Positions 1 to 64,000 of a DNA stretch of 64,000 nucleotides are shown in pieces. Numbering within the stretch: the first letter of the stretch is position 1; each line of letters starts with the position of its first letter. The DNA lies in assembly GCF_004799035.1 (NCBI RefSeq), contig NZ_MWIO01000025.1:1-64000 (forward strand). Reading direction: 5' to 3'. Source of the DNA: Rhodanobacter lindaniclasticus (GTDB lineage Bacteria; Pseudomonadota; Gammaproteobacteria; Xanthomonadales; Rhodanobacteraceae). The translations under genes were made by a program, and so were the position numbers. The notes under the pieces are model-generated. The model searched no databases. It was given only the letters and a program-made list of their open reading frames with translations, and had not been told where the DNA came from.

Positions 1-360
1 CAGTTGCGCCACCACCGGCGCCGCGCCGGTGCCGGTGCCGCCGCCCATGCCGGCGGTGATGAACACCATATCGGCGCCTTCGAGCATCGCCTCGATGCGT
101 TCGCGGTCCTCCAGCGCAGCCTGGCGGCCGACTTCGGGATTCGCGCCGGCGCCGAGGCCCTTGGTCACGTTGCCGCCGAGTTGCAGGTGGGTGCGCGAGC
201 CGCAGTTGGTCATCGCCTGGGCATCGGTATTGGCGACCACGAACTCGACGCCTTCGATGTTGGCATTGAGCATGTGCGCCACGGCATTGCCGCCGCCGCC
301 GCCCACGCCGATCACCTTGATGACTGCATTGGGTGCAAGTTTATCGATCAGTTCAAACAT
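1..360 (-). CDS. ftsZ: Cell division protein FtsZ, N-terminal part (cut by window start)
   Basis: Tubulin-like GTPase that polymerises into the cytoplasmic Z-ring and recruits the divisome. Only the first 120 codons lie in the window. The protein starts MFELIDKL and carries the N-terminal nucleotide-binding glycines ([12 protein letters not shown]) and the tubulin signature [10 protein letters not shown] near residue 110. The ATG is preceded by a strong ribosome-binding site (GGAGG, at about 370-374). It is the last visible gene of the dcw cluster, 121 bases after ftsA. That is the only sizeable gap in the cluster and it holds two hairpins. Nothing in the visible part is unusual. Confidence 0.97.
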
Positions 361-427
361 TTCCCGTCCTCCGTAGAGTTGTTGTCGTTTTAACCATGGG
401 GGACGACTCCTGTCGGTCCATGGTGGT

Positions 428-469
428 GGGTGGATTTCCTTCCACCCTGGGCGGCAGCTCCCGCCGCCC
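428..469 (-). promoter_or_regulatory. Tandem hairpins in the ftsA-ftsZ gap
   Basis: Two perfect inverted repeats sit side by side between the ftsA stop and the ftsZ ribosome-binding site: 7-bp arms at 449-455/463-469 (GGGCGGC/GCCGCCC) and 7-bp arms at 428-434/441-447 (GGGTGGA/TCCACCC). No U-tract follows, so a simple Rho-independent terminator is unlikely. Possible roles are mRNA processing or stabilisation, or setting the FtsZ:FtsA ratio. The structure is seen; the role is inferred. Confidence 0.45.
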
Positions 470-481
470 GAAAACCGCTTG

Positions 482-1714
482 CTAGAAATTCCGGGTCAAC
501 CAGCCGCGCAGCTTGTCGACCATCCCGCCCATGCTGCCGCCGACCGGCCCACCGACCCGCGTGCCGCCGGCGCGCGCGCCATGCAGCAGCAGGCCCACGC
601 CGGTGGCATGCAACGGGCTGGAGACCACCTCGCCGAGGCCGTCGACCTGCTGCGGCAGGCCGATGCGCACCATCTTGTGGAAGATCTCCTCGGCCAACTC
701 CAGCGCGCCTTCCATCTTCGAGGCGCCCCCGGTCAGCACCACGCCGGCGGCGACCAGGCTCTCGTAGCCGGAACGGCGCAACTGGTCCTGCACCATCTCG
801 AAGATTTCCTCGTAGCGCGCCTGTACCGACTGCGCCAGCGACTGCCGCGCGAGCCGGCGCGGCGGGCGATCGCCGACGCTGGGCACCTGGATGGTTTCCT
901 CCGCGTGCGCCAGGCCGGTCTGTGCGCAGGCGTACTTGATCTTGATTTCCTCCGCGTGCGCGGTCGGCGTGTGCACGCCGTAGGCGATGTCGCTGGTGAC
1001 CTGGTCGCCGCCGACCGGCAGCGAGGCGGTGTGGCGGATCGAGCCCTGGGTGTAGATCGCGATGTCGGTAGTGCCCGCACCGATGTCGACCAGGCATACG
1101 CCCAGCTCGCGCTCGTCGTCGGTCAGCACCGCCTTGGCGCTGGCCAGCGCGGAAGGCACCAGTTCGTCGACAGTGAGCCCGCAGCGCTGGATGCACTTGG
1201 AGATGTTCTGCACCGCGGCGGCCGCGCCGGTGACCAGATGCACGTTGGCCTCCAGCCGCACACCGCTCATGCCGACCGGGCGGCGGATGCCGTCCTGGCC
1301 GTCGATGCGGTATTCCTGCGACTCCTTGTAGAGCACCTTGCGGTCGGCCGGGATCGCCACCGCGCTGGCAGCTTCCAGCACCTGCTCCAGGTCGGCGGCG
1401 GTGACTTCGCGCTCGCGGATGGCCGCATTGCCGTGCGAGTTGCGCGTTTCCAGGTGGCTGCCGGAGATCGAGGCGTAGACCGAGCGGATGTCGCAGCCGG
1501 CCATCAGCTCGGCCTCCTCCACCGCGCGCTGGATCGAGTGCACGGTCGATTCGATGTCCACCACCGAGCCGCGCTTCATGCCGCGCGAGACGTGGGTGCC
1601 GATGCCGATCACGGTGATCGGCTCGCCCGGTTCGTACTCGCCGACGATCGCCACCACCTTGGAGGTGCCGATGTCCAGTCCGACGACCAGCTGCTTTTCG
1701 TTGCGCGTTTTCAT
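482..1714 (-). CDS. ftsA: Cell division protein FtsA
   Basis: Actin-like ATPase that tethers FtsZ filaments to the inner membrane. It has 410 residues, close to the 420 of E. coli. Actin-fold phosphate loops are visible: [12 protein letters not shown] near the N-terminus, [13 protein letters not shown] in the middle and [13 protein letters not shown] towards the end. The C-terminus WLTRNF is consistent with the amphipathic membrane-targeting helix of the family. The chosen start gives MKTRNEKQ; the open frame runs 23 codons further upstream but those lie inside ftsQ. It begins 10 bases after the ftsQ stop, so the two are probably co-translated. Confidence 0.97.
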
Positions 1715-1724
1715 GGCGAGACAG

Positions 1725-2459
1725 TCATGAGCGGGGTGAACCTCCAGCCGGGGCGCCAGCCGCGTCGGGCCAGCGCACGGCAAAACCGTTGGTGTAGCGA
1801 AGATCGGCGTAGACGAAGCCGTCGGTGTGGCCGGCGATCAGCTGCGGGTAGACGTCGAGGAAGCGATGCAGCCGGCGTCCAGCCTGCTCGCGGTCGCCGA
1901 TCACGATGCGCGCGCCGCTGCCGGTGGTGACGCTCCAGCTGCCGCGCTCGGTCAGCGCCACGCCATTGATGCGCAGATGAGTGCCGGCAAACGCCTTGCT
2001 GACGTCGGCGTAGAAACTCACCACCTCGGCCAGCCGCGCATCCGGACCACTCAGGCCGGGCAAGGCGGTCAGCTGCTCTACGCCGGGGGCGTCGAACACG
2101 CGGCCTTGGCGGCTGATCAGCTGCTTGTCGTTCCAGCGCGCGAATGGCTGGCGCTCGTAGATACGCAGCTGCAAGGTATCGGGCCAACGCTTGCGCGCCT
2201 CCACCGACTCCACCCACGGCAACGCGGCGACGGCCTTCTGCACCGCGTCCAGATTCAGCGCGAAGAAACCCTTGCCCAGTCGCGGCAGCACCGCCGTGCG
2301 GATCTCGGCAGCGGTGACGTGCTTGAACTCCGCCTGCACGGTCAGCTGGGTCACCGGCCAGCGATCGGCGGCGAACCACCCGCGCAGCAGCCCGACGACC
2401 GGCAACGCGACCAGCGCGATGGCCAGGCACCAGGCGGCGAGGCGGATGGTTCCTTTCAC
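1725..2459 (-). CDS. ftsQ: Cell division protein FtsQ
   Basis: Bitopic divisome protein that links early cytoplasmic components to FtsL/FtsB and FtsW/FtsI. It has 244 residues: a short cytoplasmic tail, one membrane segment (about residues 6-27, [19 protein letters not shown]), then a periplasmic POTRA domain and beta domain. The start is a GTG overlapping the ddlB stop as GTGA, the coupling seen at most junctions of this cluster. The open frame extends 36 codons upstream, but that stretch translates the ddlB 3' end with its 7-bp repeat and is not plausible FtsQ sequence. Confidence 0.93.
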
Positions 2460-3490
2460 CGGGCGTCTCCTTCGGAGTCGCGGGAATGGACAGAACCGGC
2501 GTTTGCCGAATCCCGTATCCCTAATCCCGCATCCCGGGCGAAGCTCGTCTCCAGCACCCGCCAGCACAGTTCCTGGTAGTCGATGCCGGCGGCGGCGGCA
2601 GCCTTGGGGACCAGCGAGTGCGAGGTCATGCCCGGCGCCGTGTTGACTTCCAGCAGCCAGTAACGGCCGTTGCGGTCGCGCATCACGTCGACGCGGCCCC
2701 AGCCGGCGCAGCCCAGCGCGTCGAACGCAGCCAGCGACAGCGCCGCCAGTTCGTCCGCCGCCGCACCTTCGGCGCCGGGGCAGAGATACTGGGTGTCCTC
2801 GGCCACGTACTTGGCGTTGTAGTCGTAGAACGCACCCTTGGGCACGATCTGGATGCTCGGCAGCACCTGGCGGCCGAGGATCGCGACGGTGAGCTCGTCA
2901 CCCTCGATCAGGGTTTCCATCAGCAGGTCGCCCGGATAGCGCGCGGCCAGCTCGACCGCCGCCGCCAGGTCCTGCTCGGCGAACACCCGCGTCACGCCGA
3001 CGCTGGAGCCTTCGCAGGCGGGCTTGACGATCAGCGGATAGCCGATCCGCCGCGCGGCGGCGAGCACGTCCGCGCCACGCGGCAGCGCGGCGAAGGTCGG
3101 CGTGGACAGGCCCAGTGATTGCCACACGCGCTTGGAGCGCGTCTTGTCCATCGACAACGCCGAACCGAGCACGCCCGAACCGGTGTACGGCACGTGCAGC
3201 GATTCCAGCGCTCCCTGCAGCACGCCATCCTCGCCGCCGCCGTGCTGGCCGTGCAGGATGTTGAACACGCGCGCGAAGTGGCCCGCACGCAAGGCATCGA
3301 GCAGCGCGGGAATGCCGTCGATCGCATGCGCGTCGATGCCGCGCGCGCGCAGTGCGGCCAGCACGTTGCGGCCGGAATCCAGCGACACCTCGCGTTCGGC
3401 CGAGCTGCCGCCCATGACCACCGCCACGCGACCGAATTGCGCCGGGTCGGTGATGTGCGGAGTGCCGGGATTCGTGATTGCGGCCATCAT
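2456..3490 (-). CDS. ddlB: D-alanine--D-alanine ligase (DdlB) with a repeat-derived C-terminal tail
   Basis: Cytosolic ATP-grasp ligase that makes the D-Ala-D-Ala used by MurF. It has 344 residues, longer than the roughly 306 of E. coli DdlB. Family motifs include [14 protein letters not shown] near the N-terminus, [13 protein letters not shown], the ATP-grasp segment [13 protein letters not shown] and the metal-binding [15 protein letters not shown]. The ATG overlaps the murC stop (ATGA). The last 20 or so residues (from about LGIRDSAN) are translated from a 7-bp tandem repeat of the kind found between genes in this lineage. They are very probably not functional sequence. The stop overlaps the ftsQ GTG. 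Confidence 0.95.
2508..2536. repeat. 7-bp tandem repeat (ATCCC units) inside the ddlB 3' end
   Basis: Four consecutive heptamers of the form NATCCCN start at 2509, 2516, 2523 and 2530 (aATCCCg, tATCCCt, aATCCCg, cATCCCg). The same unit occurs three times at 36648-36668 in a non-coding place. Here it is read in ddlB frame. Because 7 is not a multiple of 3, gain or loss of one unit would shift the frame of the last codons of ddlB. Confidence 0.8.
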
Positions 3491-4926
3491 GCGGCCCCCT
3501 TCGTCTTGAGTTGGCCGGCGTTCGCCAGCTCGACCGCCGCCGCGCCGATGTCGCCGGCGCCGAGCAGCAGCAACAGGTCGCCATCGCGCAGCAGCCTGGG
3601 CAGGCTGGTGCGGAACTCGCGCGGATGTTCGACCAGCACCGGATCGACCTTGCCGCGCGCACGCACCGCGCGCGCCAGCGCACGGCCGTCGGCACCGGCG
3701 ATCGGCGCTTCGCCGGCCGGGTACACGTCGGTCAGCACCAGCACGTCGGCATCGGCCAGCACGTTGGCGAAATCGTCCAGCAGGTCGCGCGTGCGGCTGT
3801 AGCGATGCGGCTGGAACGCCACCACCAGGCGCCGTTCCGGCCAGCCGCCGCGCACCGCCGCAAACACCGCGGCGATCTCGCGCGGGTGGTGGCCGTAGTC
3901 GTCGACCAGCAGCACGCGGCCGCCATCGATGGCGAGCTCGCCACGCCGGTGGAAGCGCCGGCCCACGCCCTGGAAACCCTTCAGTGCGGCGGCGATGGCC
4001 GCCACCTCGACACCAAGCTGCCAGCCGATCGTGGCCGCGGCCAGCGCGTTGAGCACGTTGTGCCGTCCGGGCAGGTTCAGGGTGACCGGAACGGCCGCTG
4101 CGCCATCGGGCAACTGCAGGTCGAAATGCATCTCGAAACCCTGCTGGCGCAGGTTCAGCGCGCGCACGTCGGCGTCGGCGCTGTCGATGCCGTAGCGGAT
4201 CACGCGGCGATTGGTGGCCCTGGCCAGCGCGGCCACTTCCGGGTCGTCCACGCACAGCACCGCCAGGCCGTAGAACGGCAGCCGGTGCAGGAAATCGGCG
4301 AACGCCTTCTTCACCTCGGCGAAATCGCCGTGGTAGTTCTCCAGGTGATCGGCGTCGATGTTGGTGATCGCGGCGATCACCGGCGACAGCAACAGGAACG
4401 AGCCGTCCGACTCGTCCGCTTCGGCCACCAGGTACTGGCCGGTGCCGAGCCGCGCGTTGGCGCCGGCAGCATTGAGCTGGCCGCCGATCACGAAGGTCGG
4501 GTCGTAGCCGGCCTCGGCCAGCACGCTGGCGGTGAGGCTGGTGGTAGTGGTCTTGCCGTGCGTGCCGGCGATGGCGATGCCGCGGCGGAAGCGCATCAGC
4601 TCGCCCAGCATCTCCGCACGCGGGATCACCGGAATGCGCGCGGCCAGCGCGGCGGCCAACTCCGGATTGTCCGGTTTGATCGCGCTGGAGGTGACCACCA
4701 CGTCCGCGCCGACCACGTTCTCCGCAGCGTGGCCCACGTACACGGTGAGGCCCAACTGCTGCAGCCGCTGCACCGTGGCCGAGCCGGCGCGGTCGGAACC
4801 CGACACCGCGTAACCCAGGTTGTGCAGCACCTCGGCAATGCCGCTCATGCCGACGCCGCCGATGCCGATGAAATGCACCCGGCGGAACGTGCTCATCGGG
4901 TCCTGCTGGGCGGAGAGCCGGCTCAT
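3487..4926 (-). CDS. murC: UDP-N-acetylmuramate--L-alanine ligase (MurC)
   Basis: First amino-acid ligase of the muropeptide pathway; adds L-Ala to UDP-MurNAc in the cytosol. It has 479 residues. The N-terminal Rossmann domain has [16 protein letters not shown], the ATP loop is [12 protein letters not shown], and the central domain has [10 protein letters not shown] and [10 protein letters not shown]. The first ATG overlaps the murG stop as ATGA. A second in-frame ATG 30 bases downstream (4896, MSTFRRVHF) matches the usual N-terminus more closely and is a realistic alternative. The stop overlaps ddlB. Confidence 0.96.
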
Positions 4927-6056
4927 GCGGCCACCTCCGTGCAGGCGCGCGCGATCACCTGCGCCGCATCGGGCTTGGCCAGCGTGCGCGCCGCTTCGGC
5001 CATCGCCAGCAAGGCGACCCGGTCGCCGAGCAGCACAGCCAGGCGCTGCGCCAGTTGATGAATGTCCAGTTGCTTCTCCTGCATGATTTCGGCGGCGCCG
5101 ACCGCCGCCAGCACTTCCGCGTTGCGCGTCTGGTGGTCGTCCACGGCATGCGGGAACGGCACCAGCAACGCGCCCAGCCCCGCGGCGGAAAGCTCGGCCA
5201 GGGTCAGCGCGCCGGCGCGGCATACGGCGAGGTCCGCCCAGCCGTAGGCATCGGCCATGTCGTCGATGAAGGCCACCACGCGCGCTTCCACGCCAGCCTG
5301 CGCATACGCCGCGCGGGCCTCGTCGAGGCCGCGACTGCCGCACTGGTGCAACACCTCGGGCCGCTGCGCGGGGTCGAGTTGGGCCAGCGCCTGCGGCAGC
5401 GCGAGATTCAGCGCGCGCGCGCCGAGGCTGCCGCCCAATACCAGCAAGCGCGATGCGCCTGACCGGGCCGCCATGCGTTGCGCCGGTGGCGGCAGCGCAG
5501 CGATCGCCGCACGCACCGGATTGCCGACCCACTGCGCCTGCGGCAGCACATCGGCGAAACCGGCCAACACGCGGCGCGCCAGCGTAGCCAGCTTTCGATT
5601 GGTGAAGCCGGCCACGCGATTCTGTTCGTGCACCAGCAGCGGTCGACGCAGCAACCACGCGGCGAGCCCGCCGGGACCGGCCACGTAACCACCCATCGAC
5701 AGCACGCTGCGCGGACGCAGCCGCCGCAGCAGCGCCAGCGAAGCGGCGAGCGCGCGCAGCAGCATCAGCGGGGCCAGCAACCGGGTCTTCCAGCCTTTGC
5801 CGCGCAAGCCGCCCACCGCCACGGTGTGCAACTCGATTCCGTGTGCCGGCACCACCCGCGTCTCCATGCCGCCGATCGCCCCCAGCCACGCCACCGGCAC
5901 GCCCTGCCCGCGCAGGCATTCGGCCACCGCCAGCCCGGGGAAGATGTGCCCGCCGGTGCCGCCGGCCATGATCAGGACCGGCCGCGAATCGGCAAAAGCA
6001 GGCTGCGGCGCGCGCCGGCCTTGCTCCATTCTCGACTCCCGCGCTCCGGCGTTCAT
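4923..6056 (-). CDS. murG: UDP-GlcNAc transferase MurG (lipid II synthesis)
   Basis: GT-B glycosyltransferase on the cytosolic face of the inner membrane; converts lipid I to lipid II. It has 377 residues against about 355 in E. coli. The donor/acceptor loop [16 protein letters not shown] begins only near residue 27, and the C-terminal domain has [16 protein letters not shown] sequence ([12 protein letters not shown]). The start at 6056 overlaps the ftsW stop (ATGA). The first 25 or so residues ([15 protein letters not shown]) look repeat-derived; an internal ATG at 6029 would remove part of them. Function is secure, the start less so. Confidence 0.95.
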
Positions 6057-7288
6057 GCGGCCTCCGCATCGCGCGGCAGCACCGCGGCATTCGCATCGGC
6101 GGCGGTGACTGCTGCCGGCATGCGCGTCGCCATCTGGCGGGCGTCGAGTGCGCGGTTGATCTCGAAAGTGGCGCGCAGCAGCACGCCGGCCATGGCGCAG
6201 GTGAGCACCATCGACGAGCCGCCATAGCTGATCAGCGGCAAGGTCAGGCCCTTGGTCGGCAAGGCGCCGAGGTTCACGCCCACCGACACGATCGCCTGCA
6301 TCGCCAGCATCAGCGATACGCCGAAGGCCACGTAGCCGGCGAAGCGCTGGTTCACGTCGACTCCCTTCAGGCCCATCTGCAGCCCACGCCAGACGGCGAG
6401 CGCGAACAGGCCGATCACCAGTACCACGCCGGCCAGGCCCAGCTCCTCGCCGATCACCGCGAAGATGAAATCGGTATGCGCCTCGGGCAGGTAGGAAAGC
6501 TTCAGCACGCTGGAACCCAGGCCCACGCCATCCCACTCGCCGCGGCCGATCGCCATCAGCGACTGGGTCAGCTGGAAGCCGTCGTTGAACGGGTCCTTCC
6601 ACGGGTCAAGGAACGAGGTCAGCCGCTTCATGCGGTAGCTCTCGCCGGTTGCCGCGATGTACAGCAGCGGCATCAGCGGCAAGCCCATCAGGAACAGGAA
6701 GATCGGTCGTGCGCCGCCCAGCCAGACCATGGCGATGGTCACCGCAATCACCAGCGTGGCCGAACCGAAATCCGGCTGCGCCAGCAGCAGCAGCACGATG
6801 ATGCCGGCCACGGCGATCGGCTTGATCAGGCCGAGGAAGCGGGTCTCCACGTTGACGCGGTGGCGCACCAGGTAGCTGGCGATGTAAATCACCAGGATCA
6901 GCTTCACCGCCTCCACCGGCTGGAACGTGGTCACCAGCAGGTTGAGCCAGCGCCGCGCGCCGTTGATGCGCATGCCCAGGTGCGGCACGAACACCGCCAG
7001 CAGCAGCACGAATGCCAGTGCCAGCAGCGGAAACGCGAACTTCTCCAGCAGCCGCAGCTCCGTGCGCATGGCCAGCCCGGCCGCGACCATGCCGATGCCG
7101 AGGAACACCAGGTGCCGGCGCAGGAAATAGAACGCGCCCAGGTCCTGGCTGTCCGCCACCGCGATCGAACTGGACGCCACCATCACCACCCCGAGACTGG
7201 CCAGCCCCACCAGCGCAACCAGCAGCCACGGGTCGAAATGCCCGCGCGGACCATTGCGACGACGAGCCTGGGAGGCAGCGTCAAACAT
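6053..7288 (-). CDS. ftsW: SEDS peptidoglycan glycosyltransferase FtsW
   Basis: Polytopic inner-membrane septal peptidoglycan polymerase acting with FtsI. It has 411 residues with about ten hydrophobic segments. SEDS hallmarks include [13 protein letters not shown] after the fourth segment, [13 protein letters not shown] for the large periplasmic loop, and [14 protein letters not shown] near the C-terminus. The start gives [10 protein letters not shown], leaving a short cytoplasmic tail before the first segment. It follows mraY by 21 bases; its stop overlaps murG. Confidence 0.97.
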
Positions 7289-7309
7289 GGACTTGCTCCC
7301 GGGCTTTCA

Positions 7310-8410
7310 TCAGCGCACCTTCAACGTGGCAAGACCGACCAGCACGAGCACGACGGAGATGATCCAGAAGCGCACGATCACGCGCGGCTCGGGCCAGCCC
7401 TTCAGCTCGAAGTGGTGGTGCACGGGAGCCATGCGGAACACCCGCTTGCCGGTGAGCTTGTAGCTGGCCACCTGGATCATCACCGAGGCGGTTTCCATCA
7501 CGAACACGCCGCCCATCACCAGCAACACGATCTCCTGGCGCACGATCACCGCGATGCAACCGAGCGCCGCGCCGATCGCCAGCGCGCCCACGTCGCCCAT
7601 GAAGACCTGCGCCGGGTAGGTGTTGAACCAGAGGAAGCCCAGCCCCGCCCCGGCCAGCGCACCGGTGACGATGGCCAGCTCGCCCGCCCCGGGAATCGCC
7701 GGCACGCCGAGGTACTCGGAGAACACCCGGTTGCCGGCCACGTAGGCGAACACGCCGAGCGCGCCGGAGACCAGCACGGTCGGCATGATCGCCAGGCCAT
7801 CCAGTCCATCGGTCAGGTTCACCGCGTTGGAGAAGCCCACGATCATGAAATAGCTGACCACCACGAAGAACAGCCCCAGCGGCACCACCACATGCTTGAA
7901 CAGCGGCACGTACAGCGCGGTCTCCGCCACGGTGGCGCCATGCACCGCGTGCGGCGCGGTATGGAACAGGAACAGCGCGGCACCGAGGCCGAACACCGAT
8001 TGCCAGAAATACTTCCAGCGGCTGGCAAGGCCGCGGCTGTCCTTCAGCACCAGCTTGCGGTAGTCGTCGTAGAAACCGATCGCGCCGAAGCTCAGCAAGA
8101 CGCCGAGCACCACCCACACGTAGCGGTTGTGCAGGTCGGCCCACAGCAAGGTGGCCACGGTGACCGAGAGCAGGATCATCACGCCGCCCATGGTCGGAGT
8201 GCCGGCCTTGACCAGGTGCGTCTGCGGCCCGTCGCTGCGCACCACCTGGCCGGCCTTCAGCGCGGCCAGCCGATTGATCAGCCACGGACCGCACAGCAGC
8301 GACAGCGACAGCGCGGTGAGCGCGGCCATGATCGCGCGGAAGGTGATGTACTGGAACAGGTGCAGGGCGGTGAAATGCCGTGCCATCCAGTCGGCCAGCT
8401 CAAGCAGCAT
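7310..8410 (-). CDS. mraY: Phospho-MurNAc-pentapeptide transferase MraY
   Basis: Integral membrane transferase that moves phospho-MurNAc-pentapeptide to undecaprenyl phosphate, making lipid I. It has 366 residues with about ten membrane segments. Active-site motifs are visible: GFYDDYRKL (the DD dyad), [10 protein letters not shown] and [11 protein letters not shown]. The start [13 protein letters not shown] aligns with the usual MraY N-terminus and overlaps murF by 11 bases. The open frame extends 33 codons upstream through murF without family resemblance. Confidence 0.97.
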
Positions 8411-9782
8411 CGTTCGCACCTCCACGGGCAGGAGCGTCGACGAGCGCGGCCACCACCTGTTCCATGCCAGCCGAACGCGAACCCTTGACCAGGCAGGTGA
8501 CGCCCGCATGCAGTTGCGCGCGCAGCGCGTCGATCAGGGCCGGCTTGCCGGAAAAATGCTCGCCGCCCGCCCCGAACGCCTCCACCGTGGCCGCGCCCAG
8601 CGGGCCGACGGCGAACAGCCGATCGACGCCGCGCTCGCGCGCCCGCGCGCCGATGCCGGCATGCAGCGCGCGCGCGTCCGGACCCAGCTCGGCCATGTCG
8701 CCCAGCACCAGCCAGCGCTCGCCCTCGGCCAGCAGCAGCGTGTCGATGGCAGCGGCCATCGAGCCGGGGTTGGCGTTGTAGCTGTCGTCGATGATCGTCC
8801 AGCCCCCGGCGGCAACCAGGCGGCGCAGGCGTCCGGCCACGCCGGGCACGTGCTGCAGGCCGGCGACGATGGTCGCCAGCGGCACCTGCAGCGCCAGCGC
8901 CACCGCGGCGGCGGCCAGCGCGTTGGCGACGTTGTGGCGGCCGGGCAGCGGCAAGTTCACCTCGGCCTCGCCTGCCGGCGTGTGCAGCATGAAGCGCGAA
9001 CCGTCGGCGCGCAGTTCGATCGCCCCGGCGCCCACGTCGGCCGGTTGCTCCAGGCCGAAACGCAGCGTCTTGCGCGCACCGGCGAGCCCGCCGAAGAAGC
9101 TGGCAAAAGCGTCGTCCGCGTTGATGATGGCGATGCCGTCGGCCGGCAAGGCCTGGTACAGCGCGCCCTTGGTTTCGGCCACGCCCTCGATGCTGCCCAT
9201 GCGCTCAAGATGGGCCGGCGCGATGAGCGTGACGAGGCCGATATCTGGCCGTGCGATGGCAGCGAGGTAGGCGATGTCGCCGGGCTTGCCGGCACCCATC
9301 TCGAACACCGCGTACTCCGTGTCGACCGGCATCGCCAGCAGGCTCAGCGGCAATCCCAGCTCATTGTTGAAGTTGCCGCTGCTGACGTGGGTGCGGCCGT
9401 GGCGCGACAGGATCGAGGCGACCAGGGTCTTCACCGTGGTCTTGCCGTTGGAACCGGTGATGCCGACCACGCGCACGTCGCGTTGTGCGCGCACGGCGCT
9501 GGCGAGGTCGCCCAGCGCCACCTCGACGTCGTCCACGCGCAACTGCGGCAGCGCGCTGTCGACCGGATGCGTCACCAGCGCCGCCACCGCGCCGCGGGCC
9601 AGCGCATCGTCCAGGTAATCGTGGCCATCCACGTGCTCGCCCTTGATCGCCGCGAACAGCTCGCCCGGGCGCAGCTTGCGCGTATCGATCGCCACGCCGG
9701 TGATCTCGGCCTGTTCCAGCGCGGCGGCGTTACCGAGCAGGCGGCCGTGCAGCCACATCGCGATGGCGCCCAGCCGCATCAT
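8400..9782 (-). CDS. murF: UDP-MurNAc-tripeptide--D-Ala-D-Ala ligase (MurF)
   Basis: Cytosolic ligase adding D-Ala-D-Ala to complete the pentapeptide precursor. It has 460 residues in the three-domain Mur ligase fold: an N-terminal UDP-binding domain ([16 protein letters not shown]), central ATPase with [14 protein letters not shown], and C-terminal domain with [13 protein letters not shown]. The start ATG overlaps the murE stop (ATGA), and a second ATG follows directly (MM). The stop overlaps mraY. Confidence 0.97.
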
Positions 9783-11284
9783 GCGTGCGACTCCCGGCCC
9801 AGTCGATCCAGCGCGGCGCGTGCCACCGCCAGATCGTCGAACGGATGCTTGCCGGTGGCGCCGTCCTGATAGGTCTCGTGGCCCTTGCCGGCGATCAGCA
9901 CGACGTCGCCGCTGCGCGCCAGCTGTAGCGCGTCGGCGATCGCCACCGCGCGATCGCGTTCGACCGCCATGGCCTTCGCGTCAGCCATGCCGGCCACGAT
10001 TTGCGCCACGATCGCGTCGCCATCTTCGCCGCGCGGGTTGTCGTCGGTGACGATGGCGATGTCCGCCAGCCGCGCCGCGATCGCGCCCATCAACGGGCGC
10101 TTGCCGCTGTCACGTTCGCCGCCGCAGCCGAACACGCAGATCAGCTTGCCCGCGCAGTGCGCGCGCAGGGCGGTCAGCGCCTGTTCGAGCGCGTCGGGCG
10201 TGTGCGCATAGTCGACCACCACCAGCGGCAGGCCGTGCAATCCGCCGAGCCGGTTCATCCGGCCGTTGACCGGCTGCAACTGCTCGCTCACCTGCACGAT
10301 GCGCTCGAACGGCTCGCCCAGCGCACCGAGGCAGGCGATCACGGCGAGCAGGTTGGCGACGTTGAAGCGACCGAGCAGATGGCTGTGCAGCGTGCGGCTG
10401 CCCCAGGGCGTGCGCAACTTGAAAGTAAGCCCGCTGGCTGAGGTCACGACATCTTCGGCGGCGACATCTGCCGCGCCGTCACCGGCTGCGCTGAAGCGCA
10501 GCACGCGCAGATCCTCGGGCAACGTGCCGACCAGTTCGCGGCCGAACGCGTCGTCGCCGTTGAGCACCGCCACGCGCAGGCCGGGCATCGCAAACAGCTT
10601 CGCCTTGGCCGCGCCGTAGGCTTCCATCGAGCCGTGGTAGTCGAGATGGTCACGGGTGAGGTTGGTGAACGCTGCCGCCTCGAACTCCACCGCAGCCACA
10701 CGGCCCTGGACCAGCGCGTGCGAGGAGACTTCCATCGCCACATGGCTGACGCCATCGTCGCGGAAGCGCGCCAGCAAGGCGTGCACGCTGATCGCGTCGG
10801 GCGTGGTGCGCTCGCCTTCGAGCAACTGGCCGTGCACGCCGGAGCCCAGCGTGCCGATGGTGGCGGCGCGGTGACCGAGCAGCGTCCAGGCCTGCGCCAG
10901 CAACTGCACGCACGAGGTCTTGCCGTTGGTGCCGGTGACGCCGACCACGCGCATCGACTCGCTGGGCCGGTCGTGGAAGCGCGCAGCGATCTCGCCCACC
11001 TGCGCGTGCAGGTCGTCGATCCACAGCACCGGCACGTCAAACTCCTCGACGTCCTCGACCGGTGCTTCGGCCAGCACCACGCGGGCGCCGCGCTGCACCG
11101 CGCCGGCGGCGAACGCGATGCCGTGCGCACGACCGCCGCGCAGGGCGAAGAAGGCGTCGCCGCGACGCACCTGGCGCGAGTCCAGGGTCATGCCGGACAC
11201 CACCATGCGCGCCGCTGCCGGGTTCGCCGCCAGCTGCGCGTCGGCGATCCCCAGCAGCAGCTGGTCGAGGTGGACGGTGCTCAT
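9779..11284 (-). CDS. murE: UDP-MurNAc-L-Ala-D-Glu--meso-DAP ligase (MurE)
   Basis: Cytosolic ligase adding the third residue of the peptide stem. It has 501 residues. Motifs: SGMTLDSRQVRRGDAF at the N-terminus, GVTGTNGKTSCVQL for ATP, NLTRDHLDYHGSM in the central domain. TDDNPRGED in the C-terminal domain is the DNPR signature that selects meso-diaminopimelate rather than lysine, as expected for a Gram-negative wall. The ATG overlaps the ftsI stop (ATGA) and the stop overlaps murF. Confidence 0.97.
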   Translation of the reverse strand: MSTVHLDQLLLGIADAQLAANPAAARMVVSGMTLDSRQVRRGDAFFALRGGRAHGIAFAAGAVQRGARVVLAEAPVEDVEEFDVPVLWIDDLHAQVGEIAARFHDRPSESMRVVGVTGTNGKTSCVQLLAQAWTLLGHRAATIGTLGSGVHGQLLEGERTTPDAISVHALLARFRDDGVSHVAMEVSSHALVQGRVAAVEFEAAAFTNLTRDHLDYHGSMEAYGAAKAKLFAMPGLRVAVLNGDDAFGRELVGTLPEDLRVLRFSAAGDGAADVAAEDVVTSASGLTFKLRTPWGSRTLHSHLLGRFNVANLLAVIACLGALGEPFERIVQVSEQLQPVNGRMNRLGGLHGLPLVVVDYAHTPDALEQALTALRAHCAGKLICVFGCGGERDSGKRPLMGAIAARLADIAIVTDDNPRGEDGDAIVAQIVAGMADAKAMAVERDRAVAIADALQLARSGDVVLIAGKGHETYQDGATGKHPFDDLAVARAALDRLGRESHA

Positions 11285-13095
11285 GGCGTGCCCTCGTCGA
11301 TCGGCGCGTCGTCGATCGGCGCCTCCACCGGCGGCTTGCTGCCGGCGAGTCCGCCGGTGCCCTGCAGCGGGCCGCCGACGTACCAGCGCCCGATGTTGTC
11401 CGGCGGCACGTCGAGCAGGCGCAACGCACCGCCCATCACGCGCGAGAACACCGGCGCGGAGACCATGCCGCCGTAGTAGCTGCCCTTGCTCGGGTTGTCG
11501 ACCACCACCACGCCGACCAGGCGCGGATTGCTGGCCGGCACGATGCCGGCGAAGGCTGCGGTGTAGCTGTGCTTGTCGTAGCCGCCGGCATTGGCCTTGT
11601 GCGCGGTGCCGGTCTTGCCGGCGACGGCGTAGTTGGCGATGCGCGCCTGCGGCGCGGTGCTGCCCGGGCCGGTCACGGTCTCCATCATCCCGATCAGCTC
11701 GTGCGCCACCTCGGGCGAGATGATCTGGCGCGAGGGCGTGTCCGCGCCCTTGATGAAGCTCGGGCCGTGCATCAGGCCGTTGTCGGCGATGGTGGCGTAG
11801 GCGTTGGCCAGCTGCAGCACGGTGACGTTGAGGCCGTAGCCGTAGCCCAGGATGGCCTTCTCCAGCGGCCGCCAGTCGGCGCCGATGCGCAGGTAGCCGG
11901 AGGCTTCGCCGGGGAAGCCGCTGTTGGTGCTGTTGCCGAAGCCGAACGCGCGGTAGGTGTCGTACATCAGCGTGGTGTCCAGATCCATCGCGATGTGTGC
12001 CGCACCCACGTTGCTCGACTTGGTGATCACGCCGGTCGGCGTCAGCAGGCCGTAGTTGTGCGTGTCGTGGATGTCGTGGCCCTGGAAGTACCAGTGCCCG
12101 CCGGTGGTGTCGATGATCGGGCTGGTGGGGGTGAACTTGCCGCTGGACAGCGCCGCGGCCATCAGGATCGGCTTGACCGTCGAGCCCGGCTCGAGCACGT
12201 CGGTCATCGCGCGGTTGCGGCGCTGGCCGGCGCGACTGGAGTCGAGCGCGTTGGGGTTGTAGGTCGGCAGGTTGACCATCGCCAGCACCTCGCCGGTATG
12301 CACGTCGAGGATCACCATGGAGGCCGAATCGGCCTGGAACTTGTCCACCGTGTTCTTCAGCTCGCTGTAGGCGAGGAACTGGATGCGCCGGTCGATGCTG
12401 AGGGTGAGGTTGCGTCCCGGCTTGGGTGCGCGCACCTGCTCGACGTCCTCCACCACGTGGCCCATGCGGTCGCGGATCACCCGCTTGGCGCCCGGCTTGC
12501 CCGAGAGCCAGTCGTCGTAGGCCAGCTCCAGCCCTTCCTGGCCGTGGTCGTCGATGTTGGTGAAACCCAGCACGTGCGCGGTCACCCCGCCGGACGGGTA
12601 GAAGCGCTTGAACTCGCGCTGGCCGTTGATGCCGGGGATGCCCAGGTCCAGCACCGCCTGTGCCGCCTCGGGCGACATCTGCCGGCGCAGGTAGACGAAC
12701 TCGCGGTCCGAGCGTTGCGCCAGGCGGCTCTTCAGCTCGTCCGCGTCCACGCCGAGCGCGTGCGCCAGATCCGGGATGCGCTGATCGTTGTCCAGCACCT
12801 CGGAGGGATTGGCCCAGATCGAGGTCACCGGCGTCGACACCGCCAGCGGCTCGCCGTTGCGGTCGAAGATGGTGCCGCGCGAGACCGGGATCGGCATCTC
12901 GCGCAGGAAGCGCGCGTCGCCCTGGCGCTGGTAGAACTGCTTGCGCACCACCTGCAGGTCGAACGCTCGCGCGACCAGGCCGGTGGCGGTAAGCCCGAGC
13001 AGGCCGGCGACCAGATACATGCGCCGGCGCGCGCTGGGGCCGCTCGCCTGGCGGCGACCGCGTGCTGCTGGCTTGGCGTGTTTGCGCATGTCCAT
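11281..13095 (-). CDS. ftsI: Septal peptidoglycan transpeptidase FtsI (PBP3)
   Basis: Class B penicillin-binding protein that cross-links septal peptidoglycan; bitopic with a periplasmic catalytic domain. It has 604 residues. After a basic cytoplasmic tail comes one membrane segment (about residues 26-43), then the pedestal (PVSRGTIFDRNGEPLAVS). The transpeptidase triad is complete: PGSTVKP (SxxK), TKSSNVG (SxN) and AGKTGTAHK (KTG). The start overlaps the ftsL stop as TGATG. A second ATG lies 6 bases downstream. Confidence 0.97.
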   Translation of the reverse strand: MDMRKHAKPAARGRRQASGPSARRRMYLVAGLLGLTATGLVARAFDLQVVRKQFYQRQGDARFLREMPIPVSRGTIFDRNGEPLAVSTPVTSIWANPSEVLDNDQRIPDLAHALGVDADELKSRLAQRSDREFVYLRRQMSPEAAQAVLDLGIPGINGQREFKRFYPSGGVTAHVLGFTNIDDHGQEGLELAYDDWLSGKPGAKRVIRDRMGHVVEDVEQVRAPKPGRNLTLSIDRRIQFLAYSELKNTVDKFQADSASMVILDVHTGEVLAMVNLPTYNPNALDSSRAGQRRNRAMTDVLEPGSTVKPILMAAALSSGKFTPTSPIIDTTGGHWYFQGHDIHDTHNYGLLTPTGVITKSSNVGAAHIAMDLDTTLMYDTYRAFGFGNSTNSGFPGEASGYLRIGADWRPLEKAILGYGYGLNVTVLQLANAYATIADNGLMHGPSFIKGADTPSRQIISPEVAHELIGMMETVTGPGSTAPQARIANYAVAGKTGTAHKANAGGYDKHSYTAAFAGIVPASNPRLVGVVVVDNPSKGSYYGGMVSAPVFSRVMGGALRLLDVPPDNIGRWYVGGPLQGTGGLAGSKPPVEAPIDDAPIDEGTP

Positions 13096-13364
13096 CAGCG
13101 CAGCAACCGGATGTCTTGCGGGCGCGGATCGACCATGCCCAGCATCTGCCGCGCCTCGTCGTCGATGCGACGCGGCTCGGCGTAGGTGGCCTGCTCCAGT
13201 TCCAGCCGGCCGTATTCGATGTTGAGGTCGTCGCGCTGGTTCTGCAGCTGGGTCAGTTGCACGAACAGCACGCGGCTTTCGTGACGCGTCCACACCACGC
13301 CCAGCGCGCTGGCCACCGCAGCCACCAGCAGGAGTGCGCAGATCACGGTGCTGATCAGCTTCAC
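13095..13364 (-). CDS. ftsL: Cell division protein FtsL
   Basis: Small bitopic divisome protein of the FtsQLB complex. It has 89 residues: a single membrane segment at about 4-24 followed by a periplasmic coiled coil ([20 protein letters not shown]) that would pair with FtsB. It starts with GTG overlapping the rsmH stop (GTGA) and ends overlapping ftsI. Identification rests on size, topology and position; the sequence of this family is poorly conserved. Confidence 0.93.
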
Positions 13365-14320
13365 GCGGCGACCTCCCGCGGCAGTTTCTCGGCCACGCGC
13401 AGCACCGCCGAACGCGAACGCGGATTGGCCGCCAGCTCGGCCTCGGACGGGAATTGCGCCTTGCCGACCGCCGCCAGCTGCGCCGGCGCGCCCTGCACCG
13501 GCGGCCCGCGGCGACTGTTCTGCACGCGACCGGAATGGTCACGGATGAACAGCTTCACCGCGCGATCCTCCAGCGAGTGAAAGCTGATCACCGCCAGCCG
13601 CCCGCCGGGCTTGAGCCGCTCCAGCGCGGCATCCAGACCCTGCTGCAGCGCGTCCAGTTCGCCATTCACGCGGATGCGCAGCGCCTGGAAGCTGCGCGTG
13701 GCCGGATGCTTGCCCGGTTCGCGCCGGCCCACGATGCGCTCGATGAGTGCAGCGAGCTGGCCGGTACGGGTGAACGGGGTGGCGTCGCGATCGGCCACGA
13801 TGGCGCGGGCGATGCGCCGGCTGTGGCGCTCCTCGCCGTAGTGCCACAGCACGTCGGCAATCTCGCGTTCGCTGGCATGGGCCAGGAAATCGGCGGCGCT
13901 CTCGCCTTGCGTGGTGTCCATGCGCATGTCCAGCGGCGCATCGGCCATGAAGCTGAAGCCGCGCGCTGCCTCGTCCAACTGCGGCGAGGACACGCCCAGG
14001 TCGAGCAGCACGCCATCGAGACCGGCGGCGGTCTCGTCCCACTCGGCCAGGCTGGAAAAGTTGGCGTGGCGGATGGCCACGCGTGCGTCGTCGGCAAATT
14101 CGGCGCGCGCGGCGGCGATCGCGGTCGGGTCGCGATCCATCAACAACAGCCGGCCGGCCGGGCCCAGGCGCGACAACACGACGCGCGCGTGACCACCGCG
14201 CCCGAACGTGCCGTCCAGATAGCGCCCGTCTGCATGCACGGACAATCCCTCCACCGCCTCGCCCAGCATCACCGGGACATGCTGCAATTGCACCGAGCGC
14301 ACTCCCGTCCCATCCCGCAT
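13361..14320 (-). CDS. rsmH: 16S rRNA (cytosine-N4)-methyltransferase RsmH (MraW)
   Basis: SAM-dependent methyltransferase that makes N4-methylcytidine at position 1402 of 16S rRNA. It has 319 residues. The N-terminal [13 protein letters not shown] and [12 protein letters not shown] contain the SAM-binding loop; [17 protein letters not shown] and [15 protein letters not shown] are further family blocks. The ATG (MRDGTGVRS) lies 26 bases after the mraZ stop; the open frame runs further upstream only as antiparallel reading of mraZ. A GTG six codons downstream is an alternative start. Second gene of the dcw operon. Confidence 0.95.
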
Positions 14321-14346
14321 GATTCCGCCACGCCCGCACCCGTGGA

Positions 14347-14793
14347 TTACAGGCGCAGCTCTGCCATTTCGCTGGTGATCTCGTCTTCGCCGATGCTCTG
14401 GCGGATCTTGGCCAGATGCGCCTGTTCGCTCCACAGCTCGAACTTGTTGCCCATGCCGAGCAACACCGCCTTCTTCTCGATGCCGGTGGTGGCGCGCTGG
14501 CTGGCCGGCAGCAGGATGCGCGCGGCGCTGTCGGGCTCGACCACCGCGGCAGCGCCGACCAGCTTCATCTGCATGTCGCGATGGGCCGCCTTGACCTTGG
14601 GCAGGAGGTTCACCTGGTCGCGGACCTTCTCCCACTCGTCATGCGGAAACAGCCACAGACAACCCGATTCGAAGGGGTTGTAGGTGACCACCAGACGATT
14701 GGCGCACTCGCCCGCCACCTGCTCCCGATACGCGGTCGGGATGGCCAGGCGGCCCTTGTCGTCGATGGTGATGGCGGTTTCGCCCTGGAACAC
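14347..14793 (-). CDS. mraZ: Transcriptional regulator MraZ
   Basis: DNA-binding regulator of the dcw operon, built of two SpoVT-AbrB-like halves that assemble into a ring. It has 148 residues. The first half is [19 protein letters not shown]; the second repeats the pattern with [13 protein letters not shown]. The start is GTG. Directly upstream lie four 10-bp-spaced GTGGN-type repeats overlapping the promoter -10, the arrangement by which MraZ represses its own operon in E. coli. First gene of the cluster. Confidence 0.97.
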
Positions 14794-14804
14794 GGTCAGC
14801 AGAC

Positions 14805-14839
14805 TCCACTAAAACCCACGATTTCACACTGAAAGCCAC
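14805..14839 (-). promoter_or_regulatory. MraZ operator: four direct repeats with 10-bp period
   Basis: On the minus strand, GTGGC (14839-14835), GTGTG (14829-14825), GTGGG (14819-14815) and GTGGA (14809-14805) recur at exactly 10-bp steps. This is the TGGGN-type repeat bound by MraZ upstream of dcw operons. Here there are four units, one of them (GTGTG) degenerate, and the distal unit overlaps the promoter -10. Binding should block transcription of the whole cluster. Confidence 0.85.
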
Positions 14840-14866
14840 GATAGTCTCGCCCGCTGAGACTGTCAA
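14838..14866 (-). promoter_or_regulatory. Sigma-70 promoter of the dcw operon
   Basis: Perfect -35 TTGACA at 14866-14861, a 17-base spacer and -10 TATCGT at 14843-14838, reading towards mraZ. Spacing is optimal. It is the only consensus-quality promoter seen in the cluster, and its -10 overlaps the distal MraZ repeat. Confidence 0.85.
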
Positions 14867-14968
14867 GCCGAAATTGCTTGTGAATCAAGGAGTAAAGGCG
14901 AAGTCTGAATGTATATGCAGGATATTCTCAGGAAGGCCGACAAGGTGTTTGAAAGCAGGGAATTTTTT

Positions 14969-14998
14969 GTAGCGGCAGCCCGGCCGGTTGCCGGCTAC
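14969..14998. repeat. GTAG palindrome (REP-like hairpin)
   Basis: A 30-base element begins GTAGC and ends GCTAC, with imperfectly complementary arms (GTAGCGGCAGCCCGG against CCGGTTGCCGGCTAC). It belongs with the other GTAG-tipped palindromes of this window but has a different core. No U-tract follows on either strand, so a terminator is not supported. Confidence 0.5.
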
Positions 14999-15058
14999 TC
15001 GCCCGCCCCGCACCCGCTGGACGGCCGAGCGGGGATGAATCGCCGTTCATCGGCGCGC

Positions 15059-15096
15059 CAGCCGACGCCGCGACTGTCCAGTCGCGGCGTCGGCTG
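15059..15096 (-). terminator. Perfect 17-bp hairpin downstream of rnpB
   Basis: Arms at 15059-15075 and 15080-15096 are perfectly complementary over 17 bp with a 4-base loop (GTCC). It starts about 10 bases after the 3' end of rnpB and lies between rnpB and the mraZ promoter. There is no U-run, so it may end transcription only partly, or act as a 3' processing barrier. The hairpin is certain, the role inferred. Confidence 0.5.
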
Positions 15097-15106
15097 TACG
15101 GGAAAG

Positions 15107-15470
15107 AGGTGGAGTCGGCCTGTAAGCCGGGTTCTGTACGTCTTGCGACGCGACAGTCATTCCTCTCGGCCAGGCGTCGCCGCCTGGCTCCAGCAACCTA
15201 CCCGGGAACAACGCGGGCCGCGTTATCGTTCCCCTATTTGGTCTTGCTCCGAGTGGGGTTTACCGTGCCGTACGGCGTTGGCCCCGTACGCGGTGCGCTC
15301 TTGCCGCACCCTTTCACCCTTGCCTGTGCCCTTGCGGGCCATCGGCGGTCTGCTCTCTGTTGCACTGGCCGTCAGCTCACGCTGCCCAGGAGTTACCTGG
15401 CACTCTGCCCTGTGGAGCCCGGACTTTCCTCGATGCGCTTGCGCGCGACGCGACTGTCCGGCCGACTCCG
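15107..15470 (-). ncRNA. rnpB: RNase P RNA (class A)
   Basis: Catalytic RNA of RNase P, which matures tRNA 5' ends. On the minus strand the conserved blocks appear in order: GAGGAAAGTCCGGGCTCC (15431-15414), CAGGGCAGAGTGCCAGGTAA, GTGCAACAGAGAGCA, GATGGCCC, GGTAAACCCCA, and at the 3' end AGAACCCGGCTTACAGGCC, which pairs back to the first block. The length of about 364 matches bacterial class A RNAs. The ends are set by the terminal helix and may be off by a few bases. Placement between the dcw cluster and rsmI is common in gammaproteobacteria. Confidence 0.96.
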
Positions 15471-15476
15471 GCGACC

Positions 15477-15482
15477 ATTGTA
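15477..15482 (-). promoter_or_regulatory. -10 element of the rnpB promoter
   Basis: TACAAT on the minus strand, 6 bases before the predicted rnpB 5' end. This is the right distance for a sigma-70 start site. No good -35 hexamer is visible at 17 bases; GC-rich stable-RNA promoters of this lineage often lack one. Confidence 0.55.
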
Positions 15483-15537
15483 ATGGCCGCGATCCGCGAT
15501 AGGGGAGATCGGCCGCCGGCAAAGCACGAATCCGGCC

Positions 15538-16365
15538 TCACGATTCATACAACGCTTTGCGCGGTGCGCCGCTGATCGCCGCGGCGAGCTTGGCGGCCCT
15601 GGCCGGCGGCAGTTCCTCGCGCAGGATGGCGAAGACGCGCTGGCCCTCGGCAAGCCTGGCGTCGGCTTCCTCGCCACGACCGGCAACCACGATCACATGC
15701 TCGCCGCGCTGCTGGTCGGGATCGGCGGCCACACGCGCCGCCAGTTCTGCCAGCGGTTCGTCCAGCACGGTCTCGAACATCTTGGTCAGTTCGCGCGCCA
15801 GCACGGCTTCGCGTTCGGCGCCGAACACGTCGCGCATGTCGGCCAGGCTTTCGGCGACGCGGTGCGAGGACTCGTAGAAGATGATCGTGCGCGGCTCGCC
15901 GGCCAGTTCCTGCAGTCGGCTGCGGCGTGCGGCAGCCTTCGGCGGCAGGAAACCCTCGAACACGAAACGGTCGCTGGGCAGCCCGGCGACGGACAGCGCG
16001 GCGATCGCCGCGCAGGCGCCTGGTACCGGCGCACAGCGGATGCCTGCCGCGCGTGCCGCGCGCACCAGGCGGAAACCCGGATCGGAAATCAATGGCGTGC
16101 CGGCGTCGGAAATCAGCGCCACCGACTCGCCGCCCTGCAGCCGCGCCACCAGCGCGTCGACCACCTCGCGCTCGTTGTGGTCATGCAGCGCGACCAGCGG
16201 CGTGGCGATGCCGTGGTGGAGCAGCAGCGGGCGACTGTGGCGGGTGTCTTCGGCGGCGATCAAGGCCACTGTGCGCAGTGTCTCGATGGCGCGGGCGGAC
16301 AGGTCGTCGCGATGCCCGATCGGCGTCGCCACCACCCACAGGCAGCCGGGTTGAACACGAGACAT
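15538..16365 (-). CDS. rsmI: 16S rRNA (cytidine-2'-O)-methyltransferase RsmI
   Basis: SAM-dependent enzyme methylating the ribose of C1402 of 16S rRNA, the same nucleotide RsmH methylates on the base. It has 275 residues. Family motifs: WVVATPIGHRDDLS at the start, LIAAEDTRHSRPLL, VALISDAGTPLISDPG (SAM-binding loop) and PVPGACAAIAALSVAGLP. The start MSRVQPG at 16365 is chosen because a GGAG lies at a proper distance upstream; an ATG four codons earlier is possible. Divergent from lpoA. Confidence 0.95.
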   Translation of the reverse strand: MSRVQPGCLWVVATPIGHRDDLSARAIETLRTVALIAAEDTRHSRPLLLHHGIATPLVALHDHNEREVVDALVARLQGGESVALISDAGTPLISDPGFRLVRAARAAGIRCAPVPGACAAIAALSVAGLPSDRFVFEGFLPPKAAARRSRLQELAGEPRTIIFYESSHRVAESLADMRDVFGAEREAVLARELTKMFETVLDEPLAELAARVAADPDQQRGEHVIVVAGRGEEADARLAEGQRVFAILREELPPARAAKLAAAISGAPRKALYES

Positions 16366-16439
16366 CGGACACTCCATGGGCCGGCGGAACGATCGGCTAT
16401 CATCGCGCATTGACGACCATGACGACCAAGGGACTTCCC

Positions 16440-18332
16440 ATGCGCTTCATGCGCCTCGCGCGAGTCATCCTCACGACCCTGCTGTTCGCGCTCGTACTGA
16501 ATGCGTGCGTGCCGACCGGTGCGGTGCGTTCACCGGCGGAAATCGCCGCCGCCCAGCACGCCAGCGCGCTGGCACAGCAAGGCCAGTTCGACCAGGCCGC
16601 GCAGGCCTGGCTGCAGCTTGCCACGCAATCGTCCGCGCACGCCGACAGCTATCGCCTGCAGGCGGCCGAGGCGTGGCGCCAGGAAGGCCGGATCGAACAG
16701 GCCGCGCCGGTGTTGGGCAAGATCCGGCGCGAGCGGCTGAACGGCGACGAACCGCTGCGCCTGGACCTGCTGCGGGCGGAGCTGGCGCTCGACCAGCACG
16801 ACGCGCGCACCGCCCTGCGTCTGACCAGCCAGCCGAACGTATCGGTGCCGCCATCGCTGCAGACGCGCCTGCTGGAATTGCGCGCGCGTGCGATGAAGGA
16901 TTCCGGCGACCTGTGGGGTGCCGCCCGCACCCGCGTGCAGATGGATGCGGAGCTGCAAGGCTTCGACCAGGCACAGAACCGGCGCCAGGCGCTGGACCTG
17001 CTCGCCAAGCTTGGCATCGCGCCGCTGCAACACCGCGCCGCGGCGATGAAGCCCGGCGATCACATGCTGCCGTGGATCAGCGAGGCCTTGCGCCAGCTCG
17101 GTGTCAGCGTGGCGCAGCCGCAGCCGGAGTTGCAGCAAGCGGTGGGCATGCTGCTGCCCGAAGCCGGCGCCAACGTGCGCGAAGGCTACAAGGTGCCGGC
17201 CCAGGTCGCCCTGCTGTTGCCGGCCGACGGCGACTACGCCGCCGCCAGCACGCCGATTCGCCAGGGCTTCTTCGCCGCGTATTTCGATGCGGGTCGCAAC
17301 CACGCGCCGCGTCCCACGGTGCGCAGCTACAACAGCCACGGCACCGCCGACGGTGCGGTGCAGGCCTACCAGCAGGCCGTGCGCGACGGTGCCCGGCTGG
17401 TGATCGGCCCGCTGACTCGCGGTGAAGTCGCGGCGGTGTTCGCGCTGCCGCAACTGCCGGTGCCGGTGCTGGCGCTGAACCATCCGGACGACCGTCAACT
17501 GCCCGCCGGCAACGCCAGCGAGTTCGGCCTGCTGCCGGAAACCGAGGGCGCGCAGGTCGCCGACCACATGGCCGAGCGCGGCCTGCTGCGCGCCTACGTG
17601 ATGATCTCCGGCGACGACTTCGCGCAACGCGCGGCGGACGCCTTCAAGGCGGAACTGGTCTCGCGCGGTGGCGAGGTGATCGCCACGACGGTGCTGCCGA
17701 CCGGTGCTTCCAGCTTCGCCGACACCATCAAGAACCTGCAATTGCCCACGACCAGCGCCGCGCCAGTCGCGGCGGGTACGGCTGATGCGGCCGCCGAGCC
17801 GGCGGGAGCCGGCGATACCGGCATCTTCATCAGCATGCGTCCCAACCAGGCGCGCTTGCTGATGCCGCAACTGCGCATCGCCCAGGTCGGCCTGCCGGTA
17901 TTCGCCACCTCGCACGTATACGCCGGCGGCGACGACGTGCCATCCAATCGCGACCTCGACGGCGTCGAGTTCTGCGATGCGCCGTGGCTGTTCGATGCGC
18001 AGCCCGGCCTGCCCGACCGTGCGGCGATCGCGGCGAAGCTGCCCGCTGCCCGTGACGGCGCCGCGCGCCTGTTCGCCTTCGGCATGGACGCCTGGGGGCT
18101 GGTACCCTACCTCGACTGGCTGAAGGCGCATCCGGGCAGCTACATGCCTGGCGCCACCGGACAATTGGCGGCCGATCCATTCGGCCGCATCCGCCGCGTG
18201 CTGACCTGGGCGAAGTTCGAGAACGGTGTGGCGCGCCCGCTCAGCGGCAACCTGCAGATCGACACGATGCCGTCGCCGCCGGCCGAACCGGCGCCGGCCA
18301 GCTCAAGCGCCGACGGCAACCCCGCCGGCTGA
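16440..18332 (+). CDS. lpoA: Outer-membrane lipoprotein LpoA (LppC family), PBP1A activator
   Basis: In E. coli LpoA is an outer-membrane lipoprotein that reaches through the periplasm and activates PBP1A. It has 630 residues (678 in E. coli). A lipoprotein signal with lipobox LNAC ends at Cys 22. An N-terminal TPR-like helical region follows (AAAQHASALAQQGQFDQAAQ), then a C-terminal periplasmic-binding-protein-like domain (QVALLLPADGDYAAAS). The start at 16440 has AAGGGA upstream; an ATG 21 bases earlier is an alternative. Its stop overlaps yraN (TGATG). Confidence 0.9.
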   Translation: MRFMRLARVILTTLLFALVLNACVPTGAVRSPAEIAAAQHASALAQQGQFDQAAQAWLQLATQSSAHADSYRLQAAEAWRQEGRIEQAAPVLGKIRRERLNGDEPLRLDLLRAELALDQHDARTALRLTSQPNVSVPPSLQTRLLELRARAMKDSGDLWGAARTRVQMDAELQGFDQAQNRRQALDLLAKLGIAPLQHRAAAMKPGDHMLPWISEALRQLGVSVAQPQPELQQAVGMLLPEAGANVREGYKVPAQVALLLPADGDYAAASTPIRQGFFAAYFDAGRNHAPRPTVRSYNSHGTADGAVQAYQQAVRDGARLVIGPLTRGEVAAVFALPQLPVPVLALNHPDDRQLPAGNASEFGLLPETEGAQVADHMAERGLLRAYVMISGDDFAQRAADAFKAELVSRGGEVIATTVLPTGASSFADTIKNLQLPTTSAAPVAAGTADAAAEPAGAGDTGIFISMRPNQARLLMPQLRIAQVGLPVFATSHVYAGGDDVPSNRDLDGVEFCDAPWLFDAQPGLPDRAAIAAKLPAARDGAARLFAFGMDAWGLVPYLDWLKAHPGSYMPGATGQLAADPFGRIRRVLTWAKFENGVARPLSGNLQIDTMPSPPAEPAPASSSADGNPAG

Positions 18333-18688
18333 TGCGAGCGGCCGGCGACGACTTCGAACAGCGCGCCTGCGTCGCGCTCGAAGGCGCCGGCCTGAAGCTG
18401 CTGGCGCGCAACTACACCACCCGCCACGGCGAGCTGGACCTGGTGATGCGCGACGGCGACACCGTCGTGTTTGTCGAAGTGCGCTATCGCAAGAGCGCCA
18501 GCCACGGCGACGCCGCCGCCTCGGTCACCGCAGGCAAACAGGCCAAGCTGATCCACGCCGCGCAGCACTGGCTGGCCGCCCACCCGCAGCATGCGCGACG
18601 GCCATGCCGCTTCGACGTGGTCAGCTACGACGGCCCGGTCGACGCGCTGCAGCGGCAATGGTTGCGTGGCGCGTTCGAGGCGGGCTGA
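18332..18688 (+). CDS. yraN: YraN family endonuclease-like protein (UPF0102)
   Basis: Small protein of 118 residues with the restriction-endonuclease-like core of the UPF0102 family: GDDFEQRACVALEGAG, then the putative catalytic pattern HGELDLVMRDGDTVVFVEVR (Asp, Glu-x-Arg) and a trailing lysine-rich helix. The biochemical role is not well established. Translationally coupled to lpoA by a TGATG overlap, the conserved rsmI/lpoA/yraN neighbourhood of gammaproteobacteria. Confidence 0.92.
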   Translation: MRAAGDDFEQRACVALEGAGLKLLARNYTTRHGELDLVMRDGDTVVFVEVRYRKSASHGDAAASVTAGKQAKLIHAAQHWLAAHPQHARRPCRFDVVSYDGPVDALQRQWLRGAFEAG

Positions 18689-18714
18689 ACCCGGCGCGGT
18701 GCGATAATCGCGGC

Positions 18715-20085
18715 ATGGCCCTGCCCGTCCCCCTGCTCGACACCCTGCGTGCGATCTTTCCCGGCGACGCGCTGGACAGCGGCGACGACGCCCTGCGCCT
18801 CGCGGCGCGCGACCACTCGCGCCACGCGCATCGGCCTGACGTCGTGGTCTATCCCGCCACGCACGCGCAGGTAGAGTCGCTGGTACGCGCCTGCCGCGAA
18901 CATCGCGTGCCGCTCACCGCGCGCGGCGGCGGCACCAGTTCCACCGGCGCCTCGGTGCCGCTGGCCGGTGGCGTAGTGGCGAATTTCCAGCGCATGGACC
19001 GCATCGTGCGCATCGCGCCGGATGATCGTCTCGCGGTGGTCGAGCCGGGCGTCACCAACGAAGCCCTGCAGCAGGCGCTGGCGCCGCACGGATTCTTCTG
19101 GGCACCCGATCCCGGCTCGGCGCCGTGGTGCACCGTGGGCGGCAACCTCGCCTGCAATGCGGGCGGGCCGCGCGCGCTGAAATATGGCGCCACCCGCGAC
19201 AACGTGCTGGGCCTGCGCGCAGTGGCCGGCACCGGCGAAGGTTTCATCGCCGGTACGCACACCACCAAGGATTCCACCGGCTACGACCTGACGCGCCTGC
19301 TCATCGGCTCGGAAGGCACGCTGGCACTCGTCACCGAGGCCACGCTTAAACTGACGCCGCGGCCCGGCGCCGTGCGCTCGCTGCGCGCCACCTATCGCGA
19401 CACGGCCAGCGCGGCGCAGGCGGTGGCGCGCATCATGGCGCAGCCGGTGACGCCCGCGGCGCTGGAGTTCATGGATGCGCTGGCGCTCAAACTCGCCCGC
19501 GATCACGCACCGGATGCCGACGTGCCCGAAGCGGGTGCGCTGCTGCTGATCGAGGTCGACGGCACGACGGAGACCGTGGGCTTTGCCCAGGACGCAGTGG
19601 CTCGTGCGGCGCGCGGCGAAGGCCTGCTCGCGCTCGACGTCGCGGCCGACGCCAGCGACAACGCCGCGCTGTGGGCCGCGCGCAAGGCGCTCTCGTTCGC
19701 CCAGCGCGCGGTGACCGAGCACAAGATCAACGAGGACGTGGTGGTGCCGGTGACCCGCCTGCCCGAACTGGTCGCCGGCGCACAGGGGCTCGCGGCAAAG
19801 CACGCGGTGCCGCTGGTGTGCTTCGGCCACGCCGGCAACGGCAACCTGCACGTGAACCTGCTGCCGCGCGACGTGGAAGAAATCGAGCGTGGCTACGCGA
19901 TGCTGCCCGAGCTGTTCGCGCTGGTGATCGCGCTGGGCGGCACGCTGTCGGGCGAACACGGCATCGGCGTGGTGAAACGCGACTACCTGCCGCTGGTGCT
20001 GGGCGAGTCGACCATCGCACTGATGCGCGCGGTCAAGGCCGCGTTCGATCCGGACGGCATCCTCAACCCCGGCAAGGTGGTTTGA
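18715..20085 (+). CDS. FAD-linked 2-hydroxyacid oxidase/dehydrogenase (GlcD / D-lactate dehydrogenase type)
   Basis: Flavoprotein oxidising a D-2-hydroxyacid such as D-lactate or glycolate. It has 456 residues. The PCMH-type FAD domain has TARGGGTSSTGASVPLAGG, PGSAPWCTVGGNLACNAGG and HTTKDSTGYDLTRLL. The C-terminal FAD-oxidase domain has CFGHAGNGNLHVNLLP and GGTLSGEHGIGVVKRDYL, with histidines typical of the catalytic site, ending DGILNPGKVV. No iron-sulfur partner is adjacent, so a GlcDEF complex is not supported; a stand-alone D-lactate or D-2-hydroxyglutarate dehydrogenase is more likely. Starts 26 bases after yraN with a weak ribosome-binding site. Confidence 0.85.
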   Translation: MALPVPLLDTLRAIFPGDALDSGDDALRLAARDHSRHAHRPDVVVYPATHAQVESLVRACREHRVPLTARGGGTSSTGASVPLAGGVVANFQRMDRIVRIAPDDRLAVVEPGVTNEALQQALAPHGFFWAPDPGSAPWCTVGGNLACNAGGPRALKYGATRDNVLGLRAVAGTGEGFIAGTHTTKDSTGYDLTRLLIGSEGTLALVTEATLKLTPRPGAVRSLRATYRDTASAAQAVARIMAQPVTPAALEFMDALALKLARDHAPDADVPEAGALLLIEVDGTTETVGFAQDAVARAARGEGLLALDVAADASDNAALWAARKALSFAQRAVTEHKINEDVVVPVTRLPELVAGAQGLAAKHAVPLVCFGHAGNGNLHVNLLPRDVEEIERGYAMLPELFALVIALGGTLSGEHGIGVVKRDYLPLVLGESTIALMRAVKAAFDPDGILNPGKVV

Positions 20086-20101
20086 GGGCGGGGAACAGGC
20101 A

Positions 20102-20731
20102 ATGGAGAAAAGAATGAAGGTGGACCCGGCGCGACAGTCACAGGCCATGGATGCCTTGCTGGCGGAGATCCGCTGCGGGCATACCTGCGCGATGCAGCAG
20201 CCGCCGGGACGACGGCCGGTGCTGCAGGCATCGACGCGCTCGCGGCTGCTGATCGTCAGCCAGGCGCCGGGGCGCAAGGTGGAGGAGAGTGGCATCCCCT
20301 TCGACGACGTCAGCGGCGAGCGCCTGCGCGACTGGCTGCGGATCGATCGCGCCACCTTCTACGACGCCGAGCGCGTGGCGATCGTGCCGATGGATTTCTG
20401 TTTCCCGGGCAAGGGCAAGAGCGGCGACCTGCCGCCGCGGCCGGCGTGTGCGGCGATCTGGCATCCACGCCTGTTCTCGCTGCTCACCGGCGTGCAACTG
20501 ACGCTGGCCATCGGGCAGTACGCGCAGGTGGGCATGCTCGGCGACGCGCGCGACGCCACGTTGACCGACACCGTGCGCAACTGGCGCACGCATCTGGCCC
20601 GCGGCGTGCTGCCGCTGCCGCACCCGAGCCCGCGCAACCGGCCATGGGTGATGCACCACCCGTGGTTCGAGGCCGAGTTGCTGCCGGTACTGCGCGAGCG
20701 CGTGGCCGCGGCGCTGGCCGACAAGGATTGA
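20102..20731 (+). CDS. Uracil-DNA glycosylase superfamily protein
   Basis: 209 residues with the uracil-DNA glycosylase-like fold: LLIVSQAPGRKVEESGIPF resembles the water-activating GQAPG-type loop, FPGKGKSGDLPPRP and LAIGQYAQ form the core, and LPLPHPSPRNRPW carries the C-terminal His-Pro-Ser motif. Substrate is unknown; it is not a classic family 1 Ung. Starts 16 bases after the oxidase stop, with GGGGA upstream; a second ATG 12 bases later is possible. The family call is good, the activity is not shown. Confidence 0.8.
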   Translation: MEKRMKVDPARQSQAMDALLAEIRCGHTCAMQQPPGRRPVLQASTRSRLLIVSQAPGRKVEESGIPFDDVSGERLRDWLRIDRATFYDAERVAIVPMDFCFPGKGKSGDLPPRPACAAIWHPRLFSLLTGVQLTLAIGQYAQVGMLGDARDATLTDTVRNWRTHLARGVLPLPHPSPRNRPWVMHHPWFEAELLPVLRERVAAALADKD

Positions 20732-20837
20732 GCTGCCGCATTGCACCTTGCCGCTTGGCGGCAGCGTCGTCTAACCTGCGCCGCTACGATAGCGTGGTCA
20801 CGGGGCCGGCCCCGGCCTTGCAGGGGAACCCTCGTCC

Positions 20838-22118
20838 ATGAGCCTCAAGCTCCGCCTCACCGTACTCAATTTTTTCCAGTACTACATCTGGGGCGCGTGG
20901 CTGCTGACCATCGGCACCTGGTGGTTCCAGACCCAGCACTGGTCGGGTACCAGCTTCGGCGCGATCTTCTCGACCATGGGCATCGCCTCGCTGTTCATGC
21001 CCTCGCTGGTCGGCATCGTGGCCGACAAGTGGATCAACGCCGAGCGCCTGTACGGCATGTTGCAGATCTGCGGCGCGGTGGTGTTGTTCTCGATCCCGCA
21101 TGTGCGGGGTCCGGAGCAGATGTTCTGGGTGATGCTGCTGAACATGTGCTTCTACATGCCGACCATCTCGCTGGCGATCACGGTGGCCTACAACGCGCTC
21201 AAGCAGGATGGCCTGGACGTGGTGAACACCTACCCGCCGATCCGGGTGTGGGGCACGATCGGTTTCATTGCCGCGACCTGGACCACCAGCCTGCTCGGTT
21301 TCAAGGCCTCGCCCGCGCAGTTCCACGTGGCCGCGGCCGCCTCGCTGCTGCTGGGCCTGTATGCGTTCACCCTGCCCAAGTGCCCGCCGCGACTGCGCGG
21401 CGCGGCAGGCCGCGGCCTCGCCGATCGGCTGGGGCTGACCTCGTTCACGCTGTTCAAGAACCGCAACATGGCGGTGTTCTTCATCTTCGCCATGCTGCTG
21501 GGCGCGGCGCTGCAGCTGACCAACGCCTATGGCGACGCCTTCCTCAGCGACTTCGTCAAGGTGCCCGCGTACGCCAACCTGCTGGCGGTGAAGTACTCGA
21601 CGATCATCATCTCGATCTCGCAGTTCTCCGAAACCGCGTTCATCCTGACCATCCCGTTCTTCCTGAAGCGCTTCGGCATCAAGGCGGTGATGACGATGAG
21701 CATGCTGGCCTGGGTGCTGCGCTTCGGCCTGTTCGCGTTCGGCGACCCGGCCGGCGGCCTGTGGATGATCGTGCTCTCGTGCATCATCTACGGCATGGCG
21801 TTCGACTTCTTCAACATCTCCGGTTCGCTGTTCGTGGAGAGCCAGGCCGACCCGAAGATCCGCGCCAGCGCGCAGGGCCTGTTCATGCTGATGACCAACG
21901 GCGTGGGCGCGGTGCTGGGCAGCCTGATCGCCGGTTTTGCCATCGACCACGTCTTCACCGATCACACCTGCAACGACGCATTGCTGATCTGCAAGGACTG
22001 GCGGGACATCTGGCTGGCCTTCGCCGGCTACTCGCTGGTGATGGCGCTGCTGTTCGTGCCGCTGTTCAAGCACCGGCACGACCGCGCCGCCGCGCAACGG
22101 GTCGTGCCCACGCACTGA
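20838..22118 (+). CDS. Nucleoside:H+ symporter (NupG/XapB family, MFS)
   Basis: Inner-membrane major-facilitator permease of 426 residues with about 12 hydrophobic segments. Features of the nucleoside:H+ symporter family: FFQYYIWGAWLLTIGTWW in helix 1, GIASLFMPSLVGIVADKW, YPPIRVWGTIGFIAATW and YGMAFDFFNISGSLFVE in the second half. It would import nucleosides such as adenosine, guanosine or xanthosine. Starts after a 106-base gap with a GGGG-type site before ATG; transcribed alone. Exact substrate unknown. Confidence 0.9.
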   Translation: MSLKLRLTVLNFFQYYIWGAWLLTIGTWWFQTQHWSGTSFGAIFSTMGIASLFMPSLVGIVADKWINAERLYGMLQICGAVVLFSIPHVRGPEQMFWVMLLNMCFYMPTISLAITVAYNALKQDGLDVVNTYPPIRVWGTIGFIAATWTTSLLGFKASPAQFHVAAAASLLLGLYAFTLPKCPPRLRGAAGRGLADRLGLTSFTLFKNRNMAVFFIFAMLLGAALQLTNAYGDAFLSDFVKVPAYANLLAVKYSTIIISISQFSETAFILTIPFFLKRFGIKAVMTMSMLAWVLRFGLFAFGDPAGGLWMIVLSCIIYGMAFDFFNISGSLFVESQADPKIRASAQGLFMLMTNGVGAVLGSLIAGFAIDHVFTDHTCNDALLICKDWRDIWLAFAGYSLVMALLFVPLFKHRHDRAAAQRVVPTH

Positions 22119-22146
22119 GTGGTCCGCGGGCGTCGGCAATTGTTAT

Positions 22147-22161
22147 TGCGAATCATTTTCA
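22147..22161 (+). promoter_or_regulatory. Fur box before the siderophore receptor
   Basis: TGCGAAT-C-ATTTTCA matches the 7-1-7 Fur consensus TGATAAT-C-ATTATCA at 11 of 14 arm positions. It lies 33 bases before the TonB receptor ATG within an AT-rich patch that stands out from the GC-rich surroundings. It indicates iron-dependent repression of the receptor and the PepSY gene behind it. Confidence 0.75.
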
Positions 22162-22193
22162 TTTAACATGCGCCTCCCTATTCCGGAGGTCCC

Positions 22194-24317
22194 ATGTCCC
22201 TTGCCGTTCGCCCACTCGTCCCGTTGCTCGCCCTTGCCCTCGCCGGTACCGCCCAGGCCGCCGACCAGATCTCGGCGGTCACGCTCGAACGCGTCGAGGT
22301 TTCCGAAAGCACGCTGCGCATGCCGCAGAGCCAGGGCGCGCTGCCGACCACCATCACGGTGATCACCGCCGAGGACCTGCGCCAGCAGCTGGCGATCAAC
22401 CCGGACCTCTCCGACGCCATCGGCGCCTTGCTGCCCTCGTTCGCGCCCTCGACACAGAAGCTCAGCTCGCGCGGGCAGACCCTGCGCGGGCGCAACCCGC
22501 TGTACATGATCGACGGCGTGCCGCAATCGAGCCCGCTGCGCAACGGCTCGCGCGATGCCTACACGATCGACCCGGCGATGATCGAGCGCATCGAGATCGT
22601 CGAGGGATCCAACGCGATGCAGGGCCTGGGCGCCGCCGGCGGCATCATCAACATCATCACCAGGCGCGCGCCGAAACGCGATGGCGTGCGCCAGGAAGTC
22701 ACCGCCAACGCCAGCGCGCCGACCCGCGGCGGCGACGGCCTGGGCTACGGCGCCTCCTACCTGCTCGCCGCGCGCAGCGGCGCGTTCGAGCTGGTCGCGG
22801 GTGCGGCATGGCGCCAGCGCGGCATGTACTCCGACGCGAAGGGGCGGCTGATCGGCGTCGACGGCACCCAGGGCGACCTGATGGATTCGACGAGCACCGA
22901 CGGCTTCCTCAAGCTCGGCTACGACTTCACCGACACGCGCCACCTGCAGCTCACCGTCAACCGCTTCGACCTCAAGGGCCACGGCGACTACACCGCCGTG
23001 CCCGGCGACATGGCCAATGACCTGCCGACCACCTCGGTACGCGGCAAGCAGCCCGGCGACGCGCCGCGCAACCGCGTGCTGACCAGCAGCCTCGACTACC
23101 GCGACACCGCGCTGGCCGGCGGCGAACTGCGCGCCCAGCTCTACCACCAGAAGAACCGCGAACTGTTCGGCGGCGGCACGTTCGGCACCTTCCAGGACCC
23201 GGACTATGGCCCGGGCCTGCTGTTCGACCAGTCACAGAATGTCTCGACCAAGGACGGCGCCCGCCTGTCGTGGGCACGGCGCGGCCTGCTCGACGACAAG
23301 CTCACCGTGCTGGCCGGCGCCGACGGCTACCGCGACACCACCTTCCAGGAACTGACCCACACCGGCCGCCACTGGGTACCCGACAGCACCTACACCGGCT
23401 GGGCGCCGTTTCTGCAGGCCGAATACTGGCCGCTGCACACGCTGTCGCTGTCCGGCGGCCTGCGCCGCGAGCACGGCACGCTCGACGTATCCACGTTCCG
23501 TACCCTGGCCGCCTACAACGGCGTCACCGTGCAGGGCGGCTCGCCCAGCTTCAGCAAGACGCTGCCGAACCTCGGCGCGGTCTGGTACCTCACCGGCCAG
23601 CTCAACCTGTTCGCCAGCTACGCCGAGGGCTACACCCTGCCCGACGTCGGCCGCGTGCTGCGCGCGATCAACCAGCCCGGCCAGAGCGTGGCCGACTTCC
23701 TCGACCTGAAACCGGTGGTCTCGGACAACCGCGAGGCAGGCGTGGAGTACCTCGGCGAACGCGCGGGCGCGCGACTGAGCTACTACGTCTCGCGCTCGCG
23801 GCTGGGCTCGGTACTGGTGTTCGATGCACCCAACCAGGTCTACAACGTGATGCGCCAGCGCGTGTCCATCAGCGGCTGGGAAGCGCGCGCGAACTGGCAG
23901 CCGCTGGACGGCACCCGGCTGGACGCCTCCTTCGCGATCAACCGCGGCCGCTCAGACCGCAACGGCGACGGCCGGATCGACTCGGACCTGGACGGCGCCA
24001 ACATCGCGCCCAACCGGCTCAACCTGTCGTGGACGCAGCGCTGGAACGACGCCTGGTCGAGCTACCTGCAACTGAGCCACCTGTACAGCCGCGACTTCAG
24101 CACGCTGGGGCAGCGCACGGCGCATTTCGACGGCTACGGCACCGCCGACGCCTACGTGAAGTGGCACACCGGCAGCGCCGGCGACTGGACGCTGGGCGTG
24201 CAGAACCTCGCCAACAAGCAGTACATCAACTATGTCTCGCAGACCGTCGGCGATGACGACTCGTACTACGCCGGCCGCGGCCGCGTGGTTTCGCTGACAT
24301 GGCAGCAGGCGTTTTGA
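22194..24317 (+). CDS. TonB-dependent siderophore receptor
   Basis: Outer-membrane beta-barrel importing a ferric siderophore with TonB energy. It has 707 residues. A Sec signal peptide ends at AQA (about residue 20), then the plug domain (TTITVITAEDLRQQL, YMIDGVPQSSPLRNGS, IERIEIVEGSNAMQGLGAAG), then a barrel ending in the outer-membrane signature RGRVVSLTWQQAF. A strong GGAGG precedes the ATG. Under a Fur box and overlapping the PepSY gene by 19 bases. The plug resembles PvdQ/FhuE/FecA-type siderophore receptors; the ligand cannot be read from sequence. Confidence 0.93.
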   Translation: MSLAVRPLVPLLALALAGTAQAADQISAVTLERVEVSESTLRMPQSQGALPTTITVITAEDLRQQLAINPDLSDAIGALLPSFAPSTQKLSSRGQTLRGRNPLYMIDGVPQSSPLRNGSRDAYTIDPAMIERIEIVEGSNAMQGLGAAGGIINIITRRAPKRDGVRQEVTANASAPTRGGDGLGYGASYLLAARSGAFELVAGAAWRQRGMYSDAKGRLIGVDGTQGDLMDSTSTDGFLKLGYDFTDTRHLQLTVNRFDLKGHGDYTAVPGDMANDLPTTSVRGKQPGDAPRNRVLTSSLDYRDTALAGGELRAQLYHQKNRELFGGGTFGTFQDPDYGPGLLFDQSQNVSTKDGARLSWARRGLLDDKLTVLAGADGYRDTTFQELTHTGRHWVPDSTYTGWAPFLQAEYWPLHTLSLSGGLRREHGTLDVSTFRTLAAYNGVTVQGGSPSFSKTLPNLGAVWYLTGQLNLFASYAEGYTLPDVGRVLRAINQPGQSVADFLDLKPVVSDNREAGVEYLGERAGARLSYYVSRSRLGSVLVFDAPNQVYNVMRQRVSISGWEARANWQPLDGTRLDASFAINRGRSDRNGDGRIDSDLDGANIAPNRLNLSWTQRWNDAWSSYLQLSHLYSRDFSTLGQRTAHFDGYGTADAYVKWHTGSAGDWTLGVQNLANKQYINYVSQTVGDDDSYYAGRGRVVSLTWQQAF

Positions 24318-25426
24318 TCCAGGCCGACGCCACGGTCACGGCCAAGCCCTGGCGCCTGCGGGGGCGGCCGCGCCAGTGGCTGCAGCGACTGCACCTGTGG
24401 CTCGGCCTCAGCGTGGGCCTGGCGTATGCGCTGATCGCGCTCAGCGGCAGCGCGCTGGCGTGGCAGAAACCGTGGCTGCGCGCCGCCTACCCGCAACTGG
24501 CCGGGCACGCGCTGCCCGATGCGGCGCAGCGCGCGGCGGTGCTGGCGCGCATCACTGAGCAATGGCCGGCGCAAGGCCTGCGTGCGGCCGACCTGCCGCT
24601 GGCCGGGCTGCCGGTCTGGCAGCTGTATTTCGCCGACGGTACCCGGCGCTATCTCGATCCGGCCAGCGGCGACCTGCTGCTGACGCGCCCGCCGGACGGT
24701 GATGTGCTGGCGTTGCTGTACGACTGGCACCTGCACCTGCTTGCCGGCGAAACCGGCGAGGAAGTGCTGGGCGTGCTGGGTTGGCTGGCGTTGTTCCTGC
24801 TGGTATCCGGGCCGCTGCTGTGGTGGCCCGGCCGCCGCAACCTCGGCGCGAGCCTGCGCCCGCATGCGCAGCCACCCACGCGGCGCTGGCTGAGCTGGCA
24901 TCGCAGCATGGGCGTGCTGACCTGGCCGTTGCTCGTGCTGGTCAGCCTCACCGGCACGCTGATGATCTACGGCACCGGCACCGGCCGATTGCTGCGCGCC
25001 GTGTTCGCCGACCCGCCGCCCCCACCGCGGCCGGCAGCCATCGCCTGGCGCAATGCGCCGATCGACTGGGCCGAGGTGCTGGATGCGGCGCAACGCGCCC
25101 TGCCCGGCGCCGCCCTGCACCGCGTGGCGCTGCCGCAGGCAGGCAACGGCCAGGTATCGATTCGCGCGCAGGCACGGGGCGAATGGCACCAGGTCGGACG
25201 CAGCACGATCTGGCTCGACCCCTGGACCGCCACCGTGCTGGGCCACTACGACGCCACTGCCGACGGCCTCGGCACGCGCATCAACCAGGCGGTCTATCCG
25301 CTGCACTCCGCCGGCGTCGGCGGCCGCGCATGGCGGATCGCGGTGACCGCGACCGGCGTGCTGCCGGCATGCTTCCTGGTGACCGGCTTCCTGTTCTGGC
25401 GCGCGCGCACGAAACGGCGCGGCTGA
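24299..25426 (+). CDS. PepSY-associated TM helix protein (PiuB-like, iron uptake)
   Basis: 375-residue inner-membrane protein with four or so hydrophobic segments (ALIALSGSALAWQK, VLGVLGWLALFLLVSGPLL, WPLLVLVSLTGTLMIYG, and a C-terminal segment) and PepSY-like periplasmic parts. Conserved histidines sit at HLWLGL and SWHRSMGV. Such proteins accompany siderophore receptors and are thought to reduce or release iron from the siderophore in the periplasm. It overlaps the receptor gene by 19 bases, so it is co-translated and shares the Fur box. Confidence 0.9.
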   Translation: MAAGVLIQADATVTAKPWRLRGRPRQWLQRLHLWLGLSVGLAYALIALSGSALAWQKPWLRAAYPQLAGHALPDAAQRAAVLARITEQWPAQGLRAADLPLAGLPVWQLYFADGTRRYLDPASGDLLLTRPPDGDVLALLYDWHLHLLAGETGEEVLGVLGWLALFLLVSGPLLWWPGRRNLGASLRPHAQPPTRRWLSWHRSMGVLTWPLLVLVSLTGTLMIYGTGTGRLLRAVFADPPPPPRPAAIAWRNAPIDWAEVLDAAQRALPGAALHRVALPQAGNGQVSIRAQARGEWHQVGRSTIWLDPWTATVLGHYDATADGLGTRINQAVYPLHSAGVGGRAWRIAVTATGVLPACFLVTGFLFWRARTKRRG

Positions 25427-25487
25427 GGCCGATACCGGTGGCGGGGCGCCCCGCGCTAGCATGCGCGCTGGACACGGGGGACACGCC

Positions 25488-26108
25488 ATGCAGGACGCCA
25501 ATCGACGACCCATCGCCGTGCGCGGCAGCGGCTGGGCGCAACGCAGCGCCGCGATGCTGGCGCGCAGCCGGCTGACGCCCAACCAGATCTCCGTGCTCAG
25601 CGTGCTGTTCGCGCTGGCCGGCGCCTGGGCGCTGCTGGCCCTGCCCGGCGCGGCCGGTGCACTGCTGTGCGCGCTGGCCATCGGCCTGCGGCTGCTGTGC
25701 AACCTGTTCGACGGCATGGTCGCCGTCGAGGGTGGCAAGGGCACGGCGACCGGCGCGCTCTACAACGAGCTGCCCGACCGGCTGACCGATTCGCTGTTCC
25801 TGGTGGCGCTGGGCTACGCGACCGCCCTGCCCTGGCTCGGCTGGCTGGCCGCCCTGCTGGCCGCGCTCACCGCCTATATTCGCGTACTGGGCGGCGCGCT
25901 GGGCCAGGCGCAGGATTTTCGCGGACCGATGGCCAAGCCGCACCGCATGTGGCTGCTCGGCGTGGCGCTGGTGCTGGCCGCGCTGCTGCCGGCGTGGCGC
26001 CAGCCGATCCTGCTCGCCACCGCGGCGCTCATCGCCGCCGGCTCGGCACTGACCTGCGTGACGCGCACCCGCGCGATCGGCGCGCGGCTGAAAGGCGCCG
26101 GCGCATGA
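25488..26108 (+). CDS. CDP-alcohol phosphatidyltransferase family protein with a divergent motif
   Basis: 206-residue polytopic membrane protein of the CDP-OH-P class, transferring a phosphatidyl group from CDP-diacylglycerol to an alcohol. The canonical motif DGxxAR-x8-G-x3-D-x3-D reads here DGMVAV-x8-GALYNELPD: Arg is Val and the third Asp is Asn, with an extra Asp four residues on (RLTD). This subgroup occurs next to PlsC and CdsA homologues, as here. The start at 25488 is preceded by GGGGG; an upstream ATG at 25461 lacks one. The stop overlaps the acyltransferase (ATGA). Confidence 0.82.
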   Translation: MQDANRRPIAVRGSGWAQRSAAMLARSRLTPNQISVLSVLFALAGAWALLALPGAAGALLCALAIGLRLLCNLFDGMVAVEGGKGTATGALYNELPDRLTDSLFLVALGYATALPWLGWLAALLAALTAYIRVLGGALGQAQDFRGPMAKPHRMWLLGVALVLAALLPAWRQPILLATAALIAAGSALTCVTRTRAIGARLKGAGA

Positions 26109-26704
26109 TCACCGCGCGCCTCCTGGTCGGCCTGGTGCGCCTGCTGGTGGGAGCGCACGGCCGCTGGCTGGGCTGCGAACCGAAGCCGGTGCAGCGCATC
26201 TACTTCGCCAACCACAGCAGCCACCTGGACACGCTGGCGCTGTGGGCCGCGTTGCCGCCGCTGCTGCGCCAGCGCACGCGCCCGGTCGCCGCGCGCGACT
26301 ACTGGGGCAAGGGCGGCCTGCGCGGCTTCATCGCCGAGCACGGTTTCCGCGCCGTCTACATCGAGCGCGACCGCGAGCGCCGCGAAGGCGACCCGCTGGA
26401 ACCGTTGTGCGCGGCGCTGGCCGCAGGCGATTCGCTGATCCTCTTCCCCGAAGGCACGCGCAGCCCCGATCCGCTGCCGCAGCCGTTCAAGGCCGGCCTC
26501 TACCACCTGGCCCGGCGCCACCCGCAGGCCGAACTGGTGGCGGTCTACCTGGACACGCTGCACCGCGCGATGCCCAAGGGCAGCCTGCTGCCGGTGCCGC
26601 TGACCTGCATGGTGCGCTTCGGCCGCGCACTGCAGCTGGCCGAGGGCGAGGACAAGGAAAGCTTCCTGCAACGCGCCCACGCGGCGGTAGTGGAACTGGC
26701 ATGA
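26105..26704 (+). CDS. PlsC-type 1-acylglycerol-3-phosphate acyltransferase
   Basis: 199-residue acyltransferase with the two family blocks: FANHSSHLDTLAL (NHxxxxD) and LFPEGTRSPDP (EGTR). It lacks the long N-terminal membrane domain of many PlsC enzymes but has a short hydrophobic start. It would acylate lysophosphatidic acid or a related lysolipid. Coupled on both sides by ATGA overlaps to the CDP-alcohol transferase and the CdsA homologue, so the three act together in a membrane-lipid pathway. Confidence 0.9.
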   Translation: MITARLLVGLVRLLVGAHGRWLGCEPKPVQRIYFANHSSHLDTLALWAALPPLLRQRTRPVAARDYWGKGGLRGFIAEHGFRAVYIERDRERREGDPLEPLCAALAAGDSLILFPEGTRSPDPLPQPFKAGLYHLARRHPQAELVAVYLDTLHRAMPKGSLLPVPLTCMVRFGRALQLAEGEDKESFLQRAHAAVVELA

Positions 26705-27642
26705 GCCTGCAACAGAAGTTCTGGACCGTGATGGGCGCCGTGCTGGCGCTGCTGCTGGTCGCCAGCCTGGTCGGCTGGGTACTGTCGCTGCGCGCGCGCA
26801 GCGACAGCTCGCGCGAGGTCATCGCCAACTTGAACGCACGCATCGGCGCCTGGTGGTGGATGGTGGCGATCCTGTGCGTGTGCTTCCTGCTCGGACGCGT
26901 CGCCACGCTGATGCTGTTCGCGCTGGCCTCGTTCTTCGCGCTGCGCGAGTTCCTCACGCTGACGCCGGCCCGCCGCGGCGACCACCTGCCGCTGGTGCTG
27001 TGCTTCTACCTCGCCATCCCGCTGCAGTACTGGCTGATCGGCATCGACTGGTACGGGCTGTTCGCGATCTGCATCCCGGTCTACGGCTTCCTGCTGCTGC
27101 CGGCGGTCACCGCGCTGGGCGGCGACACCGAATCGTTCCTGGAGCGCACCACCAAGATCCAGTGGGGCCTGATGCTCACCGTCTACTGCATCAGCTACGC
27201 GCCGGCGCTGTTGCTGCTGCACGTGCCGGGTTACGAGGGGCAGAACCTGTTGCTGCTGCTGTACCTGCTGCTGGTGGTGCAGATCAGCGACGTGCTGCAG
27301 TACGTGTTCGGCAAGCTGTTCGGGCGGCACCAGCTGGCACCGTCGGTGAGCCCGTCCAAGACGGTCGAGGGGCTGGTCGGCGGCGGGCTGTCGGCCGTGG
27401 CGGTGGGCGCGGGCCTGTGGTGGATCACGCCGTTCTCGTTGTGGGGTTCGGCCGGGATGTCGCTGCTGATCGTGGTGGCCGGCTTCCTCGGCGGGCTGGC
27501 GCTGTCGGCGGTCAAGCGCAGCCTGGGCGCCAAGGACTGGGGCCAGCTGATCGATGGCCACGGCGGCATGCTGGACCGGCTCGACTCGGTCAGCTTCGCC
27601 GCGCCGGTGTTCTTCCACGTGGTGCGTTACGCGTTGATGTGA
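26701..27642 (+). CDS. Phosphatidate cytidylyltransferase (CdsA family)
   Basis: Integral membrane enzyme making CDP-diacylglycerol from phosphatidate and CTP. It has 313 residues and about eight hydrophobic segments. The full signature is at the C-terminus: SAVKRSLGAKDWGQLIDG followed by HGGMLDRLDS. It is the last gene of the three-gene lipid operon and would feed CDP-diacylglycerol to the first. Probably a paralogue of a housekeeping CdsA located elsewhere, because that gene usually sits by uppS/dxr. Confidence 0.9.
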   Translation: MSLQQKFWTVMGAVLALLLVASLVGWVLSLRARSDSSREVIANLNARIGAWWWMVAILCVCFLLGRVATLMLFALASFFALREFLTLTPARRGDHLPLVLCFYLAIPLQYWLIGIDWYGLFAICIPVYGFLLLPAVTALGGDTESFLERTTKIQWGLMLTVYCISYAPALLLLHVPGYEGQNLLLLLYLLLVVQISDVLQYVFGKLFGRHQLAPSVSPSKTVEGLVGGGLSAVAVGAGLWWITPFSLWGSAGMSLLIVVAGFLGGLALSAVKRSLGAKDWGQLIDGHGGMLDRLDSVSFAAPVFFHVVRYALM

Positions 27643-27655
27643 CGCCTCCATTTTT

Positions 27656-27729
27656 GCAGGAGCCCACTGGTGGGTGATGCCTTTCTTCGGAACCCGGAGC
27701 AAGAGCATCGCCCACCAGTGGGCTCCTGC
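27656..27729. repeat. Inverted pair of GTAG-type REP palindromes
   Basis: A 25-base unit (27656-27680, GCAGGAGCCCACTGG then TGGGTGATGC) faces a 25-base complement (27705-27729) across a 24-base spacer, with one mismatch. It forms a long hairpin between the CdsA gene and dusB. The unit is the same family as those at 36610, 39699 and 42457, and resembles the GTAG REPs of Stenotrophomonas. No U-tract, so a protective 3' structure rather than a classic terminator. Confidence 0.85.
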
Positions 27730-27763
27730 GGGAGCCGGCCGCCCGTGACGGTACAATGCGCGG

Positions 27764-28750
27764 ATGCAGATCGGCCCCTACCTCATCGACCCGCCGGTGG
27801 TGCTCGCACCGATGGCGGGCGTCACCGACAAGCCGTTCCGCCTGCTGTGCAAGCAGCTGGGCGCGGGGCTGGCCGTGTCGGAGATGACCAACGCCGACCC
27901 GAAGCTTTGGCATACGCGCAAGTCGCTGCGCCGGATGGATCACGCCGGCGAGCCGGAGCCGGTCAGCGTGCAGATCGCCGGCTACGACCCGGCGATGCTG
28001 GCCGAGGCGGCACGCTTCAACGTCGCCAACGGCGCGCAGCTGATCGACATCAACATGGGCTGCCCGGCGAAGAAGGTGTGCAACGTGTGGTCGGGTTCGG
28101 CGCTGCTGCAGGACGAGCCGCTGGTGGCGCGCATCGTGAAGGCGGTGGTCGACGCGGTGGAGGTGCCGGTGACGCTGAAGATCCGCACCGGCTGGAACCG
28201 CGACAACCGCAACGCACTCAATATCGCCCGCATCGCCGAGGATGCCGGTATCGCCGCGCTGGCCGTGCACGGCCGTACCCGCGCCGACAAGTACGAAGGC
28301 GAGGCCGAGTACGAAACCATCGCCGCGGTGAAGGCCGCGGTGCGTATCCCGGTGCTGGCCAACGGCGACGTGTGCACGCCGCAGCAGGCGAAGCAGGTGC
28401 TCGACACCACCGGCGCCGACGCGGTGATGATCGGCCGCGGCGCGCAGGGTCGACCGTGGATCTTCCGCGAGATCGCCCACTATCTGGCCAGCGGCGAGCT
28501 GCTGCCCGAACCGGAACCGGCCGAGGTCGCCGCGATCCTGCTCGGCCACCTCGAACACCTGTACGCGTTCTACGGCGAGCAGGCCGGCGTGCGCATCGCG
28601 CGCAAGCACCTGGGCTGGTACGCGAAGGACCGCGCCGAGAACGCCGCGTTCCGCCAGGTGGTCAACCGCGCCGAAAGCGCCGGCGAACAGCTGCGACTTA
28701 CCCGCGATTACTTCACCGCGCTGGCGAACGGCCTGGCCATGGCGGCCTGA
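27764..28750 (+). CDS. dusB: tRNA-dihydrouridine synthase B
   Basis: FMN-dependent reductase converting uridine to dihydrouridine at position 17 of tRNA. It has 328 residues. Motifs: VVLAPMAGVTDKPFR, INMGCPAKKVCNVWSGSAL with the catalytic cysteine, VTLKIRTGWNRDNRN, LAVHGRTRADKYEG and MIGRGAQGRPWIF, typical of DusB rather than DusA or DusC. In many gammaproteobacteria dusB precedes fis; that is not the case here. Preceded by a REP pair. Confidence 0.95.
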   Translation: MQIGPYLIDPPVVLAPMAGVTDKPFRLLCKQLGAGLAVSEMTNADPKLWHTRKSLRRMDHAGEPEPVSVQIAGYDPAMLAEAARFNVANGAQLIDINMGCPAKKVCNVWSGSALLQDEPLVARIVKAVVDAVEVPVTLKIRTGWNRDNRNALNIARIAEDAGIAALAVHGRTRADKYEGEAEYETIAAVKAAVRIPVLANGDVCTPQQAKQVLDTTGADAVMIGRGAQGRPWIFREIAHYLASGELLPEPEPAEVAAILLGHLEHLYAFYGEQAGVRIARKHLGWYAKDRAENAAFRQVVNRAESAGEQLRLTRDYFTALANGLAMAA

Positions 28751-28776
28751 GCCCGGGCCGGCTCGCGCGTCTTTTT

Positions 28777-29179
28777 TCAGGCGGCTTCCAGCCGATGCGG
28801 CATCAGCGCCGCCAGGCGCAACCGCGGCGGCAATTCGGCCCGTACCGCACCGCGATGGCCGAGCAGGCGCAGCGCGCCGTCCGCGTCCTCCGTCAGCACG
28901 GAGAGGCTCTCCACCCCGTCGCCATCGCTCGCGCAGACCAGGCCGTCGTGCTGGATCAGCGCCACGCGACGGATGCCCGCAGAGGATGCCGTCGAGCCGG
29001 CGCCGCGCGAGATTCAGCCACCGCTTGCAGCTCGGCAGGCGGTAGTCGATCCAGTCGCCCAAGGGCTCCCGCTGGCCACCGCACTGGTTGATGTTGTCGT
29101 AGTCGTCGCGGTGGCTCACCGGCAGGCGGCCGTCCGCGGTGACATGCACCATGCGCCGGCGCACCCGCAGGCCGGGCAC
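28777..29179 (-). pseudogene. Small unrecognised gene with an apparent frameshift
   Basis: Two high-GC3 reading segments on the minus strand lie in different frames. The first (29179 or 29152 to about 28980) reads MVHVTADGRLPVSHRDDYDN and ends near RRRLDGILCG. The second (about 28985 to 28777) reads RRVALIQHDGLVCASDGDG and ends PHRLEAA before TGA. Dropping one G from the GGG run near 28977 would join them as DGILCGIRRVALIQHD, a protein of about 125-135 residues. So this is a frameshifted gene or a base-calling error. I do not recognise the family. It directly follows the OlsF-like gene. Confidence 0.45.
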
Positions 29180-29197
29180 CAGTGGGCGCCGTGCGTT

Positions 29198-30892
29198 TCA
29201 CGCCGCCGCCTGCTCGCGCTGCAGGTAGCGCTGGCGCTTGCGTGGGCGCAGCTGCTCCAGGTCCACCTCGATCAGGCCATCGATGGAACCGCTGAAATCC
29301 GGATCCACGCCGAAGGCGAGGAAGCGCGCGCCGCCGGGTTCGCACAGTTCGGTGTACTGCTTGTACAGCGTCGGCACCGAGGTGCCGAGGCGGGCCAGCG
29401 TGGCCTTCATCGCATCGAACGCGGCGGCGATGTCGAGGCCGTCGAAGGTCGGCGCCGGCGCCTCGAAGGCGAACGGCCGGCGCGCGCTGGCCAGTGCCAG
29501 TTCGCTGCCGTAGAAGCGCTGGTAGTAGCCGACCAACTGTTCGCTGGCATGCCGCGGCAACGCCGCGCTGATGGACACCGCGCCGTAGAGGTAGCGCACG
29601 CCCGGATGGCGCTGCAGGTAGGCGCCGATGCCCTGCCACAGGTAATCGAGGCTGCGGCTGCCCCAGTAGTCCGGCACCACGAAGCTGCGACCCAGTTCCA
29701 TCCCCGCCGCCAGCCGCGGCACGGCCGCGTCGGCGTAGCGAAACAGCGAGGCGGTGTACAGGCCGGCGCAGGCCAGCGCCTCGGCGCCGCGCATCACGCG
29801 GTAGGCGCCGGCGATGCGGCCGGCCTGCGCGTCCCACACCAGGATGTGGTCGTAGCTGGCATCGTAGCGGTCGAGGTCGCGGCTGCAGCCGGTGCCCTCG
29901 CCGACCTGGCGGAAGGTCAACTCGCGCAGGCGGCCGATCTCCTGCAGCAGCGGCGAACCGCCGGCATCACGCGCCAGGCGGATCTGCTTGCCATCACTGG
30001 TGGCGCCGAGCAGCTCGGTGGCCTCGACGGCGCGCCGCAGTTCGCGCGCATCGATGGCAGGCGCCAGCGGCAACGGGCCTACCGGTGCGGACGCTCCGGC
30101 GCGGCCGGCGCCATCCAGCGCATGGCGGACGCGCCGCACGGCCGCGCGCTCGCCTTCACTCTCGCCGACCGTCAGCAATTCGCCCACGTGCAGGCGCAGC
30201 GGGCGGCGGTGGCGAATGAACATCTCGCGCGCCAGCAGCGCGGCCGATGCCGGCCGGCACAGCGCCGAGACGCCGTAGAACAGCGCGGAATTTCGCGCCT
30301 CGATACGCACCGGCAACACGGGTGCCGACGCGCGCCGCGCAAAACGCAGGAAGCCGGCACGCCAGCGCCCGTCGCGCACGCCGCGCAGGCCCAGCCGCGA
30401 CACTTCGCCGGCGGGAAACACGATCACGCATTCACCCCGGCGCAAGGCACGCTCGACCCGGCGCAGCTCGACCACGCTGGCGCCGCCGCCGAACACGCGC
30501 ACCGGCAGCAACAGTTCCGCCAGCGGTTCCACCAGCGCCAGCACCTCGTTGGCAACCACCCGCACGTCGCGCCGCACGCGTCCCACCATGTCCAGCAGGG
30601 CCAGCGCATCGAGTGCGCCACAGGGATGATTGGCGACCACCAGCAGCGGACCTTGCGCGGGTATGCGCATCTGCGCGGCGGCGTCGACCTCGTGGCGCGG
30701 ATCCAGTTCGCGCAAGGCGGCCTCGATGAAAGCCAGCCCGCGCAGGTGCGCATGCCCGGCATGGAACGCGTCGACCCGGTCGAGACCCGACCAGCGCACC
30801 CACCGCTGCAGCAAGGTTGCCGCGAAACGCCCGCGCCGGCCAAGGAACCAGTGCGGATAGCGCTGCCGCAGACGCTGCTCGATGGTTTGCAT
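29198..30892 (-). CDS. OlsF-like bifunctional acyltransferase (PlsC-like + OlsB-like domains)
   Basis: 564 residues with two catalytic parts. The N-terminal half is a lysophospholipid acyltransferase: VVANHPCGALDALAL (NHxxxxD) and IVFPAGEVSR. The C-terminal half is an OlsB-like GNAT acyltransferase: AGAYRVMRGAEA, ELGRSFVVPDYWGS and YLWQGIGAYL. The same order defines OlsF, which makes ornithine lipids (N-acylation of ornithine, then O-acylation). It could instead handle another amino acid. The start is at 30892 with GAGGG upstream; an upstream GTG 54 bases earlier is less likely. Divergent from the channel gene. Confidence 0.8.
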   Translation of the reverse strand: MQTIEQRLRQRYPHWFLGRRGRFAATLLQRWVRWSGLDRVDAFHAGHAHLRGLAFIEAALRELDPRHEVDAAAQMRIPAQGPLLVVANHPCGALDALALLDMVGRVRRDVRVVANEVLALVEPLAELLLPVRVFGGGASVVELRRVERALRRGECVIVFPAGEVSRLGLRGVRDGRWRAGFLRFARRASAPVLPVRIEARNSALFYGVSALCRPASAALLAREMFIRHRRPLRLHVGELLTVGESEGERAAVRRVRHALDGAGRAGASAPVGPLPLAPAIDARELRRAVEATELLGATSDGKQIRLARDAGGSPLLQEIGRLRELTFRQVGEGTGCSRDLDRYDASYDHILVWDAQAGRIAGAYRVMRGAEALACAGLYTASLFRYADAAVPRLAAGMELGRSFVVPDYWGSRSLDYLWQGIGAYLQRHPGVRYLYGAVSISAALPRHASEQLVGYYQRFYGSELALASARRPFAFEAPAPTFDGLDIAAAFDAMKATLARLGTSVPTLYKQYTELCEPGGARFLAFGVDPDFSGSIDGLIEVDLEQLRPRKRQRYLQREQAAA

Positions 30893-31070
30893 GTCGCGAC
30901 CCTCGCGTTGGCCTGTCGCCAGCTTGCGGAGCTTCCGCGGCACCACGATTGCCCGGGTGCGACAACGGCATGACAGCCGCCGCGTCGAACCACTCCGTCA
31001 CGACACGCAGGCCATGCCTGCGTTAGGCTCGGGATTGCCGTGCCCGCATCCGGACGTCCGAGGAGTACCG

Positions 31071-32225
31071 ATGAGAAAGCGCCTGTGGCCGCTGTGCCTG
31101 CTCTCCCTGCTGGCGCTGATGCCCGCCAGCGGAGTCCACGCCGCCGGTCAGACCGCCAAGGTCTACCCGATCGCCGCCGGCACCGCCGCAACGGTGACGC
31201 CGGCGACCGAGCTCAAGCGCGCGAACCAGCCGCTGCTTGTCGGGGTGAAAGTGGCGCCGCCGTTCGTGATCGAGGATCACGGCCACTACAGCGGTCTGGC
31301 GATCGACCTGTGGCAGGAGATCGCCGCCGACCACGGCTGGAAATACGTCTACCAGCCCTATGATCTGGACGGCCTGCTGCAGGCCGTCAGCGACAGCAAG
31401 GTGGATGTGGCGCTGGGCGCGATCACCGCCACCGCCGCGCGCGAGCAGCGCATGGATTTCGCCCACCCGCTCACCAGCTCCGGCCTGGCCGTGGCGGTGC
31501 GCGGCGGGCAGACCGCCGGTTGGCTGGCGGTGGCGCAGGCACTGGTGTCGCCGGCCTTCCTCAAGGTGATCGGCTCGCTGGCGCTGCTGTTGCTGGTGGT
31601 CGGCTTCCTGGTCTGGCTGCTCGAACACAAGCGCAACCCGGAGCAATTCGGCGGCAGCCGCAGCCAGGGCATTTTCTCCGGCTTCTGGTGGGCGATGGTG
31701 ACCATGACCACGGTCGGCTACGGCGACGCCGCGCCGCGCACGGTCGGCGGACGCATCATCGGCCTGGTGTGGATGCTGGCCGCGCTGCTCATCGTGTCGT
31801 TCTTCACCGCGGCGATCACCAGCGCGCTGACTGTCGGTCAGCTCAGCGAGCGCATCCGCAGCGCCACCGACCTGGGCGGCATGCGCATCGCCAGCGTGCC
31901 GGACAGCACCAGCGCCGCCTGGCTCGACCGACAGCAGCTCTCCTACGCCAGGGCCCGCGACGTCGATGCCGCGCTGGTCGAGCTGGCTGCCGGTCGCGTC
32001 GATGCGGTGGTCTACGACGAGCCGCTGCTGCGCTGGGACATCCGCTGGCACTATCGCGGCCAGCTGGAGGTGTTGCCCCTGCTGCTGGAACGACAGGACT
32101 ATGCTTTCGCCCTGCCCACCGGCAGCCGGCTGCGCGAACCGATCGACACCTCGCTGCTGCAGAGGATCAACGCGCCGGACTGGCCGCAGCGGCTGGACAA
32201 GGCTTTCGGCGCGACCGGCCAATGA
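31071..32225 (+). CDS. GluR0-like ligand-gated potassium channel
   Basis: 384 residues combining a periplasmic ligand-binding domain split by a K+-channel pore, the architecture of the prokaryotic glutamate receptor GluR0. Order: signal peptide ending VHA (about 24); first lobe (PLLVGVKVAPPFVIEDHGHY, GLAIDLWQEIA); helix at about residues 160-182 (VIGSLALLLLVVGFLVWLL); pore loop with the selectivity filter TMTTVGYGDAAPRT; second helix (VWMLAALLIVSFFTAAITSAL); second lobe. The filter TVGYGD is perfect for K+. A GAGGAG precedes the ATG. The ligand is probably an amino acid (SBP family 3 fold). Confidence 0.88.
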   Translation: MRKRLWPLCLLSLLALMPASGVHAAGQTAKVYPIAAGTAATVTPATELKRANQPLLVGVKVAPPFVIEDHGHYSGLAIDLWQEIAADHGWKYVYQPYDLDGLLQAVSDSKVDVALGAITATAAREQRMDFAHPLTSSGLAVAVRGGQTAGWLAVAQALVSPAFLKVIGSLALLLLVVGFLVWLLEHKRNPEQFGGSRSQGIFSGFWWAMVTMTTVGYGDAAPRTVGGRIIGLVWMLAALLIVSFFTAAITSALTVGQLSERIRSATDLGGMRIASVPDSTSAAWLDRQQLSYARARDVDAALVELAAGRVDAVVYDEPLLRWDIRWHYRGQLEVLPLLLERQDYAFALPTGSRLREPIDTSLLQRINAPDWPQRLDKAFGATGQ

Positions 32226-32250
32226 ACGGCCCGACGCGCGACGCCCGCCC

Positions 32251-32274
32251 GTTCGGCCGTCCAGACGGCTGAAC
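32251..32274 (+). terminator. Hairpin after the channel gene
   Basis: Ten-pair stem (arms 32251-32260 and 32265-32274, one G-U pair) with a CCAG loop, 25 bases after the channel stop. No U-run follows, so termination strength is doubtful. Confidence 0.4.
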
Positions 32275-32362
32275 GAGTACCTACCCCCGCCGCGGGCTCC
32301 CGGGCGGGGAAGCTGCAAAGTCGAAGTGGTCGATGTATCATGCCCGACCTCTTTTATCTTTC

Positions 32363-32380
32363 TATCCGTACAAAGGGATA
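32363..32380. promoter_or_regulatory. Palindrome TATCC-N8-GGATA before metK
   Basis: An 18-bp inverted repeat in an AT-rich patch ends 9 bases before the metK ATG. It resembles the palindromes bound by ArsR-family methionine/SAH regulators (SahR or SamR) described in Proteobacteria, but I cannot compare it with a matrix here. The palindrome is seen; the regulator is a guess. Confidence 0.35.
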
Positions 32381-32389
32381 TAAACCGCG

Positions 32390-33586
32390 ATGTCCAACTA
32401 CCTGTTCACCTCCGAATCGGTCTCCGAAGGCCATCCGGACAAGGTCGCCGACCAGATCTCCGACGCCGTGCTCGACGCGATCATCGCCCAGGACCCGCGC
32501 GCCCGCGTGGCCTGCGAAACCATGGTCAAGACCGGCGTGGCGATCGTCGCCGGCGAAATCACCACCAGCGCCTGGATCGATCTCGAGGCGATCACCCGCA
32601 AGGTGATCCTGGACATCGGCTACAACTCGTCCGACGTCGGTTTCGACGGCGCCACCTGCGGCGTGCTGAACCTGATCGGCAAGCAGTCGCCCGACATCAA
32701 CCAGGGCGTGGACCGCAAGAAGCCGGAAGACCAGGGCGCGGGCGACCAGGGCCTGATGTTCGGCTACGCCACCAACGAGACCAAGACCTTCATGCCGGCG
32801 GCGATCCATTTCTCGCATCGCCTGGTCGAGCAGCAGGCCAAGGTGCGCAAGCAGAAGAACTCGCCACTGCCGTGGCTGCGCCCGGACGCGAAGAGCCAGG
32901 TCACCCTGCGCTACGAGAACGGCAAGGCCGTGGCGATCGACGCGGTAGTACTGTCGACCCAGCACGATCCGGGCGTCAAGCAGAAGGACCTGATCGAGGC
33001 CGTGCGCGAGACCATCCTCAAGCCGGTGCTGCCCGCCAAGTGGCTGCACAAGGGCACCAAGTTCCACATCAACCCGACCGGCAAGTTCGAGATCGGCGGC
33101 CCGGTGGGCGACTGCGGCCTGACCGGCCGCAAGATCATCGTGGACACCTACGGCGGCTGGGCCCGCCATGGCGGCGGCGCGTTCTCGGGCAAGGATCCGT
33201 CCAAGGTCGATCGTTCGGCCGCCTACGCCGCGCGCTACGTGGCCAAGAACATCGTGGCTGCCGGCATCGCCGACCGCTGCGAGGTGCAGGTCAGCTACGC
33301 AATCGGCGTGGCGCACCCGACCTCGATCTCGGTCACCACCTTCGGCACCGGCAGGATCAGCGACGACAAGATCGAGAAGCTGATCCGCAAGCACTTCGAC
33401 CTGCGCCCGTACGGCATTTTGCAGATGCTCGACCTGATCCACCCGATGTACCAGCAGACCGCCAGCTACGGCCACTTCGGCCGCACCCCGGTGCAGCTGA
33501 AGGACGCCAGCGGCAAGGCCTTCACCGCGTTCTCGTGGGAGAAGACCGACCGCGCCGAGGCGCTGCGCAAGGATGCGAAGCTGTAA
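32390..33586 (+). CDS. metK: S-adenosylmethionine synthetase
   Basis: Cytosolic enzyme making SAM from methionine and ATP. It has 398 residues. Motifs: [18 protein letters not shown] near the N-terminus, [16 protein letters not shown] (ATP binding), [17 protein letters not shown] and [19 protein letters not shown]. It belongs with ahcY (52647) to the SAM cycle, although 20 kb apart. Followed by a strong terminator. No SAM riboswitch fold was recognised in the leader. Confidence 0.98.
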
Positions 33587-33623
33587 GGGAAGGCAATGGC
33601 GCGCGAACACCGCGCAGCCGACG

Positions 33624-33656
33624 AAACGGGCCGCCTCGCGCGGCCCGTTTCTTTTG
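33624..33656 (+). terminator. Rho-independent terminator after metK
   Basis: 11-bp perfect stem, AAACGGGCCGC (33624-33634) with GCGGCCCGTTT (33640-33650), 5-base loop, then the T-rich tail ttctttt. About 40 bases after the metK stop. One of the few classic terminators in this window. Confidence 0.9.
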
Positions 33657-33700
33657 GATGACCACGCGGACCACGGCATTGCTGCCGCTACAATGGGCGG

Positions 33701-35561
<1,861 letters not shown>

Positions 35562-35563
<2 letters not shown>

Positions 35564-35660
35564 GAAGAGGAGCGAGTGGAGTGGAGTGGCAGGGGGAGAG
35601 CGCCAAAGCGGGCGCACTCCTGCCTTCTCTCACTTCTCGCTCATCTCCTCCCACTCCTGC
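35562..35660. repeat. Imperfect purine/pyrimidine inverted repeat between uup and gst
   Basis: A purine-only-rich arm (about 35563-35597, GAGAAGAGGAGCGAGTGGAG and so on) faces a pyrimidine-rich arm (about 35617-35655) that is largely its complement, around a GC-rich centre. It fills most of the 146-base gap. It may form a long hairpin that ends uup transcription. Not recognised as a named family. Confidence 0.5.
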
Positions 35661-35709
35661 TGCAACGCCCAGGCGTATCATTCGTGGATCCCCTCACGGA
35701 CAACCACGC

Positions 35710-36339
35710 ATGTACACGCTCTACTACGCCCCCGGCTCGGCCAACCTGCTGGTGCACCTGGCCTTGCTGGAAATCGGCGCGCCGCACGAACTCCAGCGCG
35801 TCGATCTCGACAAGGGCGAACAGCGCAGCGCCGCGTACCTGGCGATCAACCCGAACGGCGTGGTGCCGACCCTGGTGGTCGACGGTGTACCGCACAGCGA
35901 AGCCGCGGCGCTGGCGATGCTGCTGACCGAACGCCATCCCGACGCCGCGCTGGCCCCGGCGCCGGGCAGTACCGGACGCGCCGACTACCTGCAGTGGATG
36001 CTGTACCTTGCCAACAACCTGCAGCCGCTGTTCCGCCAGTGGTTCTACCCCGGCGACCACCTGCCCGAGGGCGCCGACACGGTCAAGCAGGCCGCGCGCG
36101 CCGGCATCGAGAAGTGCTGGTCGAAGATCGACGCACACCTCGCCGCGCACGGCCCGTACATGCTCGGCGCGGACTTCAGCCTGGTCGACCTGTACGCGCT
36201 GATGCTGATGCGCTGGTCGCGCAACATGCCTAAGCCCGCCACCGAATGGCCGCAGCTGGCGGCACTGGCCACGCGTCTGAAGGCGCGACCGTCGTGGAAG
36301 CAGGTGTGCGCGGCCGAGGGCCTGGTCGAGTGGGCTTGA
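35710..36339 (+). CDS. Glutathione S-transferase family protein
   Basis: 209 residues. The N-terminal thioredoxin-like domain starts MYTLYYAPGSANLLVHLA with the catalytic-region Ser of the beta-class type, and contains INPNGVVPTLVVDG and the HSEAAAL glutathione-binding turn. The all-helical C-terminal domain follows (DYLQWMLYLANNLQP, LVDLYALMLMRW). Substrate unknown. The ATG at 35710 is favoured; the open frame continues upstream only through uup in another frame. Confidence 0.9.
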   Translation: MYTLYYAPGSANLLVHLALLEIGAPHELQRVDLDKGEQRSAAYLAINPNGVVPTLVVDGVPHSEAAALAMLLTERHPDAALAPAPGSTGRADYLQWMLYLANNLQPLFRQWFYPGDHLPEGADTVKQAARAGIEKCWSKIDAHLAAHGPYMLGADFSLVDLYALMLMRWSRNMPKPATEWPQLAALATRLKARPSWKQVCAAEGLVEWA

Positions 36340-36343
36340 GCCC

Positions 36344-36613
36344 ATGAGCGACGGCGCCTGGGCCGTCTACCTGCTCGAATGCGCCGACGGCCGCGTCTAC
36401 ACGGGCATCGCCCGCGACCCAGCGCAGCGCTACGCGAAGCACCTCGCCGGCAAAGGCGCGCGCTTCACCCGCGCCAACCCGCCGAAGCAACTGCTGGGTT
36501 GGGTATGGGTCGCCAACCACGGCGACGCGCTGCGACTGGAAATGGCGTGGAAGAAGCTGCCGCGCGCCCAACGCATCGCCGCCCTGCACGCCCACCCCGC
36601 CACCAACCCGTAG
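36344..36613 (+). CDS. GIY-YIG nuclease-like protein (UPF0213)
   Basis: 89 residues of the short stand-alone GIY-YIG type (YhbQ-like): WAVYLLECADGRVYTGIARD carries the paired YxL and YTG motif, followed by RYAKHLAGKGARFTRA and EMAWKKLPRAQR. Cellular role of this family is uncertain. It begins 4 bases after the gst stop. The stop codon TAG belongs to a GTAG REP palindrome (36610), so the gene's end is set by a repeat. Confidence 0.88.
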   Translation: MSDGAWAVYLLECADGRVYTGIARDPAQRYAKHLAGKGARFTRANPPKQLLGWVWVANHGDALRLEMAWKKLPRAQRIAALHAHPATNP

Positions 36614-36634
36614 GAGCCCACTGGCGGGCGATGC
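36610..36634. repeat. GTAG REP palindrome, supplies the stop codon of the GIY-YIG gene
   Basis: 25-base unit GTAGGAGCCCACTGG then CGGGCGATGC, same family as 27656-27729 and 42457-42533. The TAG of GTAG (36611-36613) is the stop codon of the upstream gene. Confidence 0.85.
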
Positions 36635-36647
36635 TTTTGGCTCTTGC

Positions 36648-36668
36648 GAATCCTGAATCCCAAATCCC
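36648..36668. repeat. Three 7-bp ATCCC units beside the anti-sigma gene
   Basis: GAATCCT GAATCCC AAATCCC, exact 7-base period, between the REP and the stop codon of the minus-strand gene at 36677. Same repeat as the one translated in ddlB (2508-2536). Confidence 0.75.
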
Positions 36669-36676
36669 GAAGCGAT

Positions 36677-36997
36677 TCAGCGGCCATCGGCTTCCGTCAT
36701 GGCCCACCATGCCGCCGTCAGCGACATGCCTGCCACGGTCAGCAGCAAGGTGATCGCGGGTACTGACAGCTCGCCATCCACCCAGTCCTGCCAGCCGGCG
36801 AAGAGCCATGGCGAGAACTGCAGGCTGAACCAGCTCGCCCCCGCACCTGCCAGGACGCCTGTCCACAGCGGCCAGGCGGTACGACGACGTGATGGCAATT
36901 GCTGCATCACGCGCCCGGAAAATCCGTCGTCAGCTACCGGGCCATCGAACTGCCGGCGCAACAGCGCCTCGATCGCTTCGTCATGCGACGCATTCAT
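36677..36997 (-). CDS. Small membrane protein, putative anti-sigma partner
   Basis: 106 residues: a hydrophilic N-terminal part (MNASHDEAIEALLRRQF, then GFSGRVMQQLPSRRR) and two membrane segments (about 43-63 and 78-97). It begins in an ATGA overlap with the ECF sigma gene, the usual place for a cognate anti-sigma factor. No zinc-finger His/Cys motif is seen, so the assignment rests on position and topology only. Confidence 0.65.
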   Translation of the reverse strand: MNASHDEAIEALLRRQFDGPVADDGFSGRVMQQLPSRRRTAWPLWTGVLAGAGASWFSLQFSPWLFAGWQDWVDGELSVPAITLLLTVAGMSLTAAWWAMTEADGR

Positions 36998-37578
36998 GAT
37001 GTTCGCTCCTCGTCGGGAACCGGACGCCAGGCGGCCAGCCAATTCTTCAGTTTTGCCTTGCCACGGGTTGCATGGGTTTTCACCGTACCGAGCGGCATTC
37101 CCAGCACGTAGGCCGCCTCGTCATGACTCAGGCCCAGCTGCACGCAGTGCAGCAGTACCGCCTGCTCTGCGGTGGACAGGCGTTGCATGGCCCGCTCGAG
37201 ATCCAGCTGCAGATCGATCGAGCGCGACATCGCCGGCAGCCGATCGACCTCGCCATCGTCCGCGTCGCCGGCAACCACGGACTTGCGGCATGCCTGCAGG
37301 AAACAGGAATAAGCGATGCGGTACAGCCACGTGGAGAAACGCGCGTCGCCGCGAAATTGGTCCAGCTTCCGCCAGGCCAGCAGGAAAGCCTCTTGCGCCA
37401 GGTCGTCGGCCATCGCCTCGTCTCCGCGCAGCAGCCGCCGCAACTGGGCGCGCACCATGCCCTGGTGACGGCGCAGCAGCTGCTCGAACGCGCGGCTGTC
37501 GTTGCCCAGCAGCGCCCGGGCCACCAACGCCCGGTCGATGCGAGCCTCCGCGGCGCTGTCAGCCACGCACTTCCCCAC
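36994..37578 (-). CDS. ECF-type RNA polymerase sigma factor (sigma-70 family)
   Basis: 194 residues with regions 2 and 4 only. Region 2: EAMADDLAQEAFLLAWRKL and GDARFSTWLYRIAYS. Region 4: LSTAEQAVLLHC, then GLSHDEAAYVLGMPLGTVKT, a clear helix-turn-helix. It probably reads stress promoters controlled by the overlapping downstream membrane protein. GTG at 37578 gives MGKCVADS; a GTG four codons later (37566) reduces the overlap with the preceding gene and is equally possible. Target promoters are unknown. Confidence 0.9.
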   Translation of the reverse strand: MGKCVADSAAEARIDRALVARALLGNDSRAFEQLLRRHQGMVRAQLRRLLRGDEAMADDLAQEAFLLAWRKLDQFRGDARFSTWLYRIAYSCFLQACRKSVVAGDADDGEVDRLPAMSRSIDLQLDLERAMQRLSTAEQAVLLHCVQLGLSHDEAAYVLGMPLGTVKTHATRGKAKLKNWLAAWRPVPDEERTS

Positions 37579-37930
37579 CCCGGTTCAGCCACCAGCTGGC
37601 GAGATAGCCCAGGCCCGTCATCAGCGGCAACAGGCCCAGTCCCCACAGGCTGGCGATGCTGTGACCGTTGTCGAGCTGGCCCGGCAAGGCCAGCAGCATC
37701 GCCATCCAGCCCAGACCCCCACTGATCAGCACCAGAGCGCGGCGTCGTTCGCAGTAAGCCACGTGGGGTTCCACCAGCAACTGCGGCGGCAGGTCCACAC
37801 CCTTGTCGGCCAGCTGGAGCAGCATCCGGTAGCGCGCCTGCGTCTGCCGGTAGCGGTACCGCAGCATGATCAGGACGATCAAAACCGGCGCCAGCGTGAG
37901 CACGAGGGGAATGAAGACAAAGGGTTCCAT
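37559..37930 (-). CDS. Small membrane protein, DUF6249-like
   Basis: 123 residues. An N-terminal membrane segment (FVFIPLVLTLAPVLIVLIML) is followed by YRYRQTQARYRMLLQLADKGVDLPPQL, a helical motif with a conserved KGVDLP found in small membrane proteins next to ECF sigma factors in Xanthomonadales, then two more hydrophobic segments. It overlaps the sigma gene start. Function unknown; it may sense the membrane signal for the sigma unit. Confidence 0.75.
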   Translation of the reverse strand: MEPFVFIPLVLTLAPVLIVLIMLRYRYRQTQARYRMLLQLADKGVDLPPQLLVEPHVAYCERRRALVLISGGLGWMAMLLALPGQLDNGHSIASLWGLGLLPLMTGLGYLASWWLNRGGEVRG

Positions 37931-37989
37931 GGTCGGACTCTCGATGTTTGCAACGGTGGTGGATGGTGGTTCTGATACCCGCCGCACGC

Positions 37990-39504
37990 TCAGGGTTTCA
38001 CGCCCTCGGCGGCGAGCAGGTCGGCGATGTGCTCGGCCAGCAACCACGTTTGCGCTGGCCCCTCGTTGCTGGTCAGCGCCACGGCGGCCCCGGTTTCCCA
38101 GACCATCTGCAGGTTCGCATCCGTACCCTCGATGCCGCCCGCATGCCCACGGATGTGACGGCCGTGCGAGAGGCGATCGCCGAAGCCGGCCGCATACCCT
38201 CCGGGGCCGGCGGGCACTTCGCCATCGAACATCCTGGCCAGGGTCGCTGGCTTGACCAGCTTGCCCTTGTGCAATGCGCCGGCGAAACGCAGGAGGTCCG
38301 CATTGGTCGAATAGCCACCGCCTGCCGGACCGCTTTTGAAGCCGAGTTTCAGCCAGGCCGCTTTCCACGTGCTTGAAAACAATTCCTCGTGGAAATAGCC
38401 GACCGCCAGTTTCGGCGTGATGTCCTCCACGCCGTCAAAGCCACTGGCCGTCATGCCGGCGGGTGCAAAGACGTGTTGCTGGACATAGTCGAAATAATTC
38501 TCGCGGGAGACGTTCTCGATGATGCGGCCGAGCAGCATGTAGCCGGCGTTGCTGTAGTTCCATGCCTTGCCGGGTTCGCCCACCCTGGGTTGCCGGGCGA
38601 TGAGGCTGAGGTAGTCGACAGGATTGACGTACTTCTCCCGCTGCCGGAAGAACTCCGGCACCAGGAAATCGCCCAGACCCGCCGTGTGATGCAACAGCTC
38701 CCACACGGTGATGTGCTTCGCCGCCGCATGATCGGGATACTCCGGTACCAGCTGGTCAAGCGTGGCATCCCACGACAGCTTGCCGGCTTCGACGAGCTGG
38801 GCGATCGCCACGGCGGTGAACATCTTGCCGATCGAGCCGACAGCGAATTTCGTCTGGTGATCGATCGGAACGCCGAAGCTGCGCTCGGCGAGTCCCCTGC
38901 ATTCGTCGAATACCGTCTTGCCTCCGTCGGAAACCGTCAGGCAGCCGGAAAAATCGGAAGTCCGCACCAGACGATCGAGCGCCGCCCTGATCAGCCGCGC
39001 CATCTCCGCGTGCGATACCGCGCCTTTCGGCCAGCCGGCATAGAGTGCCGGATCATCCATCGGGAAGATGCTCGCCTGTGCGAGCTTGCCGGCATGCGCC
39101 GGATCGGCGGCCACGACGAACAACGCCCATTGCCCGGTACGGTGCGTTTTCACGGCCAGCTGGAGCAGGCCCGGTTGATGCGGGTTGCTGCGCACGTCGG
39201 CCAGGTCCATGCCGCCACTGTCACGGGCCGCCGAAACCAGGCTGCTGACGAAATCGGCCTGGTCGGTCTGGTCCATCGCAGGCGACAGAACCGCTGCCGC
39301 CCATTGCCGGATCTGTTCGGGAGTATCGGTATTCACATGACGTATCAGCTCGCCACCGAGCTTGCCTGCAGGCGTATCGGGCAGGCCCGCGGAAGCGGAA
39401 GCCGAGGCCGCGAAGGAAGCGGTCGCGAAGGCGATAAGTGCGAGAAGCGTGACTTGGCGGCAGCGGCGGGCGCCGGGCGGCACGATTCGGTTGGGCTTGT
39501 CCAT
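37990..39504 (-). CDS. Exported serine hydrolase of the class C beta-lactamase/PBP fold
   Basis: 504 residues with a signal peptide (about 1-40, ending SASASA). An N-terminal segment of about 140 residues of unclear fold precedes the hydrolase. The catalytic domain has AVGSIGKMFTAVAI (SxxK, Ser-Ile-Gly-Lys), NYSNAGYMLLG (YxN) and GRHIRGHAGGIEG in place of the third motif (HxG). Such proteins include D-aminopeptidases, esterases and EstB-like enzymes; true beta-lactamase activity is unlikely. The ATG at 39504 has AGGA upstream. It lies 59 bases before the sigma operon and may be its first gene. Confidence 0.85.
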   Translation of the reverse strand: MDKPNRIVPPGARRCRQVTLLALIAFATASFAASASASAGLPDTPAGKLGGELIRHVNTDTPEQIRQWAAAVLSPAMDQTDQADFVSSLVSAARDSGGMDLADVRSNPHQPGLLQLAVKTHRTGQWALFVVAADPAHAGKLAQASIFPMDDPALYAGWPKGAVSHAEMARLIRAALDRLVRTSDFSGCLTVSDGGKTVFDECRGLAERSFGVPIDHQTKFAVGSIGKMFTAVAIAQLVEAGKLSWDATLDQLVPEYPDHAAAKHITVWELLHHTAGLGDFLVPEFFRQREKYVNPVDYLSLIARQPRVGEPGKAWNYSNAGYMLLGRIIENVSRENYFDYVQQHVFAPAGMTASGFDGVEDITPKLAVGYFHEELFSSTWKAAWLKLGFKSGPAGGGYSTNADLLRFAGALHKGKLVKPATLARMFDGEVPAGPGGYAAGFGDRLSHGRHIRGHAGGIEGTDANLQMVWETGAAVALTSNEGPAQTWLLAEHIADLLAAEGVKP

Positions 39505-39698
39505 TCTGAGGTTCCTGTGCAAATCCAGTCCACTCGCATGCGGAAGGCGAGGCCGGCCCCGCGGTACCCCGCGGTGTCGGAAGCTTGGATGCAGGCAGAG
39601 CTCCGGCTGGATTCACTTCGCCACAAAATATCGCCGACAGCGTTTTGTGCAGGCACCCGCTTGCGCGATGCTTCTGCGCCAAGAGACTTCGGAACAAG

Positions 39699-39723
39699 GC
39701 ATCGCCTGCGAGCAGGCTCCTAC
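39699..39723. repeat. GTAG REP palindrome, supplies the stop codon of the kinase gene
   Basis: On the minus strand GTAGGAGCCTGCTCGCAGGC then GATGC (39723-39699). The central GCCTGC/GCAGGC is a perfect palindrome. Its TAG (39722-39720) is the stop codon of the histidine kinase, the second such case in the window. Confidence 0.85.
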
Positions 39724-41054
39724 GACAGCGGGAGCCACAGGGTTGCGAGGGCTCCGCTGGCGTCGTCGCGAGCGCTCAGGCTGACGCCGCCTTCGTGCGC
39801 TTCGGCGATCTGCCGCACCAAGGCCAGGCCGATGCCGGAGCCGCCGGGTTTGGTGGTGAAGAACGGCACGAACAGGTTGTCGCTGCCGGGCAAACCCGGA
39901 CCGTCGTCGAGAATTTCGATCAGCGCGCGCTCACCCTCGCTGCGCCAGCGCATCAGCACGGTGCCACCGGTGGGCAGGCTGGCCTCGATGGCGTTGCGCA
40001 GCAGGTTGATCAGCGCCTGTTCGAGCTGGTCAGGATCGGCCTGCACCGGCAGCGGCGCGCCCTCCTCCACGGCCACGGTCATGCGCTGTTCCAGCCGCGC
40101 CACCGCCGGTACCAGTGCGGCCAGGTCAAGCTCGCGTTTCTGCGGCGGCGGCAAGGCCGCCAGTTTGCTGTAGCCGGCCAGGAAGCGGCCGAGCGCTTCG
40201 GCGCGGTTGCCGATCACCTGCAGGCCGCCGCGTGTATCCTCGCGCCAGTCCTCGGCCAGCGGCTCGCGCGCGATCAGGGTAGCCAGCGTGCCGGCCAGCG
40301 AATGGATCGAAGCCAGCGAGTTGTTGACCTCGTGGCCGAGCACGCGCAGCAGGCGCTGCCAGGCCTGACGCTCCTCTTCGCGCAACACGCGCCCGACGTC
40401 GTTGATCACCAGCAGCTGGCCGCTGCGGCCTTCGTTGCGCAGCGGCGAGTGGCGAATCTCGAAGCGGCCGCTGCGGCCGGGAAAGGCGTGCCGGATCACC
40501 TGCGCATTCGGCCCGGCAAGCAGCGCATCAAGACCGATCTCGTCGGCGCGACGACCGAGCGACGCGGCGCGGTCGCGGCGCAGCAGCTGCTGCGCGGCCG
40601 GGTTGAGCAGGCGCAGGCGCGCGTCGTGGTCGAACACGAATACCGCGCTGTCCAGCGCGGCCAGCGTCTTGCCGAGCAGGCGCGAGGCATCCTCGAACTG
40701 CAGCCGCTCCTGCTGCAGGCGGTCGGCCAGCGCGTTGATGTCGTAGATCGCCCCGCCCAGCACGCCGCCCTGCACGCCGCGCATGCTGTAGTCGCCCTCA
40801 CGCAGCGCCTCGAGCAGGCCGGCCAGGGTGTACAGCGGATACACCACGCGGCGATGCTGCCAGCGCGCGACCCACGCGGTGGCCAGCAGCACGGCGATCG
40901 CCAGCAGCCAGCACAAGGCGCGCTCGGGCACGCCGACCGACAGCAGCACGAGCATGCCGAGCAGGGCCGGCAGCGCCACCAGCCAGCTGCCCAGCAGCAC
41001 GCGTCGCTCGAACGCGGGCAGCTGGCCGCTGCGGCGGGCGGGGTCAGTCGGCAT
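39720..41054 (-). CDS. Sensor histidine kinase, NtrY-like
   Basis: 444 residues. Two membrane segments near the N-terminus (about 20-42 and 46-62) with almost no periplasmic loop, a HAMP-like and a PAS-like region (ALDSAVFVFDHDARLRLLNP). Then the H-box VLGHEVNNSLASIHS with the phospho-accepting His, N-box NLLRNAIEAS, G1 LDDGPGLPG and G2 GGSGIGLALVRQI. The minimal sensing loop suggests it reads the membrane itself or its transporter. It overlaps the response regulator by 11 bases. Partner of the sigma-54 activator upstream. Confidence 0.93.
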   Translation of the reverse strand: MPTDPARRSGQLPAFERRVLLGSWLVALPALLGMLVLLSVGVPERALCWLLAIAVLLATAWVARWQHRRVVYPLYTLAGLLEALREGDYSMRGVQGGVLGGAIYDINALADRLQQERLQFEDASRLLGKTLAALDSAVFVFDHDARLRLLNPAAQQLLRRDRAASLGRRADEIGLDALLAGPNAQVIRHAFPGRSGRFEIRHSPLRNEGRSGQLLVINDVGRVLREEERQAWQRLLRVLGHEVNNSLASIHSLAGTLATLIAREPLAEDWREDTRGGLQVIGNRAEALGRFLAGYSKLAALPPPQKRELDLAALVPAVARLEQRMTVAVEEGAPLPVQADPDQLEQALINLLRNAIEASLPTGGTVLMRWRSEGERALIEILDDGPGLPGSDNLFVPFFTTKPGGSGIGLALVRQIAEAHEGGVSLSARDDASGALATLWLPLS

Positions 41055-42441
41055 CGTCGGGCGACGGATCGCGCAGGCCGTGCTTCTCCAGCCTCCGGTA
41101 CAGCGTCTGGCGGGTGATGCCGAGCGCGTCGGCGGCGTGCTGCAGGTTGCCGCCGTGGCGTTCCAGCGCGCGCCGCACCAGGTGTGCCTCGGCCTGCTCG
41201 ATGGTCATGTCCTCCAGCGCCGCGGACGCGTTGCCGCCGGCCGGACCGGGGCCGAACGCCAGCGCCGAGTCGCTGACCAGGTCCTGTTCGGCCAGCAGCG
41301 CGGCGCGCTCCATCAGGTGGCCCAGTTCGCGCACGTTGCCCGGCCAGCGCCAGGCCAGCAGCGCGCGTTCGGCCGACGGCGCCAGGCGCAGGCCGTGGCG
41401 GCCGTAGCGCAGCGCGCTGCGCTCGAGAAAACCGCGCGCCAGCGGCAGGATGTCGTCGCGCCGCTCGCGCAGCGGCGGCAGACGGATCTCCAGCGTGTTG
41501 AGGCGGTACAGCAGGTCCTTGCGGAAGCGCCCGGCCTCCACCTCGACGGCGAGGTCGGCATTGGTGGCCGACACCAGCCGCACGTCCACGTTCTGCGTGC
41601 GCGAGGAGCCCAGCCGTTCGAACTCGCCGTCCTCCAGCACGCGCAGCAGTTTCGGCTGCTGCGAGGGCGGCACGTTGCCCACCTCGTCGAGGAACAGCGT
41701 GCCGCCATCAGCCAGCTCGAAGCGGCCGATGCGTTCGCCCTTGGCGTCGGTGTACGCGCCGCGCACGTGGCCGAACATCTCCGACTCGAACACGTTCTCG
41801 GCGATGCCGCCCATGTTGACCTTGACCAGCGCCTTCGCCGCGCGACGCGACTGCGCATGCAGCGCCTGCGCGATCACGCCCTTGCCGGTGCCGTTCTCGC
41901 CCAGCACCAGCACGTTGGCGTCGCTCGGCGCCACCCGTGCGACCAGCTCCATCACCCGCCGCATCGCCGGCGACTCGGCGATCAGCGCCTCGCCGCCGCC
42001 GCGCAGCAGCGCGTTCTCCGCCTCCAGCCGGCGCTGCCGCCGCGCGCCTTCGCCCAGCGCGATCTGGGTGCGCACGATGCTGAGCACCCGCGCGTTGTCC
42101 CACGGCTTCTCGATGAAATCGCCGGCGCCGCGGCGCAGCGCATCCACCGCCAGCGGCACGTTGCCCCACGCCGTCATCACCACCACCGGCAGTTCCGGCG
42201 CCTGCTGGCGCAAGGCATCGAGCAGGGCCAGGCCCTCCTCGCCCGAGGTGGTGTCGCGGGTGTAGTTGAGGTCGATCAGCGCACAGCCGAAATCGCGCTG
42301 GCGCACTGCCTCCAGTGCGGCCGCCGGGCCGTCGACGCCCACGCTGGCGAAGCCCTCGGACTTCAGCAGCAGGCGCAGCGCCTCGCGCACGTCGGCCTGG
42401 TCGTCGACCAGCAGCACGATGGGATGGGTTTCGCGTGTCAT
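41044..42441 (-). CDS. Sigma-54-dependent response regulator (NtrC family)
   Basis: 465 residues. Receiver domain (about 8-120): VLLVDDQADVREAL, phospho-acceptor ALIDLNYTRD, VVVMTAWGNV, FIEKPWDN. AAA+ domain: Walker A VLGENGTGKGVIAQ, loop RGAYTDAKGERIG where the family consensus is GAFTGA, Walker B GGTLFLDEVGNVP, and WPGNVRELGHL. C-terminal Fis-type helix-turn-helix: LQHAADALGITRQTLYRRL. The ATG at 42441 follows a REP pair. Probable target is the sigma-54 promoter at 49480. Confidence 0.95.
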   Translation of the reverse strand: MTRETHPIVLLVDDQADVREALRLLLKSEGFASVGVDGPAAALEAVRQRDFGCALIDLNYTRDTTSGEEGLALLDALRQQAPELPVVVMTAWGNVPLAVDALRRGAGDFIEKPWDNARVLSIVRTQIALGEGARRQRRLEAENALLRGGGEALIAESPAMRRVMELVARVAPSDANVLVLGENGTGKGVIAQALHAQSRRAAKALVKVNMGGIAENVFESEMFGHVRGAYTDAKGERIGRFELADGGTLFLDEVGNVPPSQQPKLLRVLEDGEFERLGSSRTQNVDVRLVSATNADLAVEVEAGRFRKDLLYRLNTLEIRLPPLRERRDDILPLARGFLERSALRYGRHGLRLAPSAERALLAWRWPGNVRELGHLMERAALLAEQDLVSDSALAFGPGPAGGNASAALEDMTIEQAEAHLVRRALERHGGNLQHAADALGITRQTLYRRLEKHGLRDPSPDDAD

Positions 42442-42456
42442 GTCTTCCAGCATAGG

Positions 42457-42533
42457 GTAGGAGTCCGCTCGCGGGCGATGCTCTTGGCGGGCGATCGAAA
42501 GATCAATCGCATCGCCCGCGAGCGGGTTCCTGC
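42457..42533. repeat. Inverted pair of GTAG REPs between efflux operon and two-component genes
   Basis: Unit at 42457-42481 (GTAGGAGTCCGCTCGCGGGC then GATGC) faces its near-complement at 42509-42533 across 27 bases. It occupies most of the 105-base gap, so it probably folds in the shared transcript and lowers or protects one side, setting different levels of transporter and regulator. Confidence 0.85.
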
Positions 42534-42546
42534 GAAAGACACCGCG

Positions 42547-44967
42547 TCACTCGTGGCGCAGCGCGATCGCGGGATCGACGCGCAGCGCGCGCAACAGCGG
42601 CACCAGCGAAGCGATCAGCGCCACCAGCAACACGATCAACAGGACCGGAGCGAACACCCGCAGGTCGTGCGCCCGCGTATGCAGCCCGGGATCGGCCAGC
42701 AGTGCCGACCACGGCCACGCCAGCAGCAGGCCGATGCCCAGCCCCAGCCCGAGCTGCCACAGCAGCTGCCGCCCCACTTCGCGCATGATCGCGCGGTTGC
42801 CCGCGCCGATGGCACGGCGGATGCCGATCTCGCGGGTGCGCTGGGCCACCGAAAACGCCAGCACGCCATACAGGCCCGCGCCGGCCAGCAACAGCGCGAC
42901 CAGCCCCAGCGCGCCGAATACGGTACTGAGCACGGTCAGGCCCACCCGGGCCTCGGCCATCGCGGCGGCCTGGCTGCGCACGCCGTACACCGCCGCCTGC
43001 GGCTCGACCGCGTGCACGGCATCGGCCAGTTGCTGCGCGGAAAGGCCACCAGCAACATGCGCGCGCACCGCCAGGCCCACCGCATGCAGCGGCGACTGGC
43101 CGGCCGACTGGCCCAGCGGCAGCAGCAGGCTGGGCCGCGACTTTTCCAGCACGCCATCCAGCTGCAAGGGCTCGATCACGCCGATCACGGTCAGGGTGAG
43201 GGCAAACGGACGGCCTGGCCACAGCACCAGCTTGCGGCCCACGGCGTTGTCGCGCGGCCACATCGCGGCCGTCATCTTAGCGTCGACCACCGCCACCGGC
43301 GCGCTGTCCGCACGGTCGCGCGGGTCGAAGAAGCGACCTTCGCGCAGGTGCACGCCGTAGGTCCCGAGGAAATGCGGATCGACGATACCCATCTGCGCGC
43401 GCGGCCAGCCATCCGCGGGCTGCGGGTGGCCCGGCAGCGAGACGTCCTCGTGGCTGCCCAGCACCGCGCCGGGCACGGTATCCGACACGGTGGCGTCGAC
43501 CACGCCCGCATCCTGGCGCAGGCGCTCGCCCACCGCATCGAAGAAGCGGATGCGCCGCGCGTCGTCGGTGTAGCTGGCCGCCGGCAGCATCACGTTGGCG
43601 GTGAGCACCTGTGTCGCGTGCGCCGCGCCGGCTACCGGCTGCGACAGCACGCTGCCCACCGCGCGCAAGAAAGTGCCCGCTCCCACCAGCAACACCACGG
43701 TCAGCGCGACTTCCGCCACCACCATGATCCGGGTCACGCGGGCGAAGCCGGCACTCGAACCCTTGCCGCCGTCGCGCAGCACGTCCTGCAGGTCAGCGCG
43801 CGCGGCGCGCCAGGCGGGTATCACGCCCGCCAGCGCGGTGCTGAGCACGGCAGCCACGAAGGCCGCCACCAGCACCCGGCCGTCGAGGCCGAAATGATGG
43901 AAGGGCGCGGCGCCCGACGCATCGTTGAAGTAGACCGAGACGATCCAGCGGTTGCCCCAGTGCACGATCGGCAACGCCACCGCCAGCGCGGCCAGGCTCA
44001 GCAGCAGGCTCTCCGTCAGCGCCGCGGACACCAGCCGCGCGCGGCTGCCGCCGAGCGCGCCACGCAGCGCCAGCTCGTGGCGCCGCTGCAGGGTCTGCAC
44101 CAGCTGCAGGTTGGCCACGTTGACGCAGGCCAGCAGCAGCACCAGCGCGGCGGCGCCGAACATCAGCCATACCCACTGGCGCATGTCCTCCGGCACGAAG
44201 CTGAACTTCCACGGTTTGAGCGTGACACCACGGGTGTGCTTCCCCGCCGGCAGCGCGGCCTGCAGGCGCGCCGCCCACGCGTCCAGCTCCGCGCGCGCCT
44301 GCGCCAACTGGTGGTCGGGCGCCAGGCGAACCACGCCCCGGACTTCGCGGTGCTGGCCGGGTGGCAACGTCAGCGGCAGCCAGACCTCGCTGCCGCTGAC
44401 CGGCATGTACGCCGCACTGGCCGGCAACACGCCCACCACGGTGGCCCATTCGCCATTGATCCGCACCGCCCGGCCCGCGATGTGCGGATCGGCCTTGAAG
44501 CCGCGCCGCCACAGGCTCTCGCCCAGCAACACCACGTCCGGGGCACCGGGCGCCTCGTCCGACGGCAGCAGGCCGCGCCCCAGCAACGGCGTGACGCCCA
44601 GCAGCGGCATCATCGAGGCGGTCACGCGGCTGCCCGGGTAGTACCTTGCGCCGCCGTTTTCCTCCACCCCGGCGCCGATGGGGACGTAGGCGCCCACCTC
44701 GTCGGCGCTGCGCAGGCCGTCGCGCAGGGCCAGGTACTGGTCGCTGTCGAGGCTGTCGATGCCGTTGCCGCTGTGCGACGGCTCGCCCAGCGCCATCAGG
44801 CGTTCGGGATGCGGTACCGGCAGCGGTTCGAGGATCAGCGTGTTGACCAGGCTGAACAGGAACAGCGTCACCCCCAGCCCCACGCCCAGCACCGCCACCG
44901 AGAGCAACGCATAGCCGGGCCGCCGCGCCAGCCGCCGCCAGGCTTCGCGAAATTCACGCACGATCAT
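42547..44967 (-). CDS. MacB-like ABC transporter permease (duplicated FtsX domains), second copy
   Basis: 806 residues. An N-terminal membrane segment (YALLSVAVLGVGLGVTLFLF) is followed by a periplasmic MacB-type core, three segments, a second periplasmic part, and three C-terminal segments with the FtsX signature QRTREIGIRRAIGAGNRAIM. No ATPase domain, so it relies on the separate ATPase. It starts 2 bases before the end region of the previous permease and resembles it, so the two form a heterodimer or arose by duplication. Confidence 0.9.
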   Translation of the reverse strand: MIVREFREAWRRLARRPGYALLSVAVLGVGLGVTLFLFSLVNTLILEPLPVPHPERLMALGEPSHSGNGIDSLDSDQYLALRDGLRSADEVGAYVPIGAGVEENGGARYYPGSRVTASMMPLLGVTPLLGRGLLPSDEAPGAPDVVLLGESLWRRGFKADPHIAGRAVRINGEWATVVGVLPASAAYMPVSGSEVWLPLTLPPGQHREVRGVVRLAPDHQLAQARAELDAWAARLQAALPAGKHTRGVTLKPWKFSFVPEDMRQWVWLMFGAAALVLLLACVNVANLQLVQTLQRRHELALRGALGGSRARLVSAALTESLLLSLAALAVALPIVHWGNRWIVSVYFNDASGAAPFHHFGLDGRVLVAAFVAAVLSTALAGVIPAWRAARADLQDVLRDGGKGSSAGFARVTRIMVVAEVALTVVLLVGAGTFLRAVGSVLSQPVAGAAHATQVLTANVMLPAASYTDDARRIRFFDAVGERLRQDAGVVDATVSDTVPGAVLGSHEDVSLPGHPQPADGWPRAQMGIVDPHFLGTYGVHLREGRFFDPRDRADSAPVAVVDAKMTAAMWPRDNAVGRKLVLWPGRPFALTLTVIGVIEPLQLDGVLEKSRPSLLLPLGQSAGQSPLHAVGLAVRAHVAGGLSAQQLADAVHAVEPQAAVYGVRSQAAAMAEARVGLTVLSTVFGALGLVALLLAGAGLYGVLAFSVAQRTREIGIRRAIGAGNRAIMREVGRQLLWQLGLGLGIGLLLAWPWSALLADPGLHTRAHDLRVFAPVLLIVLLVALIASLVPLLRALRVDPAIALRHE

Positions 44968-44969
44968 CG

Positions 44970-47411
44970 TCACTCTCCCCTCAACGCGCGCATCGGCGCC
45001 ACGCGTGCCGCACGCAGCGCCGGCAGCATGCAGGCCAGCAGGCCGGCGAGCGCCAGCACCACGCTCACCCCGGCCATCACCAGCGGGTCCAGCGCACCGG
45101 CGCGGCCGATCAACCCCATCAGCACCTGCGATACCGCACGCGCCACCAGCCACGCCCCGGCCATGCCCAGCACCAGCCCCGCCGCAATCTGCAGCAAGCC
45201 GCCGCGCAGCACCAGCCGCAGCAGTCGCGAAGGTCTGGCACCCAGCGCCATGCGCACGCCGAACTCGCGTTCGCGCGCGGCCACCGCCACCGCCATCACG
45301 GCGTACAGCCCGGCCGCGGCGAGCAGCAGCGCCAGCGCGGCGAACAGACCGATCAGCCACAGGCTGAGCCGTGCGCTCGCCGTGGTCTGCTGCACGACGT
45401 TCCGCATCGTGCGCAGGTTGGCGATGGGCTGCTCGGGCGCAATCCCGGCCAGCGCCGCGCGCACGCCAGCCTGCCAGTCCATCGGGTTGCCATGGCCGCG
45501 CAGCGCGAAGCGCAGCGGCTCCAGGTGACGAACCAATCCCATCACCGGATCGGGCATCTGCGCCAATGGCACATACAGCACCGGCTGCATGGGCTGCAAC
45601 GGCCCCTTCTGGTAAGTGGCGCCCACCACGCCGACGATGTGCAGCGAAATGAGCTTGTCGTCGACGCCCGTCATCTCGATCCGTTTGCCCACCGCATGAC
45701 CGTCGTAATACCTGTCGGCCAGATCCTGGCTGGCGATGGCCACCAACTCGCCTCCCCCCGTGTCGTCACGCGTGAAGCTCCGCCCCTCGAGCAGCGGGAT
45801 GGAGAACAGGCGGAAAAAACCATCCCCGATGCCGTGGTACTGGGACGCGAATTCTTGCCCGTCCGGTGTGTGCAGGGTGGTTTGCAGCTGACCCATCATG
45901 CCGTTGCTGGCGGGCAGGTTGGTGGTCACCACGGCGTCGGCGACACCCGGAATCACGCGCAGCCGCTGCACCAGCCGCTGCGACATGGCCCACACCGAGG
46001 CGACGTCCGGGTAATCGGCCCGCACCGGCGCCAGGTCGAAGGTGAGCACATCGCCGTCGGCAAAGCCAAGATGCAGCCGCGAGGCGTCGTACAGGCCGTG
46101 CATGAACACGCCGGCCGCGCACAGCAGCACCGCCGCCAGCGCCACCTGTGCCACCACCAGCACGCGGCCCAACCGCCCGCTGCGCAGGCTGATGCCGCTG
46201 CGGCCGCCCTCGCGCAATTCGTCCACCGTGGTCGCGCTGCGGCTGCGCCACAGGGCCAACCCCGCTGCCAGCAGCGCGCCGAGCATGCCCACCGCGAAGG
46301 CCAGCAGCCACGCTGAAGCATCGACATGCAGGCGCCCGCCCCACAACCACTCGGCGGGAATGAAGTCTTGCAGCAAGGCCAGGCCCGTCATCGCCAACGC
46401 CATGCCCGCCAGCGCGCCCGCGCCACCCACCAGCAGACCATCGCCCAAGGCCGGCAGCATCAGCCGCAGCAGCGGCGCACCCAGTGCGCCGCGCACTGCG
46501 ACGTCGTGGTTGCGCGACAACGCACGCAGCAGCATCAGGTTGGCGAGGTTCACCAGCGCAATCAGCAGCACCAGCATCGCGCTGGCCATGAACAGCAGCA
46601 GCATCGGCCGCGCGTCATGCCGCATGACGGACGCCAGATGCAGGGCGCCGAAGCGCGGCTTCTTCCAGTTGCCGCCCATGCCCATGTCGCGGTACATCGC
46701 GCGCTCGCGCGCATCGGTTTGCGCCGACACCGCGGCGATCTCGGCACCGGGCGCCAGCCGCGCCAGCGCCAGGGTGCCGTTGTGGCTGTAATCGCGGCTG
46801 CCCACCGGCACCGCCGTCGGCAACACCACGTCGCCCGGCCCCAGCACCGTGTTGAAGGCGGCCGGCAGCACGCCCACGATGGTGTGCGGCACGCCTTCCA
46901 CCCGCAGGCTGCGGCCGATCACGCTGCGGTCGCCGCCGTAGCCGCGCAGCCAGAAGCCGTAGCCGAGCATGACCACCGGCGGGCCGTGCGGATGATCCTC
47001 CTGCGCATCGAAGTTGCGCCCCAATACCGGCTGCAGATCCAGCGTGGGCAGCAACCCCTGGTCCATGCGGATCAGCGGCACCTGCGCCGGCGCACTCACG
47101 CCGGCGACATTCACCATCGAACCCGGCCACCACAAGCCCAGCGAGGCCACGCCGTCGAGCTTGTCCAGGTACTGGTATTCGTGCGGCGAGATGCCGCCCA
47201 CCTGACTGGTGTCACGGATCTGGCCCAGCACCACCAGTTGCGACGGTTGTGGCACCGGCAGCGGCCGCCACAAGCTGTTCTGGATCAGCGTGGTCACCGC
47301 CACGCTGGCGCCGACGCCGAGGGCCAGCACGCCGGCAGCCAGCAACAGGAAGCCGGGCCGGCGCAGGCTGGCGCGCCACGCCCTCCAGATCTCCGCGAGC
47401 CAGACGTTCAC
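44970..47411 (-). CDS. MacB-like ABC transporter permease (duplicated FtsX domains), first copy
   Basis: 813 residues, same architecture as the next gene: N-terminal segment (FLLLAAGVLALGVGASVAV), MacB-type periplasmic core, three segments around residue 270-360, second periplasmic part, and C-terminal FtsX block AAREREFGVRMALGARPSR. The start is GTG overlapping the ATPase stop (GTGA). Such permeases couple ATP hydrolysis in the cytosol to extrusion of periplasmic substrates (antibiotics, peptides, lipoproteins). Substrate unknown. Confidence 0.92.
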   Translation of the reverse strand: MNVWLAEIWRAWRASLRRPGFLLLAAGVLALGVGASVAVTTLIQNSLWRPLPVPQPSQLVVLGQIRDTSQVGGISPHEYQYLDKLDGVASLGLWWPGSMVNVAGVSAPAQVPLIRMDQGLLPTLDLQPVLGRNFDAQEDHPHGPPVVMLGYGFWLRGYGGDRSVIGRSLRVEGVPHTIVGVLPAAFNTVLGPGDVVLPTAVPVGSRDYSHNGTLALARLAPGAEIAAVSAQTDARERAMYRDMGMGGNWKKPRFGALHLASVMRHDARPMLLLFMASAMLVLLIALVNLANLMLLRALSRNHDVAVRGALGAPLLRLMLPALGDGLLVGGAGALAGMALAMTGLALLQDFIPAEWLWGGRLHVDASAWLLAFAVGMLGALLAAGLALWRSRSATTVDELREGGRSGISLRSGRLGRVLVVAQVALAAVLLCAAGVFMHGLYDASRLHLGFADGDVLTFDLAPVRADYPDVASVWAMSQRLVQRLRVIPGVADAVVTTNLPASNGMMGQLQTTLHTPDGQEFASQYHGIGDGFFRLFSIPLLEGRSFTRDDTGGGELVAIASQDLADRYYDGHAVGKRIEMTGVDDKLISLHIVGVVGATYQKGPLQPMQPVLYVPLAQMPDPVMGLVRHLEPLRFALRGHGNPMDWQAGVRAALAGIAPEQPIANLRTMRNVVQQTTASARLSLWLIGLFAALALLLAAAGLYAVMAVAVAAREREFGVRMALGARPSRLLRLVLRGGLLQIAAGLVLGMAGAWLVARAVSQVLMGLIGRAGALDPLVMAGVSVVLALAGLLACMLPALRAARVAPMRALRGE

Positions 47412-48172
47412 GCGCCGACTTCCACGCGCTGGCCGATCAGCGCATCCAGGCGCTGCTCGTCTTCATGGCGCAGGCGCTCGTAGGTTTCCTCGTCGACCAC
47501 GCGGCCGTCGAACAGGCGGATCTTGCGCTGCGCGAGTTCCGCGTAACGCGCGTCGTGGGTGACCATGCAGAGGGTGGCGCCGCCCTTGTGCAGTTCGTCG
47601 AGCAGGGCCATGACCGCCTCGCCGTTGCGCGAATCGAGGTTGCCGGTGGGCTCGTCGGCAAGCAGGATCGCCGGCCGGCCGACCAGCGCGCGCGCCACCG
47701 CCACGCGCTGCTGCTGGCCGCCGGAGAGCTGCGCCGGATAGTGGCGCATGCGATGCGACATGCCGACGCGTTCCAGCGCTTCCTGCACGCGCTCGCGGCG
47801 CTCGCTCGCACCGATGCCGGCGCGATAGGTCAGCGGCAGCTCCACGTTCTCCTGCACGCTGAGGTCGCCGATCAGGTTGAACGCCTGGAAGATGAAGCCG
47901 ATCTCGGCGTTGCGGATGCGCGCGCGCTCGGCCGCGTTCAGCGCCGCGACGTCATGCCCGTTCAGCACATAGCGGCCGGCACTGGCGGTGTCGAGCAGGC
48001 CGAGGATCGACAGCAGGGTGGTCTTGCCGCAGCCGGACGGCCCGGAGATGGAGACGTACTCGCCGCGCGCGATGGACAGATGCACGTCGGCAAGCGCATG
48101 GGTTTCCACCTCGTCGGTCTGGAATACCTTGCGAATGCTGTCGAGGGTGATGACGGAGGCCGGTTCGTTCAT
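47408..48172 (-). CDS. ABC transporter ATPase (MacB/LolD type)
   Basis: 254 residues: Walker A SGPSGCGKTTLLSIL, Q-loop GFIFQAFNLI, signature LSGGQQQRVAVARALV, Walker B LLADEPTGNLDS, H-loop VTHDARY. The GNLDS stretch is typical of MacB/LolD-type ATPases that drive FtsX permeases. A longer than usual C-terminal tail follows. Second gene of the efflux operon; its stop overlaps the permease GTG. Confidence 0.95.
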   Translation of the reverse strand: MNEPASVITLDSIRKVFQTDEVETHALADVHLSIARGEYVSISGPSGCGKTTLLSILGLLDTASAGRYVLNGHDVAALNAAERARIRNAEIGFIFQAFNLIGDLSVQENVELPLTYRAGIGASERRERVQEALERVGMSHRMRHYPAQLSGGQQQRVAVARALVGRPAILLADEPTGNLDSRNGEAVMALLDELHKGGATLCMVTHDARYAELAQRKIRLFDGRVVDEETYERLRHEDEQRLDALIGQRVEVGA

Positions 48173-48214
48173 GCGGTGGTCCCTGTTCGGAGTGTTCCGG
48201 TTGGTTGGCGAGGT

Positions 48215-49468
48215 TCAGCGCAGGCGCAGGCGGTCATATTTGTCCCACTGGCTGGTGTCGGACAGGATGACCTTGTCGCCGGCTTTCAATCCACGCAACA
48301 CCTGCACGCGATCGGCCGAGGCGCTGCCGATGCGTACCGGTACGCGGGTGGCGGTGTCGCCGTCGGGATCCAGGCGAAACAGGCTGAGGTCGCTGCCGGC
48401 GGCAGCCAGCGCAGGACGCCCTACCGACAGCACGTCGTGCAGTTCGGCGATGCGGATGCGGCCATCGACCGAGAGATCCGGGCGCGCGCCGGCCGGCAGC
48501 TTGCCGGTGAGCGTCACGTCGACCTGCACGCTGCCATTGCGCACCGCCGGATCGATGCGTTCGACCTTGCCGGCAATCACGCCGTCGTGGGTATCCACGT
48601 TCACCGCCATGCCCATCAATACATCCTTGGCCTGTACTTCAGGCACCTGCAATCGCGCGATCAGCACGTCGGTGCGCGCCACCCGCGCCAGGTTGGCACC
48701 GGCGGCGACCTGCGCACCTTCCTGCACGGCCACCTCCTGCAGCACGCCGGCGATGCCGGCGCGCACCCGGAGCGCATCGGCCTGGCGCTGGCGCAGTTGC
48801 AGGTTGCTCTGCTGCTGCAGCAGTTTCGCCTGCACCGCATCCAGCTGCGCCTGCATGCTGCCGCCGAACGCCCGCACGCGCTGCTGCTCGACCTGCAGGC
48901 GGTTCTTCAACTGGGCCAGGGCGATCTGTTCCTGTTCGTAGCGCACCTCGGGAATCAGGTGCCGGGCCACGGCCTTGGCGTCGGCATCGGCCTTGACCTT
49001 GGCCGAGGCGTAGTCGGCCTGCGCCTGCGCCTGGGCCGAGCGGTGGTCGAGCAACTGCGACCGCAGTTCGGCACGCCGGGCGGCCACCTCGGCGCGCGCC
49101 GCCGCCACCTGGGCCTGGGCGTTGCGCAGGCTGTCCTGCACCTCGGGGTTGGCGAGGGTCATCAGCACGGTGTCCGGCTTCACCACCGTGCCCGGCCACA
49201 CCAGGATCCGGTCCACCTGGGCGGCGGTGGCCGCCGCCAGCCAGCGCGAAGTGCGTGGCACCAGGGTGCCGGTGGCGCGTACCTCCTGCAGCATGTCGCC
49301 GCGCTGCACGGTGTCGATCCACAAGCTGGCACGATCGGCCCGCGGCAACGCCGGCCCGAGGCGCAGCAGCAACACGGCCAGCATCGTGACGAGCACGCCG
49401 AGCGCCGCGGCGAGCAGGAGCCGCCGCCGGCGCTTGCGCAATTTCAGGGTGGGGTTGGCCATGTCCAT
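48215..49468 (-). CDS. Periplasmic membrane-fusion protein (HlyD/MacA type)
   Basis: 417 residues. One N-terminal membrane anchor (about 13-36, after KLRKRRRR), a lipoyl/beta-barrel domain (VQRGDMLQEVRATGTLV), a long alpha-helical coiled coil (QVAAARAEVAARRAEL through VQAKLLQQQSNLQL), and the C-terminal barrel. It bridges the permeases to an outer-membrane channel, which is not encoded here. First gene of the operon. ATG at 49468 or 49462; both lie within a few bases of the predicted sigma-54 transcription start, and no Shine-Dalgarno is seen. Confidence 0.9.
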   Translation of the reverse strand: MDMANPTLKLRKRRRRLLLAAALGVLVTMLAVLLLRLGPALPRADRASLWIDTVQRGDMLQEVRATGTLVPRTSRWLAAATAAQVDRILVWPGTVVKPDTVLMTLANPEVQDSLRNAQAQVAAARAEVAARRAELRSQLLDHRSAQAQAQADYASAKVKADADAKAVARHLIPEVRYEQEQIALAQLKNRLQVEQQRVRAFGGSMQAQLDAVQAKLLQQQSNLQLRQRQADALRVRAGIAGVLQEVAVQEGAQVAAGANLARVARTDVLIARLQVPEVQAKDVLMGMAVNVDTHDGVIAGKVERIDPAVRNGSVQVDVTLTGKLPAGARPDLSVDGRIRIAELHDVLSVGRPALAAAGSDLSLFRLDPDGDTATRVPVRIGSASADRVQVLRGLKAGDKVILSDTSQWDKYDRLRLR

Positions 49469-49479
49469 GGAGCGGGGAG

Positions 49480-49495
49480 AGCAAGCCCCGTGCCA
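49480..49495 (-). promoter_or_regulatory. Sigma-54 (-24/-12) promoter of the efflux operon
   Basis: On the minus strand TGGCACG-GGGC-TTGCT (49495-49480) matches the RpoN consensus TGGCACG-N4-TTGCW at every defined position. Expected transcription start is about 49469. It stands directly before the membrane-fusion gene, and the operon also encodes an NtrC-type activator downstream, so assignment is strong. Confidence 0.9.
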
Positions 49496-49558
49496 CGACG
49501 CCGAACGCGCTCCGCACAAGGATTTGGCGCCCTGCCGGGCGCCGGCGTCGTTCGCCAG

Positions 49559-49574
49559 CGGACACCCGTGTCCG
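49559..49574. promoter_or_regulatory. Candidate activator-binding palindrome upstream of the sigma-54 promoter
   Basis: CGGACAC-CC-GTGTCCG, a 16-bp palindrome with perfect 7-bp arms, centred about 98 bases before the predicted start site. This is the usual distance for enhancer sites of sigma-54 activators. It lies in the short gap between ppc and the efflux operon. Protein binding is inferred. Confidence 0.6.
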
Positions 49575-49644
49575 GGTTCGTACGCGCATGCCGGGGCCGA
49601 TGTCCCGCACCCGCCGACGCGGGCCACGCCTGCCGTTGCCGCCC

Positions 49645-52350
49645 TCAGCCGGTATTCTGCAGCCCCTGCGCAACACCATTGACGCAGGCGACCAGGGCCT
49701 GCAGCAGCGCGTCGTCCTCGCGGTCGCTCTCGCGCCAGCGTTGCAGCAGATCGACTTGCAGCAGGCTCATCGGGTCCACGTACGGGTTGCGCAGGCGGAT
49801 CGAGGCAGCCAGTCGCGGTGCGTCCTGCAGCAGCGCGCGATGGCCGTTCAATTGCAGCAGCGCGCGGCGGGTGCGTTCGAACTCGCCGCGGATCAGGCCG
49901 AACATCTCCTCATGCAGCGCCCCGGAAAGGCGCGAGAACGCCTCGGCGATGTCGAGGTCGCACTTGGCCAGCACCATTTCCACGTCGTCCAGCATGTTGC
50001 TGAAGAACGGCCAGTCGCTGGCCATCTCGGCCATCGCCTGCTCGCCGAACTCGTGCATGCCGCGCTGCAGCGCGCTGCCGAGGCCGTACCAGCCGGGCAG
50101 GATCGAGCGGCACTGGGTCCAGGCGAACACCCACGGGATCGCGCGCAGGTCCTGCACGCCCTGCATGCTGCGCCGGCTGGCCGGGCGCGAGCCGAGGGTC
50201 ATGCGCTCGATCACGTCGATCGGCGTGGCGCTGCGGAAGTACTCCACGAAGTGCGCATGCTCGACGAAGGTGCGGTAGGTCTCGCGGCTGGCAGCCGACA
50301 GCACGTTCATTCGCGCGCGCCACTGCTCCTCGCGCGGGTCGTCGGCGCGCGGGCGCAGCGAGGCCCGCAGCACGGCGCTTACGGTCTGCTCCAGGTTGCG
50401 CAACGCCAGCGCACGGATGCCATATTTTCGATGGATCACCTCGCCCTGCTCGGTCACCCGCAGCACGCCGGCCACCGATCCCCGCGGCGAGGACATCAGC
50501 GCCGGCGCGATGCGCACACCGCCGCGGCTGGCCGAGCCGCCGCGGCCGTGGAAGAAGGCCAGCTGGATGCCGGCCCGGCGCGCCACCTCCAGCAACTCCA
50601 CCTGCGCGCGCTGCAGCCCCCAGCGCGAGGCCAGCGTGCCGCCGTCCTTGCCGCTGTCCGAGTAGCCCAGCATCACCCACTGCTGGTCGTCGCGTGCCGC
50701 CAGGTGGCGGCGATAGACCGGATCATCGAGCAGCGCCTGCAGGGTGGCCGGCGCGTTCTTCAGATCGTCCACCGTCTCGAACAGCGGCGCGATGTTGAGC
50801 GGCACGTTGTCGTCCTGCACCAGCCCGCCATAGCGCGCCAGCGCCAGCACGGCCAGCACGTCGGCCGCGCTGCGCGCCATGCTGATGACGTACAGCCCCA
50901 CCGCCTCGCTGCCGTAACGCCGGCGCGTGTCGCCCAGAGTGGCGAACACGTCGTACAGCGCGGTGACCACCTCGGCGTGGCTGATCGCGAAGCGTGCATC
51001 GCCGCTGGCGTAGTCGCGCAATTGCCGCGTGCGCTCGGCGGCCGGCCGCGCGGCCCAGCCCTTGTCGTCGAACAGCGCGGCCAGCGCGTCATCGTGCACG
51101 CGCGAATCCTGACGCACGTCGAGCCGCGCCAGGTGCAGGCCGAAGGTGCGCACGCGCTGGACCAGCCGCTGCACCGCGTAGGCGCCGGCGTGCAGCCCGC
51201 GGTGGGCGATCAGGCTGTCGGCGATCAGTTGCAGGTCGGCTTGCAGCTCGGCGGACGAGGCGTAGCCGTCGGCGTCCTCGTCGCGCAGGCTGGCCTCCAG
51301 CCGCGCGCCGATCAGGGTGAGCAGGCAGCGGTACGGCATGTCGGCGTGGCGCGGGCGGATACGCTCGGCGGCCCGCGGAAAACGTTCTCGATAATCGGCC
51401 AGCCGCTGCCGCAGCGCAGGCGCCACCTGCACCCGGCCGTCAGTCTGGCTGAGCAGGCGCGCCAGGTCGGCAACATCCGCCACATAGTGCTCGATCACAT
51501 GCGCGCGCTGGGTGGCCAGGCTGGCGGCGATGGTGTCGGCGCCGACGTTCGGGTTGCCGTCCATGTCGCCGCCGACCCAGGTCGCGAAACCCAGCAGGCG
51601 CGGCAGCTCGACCGCCACGCCGTAGACCGTCTGCAAGGCCTCGGCCAGCGCCTCGTACAGCGCCGGCACCACCCGGTACAGCGGATTGGCCAGGTAGAAG
51701 CCGACATGGTGGTGTTCGTCCTGCACGGTGGGCCGGATCGGCGAGGCCTCGGCGGTCTGCCAGCCGGCGGACAGCGCCATGTAGATGCGCTCGTCGTCCG
51801 CGGCGCGCTCCTGCGGCGTGCGCGCGGGGTCGAAACCGTCGACCAGCGAACGCACGATGGCCTGCTCCTTCTCCAGCAAGGAGCGGCGCACGGCCTCGGT
51901 GGGATGCGCGGTGAACACCGGCTCGATCCACAGCCGATCCAGCCAGCCCAGCAACTCGGCCGCATCCACGCCTTGCGCCTTCAGCTGGCCCAGCGCGTCC
52001 AGCAGCGACTCGGGCTGCACCTGGTCGCTTTCGCGCTGGTAGTCGCGGCGACGGCGGATGCGATGCACCCGCTCGGCGGTGTTGACCGCGTGGAAATAGG
52101 TGGCGAACGCCCGCGCCAGCGCCTCGGCACGGTCGGGTTCGAGGCCGGCCAGCGAATGCGCCAGCTCGTCGGTGGAGGCACCCTCGGCGCGCCGCCGGAT
52201 CGCCGCCGTGCGCACCTGCTCGACCCGCTCGAAGAAGGCCTCGCCACCCTGCTCGGCCAGCATCCGGCCGACCATGGCGCCGAGCCTGCCCACGTCTTCG
52301 CGCAGCGGACCGTCGTGCGGCAGGAATTCGGGTTCGCGATCTGTCTCCAC
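49645..52350 (-). CDS. ppc: Phosphoenolpyruvate carboxylase
   Basis: Cytosolic anaplerotic enzyme forming oxaloacetate from PEP and bicarbonate. It has 901 residues. Catalytic blocks: [15 protein letters not shown] with the active His, [13 protein letters not shown], and [13 protein letters not shown], the mobile-loop motif with SAS where E. coli has SIG. The C-terminus QNTG is invariant in the family. Start chosen at GTG 52350 because GGAG lies 9 bases before it; GTG 52362 is an alternative. The open frame extends further but antisense to the ahcY leader. Divergent from ahcY. Confidence 0.95.
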
Positions 52351-52440
52351 GCCGTGCTCCACGTTGCGACCAAGCGCCCAGCCTACCGAATCGACGCGGC
52401 CGCGGCACCACGCCGGCGGGCATAAGCTTATGTCTGCCGT

Positions 52441-52446
52441 TACAAT
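52441..52446 (+). promoter_or_regulatory. -10 element of the ahcY promoter
   Basis: TACAAT 20 bases before the conserved SAH riboswitch 5' end, giving a start site close to the aptamer. No consensus -35 is evident. Confidence 0.5.
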
Positions 52447-52460
52447 GGCAAACTGCACTG

Positions 52461-52560
52461 CCCGCCGAGGGGCGCTGCGACCGTTGGCGTGAAGGCAGAT
52501 CCATCTGCAGTCCCACGCATCGGCCAGGCTCGGCGCGGCACGTTCCACAACGGCGCTCTG
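52461..52560 (+). ncRNA. S-adenosylhomocysteine (SAH) riboswitch
   Basis: Leader aptamer that senses SAH and turns on ahcY. The conserved parts are all visible: GCCGAGGGGCGCTGC (52464-52478), then a variable stem, GCCAGGCTCGGC (52523-52534) pairing with GCCGAG to form P1, and AACGGCGCTC (52549-52558) pairing with GGGCGC to form the pseudoknot. This core order is diagnostic of the SAH class. Position directly before ahcY agrees with its known role. A hairpin at 52592-52609 may be the expression platform. Confidence 0.9.
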
Positions 52561-52591
52561 TGCTTTACGCGAGTCCCTTCGCGAAGCAAGA

Positions 52592-52609
52592 CCGGCCATC
52601 TATGGCCGG
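52592..52609 (+). promoter_or_regulatory. Hairpin between SAH aptamer and ahcY
   Basis: CCGGCCAT/ATGGCCGG, 8-bp perfect stem, 33 bases after the aptamer and 37 before the ATG. It is a candidate part of the riboswitch expression platform, either as terminator (no strong U-run) or as mRNA structure controlling translation. Confidence 0.45.
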
Positions 52610-52646
52610 ACTCTTCACAAGAGCCTCGCACCAACCGGAGATATTG

Positions 52647-54086
<1,440 letters not shown>

Positions 54087-54116
54087 GCCGCTGGCGGATC
54101 ATCCATCGGCTGCAGC

Positions 54117-54142
54117 AGAACGGGCGCCAAGGCGCCCGTTCT
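54117..54142 (+). terminator. Terminator hairpin after ahcY
   Basis: 12-bp perfect stem AGAACGGGCGCC/GGCGCCCGTTCT with a 2-base loop, 31 bases after the ahcY stop. The downstream tract is short of U, so termination may be incomplete. Confidence 0.75.
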
Positions 54143-54249
54143 GCCATCGCCGGCTCACCACCGGGCAGCGCGCACCATGCGGCCTGCGCTGCGCCGGATC
54201 ATACTTTCGTACCGATCCAGCACGGACGAACCCGAGGGAGACGGCGTCG

Positions 54250-55170
54250 ATGTCGCCAAAGCAAAGCAGCGCCGACCGGCGATTGTTCAGCCAGCTCCGC
54301 AGCGAAATGGACCGGATGACCGCGTCCGAACGGGTGATCGCGAACTTCCTGCTCACCAACCGGCAGGCGGTGCCGTTCGAGACTGCCAACTCGCTGGCCG
54401 CCAAACTCGCCATCAGCGCCGCGACGGTAGGCCGATTCTGCCGTCGCCTCGGCTACCGGAATTTCCGCGAGCTGAAGGCAGCGTTCAAGTTCGACGTGGC
54501 CGTCGCGCCATGGCCGATCGGCGAAGGCCTGCGCTCGATGCTGCAGACCGGCGGCGGCGAGCCGGCGCTGCAACGCGACCTGGACCTGACCATCGCCGGC
54601 ATCATCGAGGTCTACCGCCGCGCGGAAACGCGTGAATGGCAGGATATGGTTGCTCTCCTGGCACACTGCTCGACATTGCACATCGTGGGATTCCAGACCG
54701 AGCGCGGGCTTGCGGCCCACTTCGCCAGTTTCCTGCAATACGTGCGCCCGGGGGTGCGGGTGGCCGACCTGGCTACCGGAAGCTTCTCGGAGGTGCTGCT
54801 CGACGGCACCGGCAAGGATTGCGTCGTGATCGTGGAGACGCGTCGCTACTCGCGCCAGGCACAACTGCTCGCCCGTCATTGCCGGCAACGCGGGCTGCCG
54901 CTGGTGATGATCACCGACAAATACTGCCACTGGGCCAGCGAATACACGCCGCACATCCTGGCATTGCCGACGGAAAGCGGGATCTTCTGGGGCACCACCG
55001 TTCCGATCCACGCGGCGCTGGCGCTGCTGGTCAACGGCGTGGTTCTCGCACTCGGCGACCGCGTGGAGCAGCGCCTCGCCCACGTCTCCGACCTCTACCA
55101 GGAATTCGTCGGCCATGTCGGGAAACCCGCGCGCGGGCCGCGCAAGAAGGGTGGCGACATCGAGCCTTGA
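54250..55170 (+). CDS. RpiR-family transcriptional regulator (HTH + SIS domain)
   Basis: 306 residues. N-terminal HTH_6 domain: ASERVIANFLLTNRQAVPFE and LAISAATVGRFCRRLGYRNF. C-terminal SIS domain (about 125-270) beginning LLAHCSTLHIVGFQTERGLA, which in this family binds a sugar phosphate or related effector. The SIS core is atypical (AHFASFLQY, TRRYSRQAQLLARHC). It stands at the head of the D-amino-acid island and is convergent with the APC permease, so it is the likely local regulator. Effector unknown. Confidence 0.88.
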   Translation: MSPKQSSADRRLFSQLRSEMDRMTASERVIANFLLTNRQAVPFETANSLAAKLAISAATVGRFCRRLGYRNFRELKAAFKFDVAVAPWPIGEGLRSMLQTGGGEPALQRDLDLTIAGIIEVYRRAETREWQDMVALLAHCSTLHIVGFQTERGLAAHFASFLQYVRPGVRVADLATGSFSEVLLDGTGKDCVVIVETRRYSRQAQLLARHCRQRGLPLVMITDKYCHWASEYTPHILALPTESGIFWGTTVPIHAALALLVNGVVLALGDRVEQRLAHVSDLYQEFVGHVGKPARGPRKKGGDIEP

Positions 55171-55233
55171 GCATGCAGCGCACCGTCGGGCCGAGGCCCG
55201 GCGCTTGTGCGGAACCAGGATCGCCGCTCCCGT

Positions 55234-56694
55234 TCAGCGCGAGCGCACGTAGACCACGTAGATGACCAGGCCGGCCGCGAAGTAGCCGCCGACGATCGCC
55301 AGCGGCAGCACGTCGCCGCGCGTTGCGCGCAGCACCATGTCGATCAGCAGCGGCAAGCCCATCATCGCGGCGAAGGCGATGCCGAGCGCCGGAATGATGC
55401 CGATCCACCAGCCACGCACGCGGATGCCGCCCAGCGGCACGCGGAACGAGCGCGGACGATCGGGCTCGACCACGCGCAGGCGCATGACCGCCGCACAAAC
55501 GATCGCGAACGCGACCGCCGTGCCGAGGCTGATCAGGTCGCCGAGCAGGCTGATCGGCAGGCACGCCGCGAGCAACGCCATGGCCACGCCGGTATAGATG
55601 GTGCCGACCCGCGGCGTGCGCGTCCTGCCGTCGATCCGGGCGAACACCGGCGGCAGCATGCGATCGCGCGCCATCGCGTAGAAGATGCGGGTCTGACCGT
55701 AGATTGACGTCAGCAGCACCGAAAGCAGGCCGATCACCGCAGCGGACTTGACCGCGATGCCGAACATCGGCAGCTGCATCGCGTCGACGGCGACGGCAAT
55801 CGGGTCGGCGACGCCGAGCCGGGCGTAGGGCACGATGCCGGTCATCACCGCGGCGACGGCCATGTACAGCACGGTGCAGACCGCCAGCGTCATGAAGATG
55901 CCGATCGGCAGGTCGCGCTGGGGGTTACGCGCCTCGGCCGCGCTCGTGGACACGGTCTCGAAGCCGACGTAGGCGAAGAAGATCGCCGAGGCGCCGCGCA
56001 GCACGCCGGGCCAGCCGAACTCGAAATCGCCCCGCGCCGGCGGCACGAACGGCGTGAGGTTGGCCGGGTCGATGAAGGCAATGCCGACCAGCACGAAGGC
56101 GACCAGCGCAGCAATCTTGAGCAGCACGACGGCCGTGTTGAACGCGAACGACTGCGTCACCCCGCGCAACAGGACAGCCGTCACCACCAGGATCGCGCCG
56201 GCGGCGACGAGGTTGATGCCGCCGCCGAACTGCAGGCGGTTGCTGCCTCCGTCGGTGCGGAAGTCGAGCATCGGCGTGGTGATCGACGCCGGCAGGTGCA
56301 GACCGAACTGGTCGAGCAACGCCACCGCGTAGCCGGCGAAGCCGACCGCGACGGTCGCCGCGGCAATGCCGTACTCGAGCAGCAGCAGCCAGCCGGCGCA
56401 CCACGCGGTGAAGCGGCCGAACGTGAGCAACGCATACGAATAGCTCGAACCGGACAGCGGCATCGTGCCGGCAAGCTCGGCATAGCAGAACGCGGTGAAG
56501 CCGCAGGCGATCGCCGCCACCACGAACGACAGCACCACCGCCGGCCCGGCATGGGTCGCCGCCGCGGTGCCGGTCATGACGAAGATGCCGGCGCCGATGA
56601 CGCAGCCGACACCGATCATCGTCAACTGGAGCGGACCGAGCGTGCGCGCCAGCTCCGGTTCGTCGCCATCCGCTGTTTGCAATTTTTCTTTCAT
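55234..56694 (-). CDS. APC-superfamily amino acid permease
   Basis: 486-residue inner-membrane transporter with about 12 segments. Helix 1 has the substrate-binding break GVGCVIGAGIFVMTG, followed by VAAIACGFTAFCYAELAG and AYVGFETVSTSAAEARNP, hallmarks of the cationic-amino-acid/polyamine branch (YhdG/CAT-like). It would bring amino acids or short acyl-amino acids into the cytosol. The ATG at 56694 is 50 bases from the divergent epimerase gene, so both probably share a control region with an AT-rich core near 56700-56716. Confidence 0.9.
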   Translation of the reverse strand: MKEKLQTADGDEPELARTLGPLQLTMIGVGCVIGAGIFVMTGTAAATHAGPAVVLSFVVAAIACGFTAFCYAELAGTMPLSGSSYSYALLTFGRFTAWCAGWLLLLEYGIAAATVAVGFAGYAVALLDQFGLHLPASITTPMLDFRTDGGSNRLQFGGGINLVAAGAILVVTAVLLRGVTQSFAFNTAVVLLKIAALVAFVLVGIAFIDPANLTPFVPPARGDFEFGWPGVLRGASAIFFAYVGFETVSTSAAEARNPQRDLPIGIFMTLAVCTVLYMAVAAVMTGIVPYARLGVADPIAVAVDAMQLPMFGIAVKSAAVIGLLSVLLTSIYGQTRIFYAMARDRMLPPVFARIDGRTRTPRVGTIYTGVAMALLAACLPISLLGDLISLGTAVAFAIVCAAVMRLRVVEPDRPRSFRVPLGGIRVRGWWIGIIPALGIAFAAMMGLPLLIDMVLRATRGDVLPLAIVGGYFAAGLVIYVVYVRSR

Positions 56695-56744
56695 GGAAGT
56701 TACTATGATATAAATTGTGCATCCACGTCCAGAGGCCGGCTTGC

Positions 56745-57734
56745 ATGCAGACCGAAGTTCGCCACGAACGCTGGGATCTCGCCGCGCCATTCGTCATCGC
56801 GCACGAGACCTACCTGCATGCCGACGTCATCGTGGCAACGCTGTCGTGCGATGGCGCCGTCGGCCGCGGCGAATGCACGCCCACGGCGTTCTACGGCGAG
56901 AGCGTGGACGGCGTGATGAAGACCGTGCGCGAACTGCTCGTCCGCCTCGCCCGCGGCGAGTCCTGGGACCGCATCCACGATCGCGTGCCGGCCGGCGCCG
57001 CGCGCAACGCGGTCGACTGTGCGTTCTGGGATCTGCGCGCGAAACTGGCGAAGCGGCGTGTCTGGGAACTGGCCGGAATCCCCGCCCCGGCCCAGGTGCG
57101 CACCGCGCAGACCATCAGCGTGGGCGAGGCGGCGCAGCAGGCGGACAAGGCGCGCGCGATCGTTGCCACCGACGGCGACCGCGCCCTGATCAAGCTGAAA
57201 CTCGATGTGCACGACGTCGTCGCCCGCGTCGCGGCCGTGCGCGACGCCGCTCCGGCCGCGACCCTGATCATCGACGCGAATGAATCCTGGGACCCGGCGC
57301 TGCTCGACGGCGTCATGCCGGCGCTGCAGGCCGCGCGTGTCGCGATGGTCGAGCAGCCGCTGCCCGTGGGCAAGGACGACGCGCTGGCGCGGATCAAGCG
57401 CCGCGTGCCGGTCTGCGCCGACGAGTCGGCCCACGTCGGCGCCGACCTCGACGCGCTGTGCGGCCGCTACGACCTGGTCAACGTGAAGCTGGACAAGACC
57501 GGTGGCCTGACCGAGGCGCTGCGCATGACTGCCCGCGCGCGCCAGCTCGGCTTCGGCTTGATGGTGGGCTGCATGGAGGGGACGTCGCTCGGCATGGCGC
57601 CGGCCACGCTCGTCGCCGGTACCGCACGCTTTGTCGACCTCGATGGCCCGCTGCTCATCGGCCGCGACCGCGACCCGGGCCTGCACTACCAGCGTGGCCT
57701 CGTCTCGCCGCCCAGCGCGGCGCTGTGGGGTTGA
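56745..57734 (+). CDS. Enolase-superfamily epimerase/racemase (dipeptide epimerase or DgcA-like)
   Basis: 329 residues of the muconate-lactonising subgroup. Catalytic layout is complete: LIKLKLD (Lys-x-Lys base), metal ligands Asp in LIIDANESW, Glu in MVEQPLPVG and Asp in VCADESAH, and the second base Lys in VNVKLDKTGG. These enzymes epimerise Ala-Glu-type dipeptides; a close branch (DgcA) racemises N-acetyl-D-glutamate after DgcN. The neighbouring DUF1611 gene (59280) favours the latter. Start at 56745 chosen over a TTG upstream. Divergent from the permease. Confidence 0.85.
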   Translation: MQTEVRHERWDLAAPFVIAHETYLHADVIVATLSCDGAVGRGECTPTAFYGESVDGVMKTVRELLVRLARGESWDRIHDRVPAGAARNAVDCAFWDLRAKLAKRRVWELAGIPAPAQVRTAQTISVGEAAQQADKARAIVATDGDRALIKLKLDVHDVVARVAAVRDAAPAATLIIDANESWDPALLDGVMPALQAARVAMVEQPLPVGKDDALARIKRRVPVCADESAHVGADLDALCGRYDLVNVKLDKTGGLTEALRMTARARQLGFGLMVGCMEGTSLGMAPATLVAGTARFVDLDGPLLIGRDRDPGLHYQRGLVSPPSAALWG

Positions 57735-57763
57735 GCCGCATGTTTTCCAGGAGAACCGATTCC

Positions 57764-59278
57764 ATGATGAGCCGAACGCTGGTGTCACTGCTGCTGATCG
57801 CGCCGCTGGTCGTGTTGCCAGCCGGCCATGCAGCAGCGGCCGACTTCATCGTGCGCCATGCCGTTGTCGTCGACGGCACCGGCGCCGTGGCCCAGCACGT
57901 CGACGTGCGGGTCGCCGATGGACGCATCACCGCCATCGGCGAGCTCGCACCGCAGCGCGACGAACAGGTGGTCGACGCTCACGGGCTGGTGCTCGCGCCG
58001 GGGTTCATCGACACGCACAGCCACCACGATCGCGGCCTCGACAGCCAGCTCGACGCGCTGCCGGTGACCAGCCAGGGCGTCACCACGATCGTCATCGGCC
58101 AGGACGGCTTCTCGCAGGAGCCGATCGCCGACCTGTTCCGCCGCTACGAAGCCACGCCGGCGGCGATCAACATCGCCTCGTACGCGGGCCACAACTCGCT
58201 GCGCGAGGAGGTGATGGGCGCCGACGCCAGCCACGCGGCGACGCCGGCGCAGGTGCAGGCGATGCGCCAGCTGCTCGCCGCCGACATGAAGGCCGGCGCG
58301 CTCGGCCTGTCGACCGGCCTCGAATACGACTCGGGCCTCTACTCCACGCGCGCCGAGGTGCTCGCGCTCGCCGACGCCGTCGCGCCCTACGGCGGCCGCT
58401 ACATCAGCCACATGCGCAGCGAGGATCGCAAGGTCTGGGACGCGCTCGACGAACTGCTGACGATCGGCCGCGAGGCGAAGATCCCGGTGCAGGTCAGCCA
58501 CGCCAAGCTGGCGATGACCGACTGGTGGGGCCAGGCCGACCGCTTCCTGGGCATGCTCGACAAGGCGCGCGCCGAGGGCGTCGACGCGACGCTCGACGTC
58601 TATCCCTACGACAGCTGGCACAGCGAGTTGATCGTGCTGTGGCCCAAGCGCGATTTCGGGAACCGCGCGACCGCCGAATTCGTGCTCAAGCACCTCTCCC
58701 CGGCCGACGGCCTGCGCCTGTCGCAGTTCAAACCCGAACCGGACCTGGTCGGCAAGAGCGTGGCCGATGTTGCGCGCCTGCGCGGCACCGACGACGCGGA
58801 TACGGTGATGGCCCTGATCCGCGAATCGGAGGCGGCCCACAGCACCGCGCAGGTCATCAGCCGCAGCATGGACGGGCGCGACATCGCGAAGTTCATCGCC
58901 TGGCCGCAGGCGAACATCTGTTCCGACGGCAACCTCGACGGCCTGCACCCGCGCGGCTACGGCACCTTCCCGCGCGTGCTGCGCATGTACGTGCGCGAGC
59001 AGAAGATGCTGACGCTCGAGCAGGCCGTGCACAAGATGACCGGACTGGCCGCGCAACACATGGGCTTGCGCGACCGCGGCCAGATCCGCGTCGGCGCAGC
59101 GGCCGACCTCGTCCTGTTCGATCCGCGCACGGTGGCCGACCGCGCCACCTACGAGAAGCCGCACGAGCTGTCGGTCGGCATCGCGCGGGTATGGGTCAAC
59201 GGCACCCTGGTCCTCGCCGACGGCAAGGCGACCGGCGCCCACCCGGGCCAGGTGCTGCGCCGCCAGGGAGCCCGCTGA
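57764..59278 (+). CDS. Exported D-aminoacylase-family amidohydrolase
   Basis: 504 residues with a Sec signal peptide (cleavage after AAAA, about 27), so a periplasmic enzyme, unusual for a family that is mostly cytosolic. Motifs: GFIDTHSHHDRGL (HxH), TTIVIGQDGFS where classic D-aminoacylases have GxCG, GRYISHMRSED, VQVSHAKLA and ICSDGNLDGL. It should hydrolyse N-acyl-D-amino acids or D-residue dipeptides. The ATG pair at 57764/57767 follows GGAG; an upstream ATG (57740) is less likely. In a tight operon with dgcA-like and dgcN-like genes. Confidence 0.85.
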   Translation: MMSRTLVSLLLIAPLVVLPAGHAAAADFIVRHAVVVDGTGAVAQHVDVRVADGRITAIGELAPQRDEQVVDAHGLVLAPGFIDTHSHHDRGLDSQLDALPVTSQGVTTIVIGQDGFSQEPIADLFRRYEATPAAINIASYAGHNSLREEVMGADASHAATPAQVQAMRQLLAADMKAGALGLSTGLEYDSGLYSTRAEVLALADAVAPYGGRYISHMRSEDRKVWDALDELLTIGREAKIPVQVSHAKLAMTDWWGQADRFLGMLDKARAEGVDATLDVYPYDSWHSELIVLWPKRDFGNRATAEFVLKHLSPADGLRLSQFKPEPDLVGKSVADVARLRGTDDADTVMALIRESEAAHSTAQVISRSMDGRDIAKFIAWPQANICSDGNLDGLHPRGYGTFPRVLRMYVREQKMLTLEQAVHKMTGLAAQHMGLRDRGQIRVGAAADLVLFDPRTVADRATYEKPHELSVGIARVWVNGTLVLADGKATGAHPGQVLRRQGAR

Positions 59279-59279
59279 C

Positions 59280-60332
59280 ATGCAGATCGCCGCCCCGTAC
59301 CTGCTCTTCCTCGGCAACACCCCGCACCGCCTCGACGCCAAGACGGCCAGCGGCATTCTCGACTGGCGCCCGGAACTGTGCGCCGGGCAATGCCGGCTCG
59401 ACGCCGACACGGTCGACCTCGGCCTGCCCGACATGACGCCGGAGGCCGCCGCCGCCGCCGGCATGCGCACGCTGGTGATCGGCGTGGCCACCTTCGGCGG
59501 TGCGCTCGACGAGGCGTGGATCGACACCCTGCTGGCCGCGATCCACGCCGGCCTCGACATCGCCAGCGGCATGCATGCGCGCCTCGGCGAGAATCCGCGG
59601 ATCGCCGCGGCCGCGCGCCAGGCCGGCGTGCGGCTGTTCGACGTGCGCCACGCCGACGCGCATTTCGACGTCGGCTCCGGCCGCAAGCGCAGCGGCCGCC
59701 GGATGCTGATGGTCGGCGTCGATTGCGCGGTCGGCAAGAAGTACGCCGCGCTGGCCATCCACCGCGCCTTCGTGCGACGCGGCATGGCCGCCGATTTCCG
59801 CGCGACCGGGCAAACCGGCATCCTCATCGCCGGCGCCGGCATCGCGATCGACGCGGTCGTCGCCGATTTCGCCGCCGGCGCGGCCGAAGCGCTGTCGCCC
59901 GACAACGAGCCCGGGCACTGGGACGTGATCGAAGGCCAGGGCTCGCTGTTCCACCCGGCCTATGCCGGCGTCAGCCTTGCCCTGCTGCACGGCTCGCAGC
60001 CGGACGCGCTCGTGCTCTGCCACGACCCGCACCGCACGCACATCGACGGTTACCCGGACTATCCGCTGCCGACGCTCGCCGCCTGCATCGCCGCCAACGA
60101 ACAGGCCGCGCGCCTGACCAACCCCGCCGCACGCTGCATCGCCGTCGCGCTCAACACGCACGGCATGAGCGAAAGCCAACGCGCGGACGCGTTCGCCCGC
60201 GCCTACGCGGAAACCGGCCTGGTCGTATTCGACCCGATCGCGACCGGTGCCGACGCGGTCGTCGACACGCTGCTCGCGGAAACGCGCGAGCTTGCGCAAG
60301 CCAGTCCACACACCCCGGGGGATCACCCATGA
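59280..60332 (+). CDS. DUF1611 protein (DgcN-like N-acetyltransferase)
   Basis: 350 residues. The N-terminal domain (PYLLFLGNTPHRLDAKTASG) precedes a P-loop-like domain with MVGVDCAVGKKYAAL, GQTGILIAGAGIAIDAVVAD and VIEGQGSLFHPAYAG. This is the DUF1611 family. A characterised member, DgcN, acetylates D-glutamate before racemisation by DgcA, and both homologues occur here side by side. A P-loop lysine pair (GKK) replaces the usual GKT/S. The start is 1 base after the amidohydrolase stop. Function by analogy. Confidence 0.8.
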   Translation: MQIAAPYLLFLGNTPHRLDAKTASGILDWRPELCAGQCRLDADTVDLGLPDMTPEAAAAAGMRTLVIGVATFGGALDEAWIDTLLAAIHAGLDIASGMHARLGENPRIAAAARQAGVRLFDVRHADAHFDVGSGRKRSGRRMLMVGVDCAVGKKYAALAIHRAFVRRGMAADFRATGQTGILIAGAGIAIDAVVADFAAGAAEALSPDNEPGHWDVIEGQGSLFHPAYAGVSLALLHGSQPDALVLCHDPHRTHIDGYPDYPLPTLAACIAANEQAARLTNPAARCIAVALNTHGMSESQRADAFARAYAETGLVVFDPIATGADAVVDTLLAETRELAQASPHTPGDHP

Positions 60333-60424
60333 AACGCAAGACTCTGGTCATGGCCGCCGTGCTGGCCCATCCCCATGGCGAAGCGCCTGCGAGGCTCGCG
60401 GGTCATTTCATCAGGTTGCGATAA
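60329..60424 (+). CDS. Truncated ORF (signal-peptide-like start, 31 codons)
   Basis: An ATG overlapping the dgcN-like stop (ATGA) opens 31 codons: MKRKTLVMAAVLAHPHGEAP and on to a TAA. The first 13 residues look like a signal-peptide start (basic, then hydrophobic), but the sequence breaks off into HPHGEAPARLAGH. Position and coupling suggest the 5' remnant of an exported enzyme or receptor lost by deletion. It could also be a real tiny protein; no family is recognised. Confidence 0.35.
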   Translation: MKRKTLVMAAVLAHPHGEAPARLAGHFIRLR

Positions 60425-60474
60425 GGCTCGGCAGGTTTGGTTGCTCCGTTACGCTCACGGGGAGGTCGCAGGTC

Positions 60475-63015
60475 ATGTCCAAAGCTCATTTCAAGTGTGG
60501 TGGCAAGGCGCCACGGGCGATTTTGGCGCGCTTGCCGCTCGCGGCGGCGATCAGTCTTGCCGTGGCCGCACCAGCGCTCGCTCAGGATGTTGCCGAGCAG
60601 CCCGCATCGGCCGCGACGACCTCCGCGACAGCGCAAAAGGCCAAGACCCTGGGTACGGTCACGGTGACCGCGCAGAGGCGCACCGAGGATCTGCAGAAGG
60701 TGCCGATCAGCATCAACGTGCTGGCACAGGATCAACTTGAGGCCCTGCACGTCCAGAACTTCAAGGACTACGTGAAATATCTGCCCAGCGTGTCCTTCCA
60801 GGACAACGGCGGCGGCAATGGCGCGCAAGGCTTTGCCATCATCTACATGCGCGGTGTCAGCAGCGGCAGCGGCGGGGACTATACCGGGTCGCGGCCGAGC
60901 GTCGGCGTGTACCTCGACAACCAGCCGATCACCACGATCCAGGGGCCGGTAGACATCCACATGTACGACATCGCCCGCATCGAGGTGCTGGCAGGACCCC
61001 AGGGTACGTTGTATGGCGCCAGCGCCGAAGCCGGCGCGTTGCGCATCATCACCAACCAGCCCGACCCCGGCGCCTTCGCGGCAAACTACGCGCTCGGCGT
61101 CGACAAGGTTGCACACGGTGGCATCGGCTCCACCGCCGAGGGCATGGTCAATATCCCGCTCGGCAAGGGCGCCGCGATTCGCCTCGTGGGTTGGCGCGAA
61201 CACGACGCGGGCTACATCGACAACAAGGCCGGCACGCGTACCTACCCGTCTTCCGGCATTACCATCAGCAACGCCGACGACTGCACCCCTGGCGTGCTGC
61301 TGCAATGCCACGGACACGCCCGCAAGCACTACAACGACGCCGACACCCAGGGCGCACGCGCCGCGCTGAAAGTGGACCTCGACGACAGCTGGTCGATCAG
61401 CCCGACACTGATGGGGCAACAGACGATCTCCCACGGTTCGTCTTCCAGCGACCCGAGCGTGGGCGATCTCGCCGTCACGCATTTCTTTCCCGAGCGCAAC
61501 AACGATCGCTGGTGGCAGGGCGCGTTGACCGTGCAAGGCAAGCTCGGCAATTTCGATCTGACCTATGCCTATGCGCATCTCAAGCGCAACCAGGAGCAGG
61601 AGTCCGACTACACGGACTACTCATTCTGGTACGACACGCTGAACGGCTCCGGTGTCTATTTTTATGACAACGGCGGAAGCCTGATCGATCCGTCGCAACA
61701 TCCATTTTTCCGCGATCACTACACCGACAACAGCCACGAACTGCGCCTTGTCTCGCCCAGCGACGATCGCCTGCGCCTGGTCGCCGGCGCGTTCTGGCAG
61801 AAGCTGAAACACGATATCCAGTACCAGTACAAGATCAGCGGCTTGGCCGATTCGCTGACGGTTACCGGCTGGCCGGACACCCTCTATCTGAGCCGGCAGA
61901 TCCGTTACGATCGTGACCAGTCGGTGTACGGCGAACTTTCCTGGGACTTCATCCCCGACGTCCTCACCGGCACGATCGGCGAGCGCTATTATCGCGACAG
62001 CGGCAGCTTTTACGGCTTTTTCGGTTTCAGCGAGGGCTATTTTCCCGGCTCCAGTTACGGCGAGGCCGGCTGCATCTCGCCCGAACCATTCGAGGGCGCG
62101 CCCTGTCTGGACTTCGACAAGCGGGTAAAGCAAAGCGGATCGCTCAACAAGGTCAACCTGACCTGGCATGTCACGCCCCGTGCCATGGCCTATTTCACCC
62201 GATCCGAGGGCTATCGCCCGGGTGGCATCAATCGCAACGCATCGCTGCCGCCCTATCAGGCGGATTTCCTGACCAACGTCGAACTCGGCTGGAAAACCTC
62301 ATGGTTCGACCATCGGCTGACCTTCAACGGGGCCGTGTTCCGCGAGACCTGGAACAATTTCCAGTTCGACATCACCGGCCCGAACGGCATTGCCGAAATT
62401 CTCAACGCCAATTCGGCCCGCATCAACGGACTGGAGTCGCAACTGAACTGGCAGGCGACCTACAACCTGCAACTGAGCGCCGGCATCGCCGTGTATGACG
62501 CCAAGTTGACCGCCAACTACTGCGGATTCACCGACAGCAACAACCACCCTGTCACCGACTGTCCGGCCGGCTCGATCAATACACAAACCGGCGACACGAT
62601 GGACGGGCCGCTGGCACCCACGGGCACCCGCCTGCCCATCACGCCACGGTTCAAGGGCAACCTCATCGCGCGTTACACCTTTGATGTCGGCAGCAAGAGT
62701 GGCTTCGTCCAGGGTGCATTGACGCATGTGGGGAACCGCACGACGAGCCTGCTCCTGCTCGATCGCAGCCTCTACGGCGGGCTGCCTGCCTACAACTCGG
62801 CCGACCTCTCCGCCGGTCTCCAGGGGGACAGCTGGTCGGTGAGTGTCTACATCGACAACGCGTTCGACAAGCGCGCCGCGCTGTACAAGTTCTCCGAGTG
62901 TGCGGTAGCGGTTTGTGGTGCGCACGGCGTGGTGCCGGAATACCCGAATGGACAGGTGTACACGGGTTTCAGCCAGCCGCGCACGTTCGGCATCAGCTTC
63001 AAGCAGGATTTCTAG
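60475..63015 (+). CDS. TonB-dependent outer-membrane receptor of the D-amino-acid island
   Basis: 846 residues. Signal peptide ends ALAQ (about 36). TonB-box-like TVTVTAQRR, plug domain (PISINVLAQDQLEAL, YLDNQPITTIQGPVD, IARIEVLAGPQGTLYGAS), then a 22-strand barrel ending in SFKQDF. The plug is of the IroE/OAR-like Xanthomonadales-Sphingomonad group used for organic nutrients, not the siderophore group. It sits between two exported deacylases, so it probably imports their substrate. A strong GGGGAGG precedes the ATG. No Fur box seen. Confidence 0.9.
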   Translation: MSKAHFKCGGKAPRAILARLPLAAAISLAVAAPALAQDVAEQPASAATTSATAQKAKTLGTVTVTAQRRTEDLQKVPISINVLAQDQLEALHVQNFKDYVKYLPSVSFQDNGGGNGAQGFAIIYMRGVSSGSGGDYTGSRPSVGVYLDNQPITTIQGPVDIHMYDIARIEVLAGPQGTLYGASAEAGALRIITNQPDPGAFAANYALGVDKVAHGGIGSTAEGMVNIPLGKGAAIRLVGWREHDAGYIDNKAGTRTYPSSGITISNADDCTPGVLLQCHGHARKHYNDADTQGARAALKVDLDDSWSISPTLMGQQTISHGSSSSDPSVGDLAVTHFFPERNNDRWWQGALTVQGKLGNFDLTYAYAHLKRNQEQESDYTDYSFWYDTLNGSGVYFYDNGGSLIDPSQHPFFRDHYTDNSHELRLVSPSDDRLRLVAGAFWQKLKHDIQYQYKISGLADSLTVTGWPDTLYLSRQIRYDRDQSVYGELSWDFIPDVLTGTIGERYYRDSGSFYGFFGFSEGYFPGSSYGEAGCISPEPFEGAPCLDFDKRVKQSGSLNKVNLTWHVTPRAMAYFTRSEGYRPGGINRNASLPPYQADFLTNVELGWKTSWFDHRLTFNGAVFRETWNNFQFDITGPNGIAEILNANSARINGLESQLNWQATYNLQLSAGIAVYDAKLTANYCGFTDSNNHPVTDCPAGSINTQTGDTMDGPLAPTGTRLPITPRFKGNLIARYTFDVGSKSGFVQGALTHVGNRTTSLLLLDRSLYGGLPAYNSADLSAGLQGDSWSVSVYIDNAFDKRAALYKFSECAVAVCGAHGVVPEYPNGQVYTGFSQPRTFGISFKQDF

Positions 63016-63131
63016 TCGAGCGGTCGATTGCCGCACCGGCTGAAAGCCCTGGCGTCAGCCTGCGCTTTTCGTTGCCGCTTGATGGCGAGCAACGTCTCGC
63101 CGACAGATGATCATTTGAGGGGGAGTGGTTC

Positions 63132-64000
63132 ATGCCCATCTTCATTCGCACCGCCTGCATGTCGATCGTCGCGGCCATCGGGCTGTTGACGGCGACGCCA
63201 TCTCCGGCTGCTGGCGTCGAGTACGACACCATCATCCGCAACGGTCACATCATCGACGGTACGGGTTCGCCCTGGTACGCGGCCGACATCGCCGTGAAGG
63301 ATGGTCGCATCGCCGCGATCGGCGACCTCGCCGACGCGCATGCCAGGCAGGTGATCGACGCCCACGGTCTGGTTGTGGCGCCGGGATTCATTGACATGCT
63401 TGGTCAATCAGAAATCACCCTGCTGGTCGATCCGCATGTGCCGTCGAAGATCTTCCAGGGCATCACCACCGAGATCACCGGAGAAGGCGAATCGGTGGCG
63501 CCGCTCGACGCCGAGATGATCAAGCAACGCCAGGCGGCCTACGCGCACTATCGGATAACGCCGGACTGGCGCACGTTCGAGCAATATTTCACGCGCCTGC
63601 AAAAGCAAGGCATGGGCATCAACGTAGGCACGTACGTGGGCGCCACTTCAGTGCGCGAGATGGTCATTGGCTACAAGAATCGCGCACCCACGCCGGACGA
63701 GCTGAAACAGATGCAGATGCTGGTAGCGGACGCGATGAAGCAGGGTGCGCTGGGGCTGTCCACGGCGCTGGAGTACACCCCGGCGCCTTACGCCGGAACC
63801 GACGAGTTGATCGCCCTGGCGAAGGTTGCCGCACGCCATGGCGGCATCTACGCGACCCACATGCGCAACGAGGGCGATGCAGAGATGGCCGCGCTGGACG
63901 AAACCTTCCGGATCGGCCGCGAGGCGGATATTCCGGTGGAGATTTTCCATCTCAAGGCCACGGGCAATCTCAAGGGCAAGATGGCACAGGTGATCGCGCG
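63132..64000 (+). CDS. Second exported D-aminoacylase-family protein (cut by window end)
   Basis: First 289 codons of a protein with a signal peptide (cleavage after PAA, about 27). Related to the enzyme at 57764 (EYDTIIRNGHIIDGTG, GALGLSTALEYTP, YATHMRNEGD, VEIFHLKATG). The HxH motif is lost: GFIDMLGQSE replaces GFIDTHSHHD, and the GxCG position reads TGEGESVAP. The two later histidines are kept. So it may be mononuclear, have a different metal, or be a dipeptidase variant. GGGGGAG precedes the ATG. Confidence 0.85.
   Translation, partial: MPIFIRTACMSIVAAIGLLTATPSPAAGVEYDTIIRNGHIIDGTGSPWYAADIAVKDGRIAAIGDLADAHARQVIDAHGLVVAPGFIDMLGQSEITLLVDPHVPSKIFQGITTEITGEGESVAPLDAEMIKQRQAAYAHYRITPDWRTFEQYFTRLQKQGMGINVGTYVGATSVREMVIGYKNRAPTPDELKQMQMLVADAMKQGALGLSTALEYTPAPYAGTDELIALAKVAARHGGIYATHMRNEGDAEMAALDETFRIGREADIPVEIFHLKATGNLKGKMAQVIA

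Follow-up and report, generated by a model that had tools for sequence, protein, structure and literature searches.

A D-glutamate pathway made up of DgcN and DgcA, with the regulator DgcR, was reportedly described by Yu et al. in the ISME J in 2023, a paper that PMC12363236 cites. The dgc locus of Vibrio fortis has the order LysR-dgcN-dgcA. Microcystin contains D-residues. The microcystin cluster mlrCADBEF resembles our locus by description, in that a dipeptidase and a D-aminoacylase (mlrE/mlrF) belong to a cyclic-peptide gene cluster; the available part of that report does not mention DgcN for it (PMC6256522). In the gammaproteobacterium NOR5-3, a TonB receptor gene lies beside a D-aminoacylase gene, and N-acyl-D-amino acids were proposed as the substrate in 2012 (PMC3400609, available in part). 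This pairing is shared with our locus, and to that extent a preliminary description of the locus is corrected; DgcN and DgcA are not mentioned in the available part of that paper.

The window analysed here is a stretch of 64,000 nucleotides of Rhodanobacter lindaniclasticus DNA that contains an island of seven genes. From its sequence, we interpret this island as a locus for D-glutamate salvage, in which exported hydrolases would feed the known DgcN-DgcA pathway, with a probability of about 0.6. Frame reading and family profile searches confirmed open frames and families for 7/7 genes, as first described, except that the last gene extends past the window. The features are:

54250..55170, + strand: RpiR-type regulator with HTH_6 and SIS domains (Pfam HTH_6 51.9 bits, SIS 36.5 bits)
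55234..56694, - strand: APC amino-acid permease (AA_permease_2 189.2 bits; start set by the codon model)
56695..56744, no strand: divergent control region of 50 bases between the APC and DgcA-like genes (from gene ends)
56745..57734, + strand: DgcA-like N-acetyl-D-Glu racemase or dipeptide epimerase of the enolase superfamily, MR_MLE_N/C (NF042940 425.6 bits; tree)
57764..59278, + strand: AH1, predicted exported amidohydrolase (Amidohydro_3) with a predicted N-acyl-D-amino-acid deacylase fold; Asp replaces the Cys metal ligand
59280..60332, + strand: DgcN-like putative D-Glu N-acetyltransferase, DUF1611_N+C (NF041892 474.8 bits; 7xrj 325.5 bits)
60475..63015, + strand: TonB-dependent receptor (TBDR), "class C" (Plug 64.6 bits; start read from sequence)
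63132..64000, continuing to contig position 64832, + strand: AH2, second predicted exported amidohydrolase, without the HxH motif and the Cys ligand

The DgcA-like, AH1, DgcN-like, TBDR and AH2 genes all point the same way, and the gaps between them are 29, 1, 142 and 116 bases. The APC gene diverges from the DgcA-like gene and converges with the RpiR gene. The DgcN-like and DgcA-like genes are 1.5 kb apart with AH1 in between. As in the published DgcN-DgcA system, a DUF1611 acetyltransferase lies near an enolase-superfamily racemase. In contrast to that system, the island has RpiR instead of LysR, its order is DgcA-AH1-DgcN, and amidohydrolases, a TonB receptor and an APC permease are linked to it. 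The inner pathway is known; the supply module is unusual. A second locus on this contig is of the canonical LysR-DgcN-DgcA type and includes a gamma-glutamyltransferase (GGT); its LysR scored 63.1 bits for HTH_1 and 105.7 bits for LysR_substrate.

In 5/45 Rhodanobacter genomes, and also in loci of the Rudaea group, the RpiR, APC, DgcA-like, AH1 and DgcN-like genes occur together. Looser gene sets were found in a further genus of the same family and in two genomes that belong to other families. The 4.06 Mb genome has about 13 Amidohydro_3 genes (15 matched stretches), two of which lie no more than 3 kb from the DUF1611 gene. Since the core of five genes is conserved in a second genus and two of these ~13 genes lie so close to the DUF1611 gene, the grouping goes beyond chance.

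Both DUF1611 domains are present in the DgcN-like protein (DUF1611 244.6 bits, DUF1611_N 84.4 bits). On NF041892 it scored just below the curated cut-off of 480, and the second DgcN copy of the genome (C28:83290) scored 518.3 bits. The DgcN-like proteins of loci L042, L142 and L143 scored 464-470 bits; relatives of the RpiR/AH1 type therefore fall just under this cut-off.

DgcN and DgcA genes lie at most 7.5 kb apart in 38/40 phylum loci (from 38 genomes, hand-picked for family coverage and not at random from 82 genomes with a match), 10/11 class loci and 24/29 family loci. These linkage counts, and the hydrolase counts below, leave out L058-L062, L090 and L091, which repeat other loci; L063-L067, which are named contigs; L092, in which DgcN was not found; and L141-L143, of which L142 and L143 overlap L122 and L124. 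Across loci, DgcN/DgcA are repeatedly linked with amidohydrolases and TonB receptors, which supports part of the preliminary description. Hydrolases were counted near 27/29 family loci, a figure favoured by construction because the HMMs were built from clusters seen in those loci themselves; the control regions gave 1 match in 214 kb, which is largely one orthologous region from 16 genomes.

On the DgcA model NF042940, the DgcA-like protein exceeds the cut-off of 400. E. coli YcjG, an L-Ala-D/L-Glu epimerase, likewise exceeds it with 424.1 bits. We therefore rejected passing this cut-off as proof that the island epimerase is DgcA, and its substrate is putative for the same reason. The near-equal scores would suit murein-peptide use, in which the enzyme would be an L-Ala-D/L-Glu dipeptide epimerase, the exported enzymes would trim peptidoglycan peptides and DgcN would have another role. 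It also fits this alternative that E. coli ycjG adjoins murein-peptide genes and that sister loci carry M19 and S12 enzymes and peptide symporters. However, on the L-Ala-D/L-Glu epimerase model NF011708 (cut-off 343) the window protein fails with 305.3 bits, compared with 677.2 for YcjG, and the usual neighbour of such genes is DgcN, as counted above. A further enolase-superfamily gene, with a DgcA score of 161.9 bits, lies next to another RpiR gene (C28:93615-94568) and also argues against it. We consider murein-peptide use unlikely. Family scores do not decide the refuting condition of the preliminary description, a placement of the epimerase with L-Ala-D/L-Glu enzymes, since YcjG also passes the DgcA model; the DgcA/epimerase tree contains a single L-Ala-D/L-Glu epimerase.

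AH1 is predicted to have the fold of the N-acyl-D-amino-acid deacylases (D-aminoacylases), and AH1 and AH2 are probably exported, judged by simple hydropathy of their signal-like N-termini. According to the available part of PMC12017989, subtype V D-aminoacylases have a Cys/His/His metal site. In our alignment, Asp114 replaces this Cys in 15/15 AH1 rows and His216 and His246 are kept; because of the Asp, AH1 is not a canonical D-aminoacylase. Residues D388, K248, Y188, Y280 and R397 are invariant in the 15 rows, R397 being assigned by reading the HPR motif, while a different Arg (column R377eq) varies in AH1. The roles of the catalytic Asp and the carboxylate-binding Lys, Tyr, Tyr and Arg are taken from the same partly available paper. 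The earlier claim of two exported deacylases is thus supported for the predicted fold of AH1 but corrected for its metal site and for AH2, which has IDMLGQS and TGE-GES where the HxH motif and the Cys would align and which is, for lack of both, not canonical either.

Compared with BbDam (3gip, N-acyl-D-glutamate deacylase) and AfDam (1m7j, D-aminoacylase), AH1 has Asp for Cys, a signal-like N-terminus and a longer specificity loop. The GlcNAc1A deacetylase PpOngB (9kb1, 9kb3, 9kb4; PMC12017989) differs from AH1 in keeping the Cys, and its substrate is an oxidised amino sugar. Its conserved substrate-site residues include Ser291 and Leu370, the Ser being described as strictly conserved in the part of that paper available. 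AH1 proteins have His or Gln in the Ser291 column, where the loop alignment is unsure, and the residue two past the catalytic Asp in the window AH1 is not Leu. The basic residue of a P-x-R/K motif is kept in the AH1 rows near the position of BbDam Arg295, the gamma-carboxylate position that decides D-Glu specificity. In this loop of unequal length, phmmer and MAFFT disagree on the placement of the motif, so this position does not settle D-Glu specificity for AH1.

AH1 relatives (E <= 1e-95) were found in 4/397 Pseudomonadota genomes; DgcN is present in 4/4 and lies at most 3 kb away in 3. Three relatives do not adjoin DgcN (G671, Novosphingobium EMRT-2 and Gemmatirosa). The one in Novosphingobium EMRT-2 adjoins a gene for alanine racemase, a hint of D-Ala. 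This neighbour would agree with a different substrate, either the N-acyl form of some other D-amino acid or a D-peptide (D-Ala, D-Asp or D-Asn/Gln derivatives), with D-Glu at most one of several. So would the breadth of the deacylase fold, which takes in D-Glu and hydrophobic D-amino acids and extends to GlcNAc1A, and the description of the dgcN pathway for acidic D-amino acids and their amides (PMC12363236, available in part). Against it, DgcN/DgcA are the only linked racemisation enzymes in the window and the P-x-R/K basic residue is kept. We judge such a substrate improbable.

The window holds 289/566 residues of AH2. This part scored 25.4 bits against Amidohydro_3, below the cut-off of 29.7, and the whole protein passes with 72.3 bits. 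The TonB receptor and AH2 are exchangeable parts of the island, which corrects the preliminary description. Soil772 has a different TBDR and no AH2 at the corresponding place, and neither AH2 nor the island TBDR type was found in any Rudaea-group locus read. Among 16 other Rhodanobacter, the ahcY-metF interval can be as short as 211 bases or as long as several kb; SAHH/ahcY and MTHFR/metF were named by reading their sequences. These observations could mean that the TBDR-AH2 pair is a separate unit, located by chance in the variable ahcY-metF spot beside the DgcN core. But L087, from a different family, and L096, from a different genus, have the same TBDR type and an AH2-type gene close to DgcN/DgcA, and we find a chance placement doubtful. 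The TBDR type recurs with DgcN in other loci, and relatives of 26-35% lie near DgcN. Solved relatives were rejected as a guide to the TBDR substrate: the plug region alone matches pesticin, colicin I, haem and siderophore receptors.

The D-glutamate salvage reading rests on gene content, order, conservation, the predicted fold and active-site residues of AH1, and repeated linkage; we infer all substrates, export, transport direction and regulation, and carry the presumed DgcN and DgcA chemistry over from the published pathway. Points that weigh against this reading are the DgcA score of YcjG, the DgcN score just below its cut-off, the replaced metal ligand, the Ser and Leu columns and the uncertain specificity position of AH1, and the AH1 relatives that do not adjoin DgcN. 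The TonB receptor would take up a small D-Glu-containing peptide or N-acyl-D-Glu compound, and in the periplasm AH1 would free the D-amino acid of its acyl or peptidyl group. The free D-amino acid would move inward via the APC permease; NCBIfam does not assign a substrate to it, as its top model, BcaP, scored 435.9 bits with a cut-off of 690. DgcN would N-acetylate D-Glu and DgcA would convert N-acetyl-D-Glu to N-acetyl-L-Glu, which may go on via a housekeeping deacetylase or the arginine pathway. The preliminary description saw a complete path from outside the cell to an L-amino acid; the path is not complete, because the island has no cytoplasmic N-acetyl-L-Glu deacetylase, and M20-type candidates are on other contigs. 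Acetyl-D-Glu as AH1 substrate would be wasteful because DgcN would re-add the acetyl group; a substrate with a peptidyl group would be more sensible.

Peptidoglycan and some D-residue peptides hold D-Glu in bound form, and no description of its delivery to the DgcN-DgcA pathway was found in the literature searched, as far as those texts were available. A bolder reading, less likely than not, is that DgcN-DgcA would be a common cytoplasmic intake for outer modules that can replace one another and release D-Glu from various linkages: the Asp-ligand amidohydrolase of our island, a gamma-glutamyltransferase, or an M19 dipeptidase together with S12 hydrolases. Each module would come with a TonB receptor and a regulator of its own. 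If true, these would be D-glutamate utilisation loci, with a logic comparable to that of polysaccharide utilisation loci, and AH1 would stand for an exported family that releases D-Glu and has a new metal site. Candidates for the receptor, exported hydrolase and permease roles come from the island and its sister loci and are testable in soil bacteria, and the Asp-for-Cys replacement raises the question of whether the fold works with another metal site.

The promoter scan found 0 sigma-70 promoters (1.2 expected) and the terminator scan 5 terminators (5.0 expected). A TTATGNCATAA-like palindrome was rejected as the RpiR operator, with a chance-level count in the window (2 found against 2.5 expected) and 2 mismatches in the window copy; such a palindrome is visible in some orthologues. 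SapR was also rejected as a hint to the regulator's role (150 bits against a cut-off of 500; the literature match, a partly available source, is a Burkholderia surface-protein regulator). RpiR may control the gene set through sensing an intermediate. The RpiR gene is present in loci L036-L040 and L058-L064. RpiR control is not peculiar to the island, contrary to the first view: RpiR genes also lie near DgcN/DgcA in L055, L066 and L142.

The island reads as a coherent variation on a known pathway, in which the site of one enzyme is odd. Open reading frames and a family profile search recovered all seven of its genes, in the families that the preliminary description had assigned: an RpiR regulator, an APC permease, a DgcA-like protein, a first probably exported amidohydrolase (AH1), a DgcN-like DUF1611 protein, a TonB receptor and a second such amidohydrolase (AH2), which extends to contig position 64832, beyond the window. 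The contig measures 158.6 kb, and the window covers its positions 1-64000. The five genes from the DgcA-like one to AH2 are co-oriented with short gaps. The APC gene is divergent across 50 bases, and the RpiR gene is convergent with it. Among named relatives, Rhodanobacter sp. 67-28 has a DgcN-like protein with 95% identity to the one in the window, and Rhodanobacter sp. Soil772 one with 86%, which puts the source genome in Rhodanobacter.

The DgcN-like protein matched both DUF1611 domains and scored 474.8 bits on the DgcN model NF041892, below the cut-off of 480. The DgcA-like protein scored 425.6 bits on the DgcA model NF042940 (cut-off 400), and the E. coli epimerase YcjG scored 424.1. On the L-Ala-D/L-Glu epimerase model NF011708 (cut-off 343) the window protein fell short at 305.3 bits; YcjG reached 677.2. 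Since YcjG also passes the DgcA cut-off, that cut-off fails to separate the two activities, and automatic naming by NF042940 may therefore confuse N-acetyl-D-Glu racemases with L-Ala-D/L-Glu epimerases.

In the proposed route, with its predicted substrates, the TonB receptor would act in uptake across the outer membrane, AH1 would cleave the substrate in the periplasm and APC would import free D-Glu. DgcN would then acetylate and DgcA invert. Deacetylation of N-acetyl-L-Glu, after the DgcA step, would have to take place elsewhere; the seven M20-type matches, candidates for this step, are on contigs other than that of the island. L-Met-D-Glu is also cleaved by the N-acyl-D-glutamate deacylase BbDam, which makes L-Ala-D-Glu or another peptide a possible substrate. 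With a peptide, there would be no wasteful removal and re-addition of an acetyl group.

RpiR, APC, DgcA, AH1 and DgcN occur together in 5 of 45 Rhodanobacter genomes, the source genome included. AH1 identity is at least 85% in the other four; in a sixth genome the only relative is at 36%. This core is also present in Rudaea-group loci L036-L040 (one genus) and L058-L064, where L062 and L063 showed no APC gene and RpiR is placed elsewhere in L060 and in L061 (Rudaea sp. 3F27F6). Among 12 named loci, AH1 was not seen in L065 and L067, both short contigs, or in L066 (Steroidobacteraceae), which has DgcN, APC, RpiR and DgcA.

The TonB receptor and AH2 of the window are common to the source genome, 67-28, G166 and G147. 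Soil772 has a different receptor and no AH2. Pairs of this receptor type with an AH2-type gene lie near DgcN/DgcA in another family (L087) and another genus (L096), which speaks for a functional link to DgcN/DgcA, yet the pair is replaceable. In 67-28, a MAG, the receptor is broken into two reading frames (L056:11212-13703).

Genes read as SAHH (ahcY) and MTHFR (metF) flank the island in five Rhodanobacter and in L058; in L062 the island precedes SAHH. On the source contig, C28, the parts of this interval beside the island are:
window 54086-54250, ahcY-metF interval
C28:64832-69367, ahcY-metF interval
In 16 Rhodanobacter genomes that lack AH1 at E <= 1e-40, the interval measured 211-362 bases in five and 0.9-4.7 kb in eight, and MTHFR was not found within the examined stretch in three. 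The interval is a variable spot in Rhodanobacter, and the island therefore looks like its cargo. A trio adjoining the island (C28:65283-69290) encodes a GNAT-like protein (Acetyltransf_6), a thiamine-pyrophosphate enzyme and an ATP-grasp-like protein that scored below its cut-off. The same trio is found in 67-28 and in G093, which has it at this spot and lacks the island; the trio looks like a small biosynthetic cargo.

DgcN is not universal. It was found in 36/147 family genomes (E <= 1e-30, window protein as query), and at E <= 1e-60 with NF041892 in 11/370 class and 82/397 phylum genomes. With up to three candidates scored per genome, AH1 relatives at E <= 1e-95 occurred in four of the 397 phylum genomes (the source genome, G851, G824 and G671), all with DgcN. 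Leaving out the source genome, the chance of DgcN in 3/3 is about (81/396)^3 = 0.009. AH1 and Dgc genes lie within 3 kb in the source genome, G851 (AH1-DgcN-RpiR-DgcA) and G824 (DgcN-DgcA-AH1); in G671, AH1 and DgcN are on different contigs. A quick-method tree of 51 DgcA-type proteins put the sequences from AH1 loci at several separate positions (Rhodanobacter/Rudaea, g17, L142 and L143), which indicates that the AH1-DgcN linkage formed more than once. Counter to this linkage, Gemmatirosa and Novosphingobium EMRT-2 carry AH1 relatives of 52-54%. The Gemmatirosa stretch showed no DgcN around the relative and has an enolase-superfamily gene with 78 bits to the DgcA HMM built here. On the EMRT-2 plasmid the relative abuts an alanine-racemase gene (L144:11926-14738).

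Outside the window, the same contig carries further related loci:
C28:82139-87167, second, canonical D-Glu locus (LysR, DgcN, DgcA, gamma-glutamyltransferase)
C28:82139-83041, LysR of the second locus
C28:90494-94568, third cluster (SDF symporter, YkuD-domain protein, RpiR, enolase-superfamily gene)
The second locus scored 518.3 bits for DgcN and 434.7 for DgcA, with a TonB receptor and APC nearby. The enolase-superfamily gene of the third cluster reached 161.9 bits to DgcA, and this cluster possibly serves murein-peptide use.

Yu et al. 2023 is reportedly the founding paper of the DgcN-DgcA pathway. The pair probably serves as the chief route for D-Glu in Shewanella WP2 (PMC10845958), the distribution of dgcN is described (PMC12363236), and a Rhodobacteraceae strain with EC 2.3.1.312 and 5.1.1.25 grows on D-Glu and peptidoglycan (PMC11747546). 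Two other papers report a D-aminoacylase gene with an adjacent TonB receptor (PMC3400609) and mlrE/mlrF (PMC6256522), and the GlcNAc1A deacetylase PpOngB is covered in PMC12017989. A literature search of limited coverage found no description of DgcN-DgcA clusters with exported amidohydrolases.

An amidohydrolase, gamma-glutamyltransferase, M19 or S12 gene lies within 7.5 kb of DgcN in 27/29 family, 2/11 class and 12/40 phylum loci; control DNA had one such gene in 214 kb (0.07 per 16 kb). None was found at this distance in 9/11 class and 28/40 phylum loci, and the bare DgcN-DgcA pair is therefore the common form outside the family. Other family loci contain cupin-HTH, M19 dipeptidase, TonB receptor, DgcN, S12 hydrolases, DgcA and a POT symporter. 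EMRT-2 has a like set, annotated as XRE regulator, serine hydrolase, dipeptide epimerase, peptide MFS transporter, TonB receptor and DUF1611. An M81 metallopeptidase gene (L049:3-914) stands at the edge of a Rudaea-group DgcN cluster.
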